Assembly: GCA_024684215.1 (NCBI GenBank)
Contig: JAIKXH010000124.1
Span: forward strand, 1-64,000
DNA: 64,000 bases
Reading direction: 5' to 3'
DNA from: Lachnospiraceae bacterium
GTDB lineage: Bacteria > Bacillota > Clostridia > Lachnospirales > Lachnospiraceae
The translations under genes were made by a program, and so were the position numbers. Shown piece by piece: positions 1-64,000 of the stretch. Within the stretch, counting starts at the first letter, position 1; each line of letters begins with the position of its first letter. The notes under the pieces were generated by a model. The model worked only from the letters and a program-made list of their open reading frames with translations, was not told where the DNA came from and did not search any database.

Positions 1-1
1 G

Positions 2-1018
2 GCTTGTTCGCTTTTACCGGAAGACGAGGAAAAGTATCAGCTTACCTTGTCCGGAGTGGAGACGGAAATCGAATACGAACTGGCTCAGGTTACAAAAGGA
101 GATGTAGTACTCACAAAAAAATTATATGCTCTTTATCAGGAAGAAAACGGCGAGGAACTCTCATTCGGTGTAGACGGGCGAGAGGTGGAAGCCGTTTTTG
201 TCGTTAAAGGAGAGGAAGTTAAAAAAGGCACGCTTTTATGCAAACTTGCAAGCGACGACCTTGAGGAAGAAAAGGCAAAACTAAGCTATACCATAAACCG
301 AAACAAAATGCTTATTGATCAAGCCAAGGAACTTATGGAATATGACAAAGAAAAACTTGCGGAGAGAAAGCTCAGTAGCATTGATTACAACAATGCGATT
401 TACGATCTTGAAAAAGCACTGTCTGATGAGTGCGAAAGCTATGAGGATGCCATAGCGGTAGCTGCTTTAAAGCTTTCCGAGATAAATGAAAAGCTAAAAG
501 GATGTAAGCTGTATGCCGGTATGGACGGAACGGTATCATATATCAGTGCGGCGCTTACTTCGGGAAACAACAATTATTCCAAGGATATGACTGTAATGAG
601 AATAGTTGACACGTCAAGGTGCGTTTTTGCCTTAGAGACTGAGGACTATAAAGATTATCCGGAATTTTTTGCCGAAGGAAATACCGTGGTTTTAACCAAC
701 AATTCAGGTGAGGAATATCCGACTACCGTTCTTCCTGTAAATGAAGAAACAGGAGAAATGACACTTGAGCTAAACGAATTGGATGACAGATTAACCATTG
801 GTACCAGACTGTTTTGCATAATTACGGTAGACGAAAAAAAGAATGTTTTGAGATTGCCGCCGGCAGCAGTACACCAGGCGATGGATACTTACTATGTATA
901 CAAGACCGATGAGAGCGGACTTAAACAGATCCAATATGTTTCAGTCGGACTTGTCGGCGACGATATGGTGGAAATAACCGATGGATTAAAGGAGGGAGAC
1001 GTAGTTGTTAAGAAGTAA
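2..1018 (+). CDS. HlyD/MacA-like efflux periplasmic adaptor lipoprotein, 5' end cut by window edge
   Basis: Frame open from position 2 (ACSLLPEDEEKYQLT..., Cys codon at 5-7 resembling a lipobox) and continuous with the listed ORF at 47, whose TTG start is internal. C-terminal VGLVGDDMVEITDGLKEGDVVVKK is typical of RND/MacA adaptors. Confidence 0.75.
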   Translation, partial: ACSLLPEDEEKYQLTLSGVETEIEYELAQVTKGDVVLTKKLYALYQEENGEELSFGVDGREVEAVFVVKGEEVKKGTLLCKLASDDLEEEKAKLSYTINRNKMLIDQAKELMEYDKEKLAERKLSSIDYNNAIYDLEKALSDECESYEDAIAVAALKLSEINEKLKGCKLYAGMDGTVSYISAALTSGNNNYSKDMTVMRIVDTSRCVFALETEDYKDYPEFFAEGNTVVLTNNSGEEYPTTVLPVNEETGEMTLELNELDDRLTIGTRLFCIITVDEKKNVLRLPPAAVHQAMDTYYVYKTDESGLKQIQYVSVGLVGDDMVEITDGLKEGDVVVKK

Positions 1019-2045
1019 GATGTTTTTTTTAAGCGTTATCGCCTCCCTTGCACTTGTTTTACCGGGATGCGCTCAGAGCGAAAGTACTGAGGCTGCGCCG
1101 GAGCTTTTAGAGCCTGCGATGGGAACCGAGAATACTGCGTTAGCCGAATACGGCACTGTTTACGTATATAACGGATATACAAGCACTGTGATTCCAAAGA
1201 CGGAGGAATTGTCGTTTTCGGACGGTGGAGAACTAAAAGAAATATATGTAACCATCGGTGAAAAGGTTACCGAAGGTCAGGTGCTGGCCGATTTAAAAAA
1301 CAGTTCTGAAGCGTACGATGAACTGGTTAAAAAACTTAAGGATATGCAGGCGGAAAATGCGGCAGCTGCCAGACAAAGACAGATTGAAATTGAGATTATG
1401 AAGATTAATCTTCAGGATTTTACGAGGCAGGCACTTATCGACAGGCAGAAAAACGAGCTCGCGGCTTTAGATGAGAATTATCTGAAAGGACTTATAGCCA
1501 CTGAAAAAGAAAAACTTTCTGCCAGTACGATAGTAGCGCCTTTTGACGGAGAAATAGTTGCGGTCGGAACTAATAAAAGGGGCGAATATATTGATGAAGG
1601 CGTGCCTTTCATAGTTATTGCGTCAAACAGCGAATGTTTTGTATATTGCGATTATATATCCGAAAAGGCTATAGAGCTTTATGACAAAACGGTTGCAATA
1701 ATAGACGGCGATGAATTTGAAATAACCTATGTGCCGTACGGCGAAGGTGTTATTACCAAACTTATGGCCGACGAGGAAGACTATTATTCAATATTTAAGG
1801 TTGAGAGGGGAGGAACGGCTCTTATCGGACTTCCCGCGAGTATCGGGCTTGTAAAAAATGTAAGAGAGAACGTCCTCAGAGTACCGGTTAAAGCCGTACA
1901 TAAAGAAAACGGTACCAGCTATGTATATGTCGACAATAACGGTACAAGGCAGGCAGTTAGCGTTAAAACCGGTGTTATGGGACTTATGTACGCCGAGATA
2001 ACCGAAGGTTTAAAGGAAGGAGATGTTGTATATGTTGCGGATTAA
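1005..2045 (+). CDS. HlyD/MacA-like efflux adaptor lipoprotein
   Basis: Signal peptide with lipobox (LALVLPGC); barrel-sandwich/coiled-coil organisation; C-term VKTGVMGLMYAEITEGLKEGDVVYV. TTG start preceded by AAGGAGG. Confidence 0.75.
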   Translation: MLRSKMFFLSVIASLALVLPGCAQSESTEAAPELLEPAMGTENTALAEYGTVYVYNGYTSTVIPKTEELSFSDGGELKEIYVTIGEKVTEGQVLADLKNSSEAYDELVKKLKDMQAENAAAARQRQIEIEIMKINLQDFTRQALIDRQKNELAALDENYLKGLIATEKEKLSASTIVAPFDGEIVAVGTNKRGEYIDEGVPFIVIASNSECFVYCDYISEKAIELYDKTVAIIDGDEFEITYVPYGEGVITKLMADEEDYYSIFKVERGGTALIGLPASIGLVKNVRENVLRVPVKAVHKENGTSYVYVDNNGTRQAVSVKTGVMGLMYAEITEGLKEGDVVYVAD

Positions 2046-3087
2046 AAAAGTAGCTCCTTTCTGCCTCGCGATAGCCATTTCTCTTACCGGTGTTATGAAC
2101 GCTTCTGCTATAACGCCGTCAACAAGGATTCTTTCAAAAGAGGATTTAGTTCTTACGGCGGAAACCGGTGTTAATCTTTGTTACACCGAGTACGCGGACA
2201 TAAAATACGAGTCTGACTATTCGGATGCTTCATATGTACAGACACTCGTAACAAAAGGTACATATGTAAACGAAGGCGATCCCATAATCGAAATCTACGG
2301 AAATGTTGATAAGGCGGATATTTTAGAAGCAGAGCTCAAATTAAAAAGAGCCCGTGAGGACTATAACGATTTAGCAGATGAGAAAACCGAAAATGTCAGG
2401 GAAACGCAGGAATTTATAGACAAGATGTATGGCTGGGGTGCCGAGGAACAGATTAAAGTAGGTGAGCTTAGGATGGAGGGAGTAAATATAAAATATGATG
2501 CTCTTCTTGCTAAGCAACAGGCTGTTATAGATGACCTCGTAAAAACGCTTAAAGACATGTATAAAAACAGAGATACCACGTATATCACAGCACCTATAAG
2601 CGGAGAGATCGCTTCCGTAGAGTTTCTTCATAGGGATGATGTATTAAAGGATGGACAGGTTTTGGGAACCATTTATAAAGCTGAAAATGCTTTATATCAG
2701 ACCAACGATTCGGGGAATATGTTTTGGTACGGAATGAAGGTTACTCTGGATGATTATCACGGAAATACCTATGAGGGAAGAGTTGTTTCATGCAAGAATC
2801 CTACCCTTACATCCAAGATTACCTCTGATACGGCTTATATCAAGATTGAAGGAGAACTTCCGGAAACCTTGCCGCTTAGGCTTGGGGCAACTTATGAAAC
2901 GGTATCTTTTAAAAATGTAATTGTTTTAAGTGCAAACGAGTATCATAAGGATGAGTACGGAAGTTATGTTTTGGAAGTTACTGACAGAGGAAATATAAGG
3001 CATTATTTCACGGCGGGAAGAACCATATCCGGAAAAACCGTCGCACTTGACGGGCTTTATGAAGGCATGGAAATAATTACCAGATAA
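2032..3087 (+). CDS. HlyD/MacA-like efflux adaptor, third tandem copy
   Basis: MLRIKKVAPFCLAIAISLTG signal peptide; coiled coil; C-term ISGKTVALDGLYEGMEIITR. The ORF track start is 2023; ATG at 2032 is better spaced from AAGGAAGGAGA. Confidence 0.7.
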   Translation: MLRIKKVAPFCLAIAISLTGVMNASAITPSTRILSKEDLVLTAETGVNLCYTEYADIKYESDYSDASYVQTLVTKGTYVNEGDPIIEIYGNVDKADILEAELKLKRAREDYNDLADEKTENVRETQEFIDKMYGWGAEEQIKVGELRMEGVNIKYDALLAKQQAVIDDLVKTLKDMYKNRDTTYITAPISGEIASVEFLHRDDVLKDGQVLGTIYKAENALYQTNDSGNMFWYGMKVTLDDYHGNTYEGRVVSCKNPTLTSKITSDTAYIKIEGELPETLPLRLGATYETVSFKNVIVLSANEYHKDEYGSYVLEVTDRGNIRHYFTAGRTISGKTVALDGLYEGMEIITR

Positions 3088-3129
3088 ATAATTAATTTTT
3101 AACGGGTTTTTCAATATAGGAGATAGATT

Positions 3130-5919
3130 TTGTTTCACATAATGCTACAAAAGCTTTTGCATAAGAAGTGGATGATGCTTTGCATGGTACTTGGAAATGT
3201 TCTGCTGATTGCAATAGCATGTGCATACCCGATGTTTAGGGATGCATCACTTACAAGAATGCTTAAGGATGAATTTGTTTCTTACGAAAAAAGAACCAAT
3301 AAAGATTCATCGGTTATAAGCATCACGGGAAAGCTTAGAAAAAAAGGAAATACAAAAGGATACGAGTGGTCAAAGGATAAGGCGGAAAATCTTTTAAACG
3401 ATATGCAGCTCGATGGGGGACTCCTCTTAAAGTACAATTATCTGCAAACCACATCCGCGACACCCACCGTAATGAGGGAGAGTAGCTTAAAGGACGGCAG
3501 ATATACGCTCTGCAGTATGGACGGACTGCAGGATAACATCGAACTCATAAGCGGAGATATGTTTTCCGGTGAAATCATAGACGGGGATACCATAGAAGTT
3601 ATGGTGACGATAAACTGCTTTGTGAGAATGGAGCTTTTGGTGGGCGAAGAACTGGAGTTTAAATATATTAAACTTCCAAACGGTAATCCGCTAAAAGTAA
3701 AGGTCTGCGGCGTGTTTGCTCCCTTAGAGGAAGCAGCCGATTATTGGCAAAAGGATGTCAATCTGCTTTCAAGCGATTTCTTCGTAATGGATACTCTCTA
3801 TAATGAGATATTCCTTGACAATCCTTTGGATTACGATCAAAACACCACATGGTATATCGGATTTGACTATACTACACTTACATACGATAAAGTTGATAAG
3901 CTTCTTGGCGATACTTACATGCTTTTAGACGAATCGTCGGAGTACGGTGAGGTTGAAAGGCCTGCTTATCTGAAGTTTTTGGAAAACTATCTTGTAAACG
4001 AGAAAAAGATTCAGGCAACGCTTATTATTTTGCAGGTTCCGGTGCTTGTACTTTTGCTTGCATTCATATATATGATTTCAGGACAAATGTACAGTATGGA
4101 ACAAAACGAGATATCTGTAATGATGAGCCGAGGAGCAAGCAAGGGTCAGATACTTTCGCTTTATTTAATGCAATCCGTGCTTGTAAGCGCTATAGGATGC
4201 GTTATAGGCCTTCCGCTTGGAGCGCTTTTGTGCAGAGCTCTGGGCTCGGCAAGTGCATTTTTGGAGTTTAGCGGCAGAAGAGCTTTATCTGTAACCATAA
4301 CCCCCGGGGTACTTATCTATATGGCGGGAGCGGCGGTCCTTTCAGTACTTATGGGAGTATTGCCATCGGTTATAGGAAGCAGAGGCTCCATCGTAAAGAC
4401 TCTTGCATCAAGAGCAAGGAACAAGACGCCTCTTTGGCAGAAATTATTCTTGGATGTAATATTCCTTGGTGTATCCATATATGGATATTACAATTTTTCA
4501 AGACATAAGGATGCTCTTGAGGCCAGCGTACTAGCGGGGGAATCATTAGACCCTCTTTTGTATTTGAGTTCCTCTTTGTTTATACTCGGAGCGGCGATGC
4601 TTATGCTCAGGCTCATTCCGCTACTTGTCAGGCTTATAAACCGCATAGGAGAGAGAACATGGCCGGCGTTTGTTTATGCATCATTTTGTGAAATAATCAG
4701 AAGTGTTAAGAAACAGTACTTTATTATGATTTTCCTTATCCTTACCGCATCACTGGGAATATTTAACACCACTGTGGCAAGGACGATTGCCTCCAATAAC
4801 GAGAGAAATCTTGAGTATAAAGCCGGTGCGGATATTGTATTAAAGGAAACATGGGCCAACAATAAATATATAGTGGCCATGGATTCGGATATTCCTCTTG
4901 TATATACGGAGCCTGACTTTGGAAAGTATGAAATGTTATCCTGTGTAGATAAAGCGGCAAGAGTTTACGAGGATGATATGGCAACCTTCAAGGGCGATTA
5001 TATTAAGGTGATGGGAATTAATACCAAGGAATTCGGTGAGGCCACAGCACTACCCGCAAATCTCCTTGAAAAGCACTATTACGACTATCTCAATGCCATG
5101 AGTTATGAGACAAATCTGATACTTGCTTCATCGAGCTTCAGGGATGTTTTGGAATACGGAGTGGGAGACAGCATAACATATAAACTCTCAGGTGAAGAGG
5201 TAACCGGAGTTATAGCGGATTTTGTTGAATATTTCCCCGGATTTGAAAATCAGATTACTGCGTATAATGCGGACGGAACCGTATATAAAAAGACGCAGTA
5301 TCTTATAGTCGCACATTTGTCTGAACTTCAGGGTGCAATAGGCGTTAAGCCATACAAAGTATGGATAAAACTAAAAGATGGTGCAAACGCCGATGAGCTG
5401 TATGACTATATAAGGGATAACGGAATAAAGGTTTCTGAGTTTGAAGACCTTTCACTTGAAATAGAGGATATGAAATCCGATACACTTTTCCAGGGGACAA
5501 ACGGAATCCTTACCCTGAGCTTTATGGTTATTTTGGTTCTTTGTTTTATAGGTTACCTGATATATTGGACACTGACGATCTCCTCGAGAGAGCTTTTGCT
5601 GGGTGTACTCCGCGCAATGGGTATGTCAAAAAACGAAGTGTTCGGTATGCTTATAATAGAGCAGTTTTTCTCTGCAATAATTCCGCTAGCCTGTGGCGCC
5701 GGAATAGGAATACTTTCTTCGAAGCTTTTTGTTCCGCTTATTCAGATCGCGTACTGCGGAGGAAATATGATCCTGCCGTTAAAGCTTGTTACCCTTCCGG
5801 GAGATATGATACGAATGTTTGTGATAATCATAGTCATGATACTTGCTTGCTTTATAGTACTTGCCAGACAGGTTTCCGGACTGAAGATATCTCAGGCTCT
5901 TAAACTGGGAGAGGACTAA
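3130..5919 (+). CDS. FtsX-like ABC transporter permease (929 aa, two FtsX-type halves)
   Basis: Repeated FtsX-type TM segments (MEQNEISVMMSRGASKGQIL; SSRELLLGVLRAMGMSKNEVFGML); follows the adaptors with an AGGAGA SD. Confidence 0.8.
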   Translation: MFHIMLQKLLHKKWMMLCMVLGNVLLIAIACAYPMFRDASLTRMLKDEFVSYEKRTNKDSSVISITGKLRKKGNTKGYEWSKDKAENLLNDMQLDGGLLLKYNYLQTTSATPTVMRESSLKDGRYTLCSMDGLQDNIELISGDMFSGEIIDGDTIEVMVTINCFVRMELLVGEELEFKYIKLPNGNPLKVKVCGVFAPLEEAADYWQKDVNLLSSDFFVMDTLYNEIFLDNPLDYDQNTTWYIGFDYTTLTYDKVDKLLGDTYMLLDESSEYGEVERPAYLKFLENYLVNEKKIQATLIILQVPVLVLLLAFIYMISGQMYSMEQNEISVMMSRGASKGQILSLYLMQSVLVSAIGCVIGLPLGALLCRALGSASAFLEFSGRRALSVTITPGVLIYMAGAAVLSVLMGVLPSVIGSRGSIVKTLASRARNKTPLWQKLFLDVIFLGVSIYGYYNFSRHKDALEASVLAGESLDPLLYLSSSLFILGAAMLMLRLIPLLVRLINRIGERTWPAFVYASFCEIIRSVKKQYFIMIFLILTASLGIFNTTVARTIASNNERNLEYKAGADIVLKETWANNKYIVAMDSDIPLVYTEPDFGKYEMLSCVDKAARVYEDDMATFKGDYIKVMGINTKEFGEATALPANLLEKHYYDYLNAMSYETNLILASSSFRDVLEYGVGDSITYKLSGEEVTGVIADFVEYFPGFENQITAYNADGTVYKKTQYLIVAHLSELQGAIGVKPYKVWIKLKDGANADELYDYIRDNGIKVSEFEDLSLEIEDMKSDTLFQGTNGILTLSFMVILVLCFIGYLIYWTLTISSRELLLGVLRAMGMSKNEVFGMLIIEQFFSAIIPLACGAGIGILSSKLFVPLIQIAYCGGNMILPLKLVTLPGDMIRMFVIIIVMILACFIVLARQVSGLKISQALKLGED

Positions 5920-5986
5920 AAAGTACCGGAGTGTTTTCAAGTTCGTAATAAGGAGAAATACATAATCTCAATAAGCGAGAGATAAC

Positions 5987-6034
5987 AGACCAAATAAAAA
6001 ACAAAATAATAGACCAAATAAAAAACAAAATAAA
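5987..6034. repeat. Two tandem 24-nt repeats (agaccaaataaaaaacaaaataat)
   Basis: Copies at 5987-6010 and 6011-6034 differ at one position. Confidence 0.85.
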
Positions 6035-6037
6035 AAA

Positions 6038-6079
6038 ACAGGCGATAGAGTAAGTAATTACTTTACCGTCTGTTTTTGT
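6038..6079. terminator. Rho-independent terminator between convergent genes
   Basis: acaggcg...cgtctgt stem with inner gtaa/ttac-type pairing, then TTTTT. Confidence 0.6.
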
Positions 6080-6140
6080 ATGTTATGACATCTTGTTATA
6101 TGTCACTAAATGTTTAAATCAATAAATGTTACGTGATTAT

Positions 6141-7262
6141 TTATTTCTGTCTGGTATAAAAAGTATAATACGTAGGTGCACATGCTGCGGTGATTTTTTC
6201 GTCAATTCCGTAGGATGATAAGATATCGTCTGTCATTTTGATGATATCATCATGTGAGCAGATTTTTAATCCGTATTCAGAACACTTTGTCATGTAATCA
6301 TCATCGGGCATTACACCGTTTGAAACAGCATCATAGAAAACATAGTATTTGTTTTTTACAAGCTCTTCATAATAGGTTTCGTAGTCCTCGTCGGCATTTT
6401 GCTCTCTGAAATCTTCAAATGAGTATGCATCGCAGGTATAGTCTTCGGAATACTCCATATTCGCAGGAACAAGATCGTCTATCCAGCTTATGGGAAGAGC
6501 ATCCATGGGAATTATGGGAGTGCTGAGTCCTGAATAAGTTGTGCATGAGAAGAGCCTGTATGTCTCACCGTCGGAAGATATAAATGAAGATGAGGAGTAA
6601 TATATAGCAGCTCCGCCGCTACCGTCCTCTATGATGTATCCGGCATAGTTGATATTGGTATTTGAACGGTAGAATGTCTGCTTTGCACAGATAAGGGTGA
6701 GTTCGTCAAACATAGGGCGAATAACAAGATAATCGATAAGCTGTTCGGAGTATTCCTCACCTCTGTCGTAAGTAAGTTTAAGCAAAAGCTCGGGTTCGCC
6801 GTTTAAGCAGCAATCAATGAATGCATACTCCGCAGAAACAAGGTCTGAGGGAAGAGAATCTGTGTCAAGTCCCTCTTTGTGTCCGTCCAGGAGATCTTCA
6901 TATGAATATGTACCGTCATTAAAATACTGAGTGGCGTTTACATATACATTTTCATTTCCCAAAAGAAAGTTTTTGTATCTTTCGATTGAAGCAAGAGCGG
7001 TTTCTGAGGTGAAAGCTGAAGTGTCAGCCTCGTCAAAGACTGAAGTGCCTGAATCTGCTGCGGGCTCTGAAACGGGCTCTGAGGCAGGCTCGGTTACTTC
7101 TGATTCGGTACTTGATGCGGTATTTGCATCATCCGAAACGTTTTGGTTATCGGTTACGATGGGCTCAGAGGGTAATTCCTGAGAGCTGTCTTTTGCGCTG
7201 CAACCTGAAAGAACAGCAATAAGTGCAGATGAAAGAATTAATGCTAATAATCTTTTTTTCAT
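6141..7262 (-). CDS. Hypothetical lipoprotein
   Basis: MKKRLLALILSSALIAVLSGCSAKDSS lipobox; S/E/P-rich linker; no recognised domain. Confidence 0.7.
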   Translation of the reverse strand: MKKRLLALILSSALIAVLSGCSAKDSSQELPSEPIVTDNQNVSDDANTASSTESEVTEPASEPVSEPAADSGTSVFDEADTSAFTSETALASIERYKNFLLGNENVYVNATQYFNDGTYSYEDLLDGHKEGLDTDSLPSDLVSAEYAFIDCCLNGEPELLLKLTYDRGEEYSEQLIDYLVIRPMFDELTLICAKQTFYRSNTNINYAGYIIEDGSGGAAIYYSSSSFISSDGETYRLFSCTTYSGLSTPIIPMDALPISWIDDLVPANMEYSEDYTCDAYSFEDFREQNADEDYETYYEELVKNKYYVFYDAVSNGVMPDDDYMTKCSEYGLKICSHDDIIKMTDDILSSYGIDEKITAACAPTYYTFYTRQK

Positions 7263-7369
7263 GGTTTTTCTCTCCTTTATAAAATGAATATATGTTTAAA
7301 TTTGCACGGTGTCAATCGGCAGCGTACTAAAAATTGTTAATAATTTAGAGTTTTTTTAAAAGATTATTA

Positions 7370-7398
7370 TTGAAAGAAATATATATATAAATTATAAT
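7370..7398 (+). promoter_or_regulatory. Sigma-A type promoter for glyA
   Basis: TTGAAA (7370-7375), 17-nt spacer, TATAAT (7393-7398). Confidence 0.7.
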
Positions 7399-7448
7399 GT
7401 AACCAATTTCGTTTAAAAATTTGCATATTTATGCAAAAGGAGGATTAT

Positions 7449-8690
7449 ATGTATTCACTTGATGAAGTTAGAAACGTTGACCCCGAGATCGCCGAAGCGA
7501 TAGTTGCCGAAACCAACAGACAGCAGGAGCATATTGAACTCATCGCTTCAGAAAACTGGGTAAGCAAGGCAGTTATGGCAGCTATGGGCAGCCCTCTTAC
7601 CAACAAATACGCTGAAGGATATCCCGGAAAGCGTTACTACGGCGGATGCGGATGTGTTGATGTGGTTGAGGATCTTGCAAGAGACCGTGCTATGAAGCTT
7701 TACGGATGTACTTATGCAAATGTACAGCCCCATTCGGGAGCACAGGCTAATCTTGCGGTTCAGTTTGCTCTTTTACAGCCCGGCGATACCGTTATGGGTA
7801 TGAACCTCGATCACGGCGGACACCTTACTCACGGTTCACCCGCTAATATTTCAGGCGCATATTTCCATATTGTTCCTTACGGAGTTAACGACGAAGGCTT
7901 CATCGATTACGATAAAGTAGAAGAAATTGCTAAAGAATGCAAACCCAAGATGATCATCGCAGGCGCTTCCGCATATGCGAGAACCATCGACTTCAAGCGA
8001 TTCAGAGAAATTGCCGATGAGGTCGGAGCTTTCCTTATGGTTGATATGGCTCATATTGCGGGACTTGTGGCAGCAGGACTTCATCCCTCACCCATTCCCT
8101 ATGCGCATGTTACCACCACTACCACTCACAAGACACTTCGCGGACCCAGAGGCGGTATGATCTTATCAAGCGCAGAGTTTGCAGAGGAGCATAAGCTCAA
8201 CAAGGCTGTATTCCCCGGAATCCAGGGCGGCCCTTTGATGCATGTTATCGCTGCAAAGGCTGTTTGCTTCAAGGAGGCACTCGAGCCTTCATTTAAGGAA
8301 TATCAGACACAGATCGTTAAGAATGCTCAGGCTCTTTGCAAGGGACTTCAGAGCCGCGGAATCAAGATCGTATCGGATGGTACCGACAATCACCTTATGC
8401 TTATGGATCTTACTCCTTTCGGACTTACCGGTAAGGAGGTTGAAAAGCTCCTTGATGAGGCACATATCACTGCCAACAAGAACACCATCCCCAACGATCC
8501 CAAGTCACCTTTTGTAACCAGCGGTATCCGTCTCGGAACTCCCGCAGCTACATCAAGAGGACTTAAGGAGGATGACTTCGATAAGGTCGCAGAAGCTATC
8601 GCTCTTGTTGTAAAGGGCGGAGCAGATAAGGTAACAGAAGCCAGAGCAATCATCAAGACTCTTACTGACAAATATCCTTTGAATGCATAA
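7449..8690 (+). CDS. glyA: Serine hydroxymethyltransferase
   Basis: [39 protein letters not shown]...; [14 protein letters not shown]-Lys motif. The AAAGGAGG SD lies inside the longer ORF called at 7431, so ATG 7449 is preferred. Confidence 0.95.
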
Positions 8691-8724
8691 ACATCAAATA
8701 TAAAAAAGTTATTACGATAATATT

Positions 8725-8760
8725 GCACCTCTGCGTAGAACGGCAGGGGTGCTTTTTCTT
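8725..8760 (+). terminator. Rho-independent terminator after glyA
   Basis: GCACCTCTGC gtagaacg GCAGGGGTGC TTTTTCTTT. Confidence 0.85.
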
Positions 8761-8927
8761 TAATATATGAAGAGAAAAGAGGAGAGTATAAATATTTGAA
8801 CAAAAAAAATAAAAAGAAATTGTTAAAAAAGTATATATTTAACATTGTAAAATTTTTATCATTTTGTTATTCTATCTTTCGTAAAGTAACCGTGCCAAAA
8901 GGCACAGAATTTCAGAGGAGAAAAATT

Positions 8928-10157
8928 ATGAAAAAGTTTTCTAAAATCGCCGCAGTAGCACTTGCAGCAATCTCTGCTTTTGCTCTTTGCGCATGTGGAA
9001 ACAACGGATCCGCAGAAAACAACGCTGCAAACACCGACGCAGCAACTTCAGGACTCAAGGCCGGATTTATCTGCCTTCACGATGAGAACTCAACCTACGA
9101 CCTCAACTTCATCAACGCAGCAAAGGCTGCTTGTGACAAGCTTGGCGTAGAGTGCGTTATCAAGACAAATATCCCCGAGGGACAGGAAGCTTACGATGCA
9201 GCAGTTGATCTTGCAGATGCAGGATGCAATTTCGTATTCGCTGACAGCTTCGGACACGAGGATTACATCATTGAGGCTGCTAAAGAGTATCCCGATGTAC
9301 AGTTTTCACACGCAACCGGAACCAAGGCTCACACCGAGGGACTTTCAAACTTCCACAACGCTTTCGCTAACATCTACGAGGGACGTTATCTTGCAGGTAT
9401 CGCTGCAGGTATGAAGCTCAACGAGATGATCGATAACGGAACCATTACCGCAGACCAGGCTAAGATGGGTTACGTAGGTGCTTACACTTACGCTGAGGTT
9501 ATTTCAGGATATACTTCATTCTATCTTGGAGCTAAGAGCGTTTGCCCTACCGTTACCATGGAAGTAACCTTTACCGGTTCATGGTATGACGAGACCGCAG
9601 AGAAGACCGGAGCTCAGACTCTTATCGATGACGGCTGCGTTCTTATTTCTCAGCACGCTGACTCAATGGGTGCTCCTACCGCATGTGAGACCGCAGGTGT
9701 TCCTGACGTTTCTTACAACGGAAGCACTGCTTCAGCTTGCCCCAATACCTTTATCGTTTCTTCAAGAATCAACTGGGAGCCTTACTTTGAGACCGTTCTT
9801 ACCGCTATCGCAAACGGAGAGAACTATCCTGTAGATTTCTGCGGAACCCTCAGCGACGGTTCAGTTGCTCTTACCGATCTTGGTACTGCAGCAGCAGAAG
9901 GCACTGCAGAAGCAATCAAAGAGGCAGAGGCTAAGCTTACTGCCGGAGAGCTTCATGTATTTGATACCGCTACCTTCACTGTAAACGGTGAGACTCTTAC
10001 CTCTTACATGGCTGACGTAGATTCAGATGCTGATTACACTCCCGATCACGAAGCAATCGTTGACGGATACTTCAACGAGTCCGGTGACGGACTTAGAAGT
10101 GCTCCTTTCTTCGATATCCAGATCGACGGAATTACTCTTCTTGATACCAAGTTCTAA
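8928..10157 (+). CDS. BMP family lipoprotein (nucleoside/purine ABC transporter substrate-binding protein)
   Basis: MKKFSKIAAVALAAISAFALCACGNN; BMP fold motifs; next to NupA/YufO-like ATPase. SD at GAGGAG favours ATG 8928 over the longer ORF at 8796. Confidence 0.88.
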   Translation: MKKFSKIAAVALAAISAFALCACGNNGSAENNAANTDAATSGLKAGFICLHDENSTYDLNFINAAKAACDKLGVECVIKTNIPEGQEAYDAAVDLADAGCNFVFADSFGHEDYIIEAAKEYPDVQFSHATGTKAHTEGLSNFHNAFANIYEGRYLAGIAAGMKLNEMIDNGTITADQAKMGYVGAYTYAEVISGYTSFYLGAKSVCPTVTMEVTFTGSWYDETAEKTGAQTLIDDGCVLISQHADSMGAPTACETAGVPDVSYNGSTASACPNTFIVSSRINWEPYFETVLTAIANGENYPVDFCGTLSDGSVALTDLGTAAAEGTAEAIKEAEAKLTAGELHVFDTATFTVNGETLTSYMADVDSDADYTPDHEAIVDGYFNESGDGLRSAPFFDIQIDGITLLDTKF

Positions 10158-10195
10158 TTAAAGAGAGTTTAAATCAATATTTTATAAGATTAATA

Positions 10196-10225
10196 CAGGC
10201 TCGGCGTTTCATTGCGCCGAACCTG
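10196..10225 (+). terminator. Hairpin after the BMP gene (possible partial terminator)
   Basis: CAGGCTCGGCG tttcattg CGCCGAACCTG; no strong T tract. Confidence 0.5.
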
Positions 10226-10339
10226 CATTGTCATATAAAGGCAAAACTATTTTACAGATATCTTCAAATTTGGAGATATCTGTAAAGTTGCTTTGTAAAG
10301 ACGGGCAAAATAAGTATTTGTTTTTAGAAGAGGGATGTA

Positions 10340-11866
10340 ATGGAAAATAGAATACCCGCTGTAAAACTCACAGGTATTTCCAAACGTTTCGGTGCTGTCG
10401 CAGCCAATTCAAATGTAAACATGGAAATATATCGCGGTGAGATACTTGCACTTCTGGGTGAAAACGGAAGTGGAAAAACAACACTCATGAATATGCTTTC
10501 AGGCATATACTTCCCTGATGAAGGAAATATTCAAATTGACGGAAAGCCTGTTACGATTGCGTCTCCCAGAGATGCATTCGAACTCGGTATAGGTATGGTT
10601 CACCAGCATTTTAAGCTTGTGGATGTACTTACTGCGGCTGAAAATATTGTTCTCGGACTTGACGGTAAGCTCGATATTAAAGGCGCAACCAAGAAAATTA
10701 ACGAGATTTGTGAGAAGTACGGATTTGAGGTTAATCCTTCTCAAAAGATTTACGATATGTCCGTTTCTCAGAAGCAGACTGTTGAGATAGTAAAGGTATT
10801 GTTCCGCGGAGCAGAGATACTTATTTTGGATGAACCAACCGCGGTACTTACTCCTCAGGAGACTGAAAAGCTTTTTGATGTACTTAGAAAAATGCGTGAT
10901 GACAATAAGGCTATCGTTATCATCACTCATAAAATGCACGAGGTCGAAAGCCTTTCCGACCGTGTAGCGGTACTTAGAAAAGGTGAATATATCGGCGATA
11001 TGATGACAAAGGATACCAATGCCGAAGAGATGACCAATATGATGGTCGGACGCAAGGTATCTCTTAATATAAGGCGTCCCGAGCCTGTTGGGGTAAAGGA
11101 GAGAATCAGAGTTAAAAATCTGACCGTAAGAAATGAAGAAGGTATTGTAAAGCTCGATAATGTAAGCTTTAGTGCCAACAGCGGAGAAATTCTCGGAATA
11201 GCCGGTATTTCAGGCTGCGGACAAAAAGAGCTTCTTGAGGCTATTGCGGGATTGCAGGTAGTTGAGTCCGGTTCAATTGAGTATATCGAGGACGACGGAA
11301 GCGCAGAAGAACTTATCGGAAAGGACCCCAGAAAGATTCGCGATATGGGAGTGTCTCTTTCATTCGTTCCTGAGGACAGACTCGGAATGGGACTTGTAGG
11401 AAACATGAACCTTGCCGACAATATGATGCTTAGATCTTTTGAAAAGGGCGGTAGTCCTTTTACAGACAGAAAGGCTCCCTATGAGCTGGCAAAGAGCGTT
11501 GTGGAGGAACTCGAAGTAGTTACACCCGGAATTTCCACGCCGGTAAGGCGCCTTTCCGGAGGAAATGTACAAAAAGTACTCGTAGGAAGAGAGATAGCTT
11601 CAGCACCCAGAGTACTTCTTACCGCTTATGCCGTAAGAGGACTCGACATCAACTCTTCTTACACCATTTATGATTTGATCAATAAACAAAAGCAGGCCGG
11701 CGTTGCGGTTATATTCGTCGGTGAGGACCTGGATGTCCTCATGGAGCTTTCAGACAGAATTCTGGTTCTTTGCGGAGGATGCGTCAGCGGAATAGTGGAC
11801 GGACGTACCGCGGACCGTGCACAGATTGGACTTATGATGACAAGTACGGGAGGAAAAAATGAGTAA
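10340..11866 (+). CDS. ABC transporter ATP-binding protein, tandem nucleoside/sugar type (NupA/YufO-like)
   Basis: GENGSGKTTLMNMLSG Walker A; second half GISGCGQKELLEAI and RLSGGNVQKVLVGRE. Confidence 0.9.
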   Translation: MENRIPAVKLTGISKRFGAVAANSNVNMEIYRGEILALLGENGSGKTTLMNMLSGIYFPDEGNIQIDGKPVTIASPRDAFELGIGMVHQHFKLVDVLTAAENIVLGLDGKLDIKGATKKINEICEKYGFEVNPSQKIYDMSVSQKQTVEIVKVLFRGAEILILDEPTAVLTPQETEKLFDVLRKMRDDNKAIVIITHKMHEVESLSDRVAVLRKGEYIGDMMTKDTNAEEMTNMMVGRKVSLNIRRPEPVGVKERIRVKNLTVRNEEGIVKLDNVSFSANSGEILGIAGISGCGQKELLEAIAGLQVVESGSIEYIEDDGSAEELIGKDPRKIRDMGVSLSFVPEDRLGMGLVGNMNLADNMMLRSFEKGGSPFTDRKAPYELAKSVVEELEVVTPGISTPVRRLSGGNVQKVLVGREIASAPRVLLTAYAVRGLDINSSYTIYDLINKQKQAGVAVIFVGEDLDVLMELSDRILVLCGGCVSGIVDGRTADRAQIGLMMTSTGGKNE

Positions 11867-12971
11867 CAATAAAAAACATGAACCTCTCTTTCATATTGTC
11901 AAAAGAGATACAATGACCTTTAAAAAGGCAGTAGGTATCAGATTGCTCGCAATCGTCGCTGCACTTTTACTTTGTGCAATCATAACCATGGTCGTTACAG
12001 GGGAGAATCCTATCAGTGTATACGGAACCATGGGCATCGGAGCTTTCGGTACAGCCAGAAAGACCTGGGTTACATTACAGAATGTTTCGATCCTTCTTTT
12101 GATTGCGCTTGCGCTTACACCTTCATTTAAGATGAAATTTTGGAATATCGGCGGCGAAGGACAGGTCCTTATCGGAGGACTTGCGGCAGCTACCTGCATG
12201 ATCAAACTCGGAGACAAGATCCCCAACGGATTACTTATCTTAATCATGTTTGTCGCATCACTTCTTGCCGGAGGAATATGGAGCGTTATCCCCGCTATTT
12301 TCAAGGCAAAGTGGAACACAAACGAAACACTTTCAACACTTATGATGAACTATATTGCAACTCAGCTTGTTGCATTTTTTACCGTTCTTTGGGAAGTGCC
12401 CAAGGGATCCGGTAAAATCGGTATTATCAACCAGGATACTACAGCCGGATGGCTTCCAAATATCGGAGACGGTTTTACCGGTTCAAAATATCTTTTAACA
12501 ATTATTGTTGCGCTTCTTGTAACTGCCGGAATGTTTATTTATCTTGCCTTTTCAAAACAGGGCTACGAAATATCCGTTGTTGGAGAGAGTGTTAACACAG
12601 CAAGATATGTCGGCATTAAGGTAGAAAAGGTCATTATCAGAACAGTTTTCATTTCCGGAGCAATTTGCGGACTTGTAGGTCTTTTGCTTGTGGGCGGCAT
12701 AAACCATACACTGACCACGACCATTGCCGGCGGTCAGGGATTTACAGCGGTTATGGTTTCATGGCTCGCTAAATTCAATCCCATTATTATGATCTTTGCC
12801 AGCCTTCTGATTGTGTTCTTGTCAAGAGGCGCAGGTGAAGTTGCTACAGGATTTGGATTAAACCAGTCGTTTTCCGATATACTTACAGGAATAATTTTAT
12901 TCTTTATCATCGGATGCGAATTCTTTATTACATATAAGATTTCATTTAAAAGAGGAGGGCATAAGAAATGA
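11859..12971 (+). CDS. ABC transporter permease (nucleoside, YufP-like)
   Basis: WNIGGEGQVLIGGLAAA motif; multi-TM; overlaps the ATPase gene. Confidence 0.88.
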   Translation: MSNNKKHEPLFHIVKRDTMTFKKAVGIRLLAIVAALLLCAIITMVVTGENPISVYGTMGIGAFGTARKTWVTLQNVSILLLIALALTPSFKMKFWNIGGEGQVLIGGLAAATCMIKLGDKIPNGLLILIMFVASLLAGGIWSVIPAIFKAKWNTNETLSTLMMNYIATQLVAFFTVLWEVPKGSGKIGIINQDTTAGWLPNIGDGFTGSKYLLTIIVALLVTAGMFIYLAFSKQGYEISVVGESVNTARYVGIKVEKVIIRTVFISGAICGLVGLLLVGGINHTLTTTIAGGQGFTAVMVSWLAKFNPIIMIFASLLIVFLSRGAGEVATGFGLNQSFSDILTGIILFFIIGCEFFITYKISFKRGGHKK

Positions 12972-13969
12972 TTAATTTTGCTTTACTTATCCCTAAGGCA
13001 GTAGTACAGGGTATTCCTCTTTTATACGGAAGTACGGGAGAAATTCTCACCGAGAAATCCGGAAACCTTAACCTTGGAATCCCCGGAGTTATGTATGTGG
13101 GAGCTATCAGCGGAGTTATAGGTGCATTTTTCTATGAGCAGGGACTTACAAAGGCGGGCGCTTCCGCAAATGGATTTTTAGCCATTATGATTCCCATGCT
13201 TTGTTGCCTTTTGGGGTCACTCCTTATGGGACTTCTATATTGCTTCTTGACTGTTACATTAAGAGCAAATCAGAATGTTACCGGTCTTGCAATGACCACA
13301 TTCGGTGTGGGGTTCGGTAACTTTTTCGGAGGAAGCCTTATAAAGATTTCGGGAGCTGATGTTCCTTCCATAGCACTTTCGACAACAAGTAAGTATTTTT
13401 CTGCAGGACTTCCTTTTGCTGATAAAATGGGATGGGTAGGAAATATATTCTTCTCATACGGATTTTTGGCTTACCTTTCGATTGTTATCGCTGTATTTGC
13501 TGCGATTGTACTTAAAAAGACGAGAACCGGACTCCATCTTCGTGCAGTCGGAGAAAATCCCGCAACTGCCGATTCAGCAGGAATTAATGTTACTATGTAC
13601 AAATACGGGGCAACCTGCATAGGATGTATGATAGCAGGACTCGGCGGACTTTATTATGTAATGGACTATGCATGCGGTGTATGGTCAAATGACGCTTTCG
13701 GAGACAGAGGATGGCTTGCCATTGCACTTGTAATATTTACTATCTGGAAGCCTGATTTAAGTATTTTTGCATCAATCTTATTCGGTGGTCTTTATATTTT
13801 ATATTTATACATTCCTACCGGAATGGACCACATGGAATTGCAACAGCTCTACAAGATGATTCCTTATGTTGTAACACTGGTTGTTCTTGTTATAACCAGT
13901 ATGAGAAACAAGAGAGAGAATCAGCCTCCCGCTTCACTGGGATTACCTTATTTCCGTGAGGAGAGATAA
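12968..13969 (+). CDS. ABC transporter permease (nucleoside, YufQ-like)
   Basis: LLYGSTGEILTEKSGNLNLGIPGVM motif; overlapping ATGA start. Confidence 0.88.
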   Translation: MINFALLIPKAVVQGIPLLYGSTGEILTEKSGNLNLGIPGVMYVGAISGVIGAFFYEQGLTKAGASANGFLAIMIPMLCCLLGSLLMGLLYCFLTVTLRANQNVTGLAMTTFGVGFGNFFGGSLIKISGADVPSIALSTTSKYFSAGLPFADKMGWVGNIFFSYGFLAYLSIVIAVFAAIVLKKTRTGLHLRAVGENPATADSAGINVTMYKYGATCIGCMIAGLGGLYYVMDYACGVWSNDAFGDRGWLAIALVIFTIWKPDLSIFASILFGGLYILYLYIPTGMDHMELQQLYKMIPYVVTLVVLVITSMRNKRENQPPASLGLPYFREER

Positions 13970-14132
13970 TTAAACCGGACGATAATGTTAAAATCAGTCG
14001 GTATAAAAATGCATTTGAGTTAATATACAGTCTTGTATGAGTGGCCGGGGATATGATAAAATATTTAGCTAAGCATGACTTTTTGAAGAGTGTGTTCATG
14101 TATAAATATGAACAAAAAAGGAGAATTGGCAA

Positions 14133-15344
14133 ATGGTTAAAGTCGCAGTACTCGGATATGGCACCGTAGGAAGCGGAGTCGTACAGGTTATAGGTGATAA
14201 CGGAGACCTCGTAAGTAAAAAATCAGGAACAGAGGTTACGGTTAAATATATTTTAGACCTTCGTGATTTCCCCGGAGACCCTTATGAAAACCTTGTGGTT
14301 CATGATTTCAATACTATTTTGGAGGATCCCGAGATTAATGTTGTCTGTGAGACAATGGGTGGGGTCGGAGCTGCTTATAATTTTACAAAGCAGTGTCTTG
14401 CTGCCGGAAAGAGCGTATGTACATCCAATAAGGAACTTGTAGCTAAGCATGGCCCCGAACTTTTAGAGATTGCAAAAGCAAATAATTGCAGCTATCTTTT
14501 TGAGGCGAGTGTCGGAGGCGGTATTCCCATCATAAGACCTATCATGGATGCGTTAAGTGCAGAGAAGATAGAGAGAATTCTCGGTATCTTAAACGGTACG
14601 ACCAACTATATTTTAACCAAGATGGAAAAAGAGGGAGCCGACTTTAATGATGTATTAAAGCAGGCACAGGATCTTGGTTATGCTGAGAGAAATCCCGAAG
14701 CGGATATCGAGGGACATGATGCGTGCCGCAAGATTGCCATTCTTGCTTCTTTAATGCTTGGAAAGACTGTTGATTCCGAAAAGGTTTATACCGAAGGAAT
14801 CACAAAGATTACTTCAGATGATTTTGCTTTTGCATCAAAAGCAGGATATACAATCAAAATTTTAGGCGTCAGCGAAGCTAAGGGTGAAGACTCTGTGCTT
14901 ACTTATGTTTCTCCTTTCTTCATTAAGAAGTCACATCCTCTTGCTATGGTAAATGACGTATTCAATGCGATTTTTGTTACCGGTAACATGGTTGGAGATA
15001 CTATGTATTACGGTAAGGGAGCAGGTAAGCTTCCGACCGCAAGCGCTGTAGTTGCCGATGTTATCGATGCCGCAAGACATGTTGGCAAAAATGTTCCTTG
15101 CTATTGGGATGCTGAGGAAGCTAAGCTTGCAGATATTAAAGATGCATCTTTCAAATATTTTGTAAGAGTTAAGGCTGAGAGTTTAGAGCAGATTAAAGGC
15201 ATCGCACCCGGCGGAAAGGTCGTGGACGGAGATGTAAGTGGACAGGCAGGATATATTACACCGGTTCTTTCCGAAAAAGTATTTGCGGAAATAGCTGAAA
15301 AGCTCGGCGATAATATGCTCGGCAGAATCCGCGTATATTGCTGA
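14133..15344 (+). CDS. hom: Homoserine dehydrogenase
   Basis: VAVLGYGTVGSGVV; GILNGTTNYILTKM; GYAERNPEADIEGHDACRK. Confidence 0.93.
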   Translation: MVKVAVLGYGTVGSGVVQVIGDNGDLVSKKSGTEVTVKYILDLRDFPGDPYENLVVHDFNTILEDPEINVVCETMGGVGAAYNFTKQCLAAGKSVCTSNKELVAKHGPELLEIAKANNCSYLFEASVGGGIPIIRPIMDALSAEKIERILGILNGTTNYILTKMEKEGADFNDVLKQAQDLGYAERNPEADIEGHDACRKIAILASLMLGKTVDSEKVYTEGITKITSDDFAFASKAGYTIKILGVSEAKGEDSVLTYVSPFFIKKSHPLAMVNDVFNAIFVTGNMVGDTMYYGKGAGKLPTASAVVADVIDAARHVGKNVPCYWDAEEAKLADIKDASFKYFVRVKAESLEQIKGIAPGGKVVDGDVSGQAGYITPVLSEKVFAEIAEKLGDNMLGRIRVYC

Positions 15345-15415
15345 TTTTTTTTGAACTTAATACCTCATATTACAGAGGAATAAATATATTTATCCAAGGG
15401 AGATAATTTTTAGTC

Positions 15416-16735
15416 ATGGCAAAGGTAGTTAAATTCGGCGGAAGTTCACTTGCGAGTGCTGAACAGTTTGAAAAGGTCGGAAGCATTATTCGTGCTGAGA
15501 GCGACAGGAGATTTGTCGTTCCTTCCGCTCCCGGAAAGAGATATAAAGAGGATACCAAGGTTACCGATATGCTTTATGCATGTTATGACCTTGCCGAAAG
15601 AGGAAAAGATTTTTCCAAAGAGCTTGCAGAGATAAAGAAAAGATACGATGAGATCATAAAGGGACTTAAACTTAAAATGTCTCTTGATGATGAATTTGTC
15701 GAAATTGAAAAGAATTTCAAGGATAAGTCCGGAAAAGACTATGCCGCTTCAAGAGGTGAGTTTTTAAACGGTAAGATAATGGCAAATTATCTCGGATTTG
15801 AATTTGTTGATTCAGCAACCGTTATCTTCTTTAAAGAGGACGGAAGCTTTGATGCTGACAAGACTCAGGAAGTTTTATCCGCAAAGCTTGCCAATATGAA
15901 AAATGCGGTTATCCCCGGATTCTACGGAGCTTATGCCGACGGTAAGGTAAAGACTTTCTCAAGAGGCGGTTCCGATATTACCGGATCTATAGTTGCAAAG
16001 GCTATTCATGCGGATGTATACGAGAACTGGACTGATGTGTCCGGATTCCTTGTTGCCGATCCCAGAATTATCGATAAGCCCCAGAAAATCGAGATAATCA
16101 CCTACCGTGAGCTCAGAGAGCTTGCATATATGGGTGCCAGCGTTTTACATGAGGATGCTATTTTCCCCGTTAGACAGGAAGGCATTCCCATCAATATCAA
16201 AAATACCAACGATCCCGGAAACAGCGGAACATGGATTGTGGGAAGCACCGGACAGAAGTCTAAATATACCATCACCGGTATTGCGGGTAAGAAGGGCTTC
16301 TGCGCAGTTAATATCGAAAAAGATATGATGAACTCCGAGGTCGGATTCGGCAGAAAGGTCCTTCAGGCATTTGAAGAGAGCAATATCTCATTTGAACACC
16401 TTCCTTCCGGAATTGATACCATGACTGTATTTGTTCATCAGGATGAGTTTATAAACAAAGAGCAGAAGGTTGTTACCGCTATACAGCGTATGGCAAAGCC
16501 CGATACCATTGATATCGAGTCAGATTTAGCGCTTATTGCTGTCGTAGGACGCGGTATGAAGAGTATGAGAGGTACCGCTGCACGTATTTTCTCAGCTCTT
16601 GCACATGCACATATCAATATAAAAATGATTGACCAGGGATCTTCTGAGATGAATATTATCATCGGCGTTGCAAATGAAGATTTTGAGGGTGCAATCAAGT
16701 CTATTTACAATATTTTTGTTGAAACTTGTCTTTAA
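15416..16735 (+). CDS. Aspartate kinase
   Basis: VVKFGGSSLASAEQF; FSRGGSDITGSIVAKAI; C-terminal ACT domains. Confidence 0.93.
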   Translation: MAKVVKFGGSSLASAEQFEKVGSIIRAESDRRFVVPSAPGKRYKEDTKVTDMLYACYDLAERGKDFSKELAEIKKRYDEIIKGLKLKMSLDDEFVEIEKNFKDKSGKDYAASRGEFLNGKIMANYLGFEFVDSATVIFFKEDGSFDADKTQEVLSAKLANMKNAVIPGFYGAYADGKVKTFSRGGSDITGSIVAKAIHADVYENWTDVSGFLVADPRIIDKPQKIEIITYRELRELAYMGASVLHEDAIFPVRQEGIPINIKNTNDPGNSGTWIVGSTGQKSKYTITGIAGKKGFCAVNIEKDMMNSEVGFGRKVLQAFEESNISFEHLPSGIDTMTVFVHQDEFINKEQKVVTAIQRMAKPDTIDIESDLALIAVVGRGMKSMRGTAARIFSALAHAHINIKMIDQGSSEMNIIIGVANEDFEGAIKSIYNIFVETCL

Positions 16736-16763
16736 TATTTTATAGTGGGGAACTTAAGGTTTT

Positions 16764-18524
16764 ATGTCTAAAAAGAAGAACAAGAAAAATAAAAATAATT
16801 CGGTAACCTCTGAGACTGTTGTTGAAAATCAGGATATTCAAAGCACTGGTGAAGAAGCTATAGCAAAAGAGACTGCAGAAAATGCATCAGATAATTCAGC
16901 AGAAGGAGCGAATGCAGTAAACGAAGCAGACGATGCCAAATCCGGTGCTGAAGAAAAATCTGAAACTTCTGAGCCTGAAAGTGATCGCTTTGAGGACAAA
17001 GTAAGAGAAAGCCTTGATAAAGCCGAAGAGGCTGAGGAAAATGTAGAAAAGCTTACAGATGAGGAAGCCGAACCTGGAAGCGAATATTGCACAAAGGCCA
17101 GAGAAGAATATAAAAAGGCTCGTTTAGAGCAGCAAAAGCAGGCTCAGAAAAAGAGTGAAGAACGCAAGGAAGAGCTTGAAAAATCTCCCGAGATGGATGA
17201 GAAACGACTTGCAAGAAGAAAGAGAAGAATCAGAAATCAGGTAGCTTCGTATTTGTCGGTATTCATTTTCTTGGCTGTAGTTATTGTTGGCGGTTATGTT
17301 CTTTTAAGAGTATTTGTGTTTGACAAGACCGGAGATAAACAGCCCGAGGAACCGGTGGTTACCGAGCAGCAGCAGGAGATTATAAATGAGCTTGTAGGTG
17401 AGGAAGAAGAACTCCCCGAGCCGGAGCCCGAACCGGAACCGGTTGTAGAGGAACCCGAGGTTGTGGTTGATGAGGAAGCTCTTGCTGCAGCAAAGCTTGA
17501 CGAGTATATAGATGGTATTATTTCAGGTATGACTTTGGAGCAGAAGGTTGCGGGAATCATTATGACTTCCCCGGAAGCTCTCACAAAGGTTAACCTGGCT
17601 ACCATGGCCGGAAACGGCACTAAAACGGCTCTTGAAAAGTATCAGGTAGGCGGAATAATATATGCGCCTCAAAACGTTGTAAGTCACGATCAGTTTTACG
17701 ATATGATCACAGGTACTATTGGAATGCTTACAAATCCTACATTCCTTGCCATATCTGAAGAGGGCGGACAGAGTCCTCTTGCAAAGGCCGGTTTCTATGA
17801 GGCTGCAAGCACTGCTGCTGAGGTTGTAGAGACAAACGATGTGCAGAATGCATATAATGCCGGAGGAACGATCGGCACCGCAATGGCACAGCTTGGATTA
17901 AATGTAAACCTTGCACCTGTTGCCGACCTTTCAAGTGATAATAACGAAGTTCTTGACGGAAGAACATACGGAAGCGCAGCAACCGAAGCTATGGGATATA
18001 TCAGTTCCATGGAGGACGGACTTGAATCCGGCGGAGTCACTGCATGTCTTAAGTATTTCCCCGGACAGGGTTATGCAACTACGGATCCTGCAAACGGAAG
18101 AACAGTAATTGACAAAACAGAAGAAGAATTCAGAAGCGGTGATTTGCTTATTTATCAGGCATCCATTCAAAACGGAACCAAGATGATAATGGTAAGTAAT
18201 GCAGTGGTTACTGCATTTGATGATTCTGTACCCGCTACATTTTCAGAAAAGGTAGTAACAGAGATTTTAAGGAATGAATTTGGATATAACGGAATCATTC
18301 TTTCCGGAAATCTTGGAGATAAGGCTATCGTAGATTATTACGGAGCTGATGAAGCCGCTATCATGGCGCTCAGAGCAGGATGCGATATGCTTGTTAATCC
18401 CTATGATTTTGAAGTCGCATATAATGGCATTATTGCTGCTGTAGGTGACGGAACCATCTCTGAGGAACGTATAAATGATGCATTAAAGAGGATTTATCGT
18501 ATAAAATATGCAGACAGCATCTGA
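16764..18524 (+). CDS. GH3 N-terminal-domain-like membrane-anchored protein, probable pseudoenzyme
   Basis: K/E-rich N-terminus, one TM, PEPEPEPEP linker, GH3 fold (MTLEQKVAGIIM...LKYFPGQGYAT...NGIILSGNLGDKAIVDYYGADEAAIMALRAGCDML). Confidence 0.8.
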   Translation: MSKKKNKKNKNNSVTSETVVENQDIQSTGEEAIAKETAENASDNSAEGANAVNEADDAKSGAEEKSETSEPESDRFEDKVRESLDKAEEAEENVEKLTDEEAEPGSEYCTKAREEYKKARLEQQKQAQKKSEERKEELEKSPEMDEKRLARRKRRIRNQVASYLSVFIFLAVVIVGGYVLLRVFVFDKTGDKQPEEPVVTEQQQEIINELVGEEEELPEPEPEPEPVVEEPEVVVDEEALAAAKLDEYIDGIISGMTLEQKVAGIIMTSPEALTKVNLATMAGNGTKTALEKYQVGGIIYAPQNVVSHDQFYDMITGTIGMLTNPTFLAISEEGGQSPLAKAGFYEAASTAAEVVETNDVQNAYNAGGTIGTAMAQLGLNVNLAPVADLSSDNNEVLDGRTYGSAATEAMGYISSMEDGLESGGVTACLKYFPGQGYATTDPANGRTVIDKTEEEFRSGDLLIYQASIQNGTKMIMVSNAVVTAFDDSVPATFSEKVVTEILRNEFGYNGIILSGNLGDKAIVDYYGADEAAIMALRAGCDMLVNPYDFEVAYNGIIAAVGDGTISEERINDALKRIYRIKYADSI

Positions 18525-19683
18525 GCTTGAAATTTATATTCATGTTCCATTTTGCGTACAGAAATGCAAATATTGTGATTTCCTTTCTTTTCCAAAGGGA
18601 AAGGAAATCCAATATGAATATCTGTGTGCGCTGTTAAAAGAAATAGAAAGTTTTAAACAAACGGAAGCAGCACATGAGCTTAAAGAAGCTCATATTGTTA
18701 CTTCCGTTTTTTTTGGCGGCGGAACACCGTCTTTGTTTGAAAGCGATTGGATAGACAGAATATTAAATACCATAAGAAAAAATTTTGATATAGACTCTGA
18801 TGCGGAAATAACATTAGAATGTAACCCCGGTACAATTTCAGAGGGCTATTTAAAAAGTATTAGAAAAGCCGGAGTAAACAGGTTGTCTATAGGTCTTCAG
18901 AGCGCTTTGGACAAAGAACTAAAAAACATAGGCAGAATTCATACATATCAGGATTTTTTAAATACATATGATGATGCCGTAAAAGCCGGATTTACCAATA
19001 TCAATGTGGATATAATATCTGCTCTTCCAAATCAAAAAAAGGAAGATATAGATAAGACCCTTGAAAAGATTCTAAGCCTGAATCCAACACCTAAGCATAT
19101 TTCCGCATACAGTTTAATATTGGAGCCGGGAACGGAATTTATGAAACTTTATGAAAAAGGTGAGCTTGTGCTCCCGGACGAAGATGAAGAGAGGGCTTTT
19201 CACTGGAATATAATAGATACTTTAAATAATCGGGGCTATGAGCTTTATGAACTCTCAAACATGGCGATTCCCGGGTATGAATGCAGACACAATATTGGTT
19301 ATTGGACCGGAAAAGAATATATAGGCTTTGGACTTGGTGCAGCTTCATACGTAGGTGATCTGAGATTTTCAAATACAAGATCTTTGGATGAATATTTAAA
19401 GTCTTTTTCCGGTGGAAATATAGGTCCGATATATTCAGAATCTGAAAGACTAACCGGCGGTGATAAAATGTCTGAATATATGTTTTTGGGACTCAGACTG
19501 ACCAGAGGAATTTCTGCTGTAGATTTTAATATTAAATTCGGTCAAGAAATAATGGATATTTTTGGACCGGCAATAGAAAAGCACTTAGATGAAAAACTTC
19601 TAGAAAGAGACGGAGATATGATTAGACTGACGCGCAAAGGGCAGGACGTTGCAAACTACGTTTTCGCAGACTTTATTATATAA
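18508..19683 (+). CDS. hemW: Radical SAM family heme chaperone HemW
   Basis: IYIHVPFCVQKCKYCDF CxxxCxxC; FFGGGTPSLF; 17-nt overlap with the previous gene. Confidence 0.9.
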   Translation: MQTASELEIYIHVPFCVQKCKYCDFLSFPKGKEIQYEYLCALLKEIESFKQTEAAHELKEAHIVTSVFFGGGTPSLFESDWIDRILNTIRKNFDIDSDAEITLECNPGTISEGYLKSIRKAGVNRLSIGLQSALDKELKNIGRIHTYQDFLNTYDDAVKAGFTNINVDIISALPNQKKEDIDKTLEKILSLNPTPKHISAYSLILEPGTEFMKLYEKGELVLPDEDEERAFHWNIIDTLNNRGYELYELSNMAIPGYECRHNIGYWTGKEYIGFGLGAASYVGDLRFSNTRSLDEYLKSFSGGNIGPIYSESERLTGGDKMSEYMFLGLRLTRGISAVDFNIKFGQEIMDIFGPAIEKHLDEKLLERDGDMIRLTRKGQDVANYVFADFII

Positions 19684-19693
19684 GCTTTATGTT

Positions 19694-19753
19694 TGTCTTA
19701 TTTGAAATATCTGTTTTGTTTATTTGAAAAACCTGTTTTATTATCTGAATTAC
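19694..19753. repeat. Three degenerate ~20-nt repeats downstream of hemW
   Basis: tgtcttatttgaaatatc / tgttttgtttatttgaaaaacc / tgttttattatctgaattac. Confidence 0.55.
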
Positions 19754-19869
19754 TGCCATGCGATACTTGATTTTATTTATGCATTTATTATATAATCTAA
19801 ATTGTCAGATTATTTTATCGTATTAAAACTTTAAAATGTGAAAAATAATTCAAAGGCGGGAGCAGATAG

Positions 19870-20985
19870 ATGAAATTTGTCAGAATGGAAAATCTCAAAA
19901 CGGGAATGAGACTGGCCAGACCGATTTATTCTAAAAGCGGCGTTTTACTTTTTGAACGAGATTCACAGCTATCGTCTTCGGCTATAGAGAGCGTGAAAAA
20001 TTTCGGACTTTTGGGGATCTATATTTTGGAGCCCGCTGAGCCGCTTCCTCCGATGTCAGATGAAGATAAAGAGTTTGAGAGATTCCAGACCATGATGGTC
20101 GCATCCATTCAGGATGAACTTGAACGCATTATAAATACCAAACATTCAAAAAATATCTTAAACGTAGCGACGCAAATTATACGTAGCTACGGTCATGTTG
20201 AAAATAAGATTAATTTTTATCAGAACCTTCGAAGCAGAGATGATTTTGTTTCCAGACATTCATTAAACGTAGCAATGTTGTGTGTGCTTATGTCACACAT
20301 ATTAAATCTTCCGCGTGATGAGCAGCAAAGACTCGTTTTTGCGGCTTTGGTACATGATATCGGAAGGTTAAAATCAAAGAATGAAGCGATTTTCGACGTT
20401 ACCGCCGATCAGGAACTAAAGGATGCTTTATACAGAGAGACAACTTCGGCATATGACATTATAGAAGAGGTATTTGCTACCGAAGGGCCGATGATAAAGC
20501 GTATCTGTAATCAGGCATTAAGAGTACAAAAGGACAAGGAAGACGGTAAAGAAGAAACTATTCCCATGGACAGAATGGTAATAGGATCAAAGATTCTTCT
20601 CGTAGCCAATGTTTATGATGAAAAAACCGCTATGAACTTAAGCGGTGAGAGTGAATCAGAAGTTAAAGCAATCAAGGAATTTTTGGACCACCCGGAAATA
20701 TATGACAAGGATGTGGTAAATGCCTTAATTGCTTCAATAAATATCCTTTTCCCGGGTGTTAGCGTAGAGCTTTCTACCGGAGAGAAAGCACTGGTTCTTA
20801 CTGAAAATGTGTTTAATATCTTGCAACCCACAGTGCTTTGCTTCAAGGATAATTCAATACTTGACATGTCACTTAAGGCAAATAATGATATCTATGTTAT
20901 GGATATAATGAAAACTCTTGATAATCGTTATATTATGGACACAGATAAATTAAAAAATTTAACCGGGGGTACTGAAAATGCTTGA
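19870..20985 (+). CDS. HD domain protein, HD-GYP-like with degenerate GYP region
   Basis: HSLNVAMLCVLM...LVFAALVHDIGRLKS; ILLVANVYDEKTA; no canonical HHExxDGxGYP segment. Confidence 0.8.
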   Translation: MKFVRMENLKTGMRLARPIYSKSGVLLFERDSQLSSSAIESVKNFGLLGIYILEPAEPLPPMSDEDKEFERFQTMMVASIQDELERIINTKHSKNILNVATQIIRSYGHVENKINFYQNLRSRDDFVSRHSLNVAMLCVLMSHILNLPRDEQQRLVFAALVHDIGRLKSKNEAIFDVTADQELKDALYRETTSAYDIIEEVFATEGPMIKRICNQALRVQKDKEDGKEETIPMDRMVIGSKILLVANVYDEKTAMNLSGESESEVKAIKEFLDHPEIYDKDVVNALIASINILFPGVSVELSTGEKALVLTENVFNILQPTVLCFKDNSILDMSLKANNDIYVMDIMKTLDNRYIMDTDKLKNLTGGTENA

Positions 20986-22033
20986 TATCGAAGAAGTTCT
21001 TAAAAAAGCAAAGGAAGCAGGAGCTAGTGATGTACATATCACTGTAGGTATTCCGCCCAAAATGCGTGTAAACGGAAATCTTATCACAATGGATGAATAT
21101 CAGAAGATGCTTCCCGCTGATACTCTTGATGTCGTACTCAATATTACCAGTGAGTCTCAGAGAGCTAAGTTCGAAGAGCGTGGTGAGTTCGATATGTCTT
21201 TCTCTATTCCTAATGTCGGACGTTACAGAGTAAACCTTTATCACCAGAGAGGCTCCGCAAGCTTGGCGTTCCGTTTGGTAGGAACAGTGGTTCCCACCGC
21301 AGAGAGCCTTGGAGTTCCCCCTTCAGTAATGGAACTTTATCAGAGGAAGAGAGGACTCGTACTTGTTACGGGACCCACCGGAAGCGGTAAGTCAACCACT
21401 CTTGCGGCTATAATCGATAAGATCAACAATTTCCGTGATGCACATGTAATCACTCTTGAGGATCCTATTGAGTACCTGCATCAGCACAAGATGTCAATGG
21501 TTAACCAAAGAGAGATAGGACTTGACTCAAATAATTATGCAAATGCACTTAGAGCCGCACTTCGTGAAGACCCTGATGTTATCCTTGTAGGAGAGATGAG
21601 AGACTTCGAGACTATAAGTGTTGCCATCACTGCTGCAGAGACCGGACACCTGGTGCTCTCAACACTTCATACAATCGGAGCCGCAAGTACCGTAGACCGT
21701 GTAATCGATGTATTCCCTCCTCATCAGCAGCAGCAGATTAGAGTTCAGCTTGCTAATGTACTTGAGGCAGTTGTATCACAGCAGCTTATTCCTACAGCAG
21801 ACGGAAAAGGCCGTGTAGCTGCATTTGAGGTTATGCATGCAAACCATGCTGTCAGAAACCTTATCCGTGAAGGTAAGTCACATCAGCTTGCATCCGTTAT
21901 GCAGACAAACCGTAAACTTGGTATGATTACTATGGATGAGGCAATACAGCAGCTTTACTATGATGGAAAGATCGACAGGGAGCAGGCAATCAACTTCTCC
22001 CAGGATCCAGATGCTATGGAGATGAAGCTTTAA
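20978..22033 (+). CDS. pilT: Type IV pilus twitching motility ATPase PilT
   Basis: GASDVHITVGIPPKMRVNG; GPTGSGKSTTLAAIID; LREDPDVILVGEMRDFETI; TGHLVLSTLHT. Confidence 0.92.
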   Translation: MLDIEEVLKKAKEAGASDVHITVGIPPKMRVNGNLITMDEYQKMLPADTLDVVLNITSESQRAKFEERGEFDMSFSIPNVGRYRVNLYHQRGSASLAFRLVGTVVPTAESLGVPPSVMELYQRKRGLVLVTGPTGSGKSTTLAAIIDKINNFRDAHVITLEDPIEYLHQHKMSMVNQREIGLDSNNYANALRAALREDPDVILVGEMRDFETISVAITAAETGHLVLSTLHTIGAASTVDRVIDVFPPHQQQQIRVQLANVLEAVVSQQLIPTADGKGRVAAFEVMHANHAVRNLIREGKSHQLASVMQTNRKLGMITMDEAIQQLYYDGKIDREQAINFSQDPDAMEMKL

Positions 22034-22040
22034 TAATTTT

Positions 22041-22114
22041 GGCATTACATCTTTTGCCAAATCAGGGTATTAAATCTTTTGCCAATCAAGGCATTACATT
22101 TTTTGCCAATACGA
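22041..22114. repeat. Three imperfect ~25-nt repeats spanning the 3' end of comM
   Basis: Units at 22041, 22065 and 22090; the third encodes the WQKM-stop tail of the comM-like gene. Confidence 0.85.
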
Positions 22115-23632
22115 GGGATTTGGTCTAAAGGATGCGGCTTCATAGAGATGCTTAATCTGTATTTCTTCCGATTCATCGAGATCGGCAAGTGTGCGTGAAA
22201 TCCTAAGCATTCTGTGGTATGAGCGCAGACTGAGTGAAAGCTTCTCGTAAAGGGTCTCGGCCAAGGCTTTTTCCTTTTCTCCGAGATGGCAGTATTTTTC
22301 TATATCGGAACCTTTTAGTTCGCTGTTAAAGCGGTACGCAGTATTTGCGTATCGCTTTTTTTGCATATTTCTGGCAGATATAACCTTTTGTCTCATTTCA
22401 AGGCTGCTCATGGTATTGTTTCCGGCTTTCATATCCGAGAGCTTGATTGGTGTCATTTCCACGCACAAATCAATACGATCCAAAACCGGTCCCGAAATTT
22501 TTCCCAGATATCTTTTAATCTCGGGTTCCGTACAGTTGCATTTATTCCTGTCGGGATAATATCCGCAAGGGCAGGGATTCATAGCACATACCAGTAAGAA
22601 ATCGGCAGGAAATTCGACTTGATAATTCACCCTAGATATATGTACCTTTTTATCCTCTATCGGTTGCCTCAATGCATCCAATGTATGTCTGTCGAACTCG
22701 GTGAGTTCATCCAGAAACAGAACCGATCGGTGTGCCAGCGTGACGGCTCCGGGCTTTGGCGTAGCCCCACCTCCCAACAGGCCGTGAACGGTTATGGAAT
22801 GGTGAGGCGCTTCAAAGCCCCTGCTTTTTATAAGGGCTTTTTTATCGGACAGCTTTCCTGCAACCGACATTATAGTTGTCATTTCGATTTTCTCTTTTTC
22901 CGAAAGAGGGGGTAATATTCCCGGTATGCACTTTGCTATTAGGGATTTACCCACCCCCGGAGGGCCGCTCATAAGCATGCTGTGAAAGCCGGCGGCCGAA
23001 ATGATCGAAGCTCTTTTTGCAGTCTCTTGGCCGCTTACCTGTATAAAATCGTACTCCGGAGAAAGAAGGTCGTCTGATTCCGAATCATCCGTATATTCAG
23101 GTGAATCTAAAGGAGCTGAATTGGGATCCTTTAAATAGTTGTAGACAGATGAGATATCTGTCGCACAAAGGATATTTATTCCTCTTATCAGTGTCGCTTC
23201 GCCGGCATTTCCGGCAGGAACTATAATATTTTTTACACCTAAGCTCGAAGCTTTTGCCACAACGGGTAATACACCCTTTACAGGCTTTACTTCTCCGTTA
23301 AGTCCAAGTTCACCTATCATCCAGGTGTCTCTTATTATTTCGGTTTTAAGCTGCCCGGAAGATATCAGTATTCCAACTGCAATCGGCAGATCGAGACCGG
23401 TTCCGTCTTTCCTGAGGTCGGCAGGATACAGATTTACCGTTATTTTCGAAAGAGGAGCTCCCAGACCTGAATTCTTAAGGGCTGTAAATACTCTGTCTTT
23501 TGCCTCCTTTATTTCGGCTCCCGGAGATCCCACAACAGAAAATGATGGCAAGCCCGGAGATACATCCACTTCTACGTTTATAGGTATGGGGTCCACACCT
23601 AATACAGAACATGATGTTATATTACAATACAT
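22094..23632 (-). CDS. comM: YifB/ComM family Mg-chelatase-like AAA ATPase
   Basis: GLPSFSVVGSPGAEIKEAKDRV; GPPGVGKSLIAKCIPGILPPL; AMNPCPCGYYPD. Confidence 0.9.
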   Translation of the reverse strand: MYCNITSCSVLGVDPIPINVEVDVSPGLPSFSVVGSPGAEIKEAKDRVFTALKNSGLGAPLSKITVNLYPADLRKDGTGLDLPIAVGILISSGQLKTEIIRDTWMIGELGLNGEVKPVKGVLPVVAKASSLGVKNIIVPAGNAGEATLIRGINILCATDISSVYNYLKDPNSAPLDSPEYTDDSESDDLLSPEYDFIQVSGQETAKRASIISAAGFHSMLMSGPPGVGKSLIAKCIPGILPPLSEKEKIEMTTIMSVAGKLSDKKALIKSRGFEAPHHSITVHGLLGGGATPKPGAVTLAHRSVLFLDELTEFDRHTLDALRQPIEDKKVHISRVNYQVEFPADFLLVCAMNPCPCGYYPDRNKCNCTEPEIKRYLGKISGPVLDRIDLCVEMTPIKLSDMKAGNNTMSSLEMRQKVISARNMQKKRYANTAYRFNSELKGSDIEKYCHLGEKEKALAETLYEKLSLSLRSYHRMLRISRTLADLDESEEIQIKHLYEAASFRPNPSYWQKM

Positions 23633-23655
23633 TTTTCCCCCCGTATTTTATATAT

Positions 23656-24804
23656 TTATTTAAAGACTCTGACATAGGATCCCTGTCCTATCTGTGATAT
23701 ATGACCGTCTATGAGAAGCTGCATTAAGAGCATTGACAAGGTTGCATAGTCAAATTCCGGAAGCTTTAAAGAAAGCTCGTCGGCGGTAATTGGAGACAGT
23801 GACAGGCTTTCAAGAACCTTCTTTTCCTCACCGGAAATATCAAGATTTTCCTCATTTCCGCTAAATCCTCTGTGCTTTTTTTTGGTATCTTCGGATAATT
23901 GCAGCGGTTTAAAATGACCTGTTTTGGGATGGTATTCTCCTTCCTTTTTTGCTTCAAATAACTCCGAAAGCTCACAAAGGAAAATCTCCGGAGAGAGAAA
24001 TACATTTGCGCCCTGACCTATTAGGGCGTTACAACCGTCACTAAGTCTATCGGTGATGCGCCCTGGGACAGCAAATACCTCGCGCCCTTGCTCTAAAGCC
24101 ATATCGACAGTAATGAGAGTACCGCTTTTTTGCCGGGCTTCTATAACTATTACAGCATCGCACAGACCACTGACTATGCGGTTTCTTGGCGGAAAATTGA
24201 TAGGCAGGGCCTTGGTGCCGGGTTTGTAGGTGGATATGATGCACCCGTCCTTTTTAAGCTTTTCGTATGTGTCAAGGTTAGATGCAGGGTAGCATATGTC
24301 TACGCCGCTCCCCAAAACAGCGGCAGAGTAACCGCCCGAGTCCAAAGCGGCTCTCTGGGCTATGCCGTCTATTCCTCGTGCTAATCCGCTGATTACCTGA
24401 ACTCCGCTTTTGGCAAGGTATGTTCCTATGGTTTTTGCTATATAGGCTCCGTAATCCGAGCAATCTCTTGCGCCGATCACAGCTACGGACGGTAGCTTTT
24501 TGTCCGGCAATTTTCCGTAATACCAAAAGCCCAGAGGCGGATCGGAGATTTTTTTCAGAATAAGGGGATATTCTTCGTCGTAAATCGATACGAATGAGTA
24601 ATGGTTATCTTTATCCTCATAATCTGCCTTCATGAGATTTTTAAACATGCTCGGCTTAAGCAAAGAAGCAAGCGTTTTTTCATCGGCTGAAAACAGGTTT
24701 TCGGCACTTCCGAAATGATTTATTATATCTATTCCCAATCTGCCGTTAAAGGATGGCACAGAACACAATTTTTTTATAAAGTACAATTCATTTTCTTTTA
24801 TCAT
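23656..24804 (-). CDS. dprA: DNA-processing protein DprA
   Basis: VAVIGARDCSDYG; VISGLARGIDGIAQRAAL; FPPRNRIVSGL. Start at MIKENEL preferred over the 7-residue extension. Confidence 0.9.
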   Translation of the reverse strand: MIKENELYFIKKLCSVPSFNGRLGIDIINHFGSAENLFSADEKTLASLLKPSMFKNLMKADYEDKDNHYSFVSIYDEEYPLILKKISDPPLGFWYYGKLPDKKLPSVAVIGARDCSDYGAYIAKTIGTYLAKSGVQVISGLARGIDGIAQRAALDSGGYSAAVLGSGVDICYPASNLDTYEKLKKDGCIISTYKPGTKALPINFPPRNRIVSGLCDAVIVIEARQKSGTLITVDMALEQGREVFAVPGRITDRLSDGCNALIGQGANVFLSPEIFLCELSELFEAKKEGEYHPKTGHFKPLQLSEDTKKKHRGFSGNEENLDISGEEKKVLESLSLSPITADELSLKLPEFDYATLSMLLMQLLIDGHISQIGQGSYVRVFK

Positions 24805-25063
24805 TTTTCCCCCGATCACGCCCAAAGGCTAGGGCAAATAATAGCGGTTTAAGCAGCCCGGAGTCAATATGTAAAAGCCGACAAGATATTGCATGGCGAT
24901 TTGGATTAAGTGCATAAATATTTTGATGAAAAAAGCCTCTATGACGCGTGGTAAAGGTATTTTTAGCGACTGCATCCCCTCTTGTCTTAACGGACATTTT
25001 GTTATATACTAGATGTTGTATTTTTTCAAATAAAAATAATATTACACAGAGGTGAATAAAAGT

Positions 25064-25567
25064 ATGGCACTTTTAGAGCAGTGGCGCGAAGTAGCGTATA
25101 ACGAAAATATCGATCAGAAGAAGCTTCAGGCTCTTTGGGCAAAGTATTTCCAGGATGAAAAGGAAATCTATTCTCAGCTTCTTAAAAATCCGGATGATGT
25201 AGTTTCGGGAAGCGTTAAAGAACTTGCCGAGAAATATAATGTAACAATTATGACCATGACCGGTTTCCTTGACGGCATCAACGACAGCTTAAAGGAAAAG
25301 AATCCTATTGAAGAGATGGACGAGGACACGGTGGTTTCTCTCGGTTTTGATAAAGAGCTCCTTTACAAGAATATGGTAGGAGCTGAAGCCGATTGGCTTT
25401 ACAATCTTCCCGAGTGGGACGACATATTCGACGAGAATACCCGCAAAGCCCTTTACAAAGAGCAGAAATCATCCACCACAATCGTTAAGGAAGCAAAGAT
25501 TTATCCCAATGATCCTTGCCCTTGCGGAAGCGGTAAAAAGTACAAGAAGTGCTGCGGAAGAAAGTAA
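25064..25567 (+). CDS. SEC-C metal-binding domain protein
   Basis: C-terminal [27 protein letters not shown] before ATG 25064. Confidence 0.85.
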
Positions 25568-25574
25568 TTGTTAA

Positions 25575-25612
25575 AGGGCTAACCCGATGAGGGAGAGCCC
25601 TAATTCTTTTAA
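25575..25612 (+). terminator. Terminator-like hairpin
   Basis: AGGGCT ... AGCCCT followed by aattctttt. Confidence 0.55.
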
Positions 25613-25639
25613 GAAGGTTTTTAGGGAGGTTTATTCTAA

Positions 25640-26164
25640 ATGAAAAAGCTTGAGGAGTATATCAGAACAATTCCGGATTTTCCCGAGAAGGGCATAATGT
25701 TCAGAGACGTTACCAGCGTACTTGAAGATGCCGAAGGATTTAAGCTTGCAATCGATACAATGACCGATCTTGTCAAGGATTTACAGATTGATGCCATAGT
25801 CGGAGCAGAGTCCAGAGGATTCATTTTCGGCGCACCCATTGCGTACAATATGAACAAGCCTTTCTGCCTTATACGCAAAAAGGGAAAGCTTCCTTGCGAG
25901 ACTATAGAAGAGACTTATGATCTTGAATACGGAACCGCAACCATTGAGATTCACAAGGACTCAATCAAACCGGGACAGAAGGTACTTTTGGTAGATGACC
26001 TTATTGCTACGGGCGGAACCACAGAAGCTATGATAAAGCTTGTAGAAAAGCTCGGCGGCGAGGTTGTTGGTGTTGTTGTACTTATCGAACTTGCCGGTTT
26101 AAAGGGCAGGGAGAAAATTGCCGGCTATCGTCTTGATGCGGCTGTTACTTACGAAGGAAAATAA
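25640..26164 (+). CDS. apt: Adenine phosphoribosyltransferase
   Basis: IRTIPDFPEKGIMFRDVT; VLLVDDLIATGGT. Confidence 0.95.
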   Translation: MKKLEEYIRTIPDFPEKGIMFRDVTSVLEDAEGFKLAIDTMTDLVKDLQIDAIVGAESRGFIFGAPIAYNMNKPFCLIRKKGKLPCETIEETYDLEYGTATIEIHKDSIKPGQKVLLVDDLIATGGTTEAMIKLVEKLGGEVVGVVVLIELAGLKGREKIAGYRLDAAVTYEGK

Positions 26165-26182
26165 TTATCAGAGGTTAATTGT

Positions 26183-28492
26183 ATGGCGGAAGAAAAAGTG
26201 GTATCCAGCGCGGCTATTGATACCAGCCATATAACTAAATATGAGGATTTTGTTTCACCGGATGAGCTGTACGGACAGCTTATTAGTGCTGTGGGAAAAT
26301 ATCACCCCAGCGATGACCTTACCATGATTGAAAAGGCCTATAAAGTGGCATCAAATGCCCATAACGGCCAGGTAAGAAAGTCCGGAGAGCCATACATCAT
26401 CCATCCGCTCAATGTAGCCATTATATTGGCTGAGCTTGAGATGGATAAGGAAACCATTGCGGCGGGTCTTTTGCATGATGTTGTAGAGGATACCGTTATG
26501 ACCGAGGAAGACCTTGAAAGAGAGTTTGGTTCCGATGTCGCTATACTGGTCGACGGTGTAACAAAGCTTGAAAAGCTTCCTCTTTCAACTTCCATAGACC
26601 AATCCGATGCAAAGCTTGAAATGCAGGCTGAGAACCTGCGTAAGATGTTCCTTGCCATGGCAAAGGATATCAGAGTTATCATGATCAAGCTTGCGGACAG
26701 GCTTCACAATATGCGTACGCTTCAGTACCAAAAGCCCGAAAGCCAGATCAGAATAGCCAGAGAGACTCAGGAGATTTATTGTCCCATTGCACAGAGGCTT
26801 GGTATCAGTAAGTTGAAGGTTGAGCTTGATGACCTTTCACTTATGTATCTCGATCCTGAGGCCTTTAATGAGCTTTCAACAAAGATTGAGATGGGACGTA
26901 CCGAGAGGGAAGAATATATCGCCAGCATCGTGGCTGAGGTCAGCGAGCATATAAAAAATGCAGGAATAGAGGCTAAGGTTGACGGTAGAGTTAAGCACTT
27001 TTTCTCCATCTATAAAAAGATGAAGAATCAAAACAAGACTCTTGACCAGATTTATGACCTTTTTGCAGTCAGAATCATTGTTGATACCGTCAAGGACTGC
27101 TATGCCGCGCTTGGTGTTATCCATGAAATGTATAAGCCCATCCCGGGCAGATTTAAAGACTATATCGCTATGCCCAAGCCGAATATGTATCAGTCGCTTC
27201 ATACGACTCTTATCGGCTCAAGCGGACAGCCTTTTGAAATACAGATTCGTACCTTTGAGATGCATAAGGCCGCTGAATACGGTATCGCAGCTCACTGGAA
27301 ATATAAAGAGACATCTGCCGGAACAGGTGGTGTACACGGTGAGGAAGAAAAGCTTTCATGGCTTCGCCAGATCCTTGAATGGCAGAGGGATATGTCTGAC
27401 AACAGGGAATTCCTTAATCTTTTAAAGAATGATCTTGATTTGTTTGCAGACAATGTCTACTGCTTTACCCCGAGTGGTGAGGTTAAAAACCTTCCTGCAG
27501 GGTCTTGTCCTATCGATTTTGCATACAGCATTCACTCCGCTGTAGGAAACAGAATGGTTGGAGCAAGGGTTAACGGAAAGCTTGTACCTATAGATTACAG
27601 GATTAAAAACGGTGATCGTATCGAGATAATCACCTCTCAAAATACAAAAGGCCCAAGCCGTGACTGGCTTAGCCTTGTAAAAAGTACTCAGGCGAAGACA
27701 AAGATTAACCAATGGTTCAGAAATGAATCAAAGGATGTCAATGTCGCAAAGGGCAAGGAGTACCTACTTAACTATTGTAAATCGAAGGGTATCGATCTTT
27801 ACGCTATTTTGACTCCGGATTACCAGGCGGAGCTCGTTAAAAAATACGGTCTCCATGATTGGGAGGGCGTACTTGCCGCCGTAGGACACGGAGCATTAAA
27901 GGACGGTCAGGTAGTTAACAAGATCAAGGAATTGTATGATGCAGATCATCAGCAGGTACTCACTAAAGAAGAAGTCATGGAGGCTATTGCCGAAAATGCG
28001 GCTGCTGCAGCAAACAAGCCTAAGATAAAGAGTAAGAGCGGAATTGTGGTTAAGGGTATAACCGATTTATCGGTTAGATTCTCAAAATGTTGTTCACCTG
28101 TGCCGGGAGACGAAATTGTTGGATTTGTAACAAGGGGCAGAGGTATTTCAATCCATAGGACCGACTGTATTAACATTATCAGTCTTCCGGAATTCGACAG
28201 AGTACGTCTTATCGATGCAGAGTGGGAGGATGACGGAAAACAAGCAAACGGAAAATATGTTGCGGAAATCAAGATTTTTGCTAATGACAGAAACGGACTT
28301 TTGGCTGATGTATCCAGAGCTCTTACGGAAAAGAATATCAATATATTGTCAATGAATACCAAGACAAACAGGCAGGGTATTGCTACCATGAAGATGTCGT
28401 TTGAGACCAGTGGCAAGGAAGAACTCAAGAATGTTGTCGAAAAGATCAGAAGCATCGACGGAATCATAGATATCGAAAGAGCTATAGGATAA
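26183..28492 (+). CDS. Bifunctional (p)ppGpp synthetase/hydrolase (RSH)
   Basis: HDVVEDT HD motif; YDLFAVRIIV and YQSLHTTLIGSSGQPFEIQIRT synthetase; TGS and ACT domains. Confidence 0.95.
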   Translation: MAEEKVVSSAAIDTSHITKYEDFVSPDELYGQLISAVGKYHPSDDLTMIEKAYKVASNAHNGQVRKSGEPYIIHPLNVAIILAELEMDKETIAAGLLHDVVEDTVMTEEDLEREFGSDVAILVDGVTKLEKLPLSTSIDQSDAKLEMQAENLRKMFLAMAKDIRVIMIKLADRLHNMRTLQYQKPESQIRIARETQEIYCPIAQRLGISKLKVELDDLSLMYLDPEAFNELSTKIEMGRTEREEYIASIVAEVSEHIKNAGIEAKVDGRVKHFFSIYKKMKNQNKTLDQIYDLFAVRIIVDTVKDCYAALGVIHEMYKPIPGRFKDYIAMPKPNMYQSLHTTLIGSSGQPFEIQIRTFEMHKAAEYGIAAHWKYKETSAGTGGVHGEEEKLSWLRQILEWQRDMSDNREFLNLLKNDLDLFADNVYCFTPSGEVKNLPAGSCPIDFAYSIHSAVGNRMVGARVNGKLVPIDYRIKNGDRIEIITSQNTKGPSRDWLSLVKSTQAKTKINQWFRNESKDVNVAKGKEYLLNYCKSKGIDLYAILTPDYQAELVKKYGLHDWEGVLAAVGHGALKDGQVVNKIKELYDADHQQVLTKEEVMEAIAENAAAAANKPKIKSKSGIVVKGITDLSVRFSKCCSPVPGDEIVGFVTRGRGISIHRTDCINIISLPEFDRVRLIDAEWEDDGKQANGKYVAEIKIFANDRNGLLADVSRALTEKNINILSMNTKTNRQGIATMKMSFETSGKEELKNVVEKIRSIDGIIDIERAIG

Positions 28493-28576
28493 GGATAGGA
28501 TAAACAGTAATAACCGGAAATCCGGGGCTTTTACAGTTATATTTTATCGTTCCTAAAGATTCAGAATGGGGAAAAG

Positions 28577-29209
28577 ATGGCGGATATTAAGATTGGTCGT
28601 ATGGTTATAGGCGTAGCAGCCACCAATTGTTATTTTGTATATCGTGAGGGCAACAAGAACTGCGTTGTTATCGATGCACCCGACAAGGGAAAAGAGATTG
28701 CTGCAGCTCTTGCCAAACACGGATTTAGTGTAGAGGCACTTCTTCTTACTCATGGTCATTTCGATCATATCTGGGGAGCCAGCGAGCTCAGACAGGCTAC
28801 AAGCGCAAAGATTTATGCCCTTGATGCGGAACAGCCGCTTCTTGAAGACTCGAGATTAAATGTATCGGCGCAGTCGGGCAGACCCGCTACCGTAAAAGTG
28901 AATAAATACTTATCTGACGGAGAGGAGTTTACTTTAGCTGATATTACGTTTAAGGTAATAGCTACTCCCGGACATACTGCCGGAAGCTGCTGCTTTTACA
29001 TAGAGGAAGCAGGCATATTGATCGCGGGAGATACACTCTTTTTAGAGTCTGTGGGAAGAACGGATTTGCCCACCGGAAGCGGCGCTACTCTTGAAAGAAG
29101 CGTTAAGGAAAAGCTTTTTGTACTGCCCGATGAAACTGTATGCTACCCGGGACATGGCGATGAGACAACTATAGGTCACGAGAAAAAGTATAATCCTTTT
29201 CTTGTATGA
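28577..29209 (+). CDS. MBL-fold metallo-hydrolase (glyoxalase II-like)
   Basis: LLTHGHFDHIWG; TPGHTAGSCCFY; YPGHGDETTIGHEKKYNPFL. Confidence 0.9.
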   Translation: MADIKIGRMVIGVAATNCYFVYREGNKNCVVIDAPDKGKEIAAALAKHGFSVEALLLTHGHFDHIWGASELRQATSAKIYALDAEQPLLEDSRLNVSAQSGRPATVKVNKYLSDGEEFTLADITFKVIATPGHTAGSCCFYIEEAGILIAGDTLFLESVGRTDLPTGSGATLERSVKEKLFVLPDETVCYPGHGDETTIGHEKKYNPFLV

Positions 29210-30699
29210 CTGTATTTAAAGGCGAATTAATGGCAACAAGTTATTTAAAAATCAATCACGAAAAATACGGATATGATGTTCTTGCATTGTTTCAATCATT
29301 TTATCCGGAAGATAATTGGCAGCTGGTTTTTCCGGGATGCCGAGAACAGATTACAGAAAAAGCCGAGGAGATCGGCTTTTTTGCTGAGCTTAATTTTGAA
29401 GAGGGCGACAATGCCCCTGTCGATATAGTTTTTTTGGACGGTAATAAATACAGATATCCAGGCAATATCGGCAGCGACAGAAAAGAAGGCTTTGGAAATT
29501 TCCTCTACGATTTATTGTCTGAACGGACAAATGTAAAGCTTCCCTGGGGAACACTCAACGGAGTTAGACCCACCAAAATTGCATATAAAGGATTAGAAGA
29601 AGGCAAGTCTCACGAAGAGATAATGGATATTTATCTCAATGACAGAAGGGCATCCAAAGAAAAAGCCCGTCTTGCCATAGAGATTGCCGAAAGGGAGCGT
29701 AGGATATTAAAGCCTTTAAATCTCACAGACGGTTACAGTCTGTACGTAGGTATACCCTTTTGCCCCACTACATGCCTATATTGTTCCTTTACTTCATACC
29801 CGTATTCGGTATATAAAAAGGAAGTTGACAATTATCTCGATGCCATGATAAAGGAACTTAAGTTTGTAGCGGAGACTATGGGCAAAAATCCCGATACCGT
29901 CTACATCGGTGGCGGTACGCCCACCACTCTTGATGAGGAAAGGCTTGAGAGACTGTTATCCGCTTTGGATGATATGTTTAATATGGACAGAGTCTTTGAG
30001 TTTACAGTGGAGGCGGGAAGAGCTGATTCCATTACGGAAGAAAAACTTGCAGTCCTTAAAAAACATAAGGTTTCAAGAATTTCTATCAATCCCCAAACCT
30101 TTAACCAGGAGACTTTGGACTTTATAGGAAGAAGAGCTTCCGTAGAGCAGTTTGAACATGTTTGGCCTATCGCGAGAAAACTTGGATTTGACAACATAAA
30201 TATGGATATTATCCTTGGACTTCCGGGGGAAAATGAACCTGAGGTAAGAAAGACCATGGAGATGGTTAAGCTCTATAGGCCTGATTCTCTCACAGTCCAT
30301 TCGCTTGCCATAAAAAGAGCATCAAAGCTCTCGCAGTGGATTGTTAAAAACGGTAAGAGTACGATAAATAATTCTGACGACTTGATGAAAATTGCCTCAG
30401 AGGGAGCCAGGCAGCTTAATTTAGTGCCTTATTATCTTTACCGTCAAAAGAATATGAGCGGAAATCTTGAAAATGTCGGATTTTCCTCAGAAGGAAAAGA
30501 AGGAATATACAATATTTTGATAATGGAAGAACTTCAAAATATAGTCGCAATCGGTGCCGGAACGGTTACAAAAAGAGTGTTCTACGAAAACGGAGAAGTA
30601 AGGAAACTTACTAGGTGCGAGAATGTTAAAGAGGTTCCGATGTACTGCGAAAAAATAGATGAAATGATAGACAGAAAGAGGAAACTCTTTTTTGACTAA
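29206..30699 (+). CDS. hemZ: Coproporphyrinogen dehydrogenase HemZ
   Basis: YVGIPFCPTTCLYCSFTSYP; YIGGGTPTTL; C-terminal region typical of HemZ. Start may be ATG 29230. Confidence 0.88.
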   Translation: MTVFKGELMATSYLKINHEKYGYDVLALFQSFYPEDNWQLVFPGCREQITEKAEEIGFFAELNFEEGDNAPVDIVFLDGNKYRYPGNIGSDRKEGFGNFLYDLLSERTNVKLPWGTLNGVRPTKIAYKGLEEGKSHEEIMDIYLNDRRASKEKARLAIEIAERERRILKPLNLTDGYSLYVGIPFCPTTCLYCSFTSYPYSVYKKEVDNYLDAMIKELKFVAETMGKNPDTVYIGGGTPTTLDEERLERLLSALDDMFNMDRVFEFTVEAGRADSITEEKLAVLKKHKVSRISINPQTFNQETLDFIGRRASVEQFEHVWPIARKLGFDNINMDIILGLPGENEPEVRKTMEMVKLYRPDSLTVHSLAIKRASKLSQWIVKNGKSTINNSDDLMKIASEGARQLNLVPYYLYRQKNMSGNLENVGFSSEGKEGIYNILIMEELQNIVAIGAGTVTKRVFYENGEVRKLTRCENVKEVPMYCEKIDEMIDRKRKLFFD

Positions 30700-30772
30700 A
30701 ACTTGTAGAAAATGAAATATAATGGTATTATAAAGTGTAGGGTTTTTCCGATATATTGTAAGGAGGATACAA

Positions 30773-31246
30773 ATGGGAAAGACATTGGTAGCTTTTTTCA
30801 GTGCTAGCGGAGTGACGGCAAGAGTTGCGGAAAGGCTGGCCAAGGTGGCGCAGGCAGATTTGTTTGAAATTAGTCCGAAGGAGTTATATACTGAGGCGGA
30901 TTTAAATTGGAACAATAAAGATTCCAGAAGTACCGTTGAAATGAAAAATCCGGATTGCAGGCCTGAAATATGGTCTGAGGTTTCGGATATGTCAATTTAT
31001 GATACGGTCTACGTTGGATTTCCCATTTGGTGGTACAGAGAGCCTTCAATTATTGATACTTTTATAGAAAGCTATGATTTTTCCGGAAAAAAGATCATTC
31101 CTTTTGCAACTTCGGGCGGAAGCGGACTGGGAGATGCTCCCGATAATATATCAAAGCTTGCTCCGGGAGCAACTGTTTTGCCCGGAAAGAGAATGTTTCC
31201 CGATGAATCGGAAAAAGATATGAAAAAGTGGATTGAAGAGATGTGA
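30773..31246 (+). CDS. Flavodoxin
   Basis: KTLVAFFSASGVTARVAERLA; VYVGFPIWWYREPSIIDTFIE; FATSGGSGLG. Confidence 0.88.
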   Translation: MGKTLVAFFSASGVTARVAERLAKVAQADLFEISPKELYTEADLNWNNKDSRSTVEMKNPDCRPEIWSEVSDMSIYDTVYVGFPIWWYREPSIIDTFIESYDFSGKKIIPFATSGGSGLGDAPDNISKLAPGATVLPGKRMFPDESEKDMKKWIEEM

Positions 31247-31315
31247 TTTATTATTCAGAGCCTTACTTTTTTATAAATTGCTTTAAATTAATAATAAATG
31301 GAGAACTAAAGAAAG

Positions 31316-31690
31316 ATGCAGGATAAAAGAACTTATCCAAGAATTGACGTATTAATACCGGCACTTATTACAGAAGGAAGAAAGCACAGGGAGATTCCCT
31401 GTACAATAAAAAACATCAGTGAAACCGGCATTTGTTTTGAAATGCCGATGGAAGAGAAATATCTTGAAAGCGTACAAAAGGGGGATGCCGTACATTTTCA
31501 GTTTATTGATACATATCAGTATGGCAGAAATATCCAGACCGATGTGCTTTCAAATGATTGCACTATAAGGCATATCAGAGTTAACGGTAATTGTATCACT
31601 GTAGGAGGATATGTCACTGAGGAAGATTACAGAAAATATGCTGTTAGAAGAGAAATAATGTCACTCGGATATTATAAGGCGATGGCATAG
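31316..31690 (+). CDS. PilZ domain protein (putative c-di-GMP receptor)
   Basis: Short protein with KRTYPRIDVLIPALI and KNISETGICFEM, PilZ-like. Confidence 0.7.
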   Translation: MQDKRTYPRIDVLIPALITEGRKHREIPCTIKNISETGICFEMPMEEKYLESVQKGDAVHFQFIDTYQYGRNIQTDVLSNDCTIRHIRVNGNCITVGGYVTEEDYRKYAVRREIMSLGYYKAMA

Positions 31691-31737
31691 GATATCTCAG
31701 TATTTTATACGAATAAAAATAACTATACGGTAAAATG

Positions 31738-31768
31738 AAACCGAGAGCGAAAAGCCCTCGGTTTTTTT
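31738..31768 (+). terminator. Rho-independent terminator
   Basis: CCGAGAGC gaaaa GCCCTCGG TTTTTTT. Confidence 0.85.
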
Positions 31769-31842
31769 GCGCATTTTTATAAAGATTTGTTTGTATATTC
31801 TTAAGATGTGTTTTTAGAGTGTGAATCGAAAAATATGCGATA

Positions 31843-32304
31843 TTACAGTCCGCAGCTTCTTAAAAATTCTATACAGCTGATGATGAGTATAATTACGGCC
31901 AGCACTGAAACAGCAAAGATTCCGATGTAAACCCACATAAGAACTTTTGCAAATACGCTTTTTTTAAATTTTACTCTGGCGATGATCATAAGTACCCATG
32001 CTGCAATATAGGAAATGCTGCCGAGGGCGGAGCCTATAGAAGATAAAACGCTCATAACGGGAGTTTCGCTTACACCGACAATTTCAAGTAAATAAAGAGG
32101 TATGGATATAACACTTGGGCCTAAAATGTATAAGCCTAATGACAGAAAGCAGAGAAGTCTTTCAAGCTTTTTGCTTTCCGAAGGCTCTGCAGAAGCCTCG
32201 GGCTGAATTATATTTTGTGTACCGGGTTCTGAAGGAACCTCTGGCTCAACATTTACAGTTTGTACATATGGGCCGATGTTTTGATTAAGCTGATTTTTAT
32301 CCAT
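31843..32304 (-). CDS. Small membrane protein, unknown function
   Basis: Disordered N-terminus then several TM segments; overlaps the upstream Lgt-like gene. Confidence 0.6.
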   Translation of the reverse strand: MDKNQLNQNIGPYVQTVNVEPEVPSEPGTQNIIQPEASAEPSESKKLERLLCFLSLGLYILGPSVISIPLYLLEIVGVSETPVMSVLSSIGSALGSISYIAAWVLMIIARVKFKKSVFAKVLMWVYIGIFAVSVLAVIILIISCIEFLRSCGL

Positions 32305-33034
32305 TTTTTATGCCTTTCTTTTTAAGAAAAATTCTGTCTAAAGTGTTTATCAGCACAAGGGCCAATATACCCATGCATAGGGCAAGTATCTGATTCTCTG
32401 AAAGTGCTGTCTCAGATTCATAATGGGATGCCCTTAAATAATCAAGGGAAAATTTGCCTATAACCGACATGGCAATCACGATTTTTGAAGTGAGGATTGG
32501 CTTTGAAGTAGCTAGCAGCAGTATAAGACCAATAAGGAATATTAAAGTGAAAACTGCTGATTCCGTAAGCTGAACCGGAAAGCGACTGATATGATCGCTC
32601 TCATAAATAATCTCGACTCTTCCGTGATAGGGGATGCCGTAGCAACATCCGGCTACATGACAGGCAGTCTTTGCAAGCCCGTACATAAGAGGGGCGGAAA
32701 CTACCCAGGAGGCCAGCATTTCTTCTTCGTGGTCTCTGTGGATGAAGATAGAAGCACAAGCACCTATAAGCAGCCCGAGGGCACCTCCCGCACCGGTAAA
32801 ACCTATGCTGCGCAGATTGCCTGTGAGTGTCACATTGAGACCAAGCCCGAAAACCAGAATACACACAAACGTAAGAAGGCATGTGTATATTATAGTTGAG
32901 CGCTTTAATCCCTCCCGGTACATAATTATGCAGGCCATAACTATACCCAGGATGATTGAACCTATAACGATGGTCGAATATATTGGAAATCGCATATTTG
33001 CGATAGAGACATTAAACATGTTTGTCATGTTCAC
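32297..33034 (-). CDS. Prolipoprotein diacylglyceryl transferase (Lgt) family membrane protein
   Basis: GLAKTACHVAGCCYGIPY...FPVQLTESAVF...LDYLRASHY...LSENQILAL. Confidence 0.65.
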   Translation of the reverse strand: MNMTNMFNVSIANMRFPIYSTIVIGSIILGIVMACIIMYREGLKRSTIIYTCLLTFVCILVFGLGLNVTLTGNLRSIGFTGAGGALGLLIGACASIFIHRDHEEEMLASWVVSAPLMYGLAKTACHVAGCCYGIPYHGRVEIIYESDHISRFPVQLTESAVFTLIFLIGLILLLATSKPILTSKIVIAMSVIGKFSLDYLRASHYESETALSENQILALCMGILALVLINTLDRIFLKKKGIKNG

Positions 33035-33184
33035 AGTATAAGTTGTTTTGCCTTCTTTAGCAAGTAATTTTGCATATTCAGGGGTATTTAAAAATATGAT
33101 TTTTATAGGATTTGAATATACATCTATGGCAAAGATTTGTTATAATTAGAATACTATGTATTTTTACAAGTGGGGAAGAAAACT

Positions 33185-34633
33185 ATGGATCTAGAAAAAC
33201 AAAAATCTGCGCCTGTTTATGAGGCTTTGGAGCGATTCAGAAAGCAGCGGGTAGTGCCTTTTGACGTACCGGGACATAAGCGTGGAAGAGGTAATCCGGA
33301 GCTTGTAGAGCTCCTCGGAGAAAGGTGCGTCGGACTTGATGTCAATTCCATGAAGCCCCTTGATAATCTATGCCATCCGGTATCGGTTATCCTGGACGCT
33401 GAAAACCTTGCCGCCGAAGCTTTTGGAGCAGCACATGCATACTTTATGGTAGGAGGAACCACTTCGGCTGTACAGAGTATGGTGCTTACTGCCTGTAAGG
33501 CCGGTGATAAGATCATTTTGCCGAGAAACGTACACAGAAGTGTTATAAATGCTCTAGTTTTGTGCGGAGCAGAGCCTGTATATGTAAATCCCGAGGTGGA
33601 CAATCATATAGGAATAGCACTCGGTATGGAGCTGTCTTTGGTTGAGGAGGCGATTTTAAAACATCCCGAGGCAAAGGCAATACTTGTAAACAATCCGACC
33701 TATTACGGTATTTGTTCCGACTTAAGGTCTATTGTAAAAATGGCTCATGAGCACAATATGATGGTGCTTGTTGATGAAGCCCACGGCACTCATTTGTATT
33801 TTAATGAAAATCTTCCTGTTTCTGCGATGGAAGCGGGGGCGGATATGGCTGCGGTCAGTATGCATAAATCCGGCGGAAGTCTCACCCAGAGTTCACTTCT
33901 TTTGTTGGGACCAAATGTGAACACCCGTTATGTTGAACAGATTATCAATTTGACGCAGACCACGAGTGCAAGCTACTTACTTCTGTCAAGCCTTGATATT
34001 TCAAGGAGAAACCTTGCTCTTAGAGGAAGAGAATCCTTTGAAAAGGTTAAAAATATGGCTGAGTACGCCAGAGAAGAGATCAATTCCATTGGCGGATATT
34101 ATGCATACGGAAAGGAACTTGTAAACGGCGGAAGTATATTTGACTATGATGTTACAAAACTTTCGGTATATACCAGAGATATTGGACTTACCGGAATTGA
34201 AGTCTATGATCTTTTGAGAGACGAATACGATATTCAGATAGAATTTGGGGACATAGGAAATATTCTCGCATATATCTCTATCGGAGACAGAATGCAGGAT
34301 ATTGAGAGGCTTGTGGGAGCTTTAGAAGATATAAAGAGGCTTTACTCAAGACCTTCGTCAAGACAACATAATGCGGAATACATTACGCCTATAGTTGCCG
34401 CCACTCCCCAAAAGGCATTTTATGCCGAAAAGGAGCTGGTTCCCATCAGAGAAACCGCGGGAAGGATATGCGGAGAGTTCGTAATGTGTTATCCACCGGG
34501 TATTCCGATTTTGTCTCCAGGAGAGATGGTTACAAAGGAGATAATAGATTACACTTTGTATGCCAAGGAAAAGGGATGTTCCATGCAGGGACCTGAAGAC
34601 GGGACGCTTCAAAGGTTAAATGTACTCAAGTAG
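33185..34633 (+). CDS. speA: Orn/Lys/Arg decarboxylase family, likely arginine decarboxylase (SpeA-type)
   Basis: VVPFDVPGHKRGRG; VDEAHGTHLYF; VSMHKSGGSLTQSS (PLP Lys); located upstream of speE, aguA and aguB. Confidence 0.85.
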   Translation: MDLEKQKSAPVYEALERFRKQRVVPFDVPGHKRGRGNPELVELLGERCVGLDVNSMKPLDNLCHPVSVILDAENLAAEAFGAAHAYFMVGGTTSAVQSMVLTACKAGDKIILPRNVHRSVINALVLCGAEPVYVNPEVDNHIGIALGMELSLVEEAILKHPEAKAILVNNPTYYGICSDLRSIVKMAHEHNMMVLVDEAHGTHLYFNENLPVSAMEAGADMAAVSMHKSGGSLTQSSLLLLGPNVNTRYVEQIINLTQTTSASYLLLSSLDISRRNLALRGRESFEKVKNMAEYAREEINSIGGYYAYGKELVNGGSIFDYDVTKLSVYTRDIGLTGIEVYDLLRDEYDIQIEFGDIGNILAYISIGDRMQDIERLVGALEDIKRLYSRPSSRQHNAEYITPIVAATPQKAFYAEKELVPIRETAGRICGEFVMCYPPGIPILSPGEMVTKEIIDYTLYAKEKGCSMQGPEDGTLQRLNVLK

Positions 34634-34696
34634 TTTAAATTACAGATATTATTTAATACACTATAATTTTTTTTTTGCCCGGAGGAATAAGTAGAA

Positions 34697-35569
34697 ATGG
34701 AATTTTGGTTTTCCGAGAAACACACAGACAATGTAAAAATGTCTGTCAGAGTGGATAAGCAGTTATTTTCGGGAACCAGCGATTTTCAGAGGCTGGATGT
34801 GTTTGATTCCGCTGAATACGGAAAATTTATTACATCGGACGGAAATCTGATATTCGCTGAAAAGGATGAATTTATATATGACGAAATGATAGTTCATGTA
34901 CCCATGTCGGTTCATCCAAATGTAAAAAAGGTACTTGTCATCGGCGGAGGTGACGGAGGCGTTGCCAAGGAACTCAGCTACTATGACGAGATAGAAGAGA
35001 TTGATGTCGTGGAGTCAGATGAACTTTTCGTAAGCGTTTGCAAGGAGTTTTTCCCTGAAAACGCATGCGGACTCGATGACCCAAGAGTTAAGCTTCACAA
35101 TCGTGACGGACTCAGATTTCTAAGAGGAAAGTCCGATGAATATGACCTAATCATAAACGATTCCACAGATCCGCTCGGACATACGGCCGGACTTTTTACA
35201 AAAGAGTTTTACGGATCTTGCTTTAAGGCATTAAAGGAAGACGGTATAATGGTCTATCAGCACGGCAGCCCCTTCTTTGACGAGGATGAGGAAAACTGCA
35301 GAGCCATGCACAGAAAAGCGTTTAAGAGCTTCCCCATAAGCCGTGTTTATCAGGCGCATATTCCCACCTGTTCTTCGGGATATTGGCTTTTCGGTTTTGC
35401 CAGCAAAAAATATCACCCTCTTAAAGATTTCGACGAAAAGCGCTGGAACGATCGAAAAATTGAGACCTGGTATTATACTACAAACCTTCACCGCGGAGCG
35501 TTTATGCTTCCCAAATATGTGGAAGATTTGCTCGAGGAAGAAGAGGGAAGATATAAAGAGAACAAATAA
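34697..35569 (+). CDS. speE: Spermidine synthase-like aminopropyltransferase
   Basis: MEFWFSEKHTDNVKMSVRVDKQLFSGTSDFQRLDVFDSAEYGKFITSDG; VLVIGGGDGGVAKEL. Confidence 0.92.
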   Translation: MEFWFSEKHTDNVKMSVRVDKQLFSGTSDFQRLDVFDSAEYGKFITSDGNLIFAEKDEFIYDEMIVHVPMSVHPNVKKVLVIGGGDGGVAKELSYYDEIEEIDVVESDELFVSVCKEFFPENACGLDDPRVKLHNRDGLRFLRGKSDEYDLIINDSTDPLGHTAGLFTKEFYGSCFKALKEDGIMVYQHGSPFFDEDEENCRAMHRKAFKSFPISRVYQAHIPTCSSGYWLFGFASKKYHPLKDFDEKRWNDRKIETWYYTTNLHRGAFMLPKYVEDLLEEEEGRYKENK

Positions 35570-35652
35570 AGAGAAGAAATATAGATAATAAAGAAATATA
35601 GAGAATAAATAATAGAGAATAATTATAGAGATTGTTTTGGAGGATATTTGAT

Positions 35653-36906
35653 ATGAAGCTTATGGTAATCGGATGTGGCGGAGTTGCCACAGTTGCAATT
35701 TATAAATGTTGTGAGAACCCAATTTTTACAGAGATTTTGCTCGCAAGCAGAACCGTATCCAAGTGTGATGCTCTTGCTGCTAAGCTAAAGGACAAGACAA
35801 ATGCAAAAATAACAACTGCTACCGTTGATGCCGATTCAAAGGAATCGCTGGTTAAGCTTATGAAGGAGTTTGGTCCTCATACTGTTCTTAATGTGGCACT
35901 TCCCTATCAGGATCTCACCATTATGGATGCCTGCCTTGAAGCGGGTGCAAACTATATAGATACTGCCAATTATGAGGCTGAGGACACTGAGGACCCCGAG
36001 TGGAGAGCCATCTATGAAAAAAGATGTAAGGAAAAAGGCTTTACCGCATATTTTGATTACAGCTGGCAGTGGGCTTATGACGAGAAATTTAAGGCTGCGG
36101 GACTTACAGCGCTTTTGGGAACAGGCTTTGATCCCGGTGTAACACAGGTATATTCCGCATATGCTCTTAAGCATTATTTTGACGAGATTAATTATATCGA
36201 TATCCTTGACTGCAACGGCGGTGATCACGGATATCCTTTTGCCACAAACTTTAACCCTGAGATCAACCTTCGCGAAGTATCTGCCAATGGCTCATATTGG
36301 GAGGACGGTCACTGGGTTGAGACTAAGCCTATGGAAATCAAGCGTGTGTTCAACTTTGAAGGTGTGGGAGACAAAGACATGTATCTTCTTCATCACGAGG
36401 AGATTGAGTCACTTGCAAAAAATATCCCCGGAATCAAGAGAATCCGTTTCTTTATGACTTTCGGACAGAGCTATCTGACACATATGAAGTGTCTTGAAAA
36501 CGTCGGAATGCTCAGAACCGACCCTGTAATGTTTGAAGGCAGGGAAATAGTTCCCATCAAGTTTTTGAAAGCACTTTTGCCCGACCCTGCTTCCCTCGGT
36601 CCCAGAACCGTCGGAAAGACAAATATCGGATGTATTTTTACCGGTAAAAAGGACGGAAAAGAAAAGAGCATCTACATTTATAATGTTTGCGACCACCAGG
36701 AATGCTTCAAGGAAACCGGCGCTCAGGCAATAAGCTACACAACAGGTGTACCCGCTATGATAGGTACTGCGATGGTTGCTAGCGGAACCTGGAATAAGCC
36801 CGGTGTGTTCAATGTAGAGGAGTTTGATCCCGATCCTTACATGGAGGCACTTAACAAATACGGTCTTCCCTGGGTGGTTGATGAAAATCCCACCCTGGTA
36901 GATTAG
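35653..36906 (+). CDS. Saccharopine dehydrogenase family protein, probable carboxynorspermidine dehydrogenase
   Basis: LMVIGCGGVATVAIYKCCEN; adjacent to nspC; ATG 35653 with GGAGG SD. Confidence 0.88.
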   Translation: MKLMVIGCGGVATVAIYKCCENPIFTEILLASRTVSKCDALAAKLKDKTNAKITTATVDADSKESLVKLMKEFGPHTVLNVALPYQDLTIMDACLEAGANYIDTANYEAEDTEDPEWRAIYEKRCKEKGFTAYFDYSWQWAYDEKFKAAGLTALLGTGFDPGVTQVYSAYALKHYFDEINYIDILDCNGGDHGYPFATNFNPEINLREVSANGSYWEDGHWVETKPMEIKRVFNFEGVGDKDMYLLHHEEIESLAKNIPGIKRIRFFMTFGQSYLTHMKCLENVGMLRTDPVMFEGREIVPIKFLKALLPDPASLGPRTVGKTNIGCIFTGKKDGKEKSIYIYNVCDHQECFKETGAQAISYTTGVPAMIGTAMVASGTWNKPGVFNVEEFDPDPYMEALNKYGLPWVVDENPTLVD

Positions 36907-36981
36907 GAAAATGGATGAAAACCCCACCCTGGTAGTCTGAGAAAATAGATGAAACCCTACCTTGGTAGACTGGGACAAGGA
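36880..36981. repeat. Three ~34-nt tandem repeats spanning the stop codon of the dehydrogenase gene
   Basis: GATGAAAATCCCACCCTGGTAGATTAGGAAAATG / GATGAAAACCCCACCCTGGTAGTCTGAGAAAATA / GATGAAACCCTACCTTGGTAGACTGGGACAAGGA. Confidence 0.95.
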
Positions 36982-36988
36982 ATTATTG

Positions 36989-38122
36989 ATGATAGTAAAT
37001 TATCCTGTATTTAACACAATTAAAACCCCTGCTTATGTTATAGATAAGGCAAAGCTTATCGGTAATCTTGAGATTTTAAAGCAGGTAAAGGAAGCTGCGG
37101 GCTGCAAGATACTTCTTGCCCAGAAGGCATTTTCAGCATTTGCGGTTTATCCCGTTATTGAAAAGTATTTAGACGGAACCACCGCAAGCGGACTCTATGA
37201 GGCAAAGCTCGGAAAAGAGGAATTTAAAGGCCAGGTGCATGTATTTGCGCCTGCTTTTAAAGAGGATGATATGAAGGAAATTGTAAAAATAGCCGATCAT
37301 ATTGTCTTTAACTCCGTATCACAGTTAAAAAAATACAAGGATGAATGCAAGGATATAAGCATAGGACTTCGTGTAAATCCGGAGTGCTCGACTCAGGATG
37401 CCGCTATATATGATCCTTGCGCTTATGGATCGAGGCTTGGTGTTACAGAAGCTTTGATAAATGATGAGATTATAGATATGGTGGACGGGCTTCATTTCCA
37501 TACGCTCTGCGAGCAGGGAAGTGATGCTTTGGAAATAACCTTAAAAGCTTTCGAAGAAAAGTTTGGAAAGTATTTGCATAAGCTTAAATGGGTGAATTTT
37601 GGCGGCGGACATCATATCACAAGAGATGATTACGACAGAGATCTTTTAATCCGCTTAATAAAGCAGTTTAGGTCTAAATATGATTTGGAAGTATATTTAG
37701 AGCCCGGAGAAGCTATAGCCCTTAACGCCGGATATTTGGTAACAAGTGTTATGGATATAGTGAAAAATGGCGTAAAAACGTTGATACTTGACGCTTCAGC
37801 CGCATGCCATATGCCGGATGTTTTGGAGATGCCATACAGACCGCCTCTTTTTGCATCGGGAAAAGAAGGCGAGAAAAAATATGATTACAGATTATCTTCA
37901 TGCACATGTCTCGCCGGAGATATAATCGGAGATTACTCATTTGATGAGGAGATTAAAATCGGAGACAGGCTTGTATTTGAGGATATGGCCATATATTCCA
38001 TGGTGAAAAATAACACTTTTAATGGAATGCCCCTTCCCGATATAGATATTTTAAATGAGGATGGCCGCGTAGAAGTGATTAAAAGCTTTGGTTACAAGGA
38101 TTTTAAGGAGAGGCTTTCATGA
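36989..38122 (+). CDS. nspC: Carboxynorspermidine decarboxylase
   Basis: TPAYVIDKAKLIGNLEIL; GLHFHTLCEQGSDALE; WVNFGGGHHITRDDYD; LEPGEAIALNAGYLV. Confidence 0.9.
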   Translation: MIVNYPVFNTIKTPAYVIDKAKLIGNLEILKQVKEAAGCKILLAQKAFSAFAVYPVIEKYLDGTTASGLYEAKLGKEEFKGQVHVFAPAFKEDDMKEIVKIADHIVFNSVSQLKKYKDECKDISIGLRVNPECSTQDAAIYDPCAYGSRLGVTEALINDEIIDMVDGLHFHTLCEQGSDALEITLKAFEEKFGKYLHKLKWVNFGGGHHITRDDYDRDLLIRLIKQFRSKYDLEVYLEPGEAIALNAGYLVTSVMDIVKNGVKTLILDASAACHMPDVLEMPYRPPLFASGKEGEKKYDYRLSSCTCLAGDIIGDYSFDEEIKIGDRLVFEDMAIYSMVKNNTFNGMPLPDIDILNEDGRVEVIKSFGYKDFKERLS

Positions 38123-39249
38123 TTTTTAACTCACTTCCCGCAGATGACGGGTTTTATATGCCTGCGGAGTATGACAGGCACAGTGCTACTATAATGATTT
38201 TTCCGGAAAGGCCGGGATCATGGCCTTACGAAGCAAAAGCTGCGAGAAAGGCTTTTGCACAAATAATCGCAAATATTTCCGTATCTGAAAAGGTATATGT
38301 TATCGTAAGTGACAATTCATATAAAGAAGCGGAGCGTATGCTCAAAAAGGAACCGGACGTAACCATAAAGGATATTATTGTAAAAGATAACATTTTGCTA
38401 TTAAACATACCTACAGACGATGCTTGGGCCAGAGATACGGCCCCGACTTTTGTGAAAAACAGTGAAGGAAAGGTCAGGGGAATTAACTGGAAGTTTAACG
38501 CATGGGGCGGAGATGTCGACGGGCTTTATGCTCACTACGAAAAAGATGATGCCCTTGCGCCTACTTTTTGCGATGAGACAAGATTTGACTATTACGATGC
38601 CGGTGATTTTGTTTTGGAGGGGGGATCGATCCACTCTAACGGCAAAGGAACCGTACTTGTTACCGAAAGCTGTCTTTTGAGTAAGGGCAGAAACCCCTCG
38701 ATGTCCAAAGAGCAAATAGAAGAGAAGCTTAAGGGATATTTGGGAGCTGAAAAGATCATATGGCTTCCCAGAGGAATATATAATGATGAAACAAATGAGC
38801 ATGTAGATAATGTATGTGCTTTTATATCGGATAATGAGGTTGTTTTAGCATGGACCGATGATGAAAACGACCCTCAGTATGAAATGTCCTTGGCCTGCCT
38901 TAAAGTACTTTTGGATGAAGGAATAAAGGTGTATAAGCTGCCTATCCCTAAAAATCCGGTGCGTGTTGAAGCAAAGGATTTGGAGGGATATGTATTTGAG
39001 GAAGGCGAAGATGTAAGAGAAGCCAGCGAAAGATTAGCTGCTAGTTATGTAAACTTCTATTTTACCAATAATGCCGTTTTGGTTCCGCAATTTGGCGGGG
39101 ATAATACAGAGAGTGACGAAAAAGCGGTAGAGATACTTGACGGATTATGTAAACCTAGAAGGGTGATTCCGATACCCGCGAGAGATATTATTTTAGGCGG
39201 GGGCAATATTCACTGTATCACACAGCAGATTCCCAAGATTATAGGATAA
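38119..39249 (+). CDS. aguA: Agmatine deiminase
   Basis: MIFPERPGSWPYEAKAARKAFA; DDAWARDTAPTFV; GGGNIHCITQQIP. Confidence 0.93.
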   Translation: MIFNSLPADDGFYMPAEYDRHSATIMIFPERPGSWPYEAKAARKAFAQIIANISVSEKVYVIVSDNSYKEAERMLKKEPDVTIKDIIVKDNILLLNIPTDDAWARDTAPTFVKNSEGKVRGINWKFNAWGGDVDGLYAHYEKDDALAPTFCDETRFDYYDAGDFVLEGGSIHSNGKGTVLVTESCLLSKGRNPSMSKEQIEEKLKGYLGAEKIIWLPRGIYNDETNEHVDNVCAFISDNEVVLAWTDDENDPQYEMSLACLKVLLDEGIKVYKLPIPKNPVRVEAKDLEGYVFEEGEDVREASERLAASYVNFYFTNNAVLVPQFGGDNTESDEKAVEILDGLCKPRRVIPIPARDIILGGGNIHCITQQIPKIIG

Positions 39250-39328
39250 ATTTGATGATTGTACAATCTCAGTGAGAGAGGACACATCTCTAAGCGTGGA
39301 ATTATTGAATTATAAGGAAAGGCACTAT

Positions 39329-40204
39329 ATGAGAAAAGTTAAAGCCTGCGCTTTGCAGTTTAGCTGCACAAAAAATGTTCAGGAAAATATTGATAAAGCA
39401 GCTACGCTTATAAAAAAAGCAGCTGCAATGGGAGCACAGATAATACTTTTGCCCGAGCTTTTTGAAAGGCAGTATTTTTGTCAGGAAAGAAGATATGACT
39501 ATTATGATTTTGCAAAGAAAGTATCTGAAAATGATGCTGTAAAGGCTCTTTCCCCTCTTGCAAAAGAGCTTGGAGTAGTGCTTATTATCAGCTTCTATGA
39601 AAAGGACGTCAATGTTTTGTATAACAGCGTTGAGATAATTGACTGCGACGGAACTGATCTTGGAACATACAGAAAGACTCATATTCCTGACGATCATTAT
39701 TATCAGGAGAAGTTTTATTTTACCCCGGGTAATACGGGATTTAAGGTTTTTGATACAAAATACGGAAAGATCGGCGTAGGTATCTGTTGGGATCAATGGT
39801 TCCCGGAGACCGCAAGATGTCTTGCGATAAATGGAGCAGAGCTTTTGTTTTATCCGACCGCGATAGGCTCTGAGCCAATACTTGAGAGTGATTCAATGCC
39901 TCATTGGCGCAGGACTATGCAGGGACATTCGGCTGCTAACGTAATACCTGTTATTGCGGCTAACAGATACGGAACAGAAACGGTTGAACCTTGTGATGAA
40001 AACGGGGGACAGAAGTCATCTCTTAATTTCTACGGATCGTCTTTTATAACAGACGAAGTGGGAGAGATAGTTGAATCTGCCGACAGGGAAGGCGATGCCA
40101 TTCTTATTCATGAATTTGATCTGGATGAGGTAAACAAAGCCAGGTTTGACTGGGGGCTTTTTAGAGACAGGCGCCCTGAGTGTTATGGAGACATTACCGG
40201 ATAA
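39329..40204 (+). CDS. aguB: N-carbamoylputrescine amidase
   Basis: ILLPELFERQYFCQ; YRKTHIPDDHYYQEKFYFTPGNTGF; GVGICWDQWFPE. Confidence 0.93.
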   Translation: MRKVKACALQFSCTKNVQENIDKAATLIKKAAAMGAQIILLPELFERQYFCQERRYDYYDFAKKVSENDAVKALSPLAKELGVVLIISFYEKDVNVLYNSVEIIDCDGTDLGTYRKTHIPDDHYYQEKFYFTPGNTGFKVFDTKYGKIGVGICWDQWFPETARCLAINGAELLFYPTAIGSEPILESDSMPHWRRTMQGHSAANVIPVIAANRYGTETVEPCDENGGQKSSLNFYGSSFITDEVGEIVESADREGDAILIHEFDLDEVNKARFDWGLFRDRRPECYGDITG

Positions 40205-40258
40205 AGGGCTTAATTAACGCATAAAGGAATGGGTTACCGGATAAAAGGATTAATTGTA
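40193..40258. repeat. Duplicated stop-codon-spanning segment at aguB 3' end, period 40 nt
   Basis: ATTACCGGATAAAGGGCTTAATTAACG (40193) and GTTACCGGATAAAAGGATTAATTGTAA (40233). Confidence 0.85.
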
Positions 40259-40306
40259 ATTGTGATTTAACTGTTTTTCGTATAGTAAATATTTTGGGTT
40301 AATACT

Positions 40307-41017
40307 ATGATTGAAGAATTTTCAAGGACCGGGCTTTTGATAGGAGAAGATTCTCTTGAAAAGCTTAAAGGAAAAAGAGTAGCCGTTTTTGGAATCGGAG
40401 GAGTGGGAGGATATGTTTGTGAAGCTCTCATAAGAAGCGGAGTGGGAAAATTCGACCTCTTTGATAAAGATACGGTTTCGGTCAGTAATTTAAACAGACA
40501 GATAATAGCTTTAAAATCTACAGTAGGTAAGCTGAAGGTGGACGTTATGAAGGAGCGTATGCTGGATATCAATTCGGATGCGCTTGTTAGCGTTCACCCG
40601 GTTTTCTTTTTACCTGAGAATGCTGATGAATATGACTTTTCACGGTATGACTATGTGGTTGATGCAGTGGATACTGTTACGGCTAAACTGGAGATAATCG
40701 TCAGGGCAAAAAAAGCCGGCGTGCCTGTTATATCAGCCATGGGAGCAGGAAATAAGCTCCATCCCGAAATGTTTAAGGTGGCAGATATCTATGATACAAA
40801 GGTTTGCCCCTTGGCAAAGGTAATGAGAAAAGAGCTTAAAGCCAGGGAAATAAAAAGCCTGAAGGTGGTTTATTCCGAGGAGGAGCCTGTTAAAAATTCA
40901 GCCGTATCGGAAGACCCCGGAAGACGTTCTACTCCCGGAAGTATAGCTTTTGTACCTTCTGTGTCCGGGCTTATCATCGCCGGAGAGGTCATAAAAGACC
41001 TTGCAGGTATAAAATAG
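40307..41017 (+). CDS. tcdA: tRNA threonylcarbamoyladenosine dehydratase (ThiF/MoeB superfamily)
   Basis: VAVFGIGGVGGYVCEALIRSGVGKFDLFDKDTVSVSNLNRQ; PGSIAFVPSVSGLIIAGEVIKDL. Confidence 0.88.
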   Translation: MIEEFSRTGLLIGEDSLEKLKGKRVAVFGIGGVGGYVCEALIRSGVGKFDLFDKDTVSVSNLNRQIIALKSTVGKLKVDVMKERMLDINSDALVSVHPVFFLPENADEYDFSRYDYVVDAVDTVTAKLEIIVRAKKAGVPVISAMGAGNKLHPEMFKVADIYDTKVCPLAKVMRKELKAREIKSLKVVYSEEEPVKNSAVSEDPGRRSTPGSIAFVPSVSGLIIAGEVIKDLAGIK

Positions 41018-41078
41018 CCGGAGAGATTACAAGGGACTTTACATGGGGAAAATAGCGGATAATTCATAAGGAACCTAT

Positions 41079-42419
41079 ATGAAAGATTTAACAAAAGGAA
41101 ATATCTTAAAAGTAATATTACAATTTGCGCTTCCCGTATTTATAGGAAATCTTTTTAACCTTGCTTATAACCTGGCCGATACAAGGATTATCGGAAGCTA
41201 TCTTGGCAGCGATGCACTTGCGGCTGTCGGAAGTGTGAGTACGTTGTCGGATCTGATTGTCGGATTTGTTTTCGGACTGGCAAATGGCTTTGCTGTTATA
41301 ACCGCAAGATTTTTTGGGATGAAGGATGATGACAGTGTGAGAAAATCCTTTGCACTTTCACTTGAACTGGGAGTCATTATTTCGATTATCATTGCTCTTG
41401 TAAGCTATTTTGGTTTACCCGGAATATTCAGATGGCTCAATGTAAATCCTCAACATGAAATTCAGGCCAGAGCTTATATTGTGATAATCATTACAGGGCT
41501 TATATTTTCATGTATATACAATGTCCTTGCTTCGTCGCTGAGAGCAATAGGGGACGCTTATACACCGCTTATATTCTTAATAGTATCAGCTGTTATCAAT
41601 GTGGGACTTGATATTTTGTTTGTCGGCGGCTTAGGAAAAGGCGTAGCAGGTGCGGCGATGGCAACAGTGATCTCACAGTTGATATCCGCGGTACTTTGCT
41701 TTATTTATGCGCTTGTAAGATACCCGATATTCAGGTTTAAAGGAAAAGATTTAGTGCCTGTAAGAGCGTTTACAGCGCAGCTTTTGTCAGGCGGATTTTC
41801 CATGGGACTAATGTCAAGCCTTGTGGCTTTTGGTACACTTTCGCTGCAAACGGCTATAAACAGGCTCGGAAGCGATATAATTGTCGCTCATACAGGAGCC
41901 AGAAAACTTACAAATCTATATATGATGCCCTTTAGCGTATTCGGCACAACGATGGCCACCTTCAGCGGTCAAAACTACGGTGCTAAGAGAATAGACAGAA
42001 TTAAAGGCGGACTAAAGACTGCTTTAATAATAAATCTCATATGGATAAGTCTCGTGATCATTATGAGCTGGACCATATGTCCTATGCTTATAAAACTAAT
42101 CACAGCCGTAGACAAAAAAGAAATCATTGACAATGCCGTGAGATATCAGCGGTTTGACACAGCTTTTTATCCTATAGCAGCAATGGTCACGCTTTTCAGA
42201 AATACTTTACAGGGAATGGGGGACCATATTTCACCGGTTATTTCAAGCGGACTTGAGCTTGGCGGAAAGGTGATCATAGCTATAACACTTACCCCTATTT
42301 TGGCGTATTGGGGAATAATCATAGCAGAGCCTATAGTGTGGGCGATAATGGTGATCCCGCTTATAATAAGCCTTGTTATCAGGTTGAAAAAGGCACAGGC
42401 AGTTACCGCGGATAATTAA
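41079..42419 (+). CDS. MATE family efflux transporter
   Basis: MKDLTKGNILKVILQFALPVFIGNLFNLAYNLADTRIIGSYLGSDALAAVG. Confidence 0.93.
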   Translation: MKDLTKGNILKVILQFALPVFIGNLFNLAYNLADTRIIGSYLGSDALAAVGSVSTLSDLIVGFVFGLANGFAVITARFFGMKDDDSVRKSFALSLELGVIISIIIALVSYFGLPGIFRWLNVNPQHEIQARAYIVIIITGLIFSCIYNVLASSLRAIGDAYTPLIFLIVSAVINVGLDILFVGGLGKGVAGAAMATVISQLISAVLCFIYALVRYPIFRFKGKDLVPVRAFTAQLLSGGFSMGLMSSLVAFGTLSLQTAINRLGSDIIVAHTGARKLTNLYMMPFSVFGTTMATFSGQNYGAKRIDRIKGGLKTALIINLIWISLVIIMSWTICPMLIKLITAVDKKEIIDNAVRYQRFDTAFYPIAAMVTLFRNTLQGMGDHISPVISSGLELGGKVIIAITLTPILAYWGIIIAEPIVWAIMVIPLIISLVIRLKKAQAVTADN

Positions 42420-42435
42420 AAAAGCGGATAATTAA
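42408..42435. repeat. Duplicated 12-nt stop-codon-containing segment at MATE gene 3' end
   Basis: GCGGATAATTAA at 42408-42419 and 42424-42435. Confidence 0.8.
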
Positions 42436-42526
42436 TTAGCATATTAATGAGACAATTAATGGCCAAGGATAGACAACACATATTTTTGGCTGTTACTAAA
42501 ATACAATAACAGGAGACATTTGGAAG

Positions 42527-44134
42527 ATGGAAAACTGGTATTCAGACAATGGAGACGGAACATACACAAATCCGGTTCTTTATACGGATTACTCCGATCC
42601 GGACGCAATCAGGGTGGGCGATGATTATTATATGGTGGCAAGCAGCTTTTGCAATACACCTGGGCTGCCTATTCTTCACTCAAAGGACATGGTGAATTGG
42701 ACACTTATAAATTACGCTCTGGAAAATATTCCGTATGAGAGATATAAAAAGCCTATGCACGGATGCGGGGTGTGGGCACCGGCCATAAGATATTTTGGAG
42801 AAGAATTTGTTATTTTCTTTCCTATGCCGGATGAGGGTATTTTTGTTACAAAGGCAAAGGACCCTGCGGATGAATGGTCAGAGCCGGTTGCGGTATTTGA
42901 AGGAAAGGGCTGGATAGATCCCTGTCCGTTTATAGATGATGACGGAAAAGCATATATGGTCAACGCTTTTGCAAGAAGCAGAATAGGCTTTAAAAGTGTT
43001 CTTCAGATAGTGCCTTTATCTAGTGACCTGACCAAAATGGCAGGAGAACCGGTAAGAGTTTTTGACGGTAACACAACGGGGCAGGATACCATTGAAGGCC
43101 CTAAGCTCTATAAACGTAACGGGTGGTATTATATTTTTGCACCTGCCGGAGGAGTAAAGCAGGGATGGCAGACAGTGCTTAGGTCAAAAAATATTTATGG
43201 GCCTTATGAGTTCAGGAATGTAATGGAGCAGAAGGATACCGATATAAACGGCCCTCACCAGGGAGCCTGGGTAGATACACCTGACGGAAGCGACTATTTT
43301 ATCCATTTCCAGGATGTATATGCCGCCGGAAGAATTATTCATGTCCAGCCTATGAGATGGGAGAACGATTGGCCGATCATAGGGGAAGCTATGCCCGGAG
43401 AAATATGCGGAAAACCGGTAACTACTGATGTTAAGCCGGTGCAGACAGCGGAAAATATAGAGATATTTGCTCCCGATACCAGTGATGAATTTGAAGAGAA
43501 TTATTATGGGCTTCAGTGGCAATGGAACGCCAACCATGAGGATGATTGGGCAGTACCGGACGAAAGTACATCAAGTGTTATTTTGAAATCTGTCCCCGCG
43601 GCCGACAGCATTTCAGACCAGCCAAACCTCTTTTTGCAAAAATGGCCCATGCCTGAATTCTCAGCAGTTACAAGCCTTAGCCTAAAAGATCTGCAAGACG
43701 GAGATGAGGCCGGAATTGTAAATATGGGAGTGGCTTATGCGGCACTTTCCGTTTTATACGAGGGCGGAAAATATGTGCTCAGAAGTATAAGCGGCGAGCA
43801 GAAGTTTTCAGGTGAGGTTGCCTCTGCAACAGATGAAATAAAAGTCGTAAATAGTGACTTTAGCTTTGAGAATGATAATAAAGAAATATTCTTTAAATAT
43901 ACGGTAACGCGCGTTATGCCTACCGAGACAAATACTGACGGAAAGTTTGAATTCCCTATTCCACGTGAAATAGTGGCGCTTTCGTATAGCTTAGACGGCC
44001 ACAATTTTAAACCGGCCCATACGTTATACGCACAGGCCGGCAGATGGGTTGGCGTTAAATGCGGTATCTATGTACGAAACATGCTTGGTAAGGAAGGCGG
44101 ATGCCTAAGAAGCAACTATTTCGTATTTGAGTAA
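42527..44134 (+). CDS. Glycoside hydrolase family 43 (beta-xylosidase/arabinosidase-like)
   Basis: YTNPVLYTDYSDPDAIRVGDDYYMVASSFCNTPGLPILHSKDMVNW; GCGVWAPAIRY; C-terminal beta-sandwich. Confidence 0.92.
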   Translation: MENWYSDNGDGTYTNPVLYTDYSDPDAIRVGDDYYMVASSFCNTPGLPILHSKDMVNWTLINYALENIPYERYKKPMHGCGVWAPAIRYFGEEFVIFFPMPDEGIFVTKAKDPADEWSEPVAVFEGKGWIDPCPFIDDDGKAYMVNAFARSRIGFKSVLQIVPLSSDLTKMAGEPVRVFDGNTTGQDTIEGPKLYKRNGWYYIFAPAGGVKQGWQTVLRSKNIYGPYEFRNVMEQKDTDINGPHQGAWVDTPDGSDYFIHFQDVYAAGRIIHVQPMRWENDWPIIGEAMPGEICGKPVTTDVKPVQTAENIEIFAPDTSDEFEENYYGLQWQWNANHEDDWAVPDESTSSVILKSVPAADSISDQPNLFLQKWPMPEFSAVTSLSLKDLQDGDEAGIVNMGVAYAALSVLYEGGKYVLRSISGEQKFSGEVASATDEIKVVNSDFSFENDNKEIFFKYTVTRVMPTETNTDGKFEFPIPREIVALSYSLDGHNFKPAHTLYAQAGRWVGVKCGIYVRNMLGKEGGCLRSNYFVFE

Positions 44135-44184
44135 ACAGCATTTAACCATAAATATTTTTCAATGTATTTTACAAAATAAAGGTT

Positions 44185-45270
44185 TTATCTCTTTATATCG
44201 TAGTTCATGTTCATGAGGTTTTTGATGCTTTCAACATCGTCAGTGATGTTGGCATCGCCTCTGATTGTATGCTTTATTACGCTGGAAGCTACGGCAAAGT
44301 TTACCATATCCATGGGCTTGTATCCGTGCATCATAGCATAGATAAGTCCGCTGGCAAAAGCATCACCGCCACCAACACGGTCAAGTATATTAAAGGTGAA
44401 AAGCTTGCTCTCAAAGGTATGATCCTCGTACCAGAGGAAAGCCTTTAAACTGTTTTCCGAACCTGAGTGAGCATAGCGTACATGTCTTGCTATGCATTTG
44501 ATGTTGGGATATCTCTTAACAAAGGCCTGGTTGATCTCATCCTGCTGTTCGTAGGTAGGCTGAAGAGGAACACCGTCCTTAAAATCTCCCTTGGAGTGGT
44601 CGTTATCATCTTTCCAAAGGTGATAAGGCTCTATGCCGAGGAGAACATCTACATAGGGAAGGCACTCAGTGCAAAAATCCCTTGCCTCTTCCCAGCTCCA
44701 GAGCTTACTTCTGAAGTTTCCGTCAAAACTGATGGTAATGCCTTTTTCTTTGGCTTTTTTAAGCACATTTATTGTGAGCTCTCTGCAGTTAGGCGCAAGA
44801 GCGGGAGTGATACCGCTCATGTGCAGCCAGGTATATCCGTCCAAAAGAGCGTCTATATCAAGCTTTGTAAAATCATACTCGGTGATGGCGCTGTGCTTTC
44901 TGTCGTAGATTACCTTGCTGGGGCGGATTCCGTAGCCGGTCTCCAAATAGTAGCTTCCGAGTCTGTGAGTCGGAGTTTCTTCCGGAGTGGAGAGAATCAC
45001 GGGCGTGCAGTGCACATCATTGCTTCTAAGAAGTCTTATTGCGCTTTTTCCGAGCGAATTGTTGGGCACAACTGTAAAGAAAGTGCTCTCAACGCCCAGA
45101 TTTGCCAGTGCCAAAGCAATATTTGCTTCGGAACCGCCATAGCTGGCCTCAAAGCTTGTGGTCATTCTGATCTTTTCATAATTGGGGGGAGTAAGTCTGA
45201 GCATTATTTCGCCGATGGTGATGAAATGCTCGCCACAGCATTCGCTGCGAATAGGGTTTCTATGTTCCAT
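44185..45270 (-). CDS. PfkB family sugar kinase (2-keto-3-deoxygluconate kinase-like)
   Basis: FITIGEIMLRLTPPNYEKIRMTTSFEASYGGSEANIA; RVGGGDAFASGLIYAMM. Confidence 0.88.
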   Translation of the reverse strand: MEHRNPIRSECCGEHFITIGEIMLRLTPPNYEKIRMTTSFEASYGGSEANIALALANLGVESTFFTVVPNNSLGKSAIRLLRSNDVHCTPVILSTPEETPTHRLGSYYLETGYGIRPSKVIYDRKHSAITEYDFTKLDIDALLDGYTWLHMSGITPALAPNCRELTINVLKKAKEKGITISFDGNFRSKLWSWEEARDFCTECLPYVDVLLGIEPYHLWKDDNDHSKGDFKDGVPLQPTYEQQDEINQAFVKRYPNIKCIARHVRYAHSGSENSLKAFLWYEDHTFESKLFTFNILDRVGGGDAFASGLIYAMMHGYKPMDMVNFAVASSVIKHTIRGDANITDDVESIKNLMNMNYDIKR

Positions 45271-45433
45271 AGAATATTCTCCTTTTCATTTCCTATGGGC
45301 ATAGTATATCACATAAGTTTGAAAGTCTAATAGTTTCATTTGAGATTATTTTTTGATATTATTAAAAAAATGAATTTGAATTATTTTCGATAGATAAAGA
45401 TTGTTAAATTATACGAATTACGGAAGATGCAGC

Positions 45434-47650
45434 ATGAAAACAAAATTTAGTTTAAACAGAACACAACTCAAGATAATAGCGATTATTTCCATGGTCATAG
45501 ACCACACTGCCTGGGGATTTGTGGATTTTTATTCACCTCTAGGACAGGTAATGCATGTGCTTGGCAGATTTACAATACCTATCATGTGTTTTTTCATAGC
45601 CGAAGGCTTTAGAAAGACATCCGATCTTAAAAAGTATATATACCGTATGGCTTCATTTGCTGCTTTTACGATTATTCCTTTTTATCTGTTTTTCGGGGAG
45701 GAATATGATTACAGGCAGAATATTATATTCGACCTGCTTTTGGGACTGTTGGTATTAACGGTCCTTGAGAGCAAAAAACTTAAAACCTTCCCCAAGGTTT
45801 TGCTTACGATCCTTTTATTTGTAGTATCTGCCACTATAGGAGGATGGATAATCACACCTATTTTATTCATTCTTTCTTTTTATTATGGTAAAACGTTTAA
45901 ACAGAAAGCCATTATGTTTATTATCGCGGATGTGGCCACTGTTTTGTTTTTGATGATATCCATATATTTAAATAACATATATCATTTTTCACATTATGAA
46001 TGGGTTTGGTGGGATAAGTCTTATCTGCTCGGATTTATGTTGGCGCTTCCTCTTTTGTATTTTTATAACGGTGAAAAGGGCTCTAATTTTGGTGGACGAT
46101 ATTTCTTTTACTTTTTCTATCCCTCACATTTCTTAGCTTTGTTTTTCATAAAAGAGCTGTTTGTAAAAAAGCCCTCACCATGGGGAATTTACCTCGGACT
46201 TCACATTATTTGCCTCGCGGTTGTGCTTGTTATAACTTTTATGACCGTAAGGGGCACACCCTCTAAGGGACAGTCGTCACTTATTTTGGTGGAATTCGGA
46301 GCGATGATCTATACAGCCGGATTTATACTTGAAATAATCGCGGACACTGCTGAAGGTGTTCACCTTGCCTGCCTTGTGGAATATTTCGGTGAATATATTC
46401 TTTTTGTGGCAATGCTGTTTTTCATCAGCGTACTTTGCGGTAAAAAAGTGCCGTTATTTGTCTACGTCCTATGTTCGTCATTGTCGCTTATATTTTTGTA
46501 TATTCTTGCTTTTACGAGAAAAACAGGATATTTCTACAAAGAGATAGGAGTGGATTTCAGCGGACCTTTCAGCAGACCTCATCTCGTATACGGAATCGGA
46601 TTTTATTTCTCAATCGGATATATATTTTTGCTTTCTGTAGTGGCAATGGTATTTTGTCTTATCAGTTACAGAAAAGGAACTGCAATTGAGAAAAAGAGAC
46701 TTTTGTATGTTTTGGTTGCGGTGCTCTTTTGCTGGCTTCCTTATGTGATAAAGCTTGCCGGACTTACCGGAGGATATGAGATACCTGCTATCGGAATCAT
46801 GTTGGCAGCTATCTGCATGTATATTTGTGTCTATCGTATGGGATTTTTGGATTCTGTAATGATAGCAAGCACCAATGCGCTTGACCATAGCTTTGAAGGT
46901 ATTTTGGTTGTGGACTCAAAATATTGTCTGCAGTACCAAAACAAACAGATTTCCGATATATTCGGAAAATTGCCTGCAAACGTAAGTCTTTTGAACGATC
47001 CTGATCTGGGCCCCGTTTTCAAAAACGAAAAAGCGACCATGAAATTAAACGACAAGATATATGACTTTGTGCAGGAGCCTCTCATGGAGAAGGGTTATAT
47101 CCAAGGCCATATGCTTTGGGTCATTGACAATACAGAGCATTATAGGACAGCAGAGCAGATTCATGAAATGGCTATAAGGGATGCCCTGACCGGCCTATAC
47201 AACAGAAATTATTTCCAGGAGCTTGTGGAGGCTGATTTGGAAGAAGCTATTCCGGGCACCATGGTAATGATAGATATGGACAATTTTAAGCAGGTTAATG
47301 ATAAAAACGGACATCAGTGCGGAGATGCGGTACTGCTTATGCTTTCCGGAATTCTAAAAGATATCCCGGAAAAGAAGCTTTATTGCAGCCGTATCGGTGG
47401 TGATGAATTCTGTGCATTTATCAGAAACTGTGAGGATGAATCCGAAATAGGTGAGCTTCTTACAGGAATAATGAATGAGTTTGAAAAGAAGCTTGTAAAC
47501 AGCGGATACGGCGCAATCACCAGCTTATCAATAGGTGCCGTTCCCGCCGGAAAAGTTGAAAGGGCCAGCTTTAAATCTCTTTATTCAGAATCCGATAAGA
47601 TTTTGTACAAAGCAAAGCTTGCCGGTAAGAAAAGGTATATTATTAAATGA
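45434..47650 (+). CDS. TraX-domain + 7TM (histidine kinase N-terminal type) + PAS-like + GGDEF fusion
   Basis: LNRTQLKIIAIISMVIDHTAWGF...FTIPIMCFFIAEGFRKTSDLKKYIYRM (TraX-like); second multi-TM block; RDALTGLYNRNYF...IGGDEFCAF. ATG 45434 preferred over 45401. Confidence 0.85.
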   Translation: MKTKFSLNRTQLKIIAIISMVIDHTAWGFVDFYSPLGQVMHVLGRFTIPIMCFFIAEGFRKTSDLKKYIYRMASFAAFTIIPFYLFFGEEYDYRQNIIFDLLLGLLVLTVLESKKLKTFPKVLLTILLFVVSATIGGWIITPILFILSFYYGKTFKQKAIMFIIADVATVLFLMISIYLNNIYHFSHYEWVWWDKSYLLGFMLALPLLYFYNGEKGSNFGGRYFFYFFYPSHFLALFFIKELFVKKPSPWGIYLGLHIICLAVVLVITFMTVRGTPSKGQSSLILVEFGAMIYTAGFILEIIADTAEGVHLACLVEYFGEYILFVAMLFFISVLCGKKVPLFVYVLCSSLSLIFLYILAFTRKTGYFYKEIGVDFSGPFSRPHLVYGIGFYFSIGYIFLLSVVAMVFCLISYRKGTAIEKKRLLYVLVAVLFCWLPYVIKLAGLTGGYEIPAIGIMLAAICMYICVYRMGFLDSVMIASTNALDHSFEGILVVDSKYCLQYQNKQISDIFGKLPANVSLLNDPDLGPVFKNEKATMKLNDKIYDFVQEPLMEKGYIQGHMLWVIDNTEHYRTAEQIHEMAIRDALTGLYNRNYFQELVEADLEEAIPGTMVMIDMDNFKQVNDKNGHQCGDAVLLMLSGILKDIPEKKLYCSRIGGDEFCAFIRNCEDESEIGELLTGIMNEFEKKLVNSGYGAITSLSIGAVPAGKVERASFKSLYSESDKILYKAKLAGKKRYIIK

Positions 47651-48324
47651 TTGAAATTAACGAATTTGATGAGGAGGAAGATGAAATATATCTTCCGCAA
47701 ACCATCGATTATCTGGACATTGAAAAGCAATACAGACAGCTTATGTTTATGCATGAGGCGGCCATTGAACAGGTAACCGCAAAACTAAATATTTTAAAGG
47801 GCGAATTCCAGTTCAGTAACGACAGAAACCCTATATCATCCATATGCAGCCGCATTAAATCCAAAGAAAGCATAGTGTATAAGATGCAAAAGAAGGGGCT
47901 GCCTTTTACAATCAGCGCGCTTATGGAGAATATACATGATATAGCCGGTGTGAGGGTTATATGTCCTTTTATCGAGGATGTGTATTATGTAGCAAGAATG
48001 CTGGCGAGACAGCCTGATATCGAGATCTTGGAAGTGAAGGACTATATCAGAGACCCTAAAGAAAACGGATACAGAAGCCTTCATCTTATAGTCAGTGACA
48101 ATGTAATGTTTTCAAATACATCGAGAGGTGTTACCGTTGAAATCCAGATAAGAACCATTGCTATGGATTTTTGGGCCAGCACGGAGCACCAGCTCAGATA
48201 TAAAAAAGACAAGGAATTTTCAAAGGCAGCACACGATACTCTGAAACACTGCGCGGAGCTTATGGCTGAGGCCGACAGGGAGATTCAGGACCTTGCCGGA
48301 GATTTTGATTTAAACCAGTGGTAA
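47647..48324 (+). CDS. Small alarmone synthetase (RelA/SpoT domain, RelQ-like)
   Basis: ENIHDIAGVRVICPFIEDVY; RDPKENGYRSLHLIV; VEIQIRTIAMDFWASTEHQLRYKK; ATGA overlap with the GGDEF gene. Confidence 0.9.
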   Translation: MIEINEFDEEEDEIYLPQTIDYLDIEKQYRQLMFMHEAAIEQVTAKLNILKGEFQFSNDRNPISSICSRIKSKESIVYKMQKKGLPFTISALMENIHDIAGVRVICPFIEDVYYVARMLARQPDIEILEVKDYIRDPKENGYRSLHLIVSDNVMFSNTSRGVTVEIQIRTIAMDFWASTEHQLRYKKDKEFSKAAHDTLKHCAELMAEADREIQDLAGDFDLNQW

Positions 48325-48331
48325 AAGGTGG

Positions 48332-49387
48332 ATGTTTATGGGAAAAGAATCAGATATTAAAGAGGCAAGAATAGGCCTTACGGTGCTTTTTTCGATACTG
48401 GCTTTTATATGTTTTTCATGTTTTTTTATTTTTAAAGGCATGAGACATGTTGTCACGTATGATTATGTTTCAAAATTAGAAGAGCATATTGACGTGGAAA
48501 AAATAATTGTAAAAAAAATAGCTGAAGCCGTCGGAAATGATATAGTCGATGAAAACGCATCTATTCCCGAAGCTATAGCAGATGTTGCCATTGATAAGTT
48601 AGGTGTAGAGGTTGACAAAGAAAAACTCGAACAGGTCCTTGAAGCCGAAGATGTACAGGAATCTATAAACCAATATCTTTTCAGCATAGCTCCCGATATC
48701 ATGAACGGCAGCCTGGATACTTCTAAAATTGCTGAGGGAATATTAGATTTATATGATGAAAATGCGGAAATCATCAGTTCAATCACCGGTGAAGAGGTGA
48801 ACAGCGAAGCTATGCAGCAGATAAGGGATACCATAGAATCTGTGGAGACACCTATTCTGGAGGTCCCCGATGAAATCTCTGATATAGTTATCGAAACGGA
48901 GGAGAGACTTTCAGATGAAACGATAGAGCGTTTTGAGAAAGCAGATGAAGTTCAGGAGAGAATAATACAAAAGGCTTCAAAATTTCGGGGGATTTTGGAT
49001 AAAAGAGTTATCTACGGAGTTTTGGTTCTCGGAAGCTTGCTTCTAGGGCTGGTGATCTTTTTAAACAGATATTTTATTCCGACGGGTCTTAAGTCATGTG
49101 GGATCGTTTGCCTTGTATGCGGCATTTTGAATTCTCTGGGCGGTCTTATAATCAAACTGGTTCCTACGACTTTTAATTTAATTTTGAATTTTATTTTTAA
49201 AAGATTCTCCGATTTTGAAGTTTTGGGCGATGCTCTAAAAATAGTCATTACAGATGTATTAAAGAGTTTGGCTGATAAAATGCTCTTACCTTCGCTTATT
49301 TTTATGGGCTTTGGAATAGCTCTTTTGATTGCGGCCGGAATAGTAAAGAATATCCAAATGAATAAGCAGGAGACGGACATTTCCTAA
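48332..49387 (+). CDS. Membrane protein of unknown function
   Basis: N-terminal TM, E/I-rich helical ectodomain, several C-terminal TMs; 7-nt gap after the SAS gene. Confidence 0.65.
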   Translation: MFMGKESDIKEARIGLTVLFSILAFICFSCFFIFKGMRHVVTYDYVSKLEEHIDVEKIIVKKIAEAVGNDIVDENASIPEAIADVAIDKLGVEVDKEKLEQVLEAEDVQESINQYLFSIAPDIMNGSLDTSKIAEGILDLYDENAEIISSITGEEVNSEAMQQIRDTIESVETPILEVPDEISDIVIETEERLSDETIERFEKADEVQERIIQKASKFRGILDKRVIYGVLVLGSLLLGLVIFLNRYFIPTGLKSCGIVCLVCGILNSLGGLIIKLVPTTFNLILNFIFKRFSDFEVLGDALKIVITDVLKSLADKMLLPSLIFMGFGIALLIAAGIVKNIQMNKQETDIS

Positions 49388-49519
49388 ACTTGAATTCTGA
49401 GAAAATTTCTTAAATTGTGTACATTTTAATGTGGAATATGGCTCTATTTTATGTTAAAATTTACTCAATAATTTGCTTTAGGGGTATATCGCATTGCGGT
49501 ATAGGGAAAGGAGAACACA

Positions 49520-50443
49520 GTGAGACTTGTAACACGTTCAGACTTTGACGGTTTGGTTTGCGGAGCTTTGCTCCTTGAAGCCGGGGTAATTGACCATTGG
49601 AAATTTGCACATCCCAAGGATTTACAGGACGGCCTTGTTGAGATTAATGAGGACGATTGCCTTGCAAACGTGCCTTATGTAGAGGGATGCGGTCTTTGGT
49701 TTGACCATCATTCAAGCGAGTTTGAGCGTCAGCAGCTTGACGGAAAATATAAAGGAGAAAGCAGAGTTACTCCTTCATGTGCAAGAATCATTTATGAATA
49801 TTACGGCGGTAAGGAGAGATTTCCTCAGTATGACGATATCATGATTGCCGTCGATAAGGTCGACTCCGGAAACCTTACAGTTGATGAAGTAATGAATCCT
49901 ACCGGATGGATTTTGATCGGATTTTTGATGGATCCCAGAACCGGACTCGGAAGATGGCGACAGTTCACAGTTTCAAATTATCAGCTCATGGAAAAGCTTC
50001 TTGTTGCATGCAGCAAGAACACCACAGAGGAAATCCTCAATATGCCTGATGTAAAGGAACGTATCGAGGTTTACTATGAGCAGACCGAGAAGTTCAAAGA
50101 GATGGTAAAGGAACACACTCATACCGAAGGGAACGTAATTATCAGCGACCTCCGCGGCGTAGATCCTATTTATACCGGAAACCGTTTCATGATTTACTCC
50201 ATGTATCCTGAGCAGAATATTTCCGCTTGGATCGTAAGCGGAAAGGGCGGAGAAGGATGCAGTGCAGCCGTTGGTTACAGTATCCTTAACAAGACTTCGA
50301 ATGTTAACGTCGGAAGTTTGATGCTTAAATACGGCGGCGGCGGACACAGAAAGGTCGGAACCTGCCAGTTCAGTAACGACAACATGGGAACCGAGCTCCC
50401 CAAGATGCTTGATGAGCTTTGCTTCCTTGCTAACGGACAGTAA
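49520..50443 (+). CDS. DHH-family phosphoesterase (exopolyphosphatase-like)
   Basis: RSDFDGLVCGALLLEAG; LWFDHHSSEF; YGGGGHRKVGTCQ. Confidence 0.85.
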   Translation: MRLVTRSDFDGLVCGALLLEAGVIDHWKFAHPKDLQDGLVEINEDDCLANVPYVEGCGLWFDHHSSEFERQQLDGKYKGESRVTPSCARIIYEYYGGKERFPQYDDIMIAVDKVDSGNLTVDEVMNPTGWILIGFLMDPRTGLGRWRQFTVSNYQLMEKLLVACSKNTTEEILNMPDVKERIEVYYEQTEKFKEMVKEHTHTEGNVIISDLRGVDPIYTGNRFMIYSMYPEQNISAWIVSGKGGEGCSAAVGYSILNKTSNVNVGSLMLKYGGGGHRKVGTCQFSNDNMGTELPKMLDELCFLANGQ

Positions 50444-50465
50444 ATATTGATTAAAACATAAAGGG

Positions 50466-50494
50466 GACCCCGGCATGATTTGTCGGGGTCTTTG
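50466..50494 (+). terminator. Rho-independent terminator
   Basis: GACCCCGGCA tgat TTGTCGGGGTC TTTG. Confidence 0.65.
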
Positions 50495-50505
50495 TAAATA
50501 TAATT

Positions 50506-51795
50506 ATGAAAAAGAATTGGACACTGATTGGAATAATAACTATAATGCTCTTCCTCTTTCTTGTAGGATATATGCAGGTAACGAAGAATGAAAAAAATGG
50601 GAAAGCTGCAGAAAATGAGACCATTGTAGAAAATGATACTACAGTAGAAAACGCCTCAGATGAAACAGAATCTTCAGACAAAACAGAATCTTCAGACAAA
50701 ACAGAATCTGCTGAAAAGGAAGAATCTGAAGAAAAAACTGAAGAATTAAAATCTGAGGAGTCGGTATCCCCCGAACAGGCTTATATAGACTCCGTCATTG
50801 AATCCATGACCCTTCACGAAAAAGTATGTCAGATGATATTGCCTTCATTTGCCACCTTATCAGGAGTAAAAAAAGCCACCGTTTCAGGTGATATTACAAA
50901 ACAGGCGCTGGAAAACTATCCGGTTTGTGGGATTATTTATGATGCAAGCAATTTTGAGTCTGAGGAACAGACTAAACAGATGCTTTCCGATGTAAAAGAG
51001 TTTTCAAAGATTCCGCTTATTCTTACCCTTGATGAAGAGGGCGGAAGAGTGGCAAGACTGATGCCGAAATTCAGCGATGCGCTTATCGGCCCGATGTTTA
51101 TGTATAAATCCCAGGGGACTGAAACAGCCTACAACAATGCTGCTATAATTGCGGCAAATATAAAGAACTACGGCTTTAATATGGATATGGCGCCGGTAGC
51201 TGATGTCTGGTCAAACTCTGCCAATAAAGTAATCGGCGATAGGGCATACAGTGACGACTACAATGAAGCCGCAGAGCTTGTCTCGGCAGCTGTTTCGGGA
51301 TTTCATAGCGGTAAAGTGGCCTGCACCTTGAAGCATTTTCCCGGACACGGAGATACTTTGGAAGACAGTCATTACGGCGCCGCTTACGTAGGAAAGACGC
51401 TGGACGAATTAAGAGAAGGTGAGTTTCTTCCTTTTAAGGCGGGAATTGATGCGGGGGCGGATGCTGTGATGATAGGGCATCTGATCGTCAGCGACATAAG
51501 CGATGAACCTGCTCTGTTTTCAAAAGAGATCGTTACTGATATTTTGAGGGGTGAACTGGGATTCGAAGGAGTCGTGATTACCGATTCTCTTCAGATGAAA
51601 GCAATGACGGATTATTATGGAGAGGATGAAGTTGCGGTAAGAGCTATCGAGGCCGGCTGCGATATTCTCCTTATGCCGAATGACATCGGGGTCACCGCGG
51701 GCGCTATAGAAAAAGCTATAGAAGACGGACGCCTTTCCGAAGAACGCATCAACGAAAGCGTAAGAAGAATACTTCGCCTCAAGTACTCTTTTTGA
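50506..51795 (+). CDS. Glycoside hydrolase family 3 (beta-N-acetylhexosaminidase/NagZ-like), membrane-anchored
   Basis: LDEEGGRVARL; LKHFPGHGDTLEDSH; GVVITDSLQMKAM. Confidence 0.92.
   Translation: MKKNWTLIGIITIMLFLFLVGYMQVTKNEKNGKAAENETIVENDTTVENASDETESSDKTESSDKTESAEKEESEEKTEELKSEESVSPEQAYIDSVIESMTLHEKVCQMILPSFATLSGVKKATVSGDITKQALENYPVCGIIYDASNFESEEQTKQMLSDVKEFSKIPLILTLDEEGGRVARLMPKFSDALIGPMFMYKSQGTETAYNNAAIIAANIKNYGFNMDMAPVADVWSNSANKVIGDRAYSDDYNEAAELVSAAVSGFHSGKVACTLKHFPGHGDTLEDSHYGAAYVGKTLDELREGEFLPFKAGIDAGADAVMIGHLIVSDISDEPALFSKEIVTDILRGELGFEGVVITDSLQMKAMTDYYGEDEVAVRAIEAGCDILLMPNDIGVTAGAIEKAIEDGRLSEERINESVRRILRLKYSF
50665..50709 (+). repeat. In-frame 18-nt tandem repeat encoding TESSDK
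   Basis: ACAGAATCTTCAGACAAA twice plus ACAGAATCT. Confidence 0.95.
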
Positions 51796-51803
51796 CACCC
51801 CAT

Positions 51804-51822
51804 CCCCGTCCCACTGTGTCAT
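51804..51822. repeat. REP-like motif (ATGACACAGTGGGACGGGG in reverse complement)
   Basis: ccccgtcccactgtgtcat; matches motifs at 59189-59238. Confidence 0.6.
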
Positions 51823-51836
51823 TTCATTCCCTACTG

Positions 51837-52002
51837 AATACGGAACCTTATACACTAAAGAAAGAATTGGAAGCAATCTCCAAAGTGTGCCGTGAGTACA
51901 GCTTGCCTTTGTTCATTGACGGAGACCGTCTTGGATACGGTAGTCAGATTCGCAACCAGCTGGTCAACTACCGACGAAGATCTTAAGGCACTTGATAAAT
52001 AG
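51837..52002 (+). pseudogene. Internal fragment of L-threonine aldolase/beta-eliminating lyase
   Basis: NTEPYTLKKELEAISKVCREYSLPLFIDGDRLGYGSQ, then frameshift to ATSWSTTDEDLKALDK-stop; no N-terminus or PLP-lysine region. Confidence 0.7.
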
Positions 52003-52005
52003 TTT

Positions 52006-52899
52006 TTAAGGATGATAAGTACTTGCGACTGCTTTAGACAACTCCGCTACAAACCTTTTCTGTAGCGGAGTAACGGTATCGTTATTATATCCTATATATG
52101 TAGTACGGGAAATCTTTACCATTTCAGGGGTAGAGATTTCTTTTGCTTTATTGGAATCCAGAATATCTTTAACATAGAGCTTTGGAAGGAAAGAAAGTCC
52201 CATACCGGAAATGACCATTTCCTTGATTAGATCTATGTTCTCAACTTCTATTATCTTATTTAGGGTTACCCCTCTTTGCATCAATTGCTCTTTGATAAAA
52301 CTGTGAAACAGGCGCTCTGCGGGAAAAACAAGAATAGGGCAGGATGACAGAGCGCGGTTACTTATGGCATTTTCTTTCCAGAGGGATGTGGAACCAAAGA
52401 GAACCACTTCATCTACAAGTAGAGGAGAGAATGTCATTCCCGGATTAGCCATGCTGTAGTTTGTAATAGAAACATCTATATTATGTTTTTCCAGTTCCTC
52501 AAGAATGTTGTCTGAGGATCTTGAAATAATGGAGAAACGTGTATTCTCATAGGTCTGCATGAAATAGGGCAGATGGTCCCTTAAGAGGTATTGTATAAGG
52601 AGGTTTGAGGAACCTATGCGAAACTGTTCAGAGCCCTGCACGTGCAAGCCTTGAAGCTCAATTTCCATATCGTTGATTGTCTCTAATATTTTCCTTGCAT
52701 GGGGAAGAAATACCTTACCTGCGGGAGTAAGGGAAAGAGATCTCGCATTTCTTTGAAACAATTTAACATTAAGCTGATGCTCTAATTGTTCCAATCTATG
52801 GGAGATTGTAGATTGCGGAACATAAAGCTTTTGTGCTGCTTTAGAGAAACTGTTACATTCGTAGATTGATATAAAAGTAAGCAATTGCACGTCAGTCAT
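52006..52899 (-). CDS. LysR family transcriptional regulator
   Basis: LLTFISIYECNSFSKAAQKLYVPQSTISHRLEQLEHQLNVKLFQRNARSLSLTPAG wHTH. Confidence 0.95.
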   Translation of the reverse strand: MTDVQLLTFISIYECNSFSKAAQKLYVPQSTISHRLEQLEHQLNVKLFQRNARSLSLTPAGKVFLPHARKILETINDMEIELQGLHVQGSEQFRIGSSNLLIQYLLRDHLPYFMQTYENTRFSIISRSSDNILEELEKHNIDVSITNYSMANPGMTFSPLLVDEVVLFGSTSLWKENAISNRALSSCPILVFPAERLFHSFIKEQLMQRGVTLNKIIEVENIDLIKEMVISGMGLSFLPKLYVKDILDSNKAKEISTPEMVKISRTTYIGYNNDTVTPLQKRFVAELSKAVASTYHP

Positions 52900-52913
52900 G
52901 GCATATCCTCACG

Positions 52914-52949
52914 AAAAAAGCGAATCACTTCCGCACAGAAGCAATTCGC
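52914..52949 (-). terminator. Terminator-like hairpin in the lysR 5' leader
   Basis: On - strand: GCGAATTGCTTC tgtgcg GAAGTGATTCGC TTTTTT. All 12 pairs form with two G-U wobbles; only mismatched on the + strand. Confidence 0.7.
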
Positions 52950-53103
52950 CTTTGAATTTCTTATAAATACATTATACATTTTTTTACTATTAAATCAATG
53001 CTGAACAAAGGGAAAAGTACAAAAAACAGCCAAATTCGTTGTGCAAAATATACAAAAAGGCAAAACGTTTGTTGTAAAATTTTATGTATGCAAAAAATGA
53101 ATA

Positions 53104-53126
53104 ATTGAATTCAATATTGAATATTG
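53104..53126. promoter_or_regulatory. Candidate LysR operator
   Basis: ATTGAATTCAAT perfect palindrome overlapping CAATATtgaATATTG, directly upstream of the -35. Confidence 0.5.
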
Positions 53127-53152
53127 ATAAACGGAATTGGCCCTCATAAAAT
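53124..53152 (+). promoter_or_regulatory. Sigma-A type promoter of the ABC/hydrolase operon
   Basis: TTGATA (53124-53129), 17-nt spacer, TAAAAT (53147-53152). Confidence 0.6.
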
Positions 53153-53170
53153 GAACACAACAAAAGCAAA

Positions 53171-53205
53171 GGCGCTTGGCAGAAATGTCAGGCGCCCTTT
53201 TTGTT
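53171..53205 (+). terminator. Intrinsic terminator/attenuator in the ABC operon leader
   Basis: GGCGCTTGGCA gaaa TGTCAGGCGCC CTTTTTGTT: 11 bp with two G-U pairs and GAAA tetraloop, about 12 nt after the predicted start. Confidence 0.75.
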
Positions 53206-53236
53206 AAATAAATACCTGAAGCCGGAGGAAAAAGTT

Positions 53237-54010
53237 ATGAGTGAAAAAGCAATTTTAAAAGTTGTAGGTTTGAGTGTTTCATTCCCAAAGGTGGATGGTA
53301 AACGAGGAGAGAAATATAAAGTAATCTCAAATATGGATCTTGAAATAAACGAAGGTGAATTTGTTTGTGTTCTCGGTCCGTCAGGATGCGGTAAATCAAC
53401 TTTACTGAATTGCGTAGCAGGATTCATTCCTTACGAAGGAATTATATCTTTTAAGAATCACAGCATTACAGGCCCGGGTCCGGAACGCGGAGTTATGTTT
53501 CAGGAATACGGATTATTTCCCTGGTTCAACGTTGAACAGAATATAGGATACGGTCCTAAAAAAAGAAAATGGTCCAAGAAAGAACAGAAAGAGCTGGTAG
53601 ATAAATACGTAAAGATGGTTGGACTTGAGAACTTCAGAAAATCCTATCCGAACCATTTATCCGGAGGAATGAAGCAGAGAGTAAGTCTTGCAAGAGTTTT
53701 GGCGAACAAACCCGAGTTTCTTCTTATGGATGAACCTTTTGCCGCACTTGATGAGCAGACAAGACAGAAACTTCAGGAAGAGCTGTTACAGGTTTGGGAA
53801 CAGGATAAGATCACTTGCATGTTCATAACTCACAGTATCAGCGAAGCGGTTTTCCTTGCGGACAGAGTAATTGTGCTAATGCCCAATCCCGGAAGAGTTG
53901 CACTGAATTTAAGAATCGATCTTCCAAGAATGCGTGACAGAAACGATCCAAGACTCTTGGAATTCAGTAAAGCTATAAGTGATGTTCTGTTTCACAATAA
54001 AGAGGCTTAA
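53237..54010 (+). CDS. NitT/TauT-type ABC transporter ATP-binding protein
   Basis: VLGPSGCGKSTLLNCVAGF; LSGGMKQRVSLARVLANKPEFLLMDEPFAALDEQTR. Confidence 0.92.
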   Translation: MSEKAILKVVGLSVSFPKVDGKRGEKYKVISNMDLEINEGEFVCVLGPSGCGKSTLLNCVAGFIPYEGIISFKNHSITGPGPERGVMFQEYGLFPWFNVEQNIGYGPKKRKWSKKEQKELVDKYVKMVGLENFRKSYPNHLSGGMKQRVSLARVLANKPEFLLMDEPFAALDEQTRQKLQEELLQVWEQDKITCMFITHSISEAVFLADRVIVLMPNPGRVALNLRIDLPRMRDRNDPRLLEFSKAISDVLFHNKEA

Positions 54011-54032
54011 GCGTGGAAGGAGAGTGGCAGTT

Positions 54033-54794
54033 ATGAACAAGGCAAAAGGAAAGATTAAAATCGGAATAAACAAATCTGTAGGAATTATAGCAATCATAGT
54101 TATTTGGGCACTGATATCAGGGATAGGAACAGTTTCGGACTCACTTATGCCTTCACCCTTAACGGTATTGAAAAGACTGATTGAACTTTTTACAAACGGT
54201 ACCATGGGAAAACATGTTTTAGTCAGTATGGTCAGAGTAATAAAAGGCTTCCTTATAGCTCTTGGACTGGCACTTCCAATCGGACTTATTATAGGAACTT
54301 CAAAACCAATCCGGCGTGCACTTGATCCGTTGATTGAATTATTTAGACCGATACCGCCTACTGCAATGATTTCACTGAGTATTCTCTGGTTCGGAATCGG
54401 CGAGGCATCAAAGGTATTCATCATAGCATGGGCTTCCTTTTTCCCCATACTTCTGAATGTTGTGGGTGGTGTTCAGCAGGTTGAAAAAATTCATATACTG
54501 GCGGCAAAAACCCTTGGAGCCAACATGTTCGACATTTTTGTGGACGTAATACTAAGGAGCGCTGTTCCCAATATTGTTATCGGTATGAGAAGCGGATTCA
54601 GCATGGCGTTTATTTCATTGGTGGCAGCGGAACTTATAGCGTCGACTTCAGGTATCGGATATTTCATTCAGGATGCAAGGTATATGTACAGAATCGTTGA
54701 TGTTTTTGTAGGAATCATTGTAATCGGATTTATCGGCTTTGTTTTAAACCAGGTCCTTTTGAAACTTGAGAAGAGTTTAATAACCTGGAAGTAA
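54033..54794 (+). CDS. NitT/TauT-type ABC transporter permease
   Basis: SDSLMPSPLTVLKRLIELF; EASKVFIIAWASFFPILLNVVGGVQQVEKIHILAAKTLGAN. Confidence 0.92.
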   Translation: MNKAKGKIKIGINKSVGIIAIIVIWALISGIGTVSDSLMPSPLTVLKRLIELFTNGTMGKHVLVSMVRVIKGFLIALGLALPIGLIIGTSKPIRRALDPLIELFRPIPPTAMISLSILWFGIGEASKVFIIAWASFFPILLNVVGGVQQVEKIHILAAKTLGANMFDIFVDVILRSAVPNIVIGMRSGFSMAFISLVAAELIASTSGIGYFIQDARYMYRIVDVFVGIIVIGFIGFVLNQVLLKLEKSLITWK

Positions 54795-54849
54795 AAAGGA
54801 TGAAAAAGCGAAATGCTTATTCATATATTTCATGACGGAGGTAAAGATT

Positions 54850-55893
54850 ATGAAAAGAAACATTTTTAAGAAAGTTACCGCTATGGTAGTGGCAGCAGGA
54901 ATGGCAATTGCGTTGGCCGCCTGCGGAGGTGGTAAGCAAGAAACGGGATTGACTTCCGGACTTGAAACTAAGAAACTTTCATTGGGTGCTGCAAGAGATA
55001 CACAGCTTGCTCCCATAATCATGTGTGCTATTGAAAAGGGATATTTCAAGGAGCAGGGATTGGATGTAGAATTGACACTATTTGCGTCGGGAGGAGATTT
55101 AACAGCGGCAGTTGCATCAGGTGATATTCAGCTTGGAAGCGCAGGTGATACTCCTACTACAGCTCTTCTTACATCAGATTACGGAAAATTTGAATTTATC
55201 GCCAGAACAACAAACCTTGGTGGCGCACTTGCACTTGTTACTTCTGAAGATATTCAGACTCCTCAGGATTTGGAAGGAAGAACTATCGGTTACGCGGCAG
55301 GTAACACTTCAGAGGCTTTGTGGCAGGCACTTGTAGCAACAACAGGTATCGATGAGTCAAAGGTTAACCTTGTAGCACTTGGCGCAGCAGACATGCTTTC
55401 AGCATATGAAACCGGTGACATTGAGGGATTTGTTATCTGGGAGCCAACTGTAACCAATGGTGTTAAGCTTGGCGCTCACAGACTTCTTACAGGAAGTAAG
55501 TCATACTTTAACGGTGTTGAAGAAGACTTCGATTGCCTTAACTCATATGCGCTTTTATCAGGAAACAAGGAGTGGATTGAAAAGAATCCAAACACTGTAG
55601 TTGCAGTGCTTACCGCTATGAACGATGCTTGTGAGTGGTTAAACGGCAACATGGGAGAAGGTGCTGAAATCGTTTCTAAGTGGCTTGAACTTGATTATGA
55701 AGACTGCCTTGGCATGATGCAGAGAAATGAATACGGACTTAGTGTGGATGACAGAACTATGGATGATTTGAAAGCCAGTGCGGAGTTCCTCTATGGCGGT
55801 GAAAAGATTCCTTTTGTACCTGAGTTCAGAGAAGTATATGATGGTTCATACCTTGAAAAGATTGATGCAAGTCTTAACGGAGTTACCAAATAA
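54850..55893 (+). CDS. NitT/TauT (NMT1/SsuA-like) ABC substrate-binding lipoprotein
   Basis: Signal peptide with LAACGGG; LGAARDTQLAPIIMCAIEKGYFKEQGLDVELTLFASGGDLTAAVASGDIQLG. Confidence 0.92.
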   Translation: MKRNIFKKVTAMVVAAGMAIALAACGGGKQETGLTSGLETKKLSLGAARDTQLAPIIMCAIEKGYFKEQGLDVELTLFASGGDLTAAVASGDIQLGSAGDTPTTALLTSDYGKFEFIARTTNLGGALALVTSEDIQTPQDLEGRTIGYAAGNTSEALWQALVATTGIDESKVNLVALGAADMLSAYETGDIEGFVIWEPTVTNGVKLGAHRLLTGSKSYFNGVEEDFDCLNSYALLSGNKEWIEKNPNTVVAVLTAMNDACEWLNGNMGEGAEIVSKWLELDYEDCLGMMQRNEYGLSVDDRTMDDLKASAEFLYGGEKIPFVPEFREVYDGSYLEKIDASLNGVTK

Positions 55894-55905
55894 AGGAGTT
55901 TGAAA

Positions 55906-56580
55906 ATGCGTAAGATTATAGATTTAACATGTCCTCTCGGACAGGAATACGTAACGGTTTTATCGGGACATCCTGCTGTGGAATATGAGATGATCCACAC
56001 TCACGAAAAAAATAAGAGAACCAATGCCTGGATTAAATTCAGTATTCACGTCGGCACTCATATCGACCCGCCTTATCATTTTGATCCGAATGGAAAAACC
56101 ATAGATGAAATACCGCTTGATTATTTTATAGGTGACGCCTATGTGGCAGAACTTGTAGGAAAACTCGAACCTCAGGCAGCCATTTCTGTGGCAGATATTA
56201 AGAATGCCGGAATAACTGAGGAGATGATTCATGACAGTTATTTGATCATTCATTCCGGATGGTCCGAGAAGGCATACGGAACACCGGATTATTACACAAA
56301 GAACTATACCTTGAGCGTTGAACTTTGCAAGTGGCTTGTGGAAAACAAGGCACGAGGAGTATGCATGGACCATCCCTGTGATCCCGATGCACATGAACCC
56401 TTTGACGGAACGGAATGTCCCGCGCATCGCGCACTTTTACCTAACCACTGCCTGCTCATAGAGTGCTGTACTAACTTTAGTGCTCTATCAAAGAAAAAGG
56501 TGGAGTTACACGCTATTCCCTTGAAAATAGCTCACGGTTGCGGCGGACCTGCCAGAGTATTTGCTATTGAAGAAGATTAA
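55906..56580 (+). CDS. Cyclase family (kynurenine formamidase/isatin hydrolase-like) metal hydrolase
   Basis: HVGTHIDPPYHF matches HxGTHxDxPxHF; LIECCTNFSAL. Confidence 0.88.
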   Translation: MRKIIDLTCPLGQEYVTVLSGHPAVEYEMIHTHEKNKRTNAWIKFSIHVGTHIDPPYHFDPNGKTIDEIPLDYFIGDAYVAELVGKLEPQAAISVADIKNAGITEEMIHDSYLIIHSGWSEKAYGTPDYYTKNYTLSVELCKWLVENKARGVCMDHPCDPDAHEPFDGTECPAHRALLPNHCLLIECCTNFSALSKKKVELHAIPLKIAHGCGGPARVFAIEED

Positions 56581-56603
56581 CTAAACTGAAAGAAGGTGGC
56601 AGC

Positions 56604-57467
56604 ATGGAATACATGGTAGCGGCAGCTCAGATGGGTCCAAACTCAGAGGATGTAATGGTCAATGCTAAAAGAATATGCGATATGATGGCGAAAGCAGCAG
56701 ATCAGGGAGCGGATATCGTTGCTTTTCCTGAAATGAGCTTGTCGGTATATTACTGCGTTGATTATATGAGAGATTACTACAAATACCATATTTCGGACGA
56801 TCATCTCGCAATCAAAATGATTCGTGAGAAGGCTAAGGAACTTGGAATAAACGTAGCCTTTGGCTATGCAGAGGAGGCCGACAAAATATACTATAATTCA
56901 GCGCTTCTTATTGACAGAAAAGGAAAGGTGGCCGGAAAGTACCGAAAGGTACACATCCCTTCACCGATGGTTAGCGAACATGCCGCCAATTTCGAAAAGA
57001 ACTACTTCGCTGCAGGAAATCTTGGATTTCCTGTAGTGGAAGTGGACGGAGTAAAAATCGGAATGCAGATTTGCTATGACAGGCACATGCCGGAAGGATA
57101 CAGAGTAATGGCTTATCATGGTGCGGATATTGTATTTAATATGACGGCTACTGTTTCTTATGGTGTGGGCTGGAGAAGCGAAGCATGGGAGCTTTTGCTT
57201 AGGGCAAGAGCTTTTGAAAACGGTATTTTTGTTGTCGGAGTTAACAAGTCCGGAGATGAGGAAGGACACGGGAAAGGCTATTACGGCCACAGCATGGTGA
57301 TCACACCTGTGGATGCAGGCAAAATATTAAGCCGATTGGATACAACAACCGAAGATACGCTTTTGGTTCAAAAGATAAACCTTAAAGATATTCATGAAGC
57401 TAGAAATCGTGTGGGCTGGATGAGAGATTTGGTGGCTCAGGAACGTGCATGGTATGACGGAGTATGA
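56604..57467 (+). CDS. Carbon-nitrogen hydrolase (nitrilase superfamily)
   Basis: Putative E-K-C triad: AFPEMSLS, YRKVHIPSP, GMQICYDRHMPEG. Confidence 0.92.
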   Translation: MEYMVAAAQMGPNSEDVMVNAKRICDMMAKAADQGADIVAFPEMSLSVYYCVDYMRDYYKYHISDDHLAIKMIREKAKELGINVAFGYAEEADKIYYNSALLIDRKGKVAGKYRKVHIPSPMVSEHAANFEKNYFAAGNLGFPVVEVDGVKIGMQICYDRHMPEGYRVMAYHGADIVFNMTATVSYGVGWRSEAWELLLRARAFENGIFVVGVNKSGDEEGHGKGYYGHSMVITPVDAGKILSRLDTTTEDTLLVQKINLKDIHEARNRVGWMRDLVAQERAWYDGV

Positions 57468-58453
57468 TTGACAGTTTAGTATATGCATTTCATGCTATTA
57501 CACCAATTATATTATTGATCCTAACCGGATATCTGCTGAACAGGAAAGGTTTCTTTAGCGACGAATTCTTGAAACGTGCAAACAAGCTGGTATTCTATGT
57601 TTTACTTCCATGCACTTTGTTTACCAATATTTATCAGGTTGGAGATATCGGAGAAATCAACTGGCGTCTGGTTTTCTATGCGGTATTCACAGTAACGGTG
57701 ATTTTCTTTCTGGGAATTATTGCAGCGCTGTTATGGGTTAAAGATGATAGACAAAAAGGTGTCGTGATCCAATGCGTTTTCAGATCAAACTACGCCATAA
57801 TCGGACTGTCATTTGCACAGGCCCTTGGCGGAAATGGCGCAGTTGCGGTTGTGGGTGTCCTGAGTGCATTTACAATCCCGTTGTTTAATATACTTGCAGT
57901 TGTTTCCATGGCGATATTTATCAAGGATGGAAAAAGACGGGTTGATATAAAGAAAATCCTTAAAAGGATAATTACAAATCCATTGATAATTGGATGTGTT
58001 CTCGGGTTGATAGCGCTGGCAATTAAGAGTGCGCTGCACTATGAAGGAAACGGATTTTCATTTGTTCTGACCTATCTTTCCTATCTTGCAAAGGCATCCA
58101 CAGCCATTGCGCTTTTGGTTTTGGGAGGACAGTTTAACTTTACAGCGGTGGGTGGACTTTTAAGGCAGATAACCATTGGCACAATCGGAAGACTGGTGAT
58201 TGCGCCCGCTGTCGGAATTGGAGCGGCTTATCTTATATCGACGTATACAGGATTTCTTGATCTCGGAACAGCTGAATATTCTGCTTTGATCGGATTATTT
58301 GCTTCTCCCGTGGCGGTATCAAGCGCAGTAATGGCAACAGAAATGGACAATGATGCAACATTGGCGGGCCAGTATGTATTCTGGACAAATGTAGGAGCCA
58401 TAGTATCCGTTTTTCTACTGGTGGTAATAATGAGAAATTGCGGATTATTATAA
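57464..58453 (+). CDS. AEC family transporter
   Basis: ITPIILLILTGYLLNRKGFFSDEFLKRANKLVFYVLLPCTLF; overlaps the previous stop. Confidence 0.88.
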   Translation: MIDSLVYAFHAITPIILLILTGYLLNRKGFFSDEFLKRANKLVFYVLLPCTLFTNIYQVGDIGEINWRLVFYAVFTVTVIFFLGIIAALLWVKDDRQKGVVIQCVFRSNYAIIGLSFAQALGGNGAVAVVGVLSAFTIPLFNILAVVSMAIFIKDGKRRVDIKKILKRIITNPLIIGCVLGLIALAIKSALHYEGNGFSFVLTYLSYLAKASTAIALLVLGGQFNFTAVGGLLRQITIGTIGRLVIAPAVGIGAAYLISTYTGFLDLGTAEYSALIGLFASPVAVSSAVMATEMDNDATLAGQYVFWTNVGAIVSVFLLVVIMRNCGLL

Positions 58454-58477
58454 ACAAATATAATCAAGCACTATCAC

Positions 58478-58518
58478 AAAAAAGTTCCCAATCAGGTGCC
58501 AGTTGGGAACTTTTTTTG
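58478..58518 (+). terminator. Strong Rho-independent terminator
   Basis: AAAAAAGTTCCCAA tcaggtgccag TTGGGAAC TTTTTTT. Confidence 0.9.
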
Positions 58519-58571
58519 TAGTTAATATAAGTCAAATTATGATACTATGTTTTAGAGAATTGAGGTGACTT

Positions 58572-58835
58572 ATGAAAAGTGAAGAGCTTCTGCAGTACTT
58601 AATTACATTCAGGATATATTTGGTGAGAAAATAATATCTGCTCAGCAGGAATCCCTTTGGAAAGGTTCACCGGACTATGAGATGAATTATGTCCTTTAGG
58701 CTTCTGGAAAGCTTCCGGCTATGCGCGGTCTTGACTTCATGCAAAACGACTTCGAAGGCGTTATAAAAAGAGCCATAGAGTGGGACAAAAAGGCGGACTT
58801 GTGACCATATGTTGGCACACAGGCGTTAAGAGCAG
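58572..58835 (+). pseudogene. GH26-type beta-mannanase remnant
   Basis: Frame-switched DIFGEKIISAQQESLWKGSPDYEMNYV / ASGKLPAMRGLDFMQNDFEGVIKRAIEW / GLVTICWHTGV with an in-frame TAG and frameshifts. Confidence 0.7.
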
Positions 58836-58862
58836 TAGTTACAAGTAGTCCCAGGAAGACAA

Positions 58863-59183
58863 TCAGGAATTTTCAAAGCCAATATTGACAGAATTGAAAA
58901 ATATGTGGATATTAAAGATAACGAGAATATCAAGGAAGGGGTGAAACGCATGACCGGACTTGGAGAAAGTATCTATATCAAAGCGTATAAAGAGGGCGAG
59001 GAGACGGGAAGAGCACAGGGTATCTCTCAGGGAATTTTCCAGGGAGAGGCAAGTGCAACATTCAAATATGTTCAAAAAGGAATGCTAACCATTGAAGATG
59101 GGGCTTCTGAACTTGGAATGACTCCGGAGGAATTTAAGGAAAGTATGATGAAGGCGGGCTTCAAGGTGCCTGAAACGGTTTAA
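58863..59183 (+). pseudogene. C-terminal fragment of an Rpn/PD-(D/E)XK-type transposase-nuclease
   Basis: Tail RIEKYVDIKDNENIKEGVKRM...GEETGRAQGISQGIFQGEASATFKYVQKGMLTIEDGASELGMTPEEFKESM. Confidence 0.6.
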
Positions 59184-59188
59184 CAAAA

Positions 59189-59238
59189 ATGACACAGCAT
59201 CCCCGTCCCCGGGGATCATTATGACACAGGGGGACGGG
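59189..59238. repeat. REP-like element with inverted repeat
   Basis: atgacacagcatCCCCGTCCCCggggatcattATGACACAGGGGGACGGG; stem CCCGTCCCC/GGGGACGGG. Confidence 0.65.
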
Positions 59239-59256
59239 TGGAAGTCCCTATAAGAC

Positions 59257-59286
59257 AATCCAGGCTGCCGATTGACAGCCTGGATT
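59257..59286. terminator. Perfect 11-bp hairpin (terminator-like or element end)
   Basis: AATCCAGGCTG ccgattga CAGCCTGGATT. Confidence 0.5.
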
Positions 59287-59643
59287 AGTTATGTCAAAAT
59301 CATAAAAACCTTATGTATCTTACAGTTCTATAAACACCTACAAGATATTCAACATCGATCTTAAGGGGTTACACAAAATAATTTACACTCTCCTTCTACT
59401 GACAGCACCGGTGATGGCAGTGCTGCTGATTATAAGTAACATTAAAGTAACCAATTGAGGTCAGCCGCTCTCGTGACTTTTCGTTTAATTTATATTCTCA
59501 TAGCACCTTATTATTTTCAAAGTACTATACTAAAATCTAAATTCTAAATTCTAAATGTTTTCACACTTATTATCTATATTTTTTTCTTATTATATAATTC
59601 CATTTTATTATTTAGTAATTATATATGAGTAAAGGAGAATTAT

Positions 59644-60252
59644 ATGGAAAAATACGGTTATATCAGAGTATCTTCTCGCGACCAGAATCCTGAAAGACAA
59701 ATTGAGGCACTTAAAGAATATGGGGTAAAAAGTAAAAACATTTTCATGGATTTTATTTCGGGGAAAGATTTTAACAGACCTAAATATAAAGCCTTAATGA
59801 AAAAAATAAAGCCCGGAGATGTTTTCGTAATAAAAAGTATAGACAGACTTGGGAGAAATTATAAGGAAATACTTGAGCAATGGCGAACTATCTGCAGTAA
59901 GAAAAAAGCAGATATAGAAGTTATCGAGTTCCCTCTTTTAAACACTAATCAAAGCAAGGATGGTCTTACAGGAGTATTTATTTCAGATATTACATTGCAA
60001 ATTCTTGCTTATTTATCACAATCTGAACGAGAAATGATAAAAAAACGTCAGGCGGAGGGGATAGCTATAGCAAAAGCAAAGGGAATAAAGTTTGGCGCAG
60101 AAAGAAAAAAAGACCCGGAATCATTTAGTGAGTATTACGATTTGTGGATCAAAGATAAGATATCAACAAGAGATGCAGCCAAGTTAACGGGAATGAGTCA
60201 TTCAACTTTTTACAGACGGTGTATAGAACTAAAAAAAGAAAATATAGTTTGA
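59644..60252 (+). CDS. Serine recombinase (resolvase/invertase family)
   Basis: KYGYIRVSSRDQNPERQIEAL; KSIDRLGRNYKEIL; REMIKKRQAEGIAIAKAKGIKFG; C-terminal HTH. Confidence 0.93.
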   Translation: MEKYGYIRVSSRDQNPERQIEALKEYGVKSKNIFMDFISGKDFNRPKYKALMKKIKPGDVFVIKSIDRLGRNYKEILEQWRTICSKKKADIEVIEFPLLNTNQSKDGLTGVFISDITLQILAYLSQSEREMIKKRQAEGIAIAKAKGIKFGAERKKDPESFSEYYDLWIKDKISTRDAAKLTGMSHSTFYRRCIELKKENIV

Positions 60253-60267
60253 AAAATGGTTCTTAAG

Positions 60268-60367
60268 GTAGACTTTTTGAAACATCTTATGATACAATCA
60301 TTAAGTCGTATTATCGGTGCTTTTTTCAAATGCAACATCCGCATGGACGCTGTTTCAAAAAGTCTGC
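60268..60367. repeat. 17-bp inverted repeat flanking a 66-bp segment
   Basis: GTAGACTTTTTGAAACA (60268-60284) vs TGTTTCAAAAAGTCTGC (60351-60367), one mismatch; outer GGTTCTT (60258)/AAGAACC (60381). Confidence 0.85.
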
Positions 60368-60443
60368 TTTTTGAAATGAAAAGAACCGAGTTTACGAGAA
60401 TATAATTTTATATAAATCATAGAAATGATTTACGGAGGAAAAA

Positions 60444-61451
60444 ATGTTTTGTAAAAAGTGTGGAGCGGAAATAAAAAACAATGTTGCCTTTTGCCCTAAA
60501 TGTGGCTTTAAAGTCACAGATGGAGGAGAGAATTCGGAAACGAAAAGTGTTAGTACAGAAAAAAGAGCAGAGGTTTGCCGCAAGGATGCTAAGAAACGCA
60601 AAAAAACGATTGCAATCGTTACGCCGATCATTATTATCGCCTGCATTGCGTTTGTGATTGTTCTGACAACGGTTATCATTCCAGGAAACAAGTATAGTTC
60701 TGCAATGGAACTGTATAACTCTCAACAGTACGAGGAGGCATACAAAGCATTTAACTCTTTAAATTTTAAAGACAGTGCCGACAAAGCAGCTGATTGCCTG
60801 TTCCTGCAACAAAAACCAGGACTGACAAACGTAACCGTTGGCTCGACAATAAAATTTGGCTTCTATGAGCAAGATAACAACAGATCTAACGGGAAAGAGG
60901 AAATAGAGTGGAAAGTACTTGCCGTAGAAGGAAATAGAATATTTGTTATCAGTCAATATGCACTGGATTATCAACCGTATAATTCATCGGGTACGAACAC
61001 GACATGGGAAACGAACGTGACATGGGAAACCTGTACACTACGTAAATGGCTTAACGAGACATTTTATAATACGGCGTTTGGAACGTATCACCAGCAAATG
61101 GTAAGCAGCTCTACAGTTACTGCTGACAATAATCCGAATTACGATACAAGCCCCGGTAACAGCACAACGGATCAGGTATTCCTGCTGAGCATCACGGAAG
61201 CAGAGAAATACTTCGGTTCGGACGGTGCGCGTCAGTGTCAAGGAACCGCTTACTGCTATGCGCAAAGACCAGACAAAAGCGACAATGGAAATTGCTCTTG
61301 GTGGCTGCGGACGCCCGGCTACGAGCCGATCGGCTCCGGTTCTTGGGAGTATGCAGATGTCCTCTACGACGGCTCCGTCGAATACTACGGTTCCAATGTC
61401 GGCAACAGCTTAGCAGTTCGGCCCGCTTTGTGGATAAATCTCGGATCTTAA
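60444..61451 (+). CDS. Zinc-ribbon, TM-anchored protein with C-terminal DUF6273/C-type-lectin-like domain
   Basis: MFCKKCGAEIKNNVAFCPKCGFKV; TM; NGKEEIEWKVLAVEGNRIFVIS...CSWWLRTPG...VLYDGSVEYYGSNVGNSLAVRPALWINL. Confidence 0.75.
   Translation: MFCKKCGAEIKNNVAFCPKCGFKVTDGGENSETKSVSTEKRAEVCRKDAKKRKKTIAIVTPIIIIACIAFVIVLTTVIIPGNKYSSAMELYNSQQYEEAYKAFNSLNFKDSADKAADCLFLQQKPGLTNVTVGSTIKFGFYEQDNNRSNGKEEIEWKVLAVEGNRIFVISQYALDYQPYNSSGTNTTWETNVTWETCTLRKWLNETFYNTAFGTYHQQMVSSSTVTADNNPNYDTSPGNSTTDQVFLLSITEAEKYFGSDGARQCQGTAYCYAQRPDKSDNGNCSWWLRTPGYEPIGSGSWEYADVLYDGSVEYYGSNVGNSLAVRPALWINLGS
60993..61028 (+). repeat. In-frame 18-nt tandem repeat (NTTWET/NVTWET)
   Basis: acgaacacgacatgggaa then acgaacgtgacatgggaa. 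Confidence 0.8.
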
Positions 61452-61476
61452 ATCTTCTAATCTGAAATCTTCCACA

Positions 61477-61554
61477 GCGCCGAAGGCGCAAATCTCAGCG
61501 GGCGTAGCCCGCAATCGCAAGTGAGAAGCACTTGCCATATCCGCCGTAAGGCGG
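61477..61554. repeat. Cluster of four short GC-rich hairpins
   Basis: GCGCCgaaGGCGC; GCGGGCgtaGCCCGC; GCAAGTGagaagCACTTGC; CCGCCgtaaGGCGG. Confidence 0.9.
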
Positions 61555-61564
61555 TCGCGCGATA

Positions 61565-62040
61565 TAACCGGAAACAGTGTGGCGAAGACCTCATGTCCTA
61601 ACAGCTCGTAAAGCCTGTTGAAGACCGCTGTAACGCTTCTGGCGGTGTTGTGATCACGGATGAATACAAGCATCAGTGAACAGCTCCTGAAATAGATTGT
61701 GAGGAAGACCTTGCCGCCCTTACGGCCTTCGACCGAGTCCATCTCCACGATGGCTACATCGGGGTTGGTGGCAATGAATTCCTGGAAGTCATCGTAAGTG
61801 CGTCCTACATGGCACTGCTTATCGACACGGACGGGCTTTTTCTTCTTTTGTACTCTGTACCGCACTTTCCTGGGAAGGTCGATGTTGCCAACGGAAAGAA
61901 GCTCTGCATCGATATAGTTGTAGATGGGTTTCTCATCCAGCATGATTTCATCTACGTTCTCAATGCATATGTGATGGATTGACTGTCCCTGCTTCACGAG
62001 AGGAGCGATGATTGCATCAATACGCTTAAGTTCCTCCTCG
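61565..62040 (-). pseudogene. IS30-family transposase fragment, truncated at both ends
   Basis: EELKRIDAIIAPLVKQGQSIHHI...LPRKVRYRVQKKKKPVRVDKQCHVGRTYDDF...VVEMDSVEG-type core (AIVEMDSVEGRKGGKVFLTIYF); lost after LGHEVFATLFPVI. Confidence 0.75.
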
Positions 62041-62280
62041 TAACCCGCGAGCCTTTTTCATGAATTTCCATAAATCTCCACAAATGCTTATAAATCTTGA
62101 TAAAATAAGGATTTCTGAAGTTCAGTACTCACATATAAGTCTATAAAGATTTATATAAGTTCTAAAAAAATGGTACCGACAAAGTATTCGCCATTGCCCC
62201 TATATCTCAGAGGCGACAGCAGATTCGCGGCGCCTGAATTATACAACGCTTTTTAAGTAAGAAATCAATAGGAGAATTCT

Positions 62281-64000
62281 ATGGATTTTAGAAAATTTAT
62301 ATCGTTTTTTTTGATGTTTGTTATTGTTACATCTACTTTCATGGGATGTAGTAACGAGGATAGTAATGAGTCCTATGCGATGAATGAAACAAAGGAAAAC
62401 AGCGATTCTGTTGTCGCTATAGAAGAAACTGTAGAAATATCATTAAATGAGAAGACTGATTATAGTGAGAATAAGGATTCAGCGAACTCTATAGACACTG
62501 TAGAAGTTCCTATTATTTTTTATGATTTGACTTGGGAAGAAGTGGAAAAAGAATTATCTGATTTTTGCACTGAAAGAGAGAATGTCTGTAGGAATAGTTC
62601 TGATCTGTTCCTTGAGAAAGCACGTGAAGAAGTATTTTGCCTTTTGAAGGCTTACGAGGGAATAATACAATTAGAGTACGAGAACTGGGATACACGTGAA
62701 GAAATTTTTAAAGACGAAGTGCTTGATACTATATGCGGAGGAAACTCTATCGCCATGGCTGCGGTAGGAGAAGCGCTGGATTGTTTCGAGAGCGGAAAAG
62801 GAATCAGTGAAACTTTTGAAAGAAGTATGAATGCTGCAGTGGCTGCAATACCTGACTATGTTCAAGGGGAATTTCTTGATATGTTTTGCGGAGGGATTAT
62901 AGGAAAAGTTATTGAAGTATATAACAGCTATGAAAAGAACACCAATATACAGATTAAGTATGCTATCAGCTTGATGCAGAATCAACTTGATGCATCTGTA
63001 CAAAAGATGGTACTGATACTTGGAAATAAAGAAATGACCGGCGATGAGTTAGCCGAATGTATAAAGGAATTTGATGATACTTATTATATCGTTAAGGAGT
63101 TGAATCAACGCTTCAAAATAGAAGCACCGATGGATGAATGGAAAATGCTTTCCTACATGTTAACGGCTAATTATTATGGGTATAAAACAAATCAGTTATT
63201 GTTAGGCTTTTATGAAACGGGGCACAGTGTTGAATTAGATGATTTCGAAGCTTTTAAAAAAAGAAATCCTGAACTTACTGAGGATAAAATGAGAGAAAAG
63301 TATTTGGAACTTGATGATTATTTATTCGGCTTGGATGGGTTTGTTTTAGATTGCTTTGAGATTCCATGCAATGTTGAAGAATTAAATGTTCGCGAGTTTG
63401 ATTATGGGCAAATCGAGGAAGATTCCTTAAAAAATACTGCGGTAGGCTTGGCTAGTGATATTTTTGGGAATTTTATAACGTCAATGTTTGTGTCGGATGA
63501 GGTATATTCAGATAATGCATATGTTGATGAATTATACAATTTGTCTAAGGAATTGGAATCTGCACTGGATACCTACGAAAAAGGTATTAACGACTGGGCT
63601 AAGATCACAGAGGAGATTCAGCAACTATACGGAGAGTGGACCAGTATTCTTGGAGATAATGAAATATCACAAAGAGAGAAAATATTGTTTTGGTTTTTAT
63701 ATGAAAACTATTATGGAACTGAAAGCAAGCCCTCAGAAGCCTTTTATCATGAGCGAATTGTTTCGGATATTAGCGATGTATCAGCTTATAAGATGATACT
63801 AGATCGGTATTTGATAGACTTTGACAGATGCGTTCTGCGCTCTGATTATGAGACGAATAAGAATTATATACATAAAGCAGAAAGATTGAGCGAATATCTG
63901 GGACGAAAATTATCCGATTATGTCGATGAAAACATTGAGACTAGGGATACTTCGTATGTAGTTTCGGCAAGTACAGACAGTTATATTGCTGTTGTCAATA
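62281..64000 (+). CDS. Large lipoprotein of unknown function, 3' end beyond the window
   Basis: ATG 62281 after GGAG; MDFRKFISFFLMFVIVTSTFMGCSNED lipobox; frame read by hand and open to 64000. Not in the ORF track because no stop is reached. Confidence 0.8.
   Translation, partial: MDFRKFISFFLMFVIVTSTFMGCSNEDSNESYAMNETKENSDSVVAIEETVEISLNEKTDYSENKDSANSIDTVEVPIIFYDLTWEEVEKELSDFCTERENVCRNSSDLFLEKAREEVFCLLKAYEGIIQLEYENWDTREEIFKDEVLDTICGGNSIAMAAVGEALDCFESGKGISETFERSMNAAVAAIPDYVQGEFLDMFCGGIIGKVIEVYNSYEKNTNIQIKYAISLMQNQLDASVQKMVLILGNKEMTGDELAECIKEFDDTYYIVKELNQRFKIEAPMDEWKMLSYMLTANYYGYKTNQLLLGFYETGHSVELDDFEAFKKRNPELTEDKMREKYLELDDYLFGLDGFVLDCFEIPCNVEELNVREFDYGQIEEDSLKNTAVGLASDIFGNFITSMFVSDEVYSDNAYVDELYNLSKELESALDTYEKGINDWAKITEEIQQLYGEWTSILGDNEISQREKILFWFLYENYYGTESKPSEAFYHERIVSDISDVSAYKMILDRYLIDFDRCVLRSDYETNKNYIHKAERLSEYLGRKLSDYVDENIETRDTSYVVSASTDSYIAVVN

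Follow-up and report, generated by a model that had tools for sequence, protein, structure and literature searches.

Twin leader terminators of a divergent lysR gene and ABC transporter operon as candidate ANTAR-type attenuators of a nitrogen regulon

In a 64,000-nt stretch of Lachnospiraceae DNA (the window), a lysR gene and a divergent ABC transporter operon each carry an intrinsic terminator in the leader, and the base of each terminator overlaps a small hairpin with the same hexaloop. Similar elements precede nitrogen genes elsewhere, and the genome encodes a single ANTAR-domain protein. We propose that the two terminators are default-off, ANTAR-type attenuators of a nitrogen regulon that would be opened by ANTAR binding, with LysR as a second input; we place the probability of this reading at about 0.7. 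The first-pass annotation had suggested that both transcripts are controlled by attenuation or antitermination in addition to LysR, through an RNA-binding protein or a ligand-sensing RNA. The attenuation is supported by the evidence below, and an RNA-binding protein of the ANTAR type is the best candidate.

The lysR gene (52006–52899, minus strand) encodes a LysR-family regulator of 297 aa with Pfam HTH_1 and LysR_substrate domains. A 337-nt intergenic region separates it from the first gene of the operon (53237–54010, plus strand), which encodes the ATPase of a NitT/TauT-type ABC transporter. The remainder of the operon (54033–58453, plus strand) encodes a permease, an NMT1-type binding protein, a cyclase-family hydrolase, a carbon-nitrogen hydrolase and an AEC-family permease. 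The predicted enzymes (cyclase-family hydrolase, N-carbamoylputrescine-amidase-like), together with the NMT1-type binding protein, would fit nitrogen release from an amide or ureide. In a codon-usage comparison with 292 sampled genes, each 200 aa or longer, lysR scored lowest and the genes for the AEC permease, cyclase, permease and ATPase fell in the lowest 5%. The operon was absent from all other congeners examined as well as from hundreds of other genomes in the family and class, no relative of it was found on plasmids or viral contigs, and the single fully syntenic relative was L007, a goat-caecum Clostridia MAG. Based on codon usage and on the absence of the operon from the other congeners examined, the lysR–operon pair (52006–58453) looks horizontally acquired.

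The two strand-specific terminator hairpins reported by the first-pass annotation proved real; its coordinates, sequences and wobbles were correct, as was the sequence of its predicted promoter. The ABC-leader terminator (53171–53205, plus strand) consists of a stem at 53171–53196 with a GAAA loop, followed by the tail CTTTTTGTT. The lysR-leader terminator (52914–52949, minus strand) consists of a stem at 52949–52920 with a loop of about TGTGCG and a run of six T residues (52919–52914), which ends 2–3 nt ahead of the lysR SD (GAGGA). Each stem contains two G-U wobbles in its own transcript, and the own-strand folds (−20.0 and −19.9 kcal/mol; z = −5.3 and −6.6) were stronger than the folds of the opposite strands (−13.1 and −10.8 kcal/mol). 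An equally strong terminator appeared on neither strand in any of 1000 dinucleotide shuffles of the intergenic region. With d scores of 20 and 26 against a genome median of 18, both terminators are of ordinary quality, and what is unusual about them is their position. In 464 kb of the genome, no strong terminator lay 100 nt or less from the start codon in 36 other divergent-pair leaders, and none lay near the start codon in 14 such leaders in two congeners, which leaves the two window leaders as the only cases among 52. In G785, the distant genome that carries L007, 3 of 50 divergent-pair leaders had a strong terminator near the start codon, one of them belonging to its own lysR (otherwise 2 of 49). 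The T run ends about 14 nt from the start codon in the lysR leader and about 31 nt from it in the ABC leader, so that a promoter 3' of the hairpins is hardly possible and any translated transcript must read through; lying between predicted start and gene, the terminators must be passed by every transcript of these genes.

Promoters were predicted by consensus only: TTGATA-N17-TAAAAT for the operon (53124–53152, plus strand; start at about 53159) and TTGATT-N16-TATAAT for lysR (52971–52998, minus strand; start at about 52964). Each matches the consensus at 10 of 12 positions, a level reached at least as often in shuffles of the region. From the predicted starts, the terminator stems begin after 11–14 nt in both leaders. 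This geometry bears on a ligand-sensing leader RNA, for which a leader terminator in a transporter operon would be a common riboswitch layout. However, only about 5 nt precede the small hairpin, the stem follows closely, and the terminator fills most of the remaining leader. Rfam gave no match at or above the gathering score in the window, and only chance-level matches in 52700–53400. With no space left for an aptamer and no Rfam match above chance level, the ligand-sensing RNA considered by the first-pass annotation is unsupported and not needed; we regard a riboswitch as highly improbable.

A perfect palindrome, ATTCAATATTGAAT (53109–53122), ends 1 bp before the −35 element of the ABC promoter and is a candidate LysR operator, and L007 has a comparable palindrome upstream of a predicted −35 element. 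These palindromes suggest classical LysR activation as a second input, with the operator role being putative. It could also be argued that the inverted repeats of the leaders are themselves LysR DNA operators, or that the short RNAs are independent small RNAs, given the palindromic nature of LysR-type sites and the remark of Naville and Gautheret (PMC2965389) that predicted attenuators may overlap them. We consider this very improbable. Every imperfect pair, four in the window stems and another two in L007, is a G-U pair in the sense RNA, as would suit pairing at the RNA level, and disrupts the symmetry of the DNA; T runs follow the stems, and 53109–53122 offers a better palindrome.

About 5 nt after the predicted start, each leader contains a mini-hairpin that the first-pass annotation had missed: AAGC-AAAGGC-GCTT in the ABC leader (53164–53177, plus strand) and AATTC-AAAGGC-GAATT in the lysR leader (52943–52958, minus strand). 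The resemblance of the predicted transcript starts over 16 nt emerged from a comparison that presupposed no motif, and the identical hexaloop AAAGGC, with A at position 1 (A1), G at position 4 (G4) and a C:G closing pair, is common to both. The C:G closure was a condition in the later genome scans and not in the initial leader comparison or hairpin identification. Because the 3' half of the loop and the 3' arm (GGCG onward) form the 5' arm of the terminator, mini-hairpin and terminator are mutually exclusive. Across the elements, the mini-hairpins ranged from 0 to −4.5 kcal/mol and the terminators from −13 to −25 kcal/mol; being so much weaker, the mini-hairpin should lose to the terminator, leaving the leader off by default, unless a protein holds it. 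Alternative antiterminators formed with sequence further upstream were unconvincing. Leader peptides were also rejected: short ORFs cross the terminators, but their ATGs overlap the −10 elements or have no proper SD.

If the promoter-proximal terminators were unregulated and merely kept LysR and transporter expression low, the mini-hairpins would be by-products of A-rich tracts before GGCG stems. Consistent with this, AAAGGCG also begins ordinary terminators of this genome, G785 has an ordinary terminator with the same loop apex, CTTCNNNGCGGAAG, as the lysR terminator, and predicted 5' terminators often belong to ABC operons (PMC2965389). Yet the 5' arms of the mini-hairpins differ (AAGC and AATTC in the window, AAAGC in a leader of another genus), each pairs with its own 3' arm, and AATTC lies outside the lysR terminator, in which it plays no role. 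In addition, relative to other loop classes, the A1/G4 class is enriched at 5' leaders, and it precedes nitrogen genes, as detailed below. We therefore consider unregulated terminators quite unlikely.

The first genome scan covered 1.32 Mb and looked for C-NNNNNN-G mini-hairpins that had stems of 4 bp or more and overlapped a strong terminator. Four matches fell into the A1/G4 class, against 6 in total for the other 15 loop classes, and all four A1/G4 matches lay in 5' leaders: the two window leaders and a tandem pair (loops AAAGGC and AAGGGC; L127 6926–7003, minus strand) ahead of one GlnQ-type ABC operon. A second scan of 1.68 Mb (60% of the genome) used looser criteria that allowed 3-bp stems and yielded 7 A1/G4 matches against 19 for the other 15 classes together (mean 1.3); the new A1/G4 matches lay before gdhA, before a liv operon and at one ordinary 3' terminator that follows an efp-like gene. 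By a criterion set after the matches were known, and with genes called by a simple script rather than a standard gene finder, 6 of the 7 A1/G4 matches were leader-like, as opposed to only about three places among the control classes. A further element, found under looser criteria and with a slightly different terminator geometry, precedes a polar-amino-acid ABC operon (L144). Besides AAAGGC, the A1/G4 loops in other leaders included AAGGGC, AAGGGT, AATGGG and AAAGAG. Several elements are weak: the liv and gdhA stems have 3 bp, and the glnQ-A mini-hairpin is at about 0 kcal/mol.

A BLAST search with the plus-strand leader led to a third AAAGGC element in G033, a genome of another genus of the same family. 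There, TTGACA-N17-TATACT is followed by AAAGC-AAAGGC-GCTTT and then by a terminator, upstream of purF; 4 kb away, the hairpin CGGC-AAAGGC-GTCG of asnB again overlaps a terminator. An IS200-type transposase-like gene separates the first of these elements from purF (L107 7126–8074, plus strand). The gdhA product (NADP glutamate dehydrogenase), PurF and AsnB pass curated NCBIfam cut-offs; the transporter names reflect best matches only. As far as these predicted functions go, the element-bearing leaders belong to nitrogen metabolism or to amino-acid and nitrogen transport throughout, except for lysR, whose neighbour is its likely nitrogen operon. The nitrogen function of the downstream genes was no part of the search criteria. 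The window elements prompted the hypothesis and hence do not support it independently, whereas the remaining elements do. No such element was found in the glnA leader, nor at gdhA of the L007 genome.

The search of the genome for ANTAR antiterminators that the first-pass annotation had recommended yielded exactly one ANTAR-domain protein, encoded directly downstream of glnA (L012 1114–1662, plus strand; Pfam ANTAR domain). Its N-terminal half has no Pfam match to a receiver domain. The nearest PDB chains are 6wsh, a response regulator that we take to be EutV, and 1qo0 (AmiR). How far the leaders resemble ANTAR targets can be judged against published rules. EutV and NasR prefer a loop with A1, G4 and a terminal C:G pair, the latter being selected in NasR SELEX and conserved in eut leaders, and the P2 hairpin of ANTAR targets is located at the terminator base (PMC3369931, PMC7496416). 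In both window leaders, the hexaloop has A1 and G4, the terminal pair is C:G, and the P2-like hairpin overlaps and excludes an intrinsic terminator. What they lack is the tandem arrangement of P1 and P2 hexaloop hairpins with a short linker, which is 5–12 nt in the E. faecalis eut leaders. Eight of nine elements have no P1 hairpin, and the one candidate, AU-only and 24 nt off in the plus-strand leader, is not credible. Likewise, the scanned 60% of the genome contains no dual motif with a terminator. The predicted starts are in fact so close that there is no room for P1. P1 was essential for EutV in vivo (PMC3369931), but NasR does bind P2 alone, about tenfold more weakly than the P1P2 pair, and ANTAR response regulators in monomeric form are believed to bind to a single hairpin just as to a pair (PMC7496416).

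The missing P1, a defining part of ANTAR targets, leads to the possibility that the same hairpin switch is operated by a different RNA-binding protein or by factors associated with the polymerase. The shared portion could also be taken for a CAAAGGCG sequence at the extreme 5' end. On the other hand, the loop A1 and G4, the C:G closure, the overlap with the terminator base and the nitrogen genes are all ANTAR-like, and the only ANTAR protein of the genome is encoded beside glnA; a non-ANTAR factor is thus an unlikely explanation. That the leaders work like an ANTAR attenuator is well supported, with the absence of P1 setting them apart from the two-hairpin family in one defining feature.

The leaders were compared with those of L007, the one relative found, in which the operon proteins are 51–79% identical to those of the window and LysR is 36% identical. 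The L007 lysR leader has a promoter, at once a strong terminator of different stem sequence, and then the SD. The L007 ABC leader has no terminator, and no AAAGGC antiterminator was found in the L007 lysR leader. The covariation comparison of homologous leaders proposed by the first-pass annotation was thus confined to this one relative, in which terminator control is conserved in position for lysR and not for the ABC operon. The case is carried instead by the AAAGGC hairpin common to the two window leaders and by the nitrogen genes that have elements of this kind. The apex CTTCNNNGCGGAAG was also considered as a conserved signal, being identical at 11 of 14 positions between the window and L007 (a level reached by about 0.1% of hairpin pairs), but was rejected as specific because of its occurrence in the ordinary G785 terminator. 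Separately, in L007 (7028–7098, minus strand), a second small hairpin (GCTTTTTGAAAGGAGC) that follows the lysR terminator would mask the lysR SD. The apex of that terminator, CTTC-AAAGCG-GAAG, fits the A1/G4 and C:G rule but lies within the terminator itself.

In the ANTAR attenuator model that we infer, RNA polymerase would start a few nucleotides upstream of the C:G-closed AAAGGC mini-hairpin. Without protein, the transcript would refold into the more stable terminator and stop after about 40–50 nt. Under nitrogen shortage, an ANTAR protein, probably the glnA-linked one, would bind the hexaloop hairpin, which would then keep its 3' arm, block the 5' arm of the terminator and let polymerase read through. 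Plentiful nitrogen would thus mean off, and ANTAR activation read-through. LysR, probably at the palindrome by the ABC promoter, would give substrate-specific activation, so that the operon would require both signals, with lysR itself also under the nitrogen signal. Since other nitrogen genes of the genome have switches of this kind ahead of them, nitrogen shortage probably releases both transcripts at the same time. A broader proposal, on which we would give even odds, is that one-hairpin, 5'-terminal ANTAR switches make up a nitrogen regulon of the family and are recognised by a glnA-linked ANTAR protein that lacks a normal receiver domain. This regulon may have captured a rare LysR and its target operon, both of which would be nitrogen-gated at the RNA level, the operon being substrate-gated at the DNA level as well.

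Both the definition of ANTAR target RNAs and the searches for them assume a pair of hexaloop hairpins, and single 5' hairpins would escape such searches. If the proposal is true, one-hairpin switches stand before gdhA, several transporter operons and lysR, and purF and asnB have them in a second genus. This would open nitrogen control in these Clostridia to direct tests and raise the question of how an ANTAR protein works with one loop.

Three known systems are close to the leaders described here. Predicted 5' terminators, including those of ABC transporter leaders (Naville and Gautheret 2010, PMC2965389), share the premature terminator in an ABC transporter leader, but these classes are predictions without a common antiterminator, whereas a common antiterminator hairpin is proposed here. 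In the LoaP/dfn system (PMC12691694), as in the present model, a leader hairpin of a terminator-bearing operon is read by an RNA-binding protein in Bacillota. The LoaP hairpin is of the UNCG type and lies apart from the terminator, while the hexaloop hairpin here overlaps it; a LoaP-like hairpin was rejected, as the terminator loops are GAAA and TGTGCG/GTGC and the only upstream hairpin is the AAAGGC hexaloop, with no UNCG tetraloop. The ANTAR-target leaders of Enterococcus eutP/G/S/A, Klebsiella nasF and Pseudomonas amiE share with the window leaders an A1/G4, C:G-closed hexaloop hairpin at the terminator base that excludes the terminator, the association with nitrogen genes and an ANTAR protein in the genome. 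In contrast to those leaders, which have two hexaloop hairpins, the elements here have one, almost at the 5' end of the predicted transcript; Pfam recognises no receiver domain in the only ANTAR protein; and there is one element for a pathway regulator and one for the operon that it probably controls.
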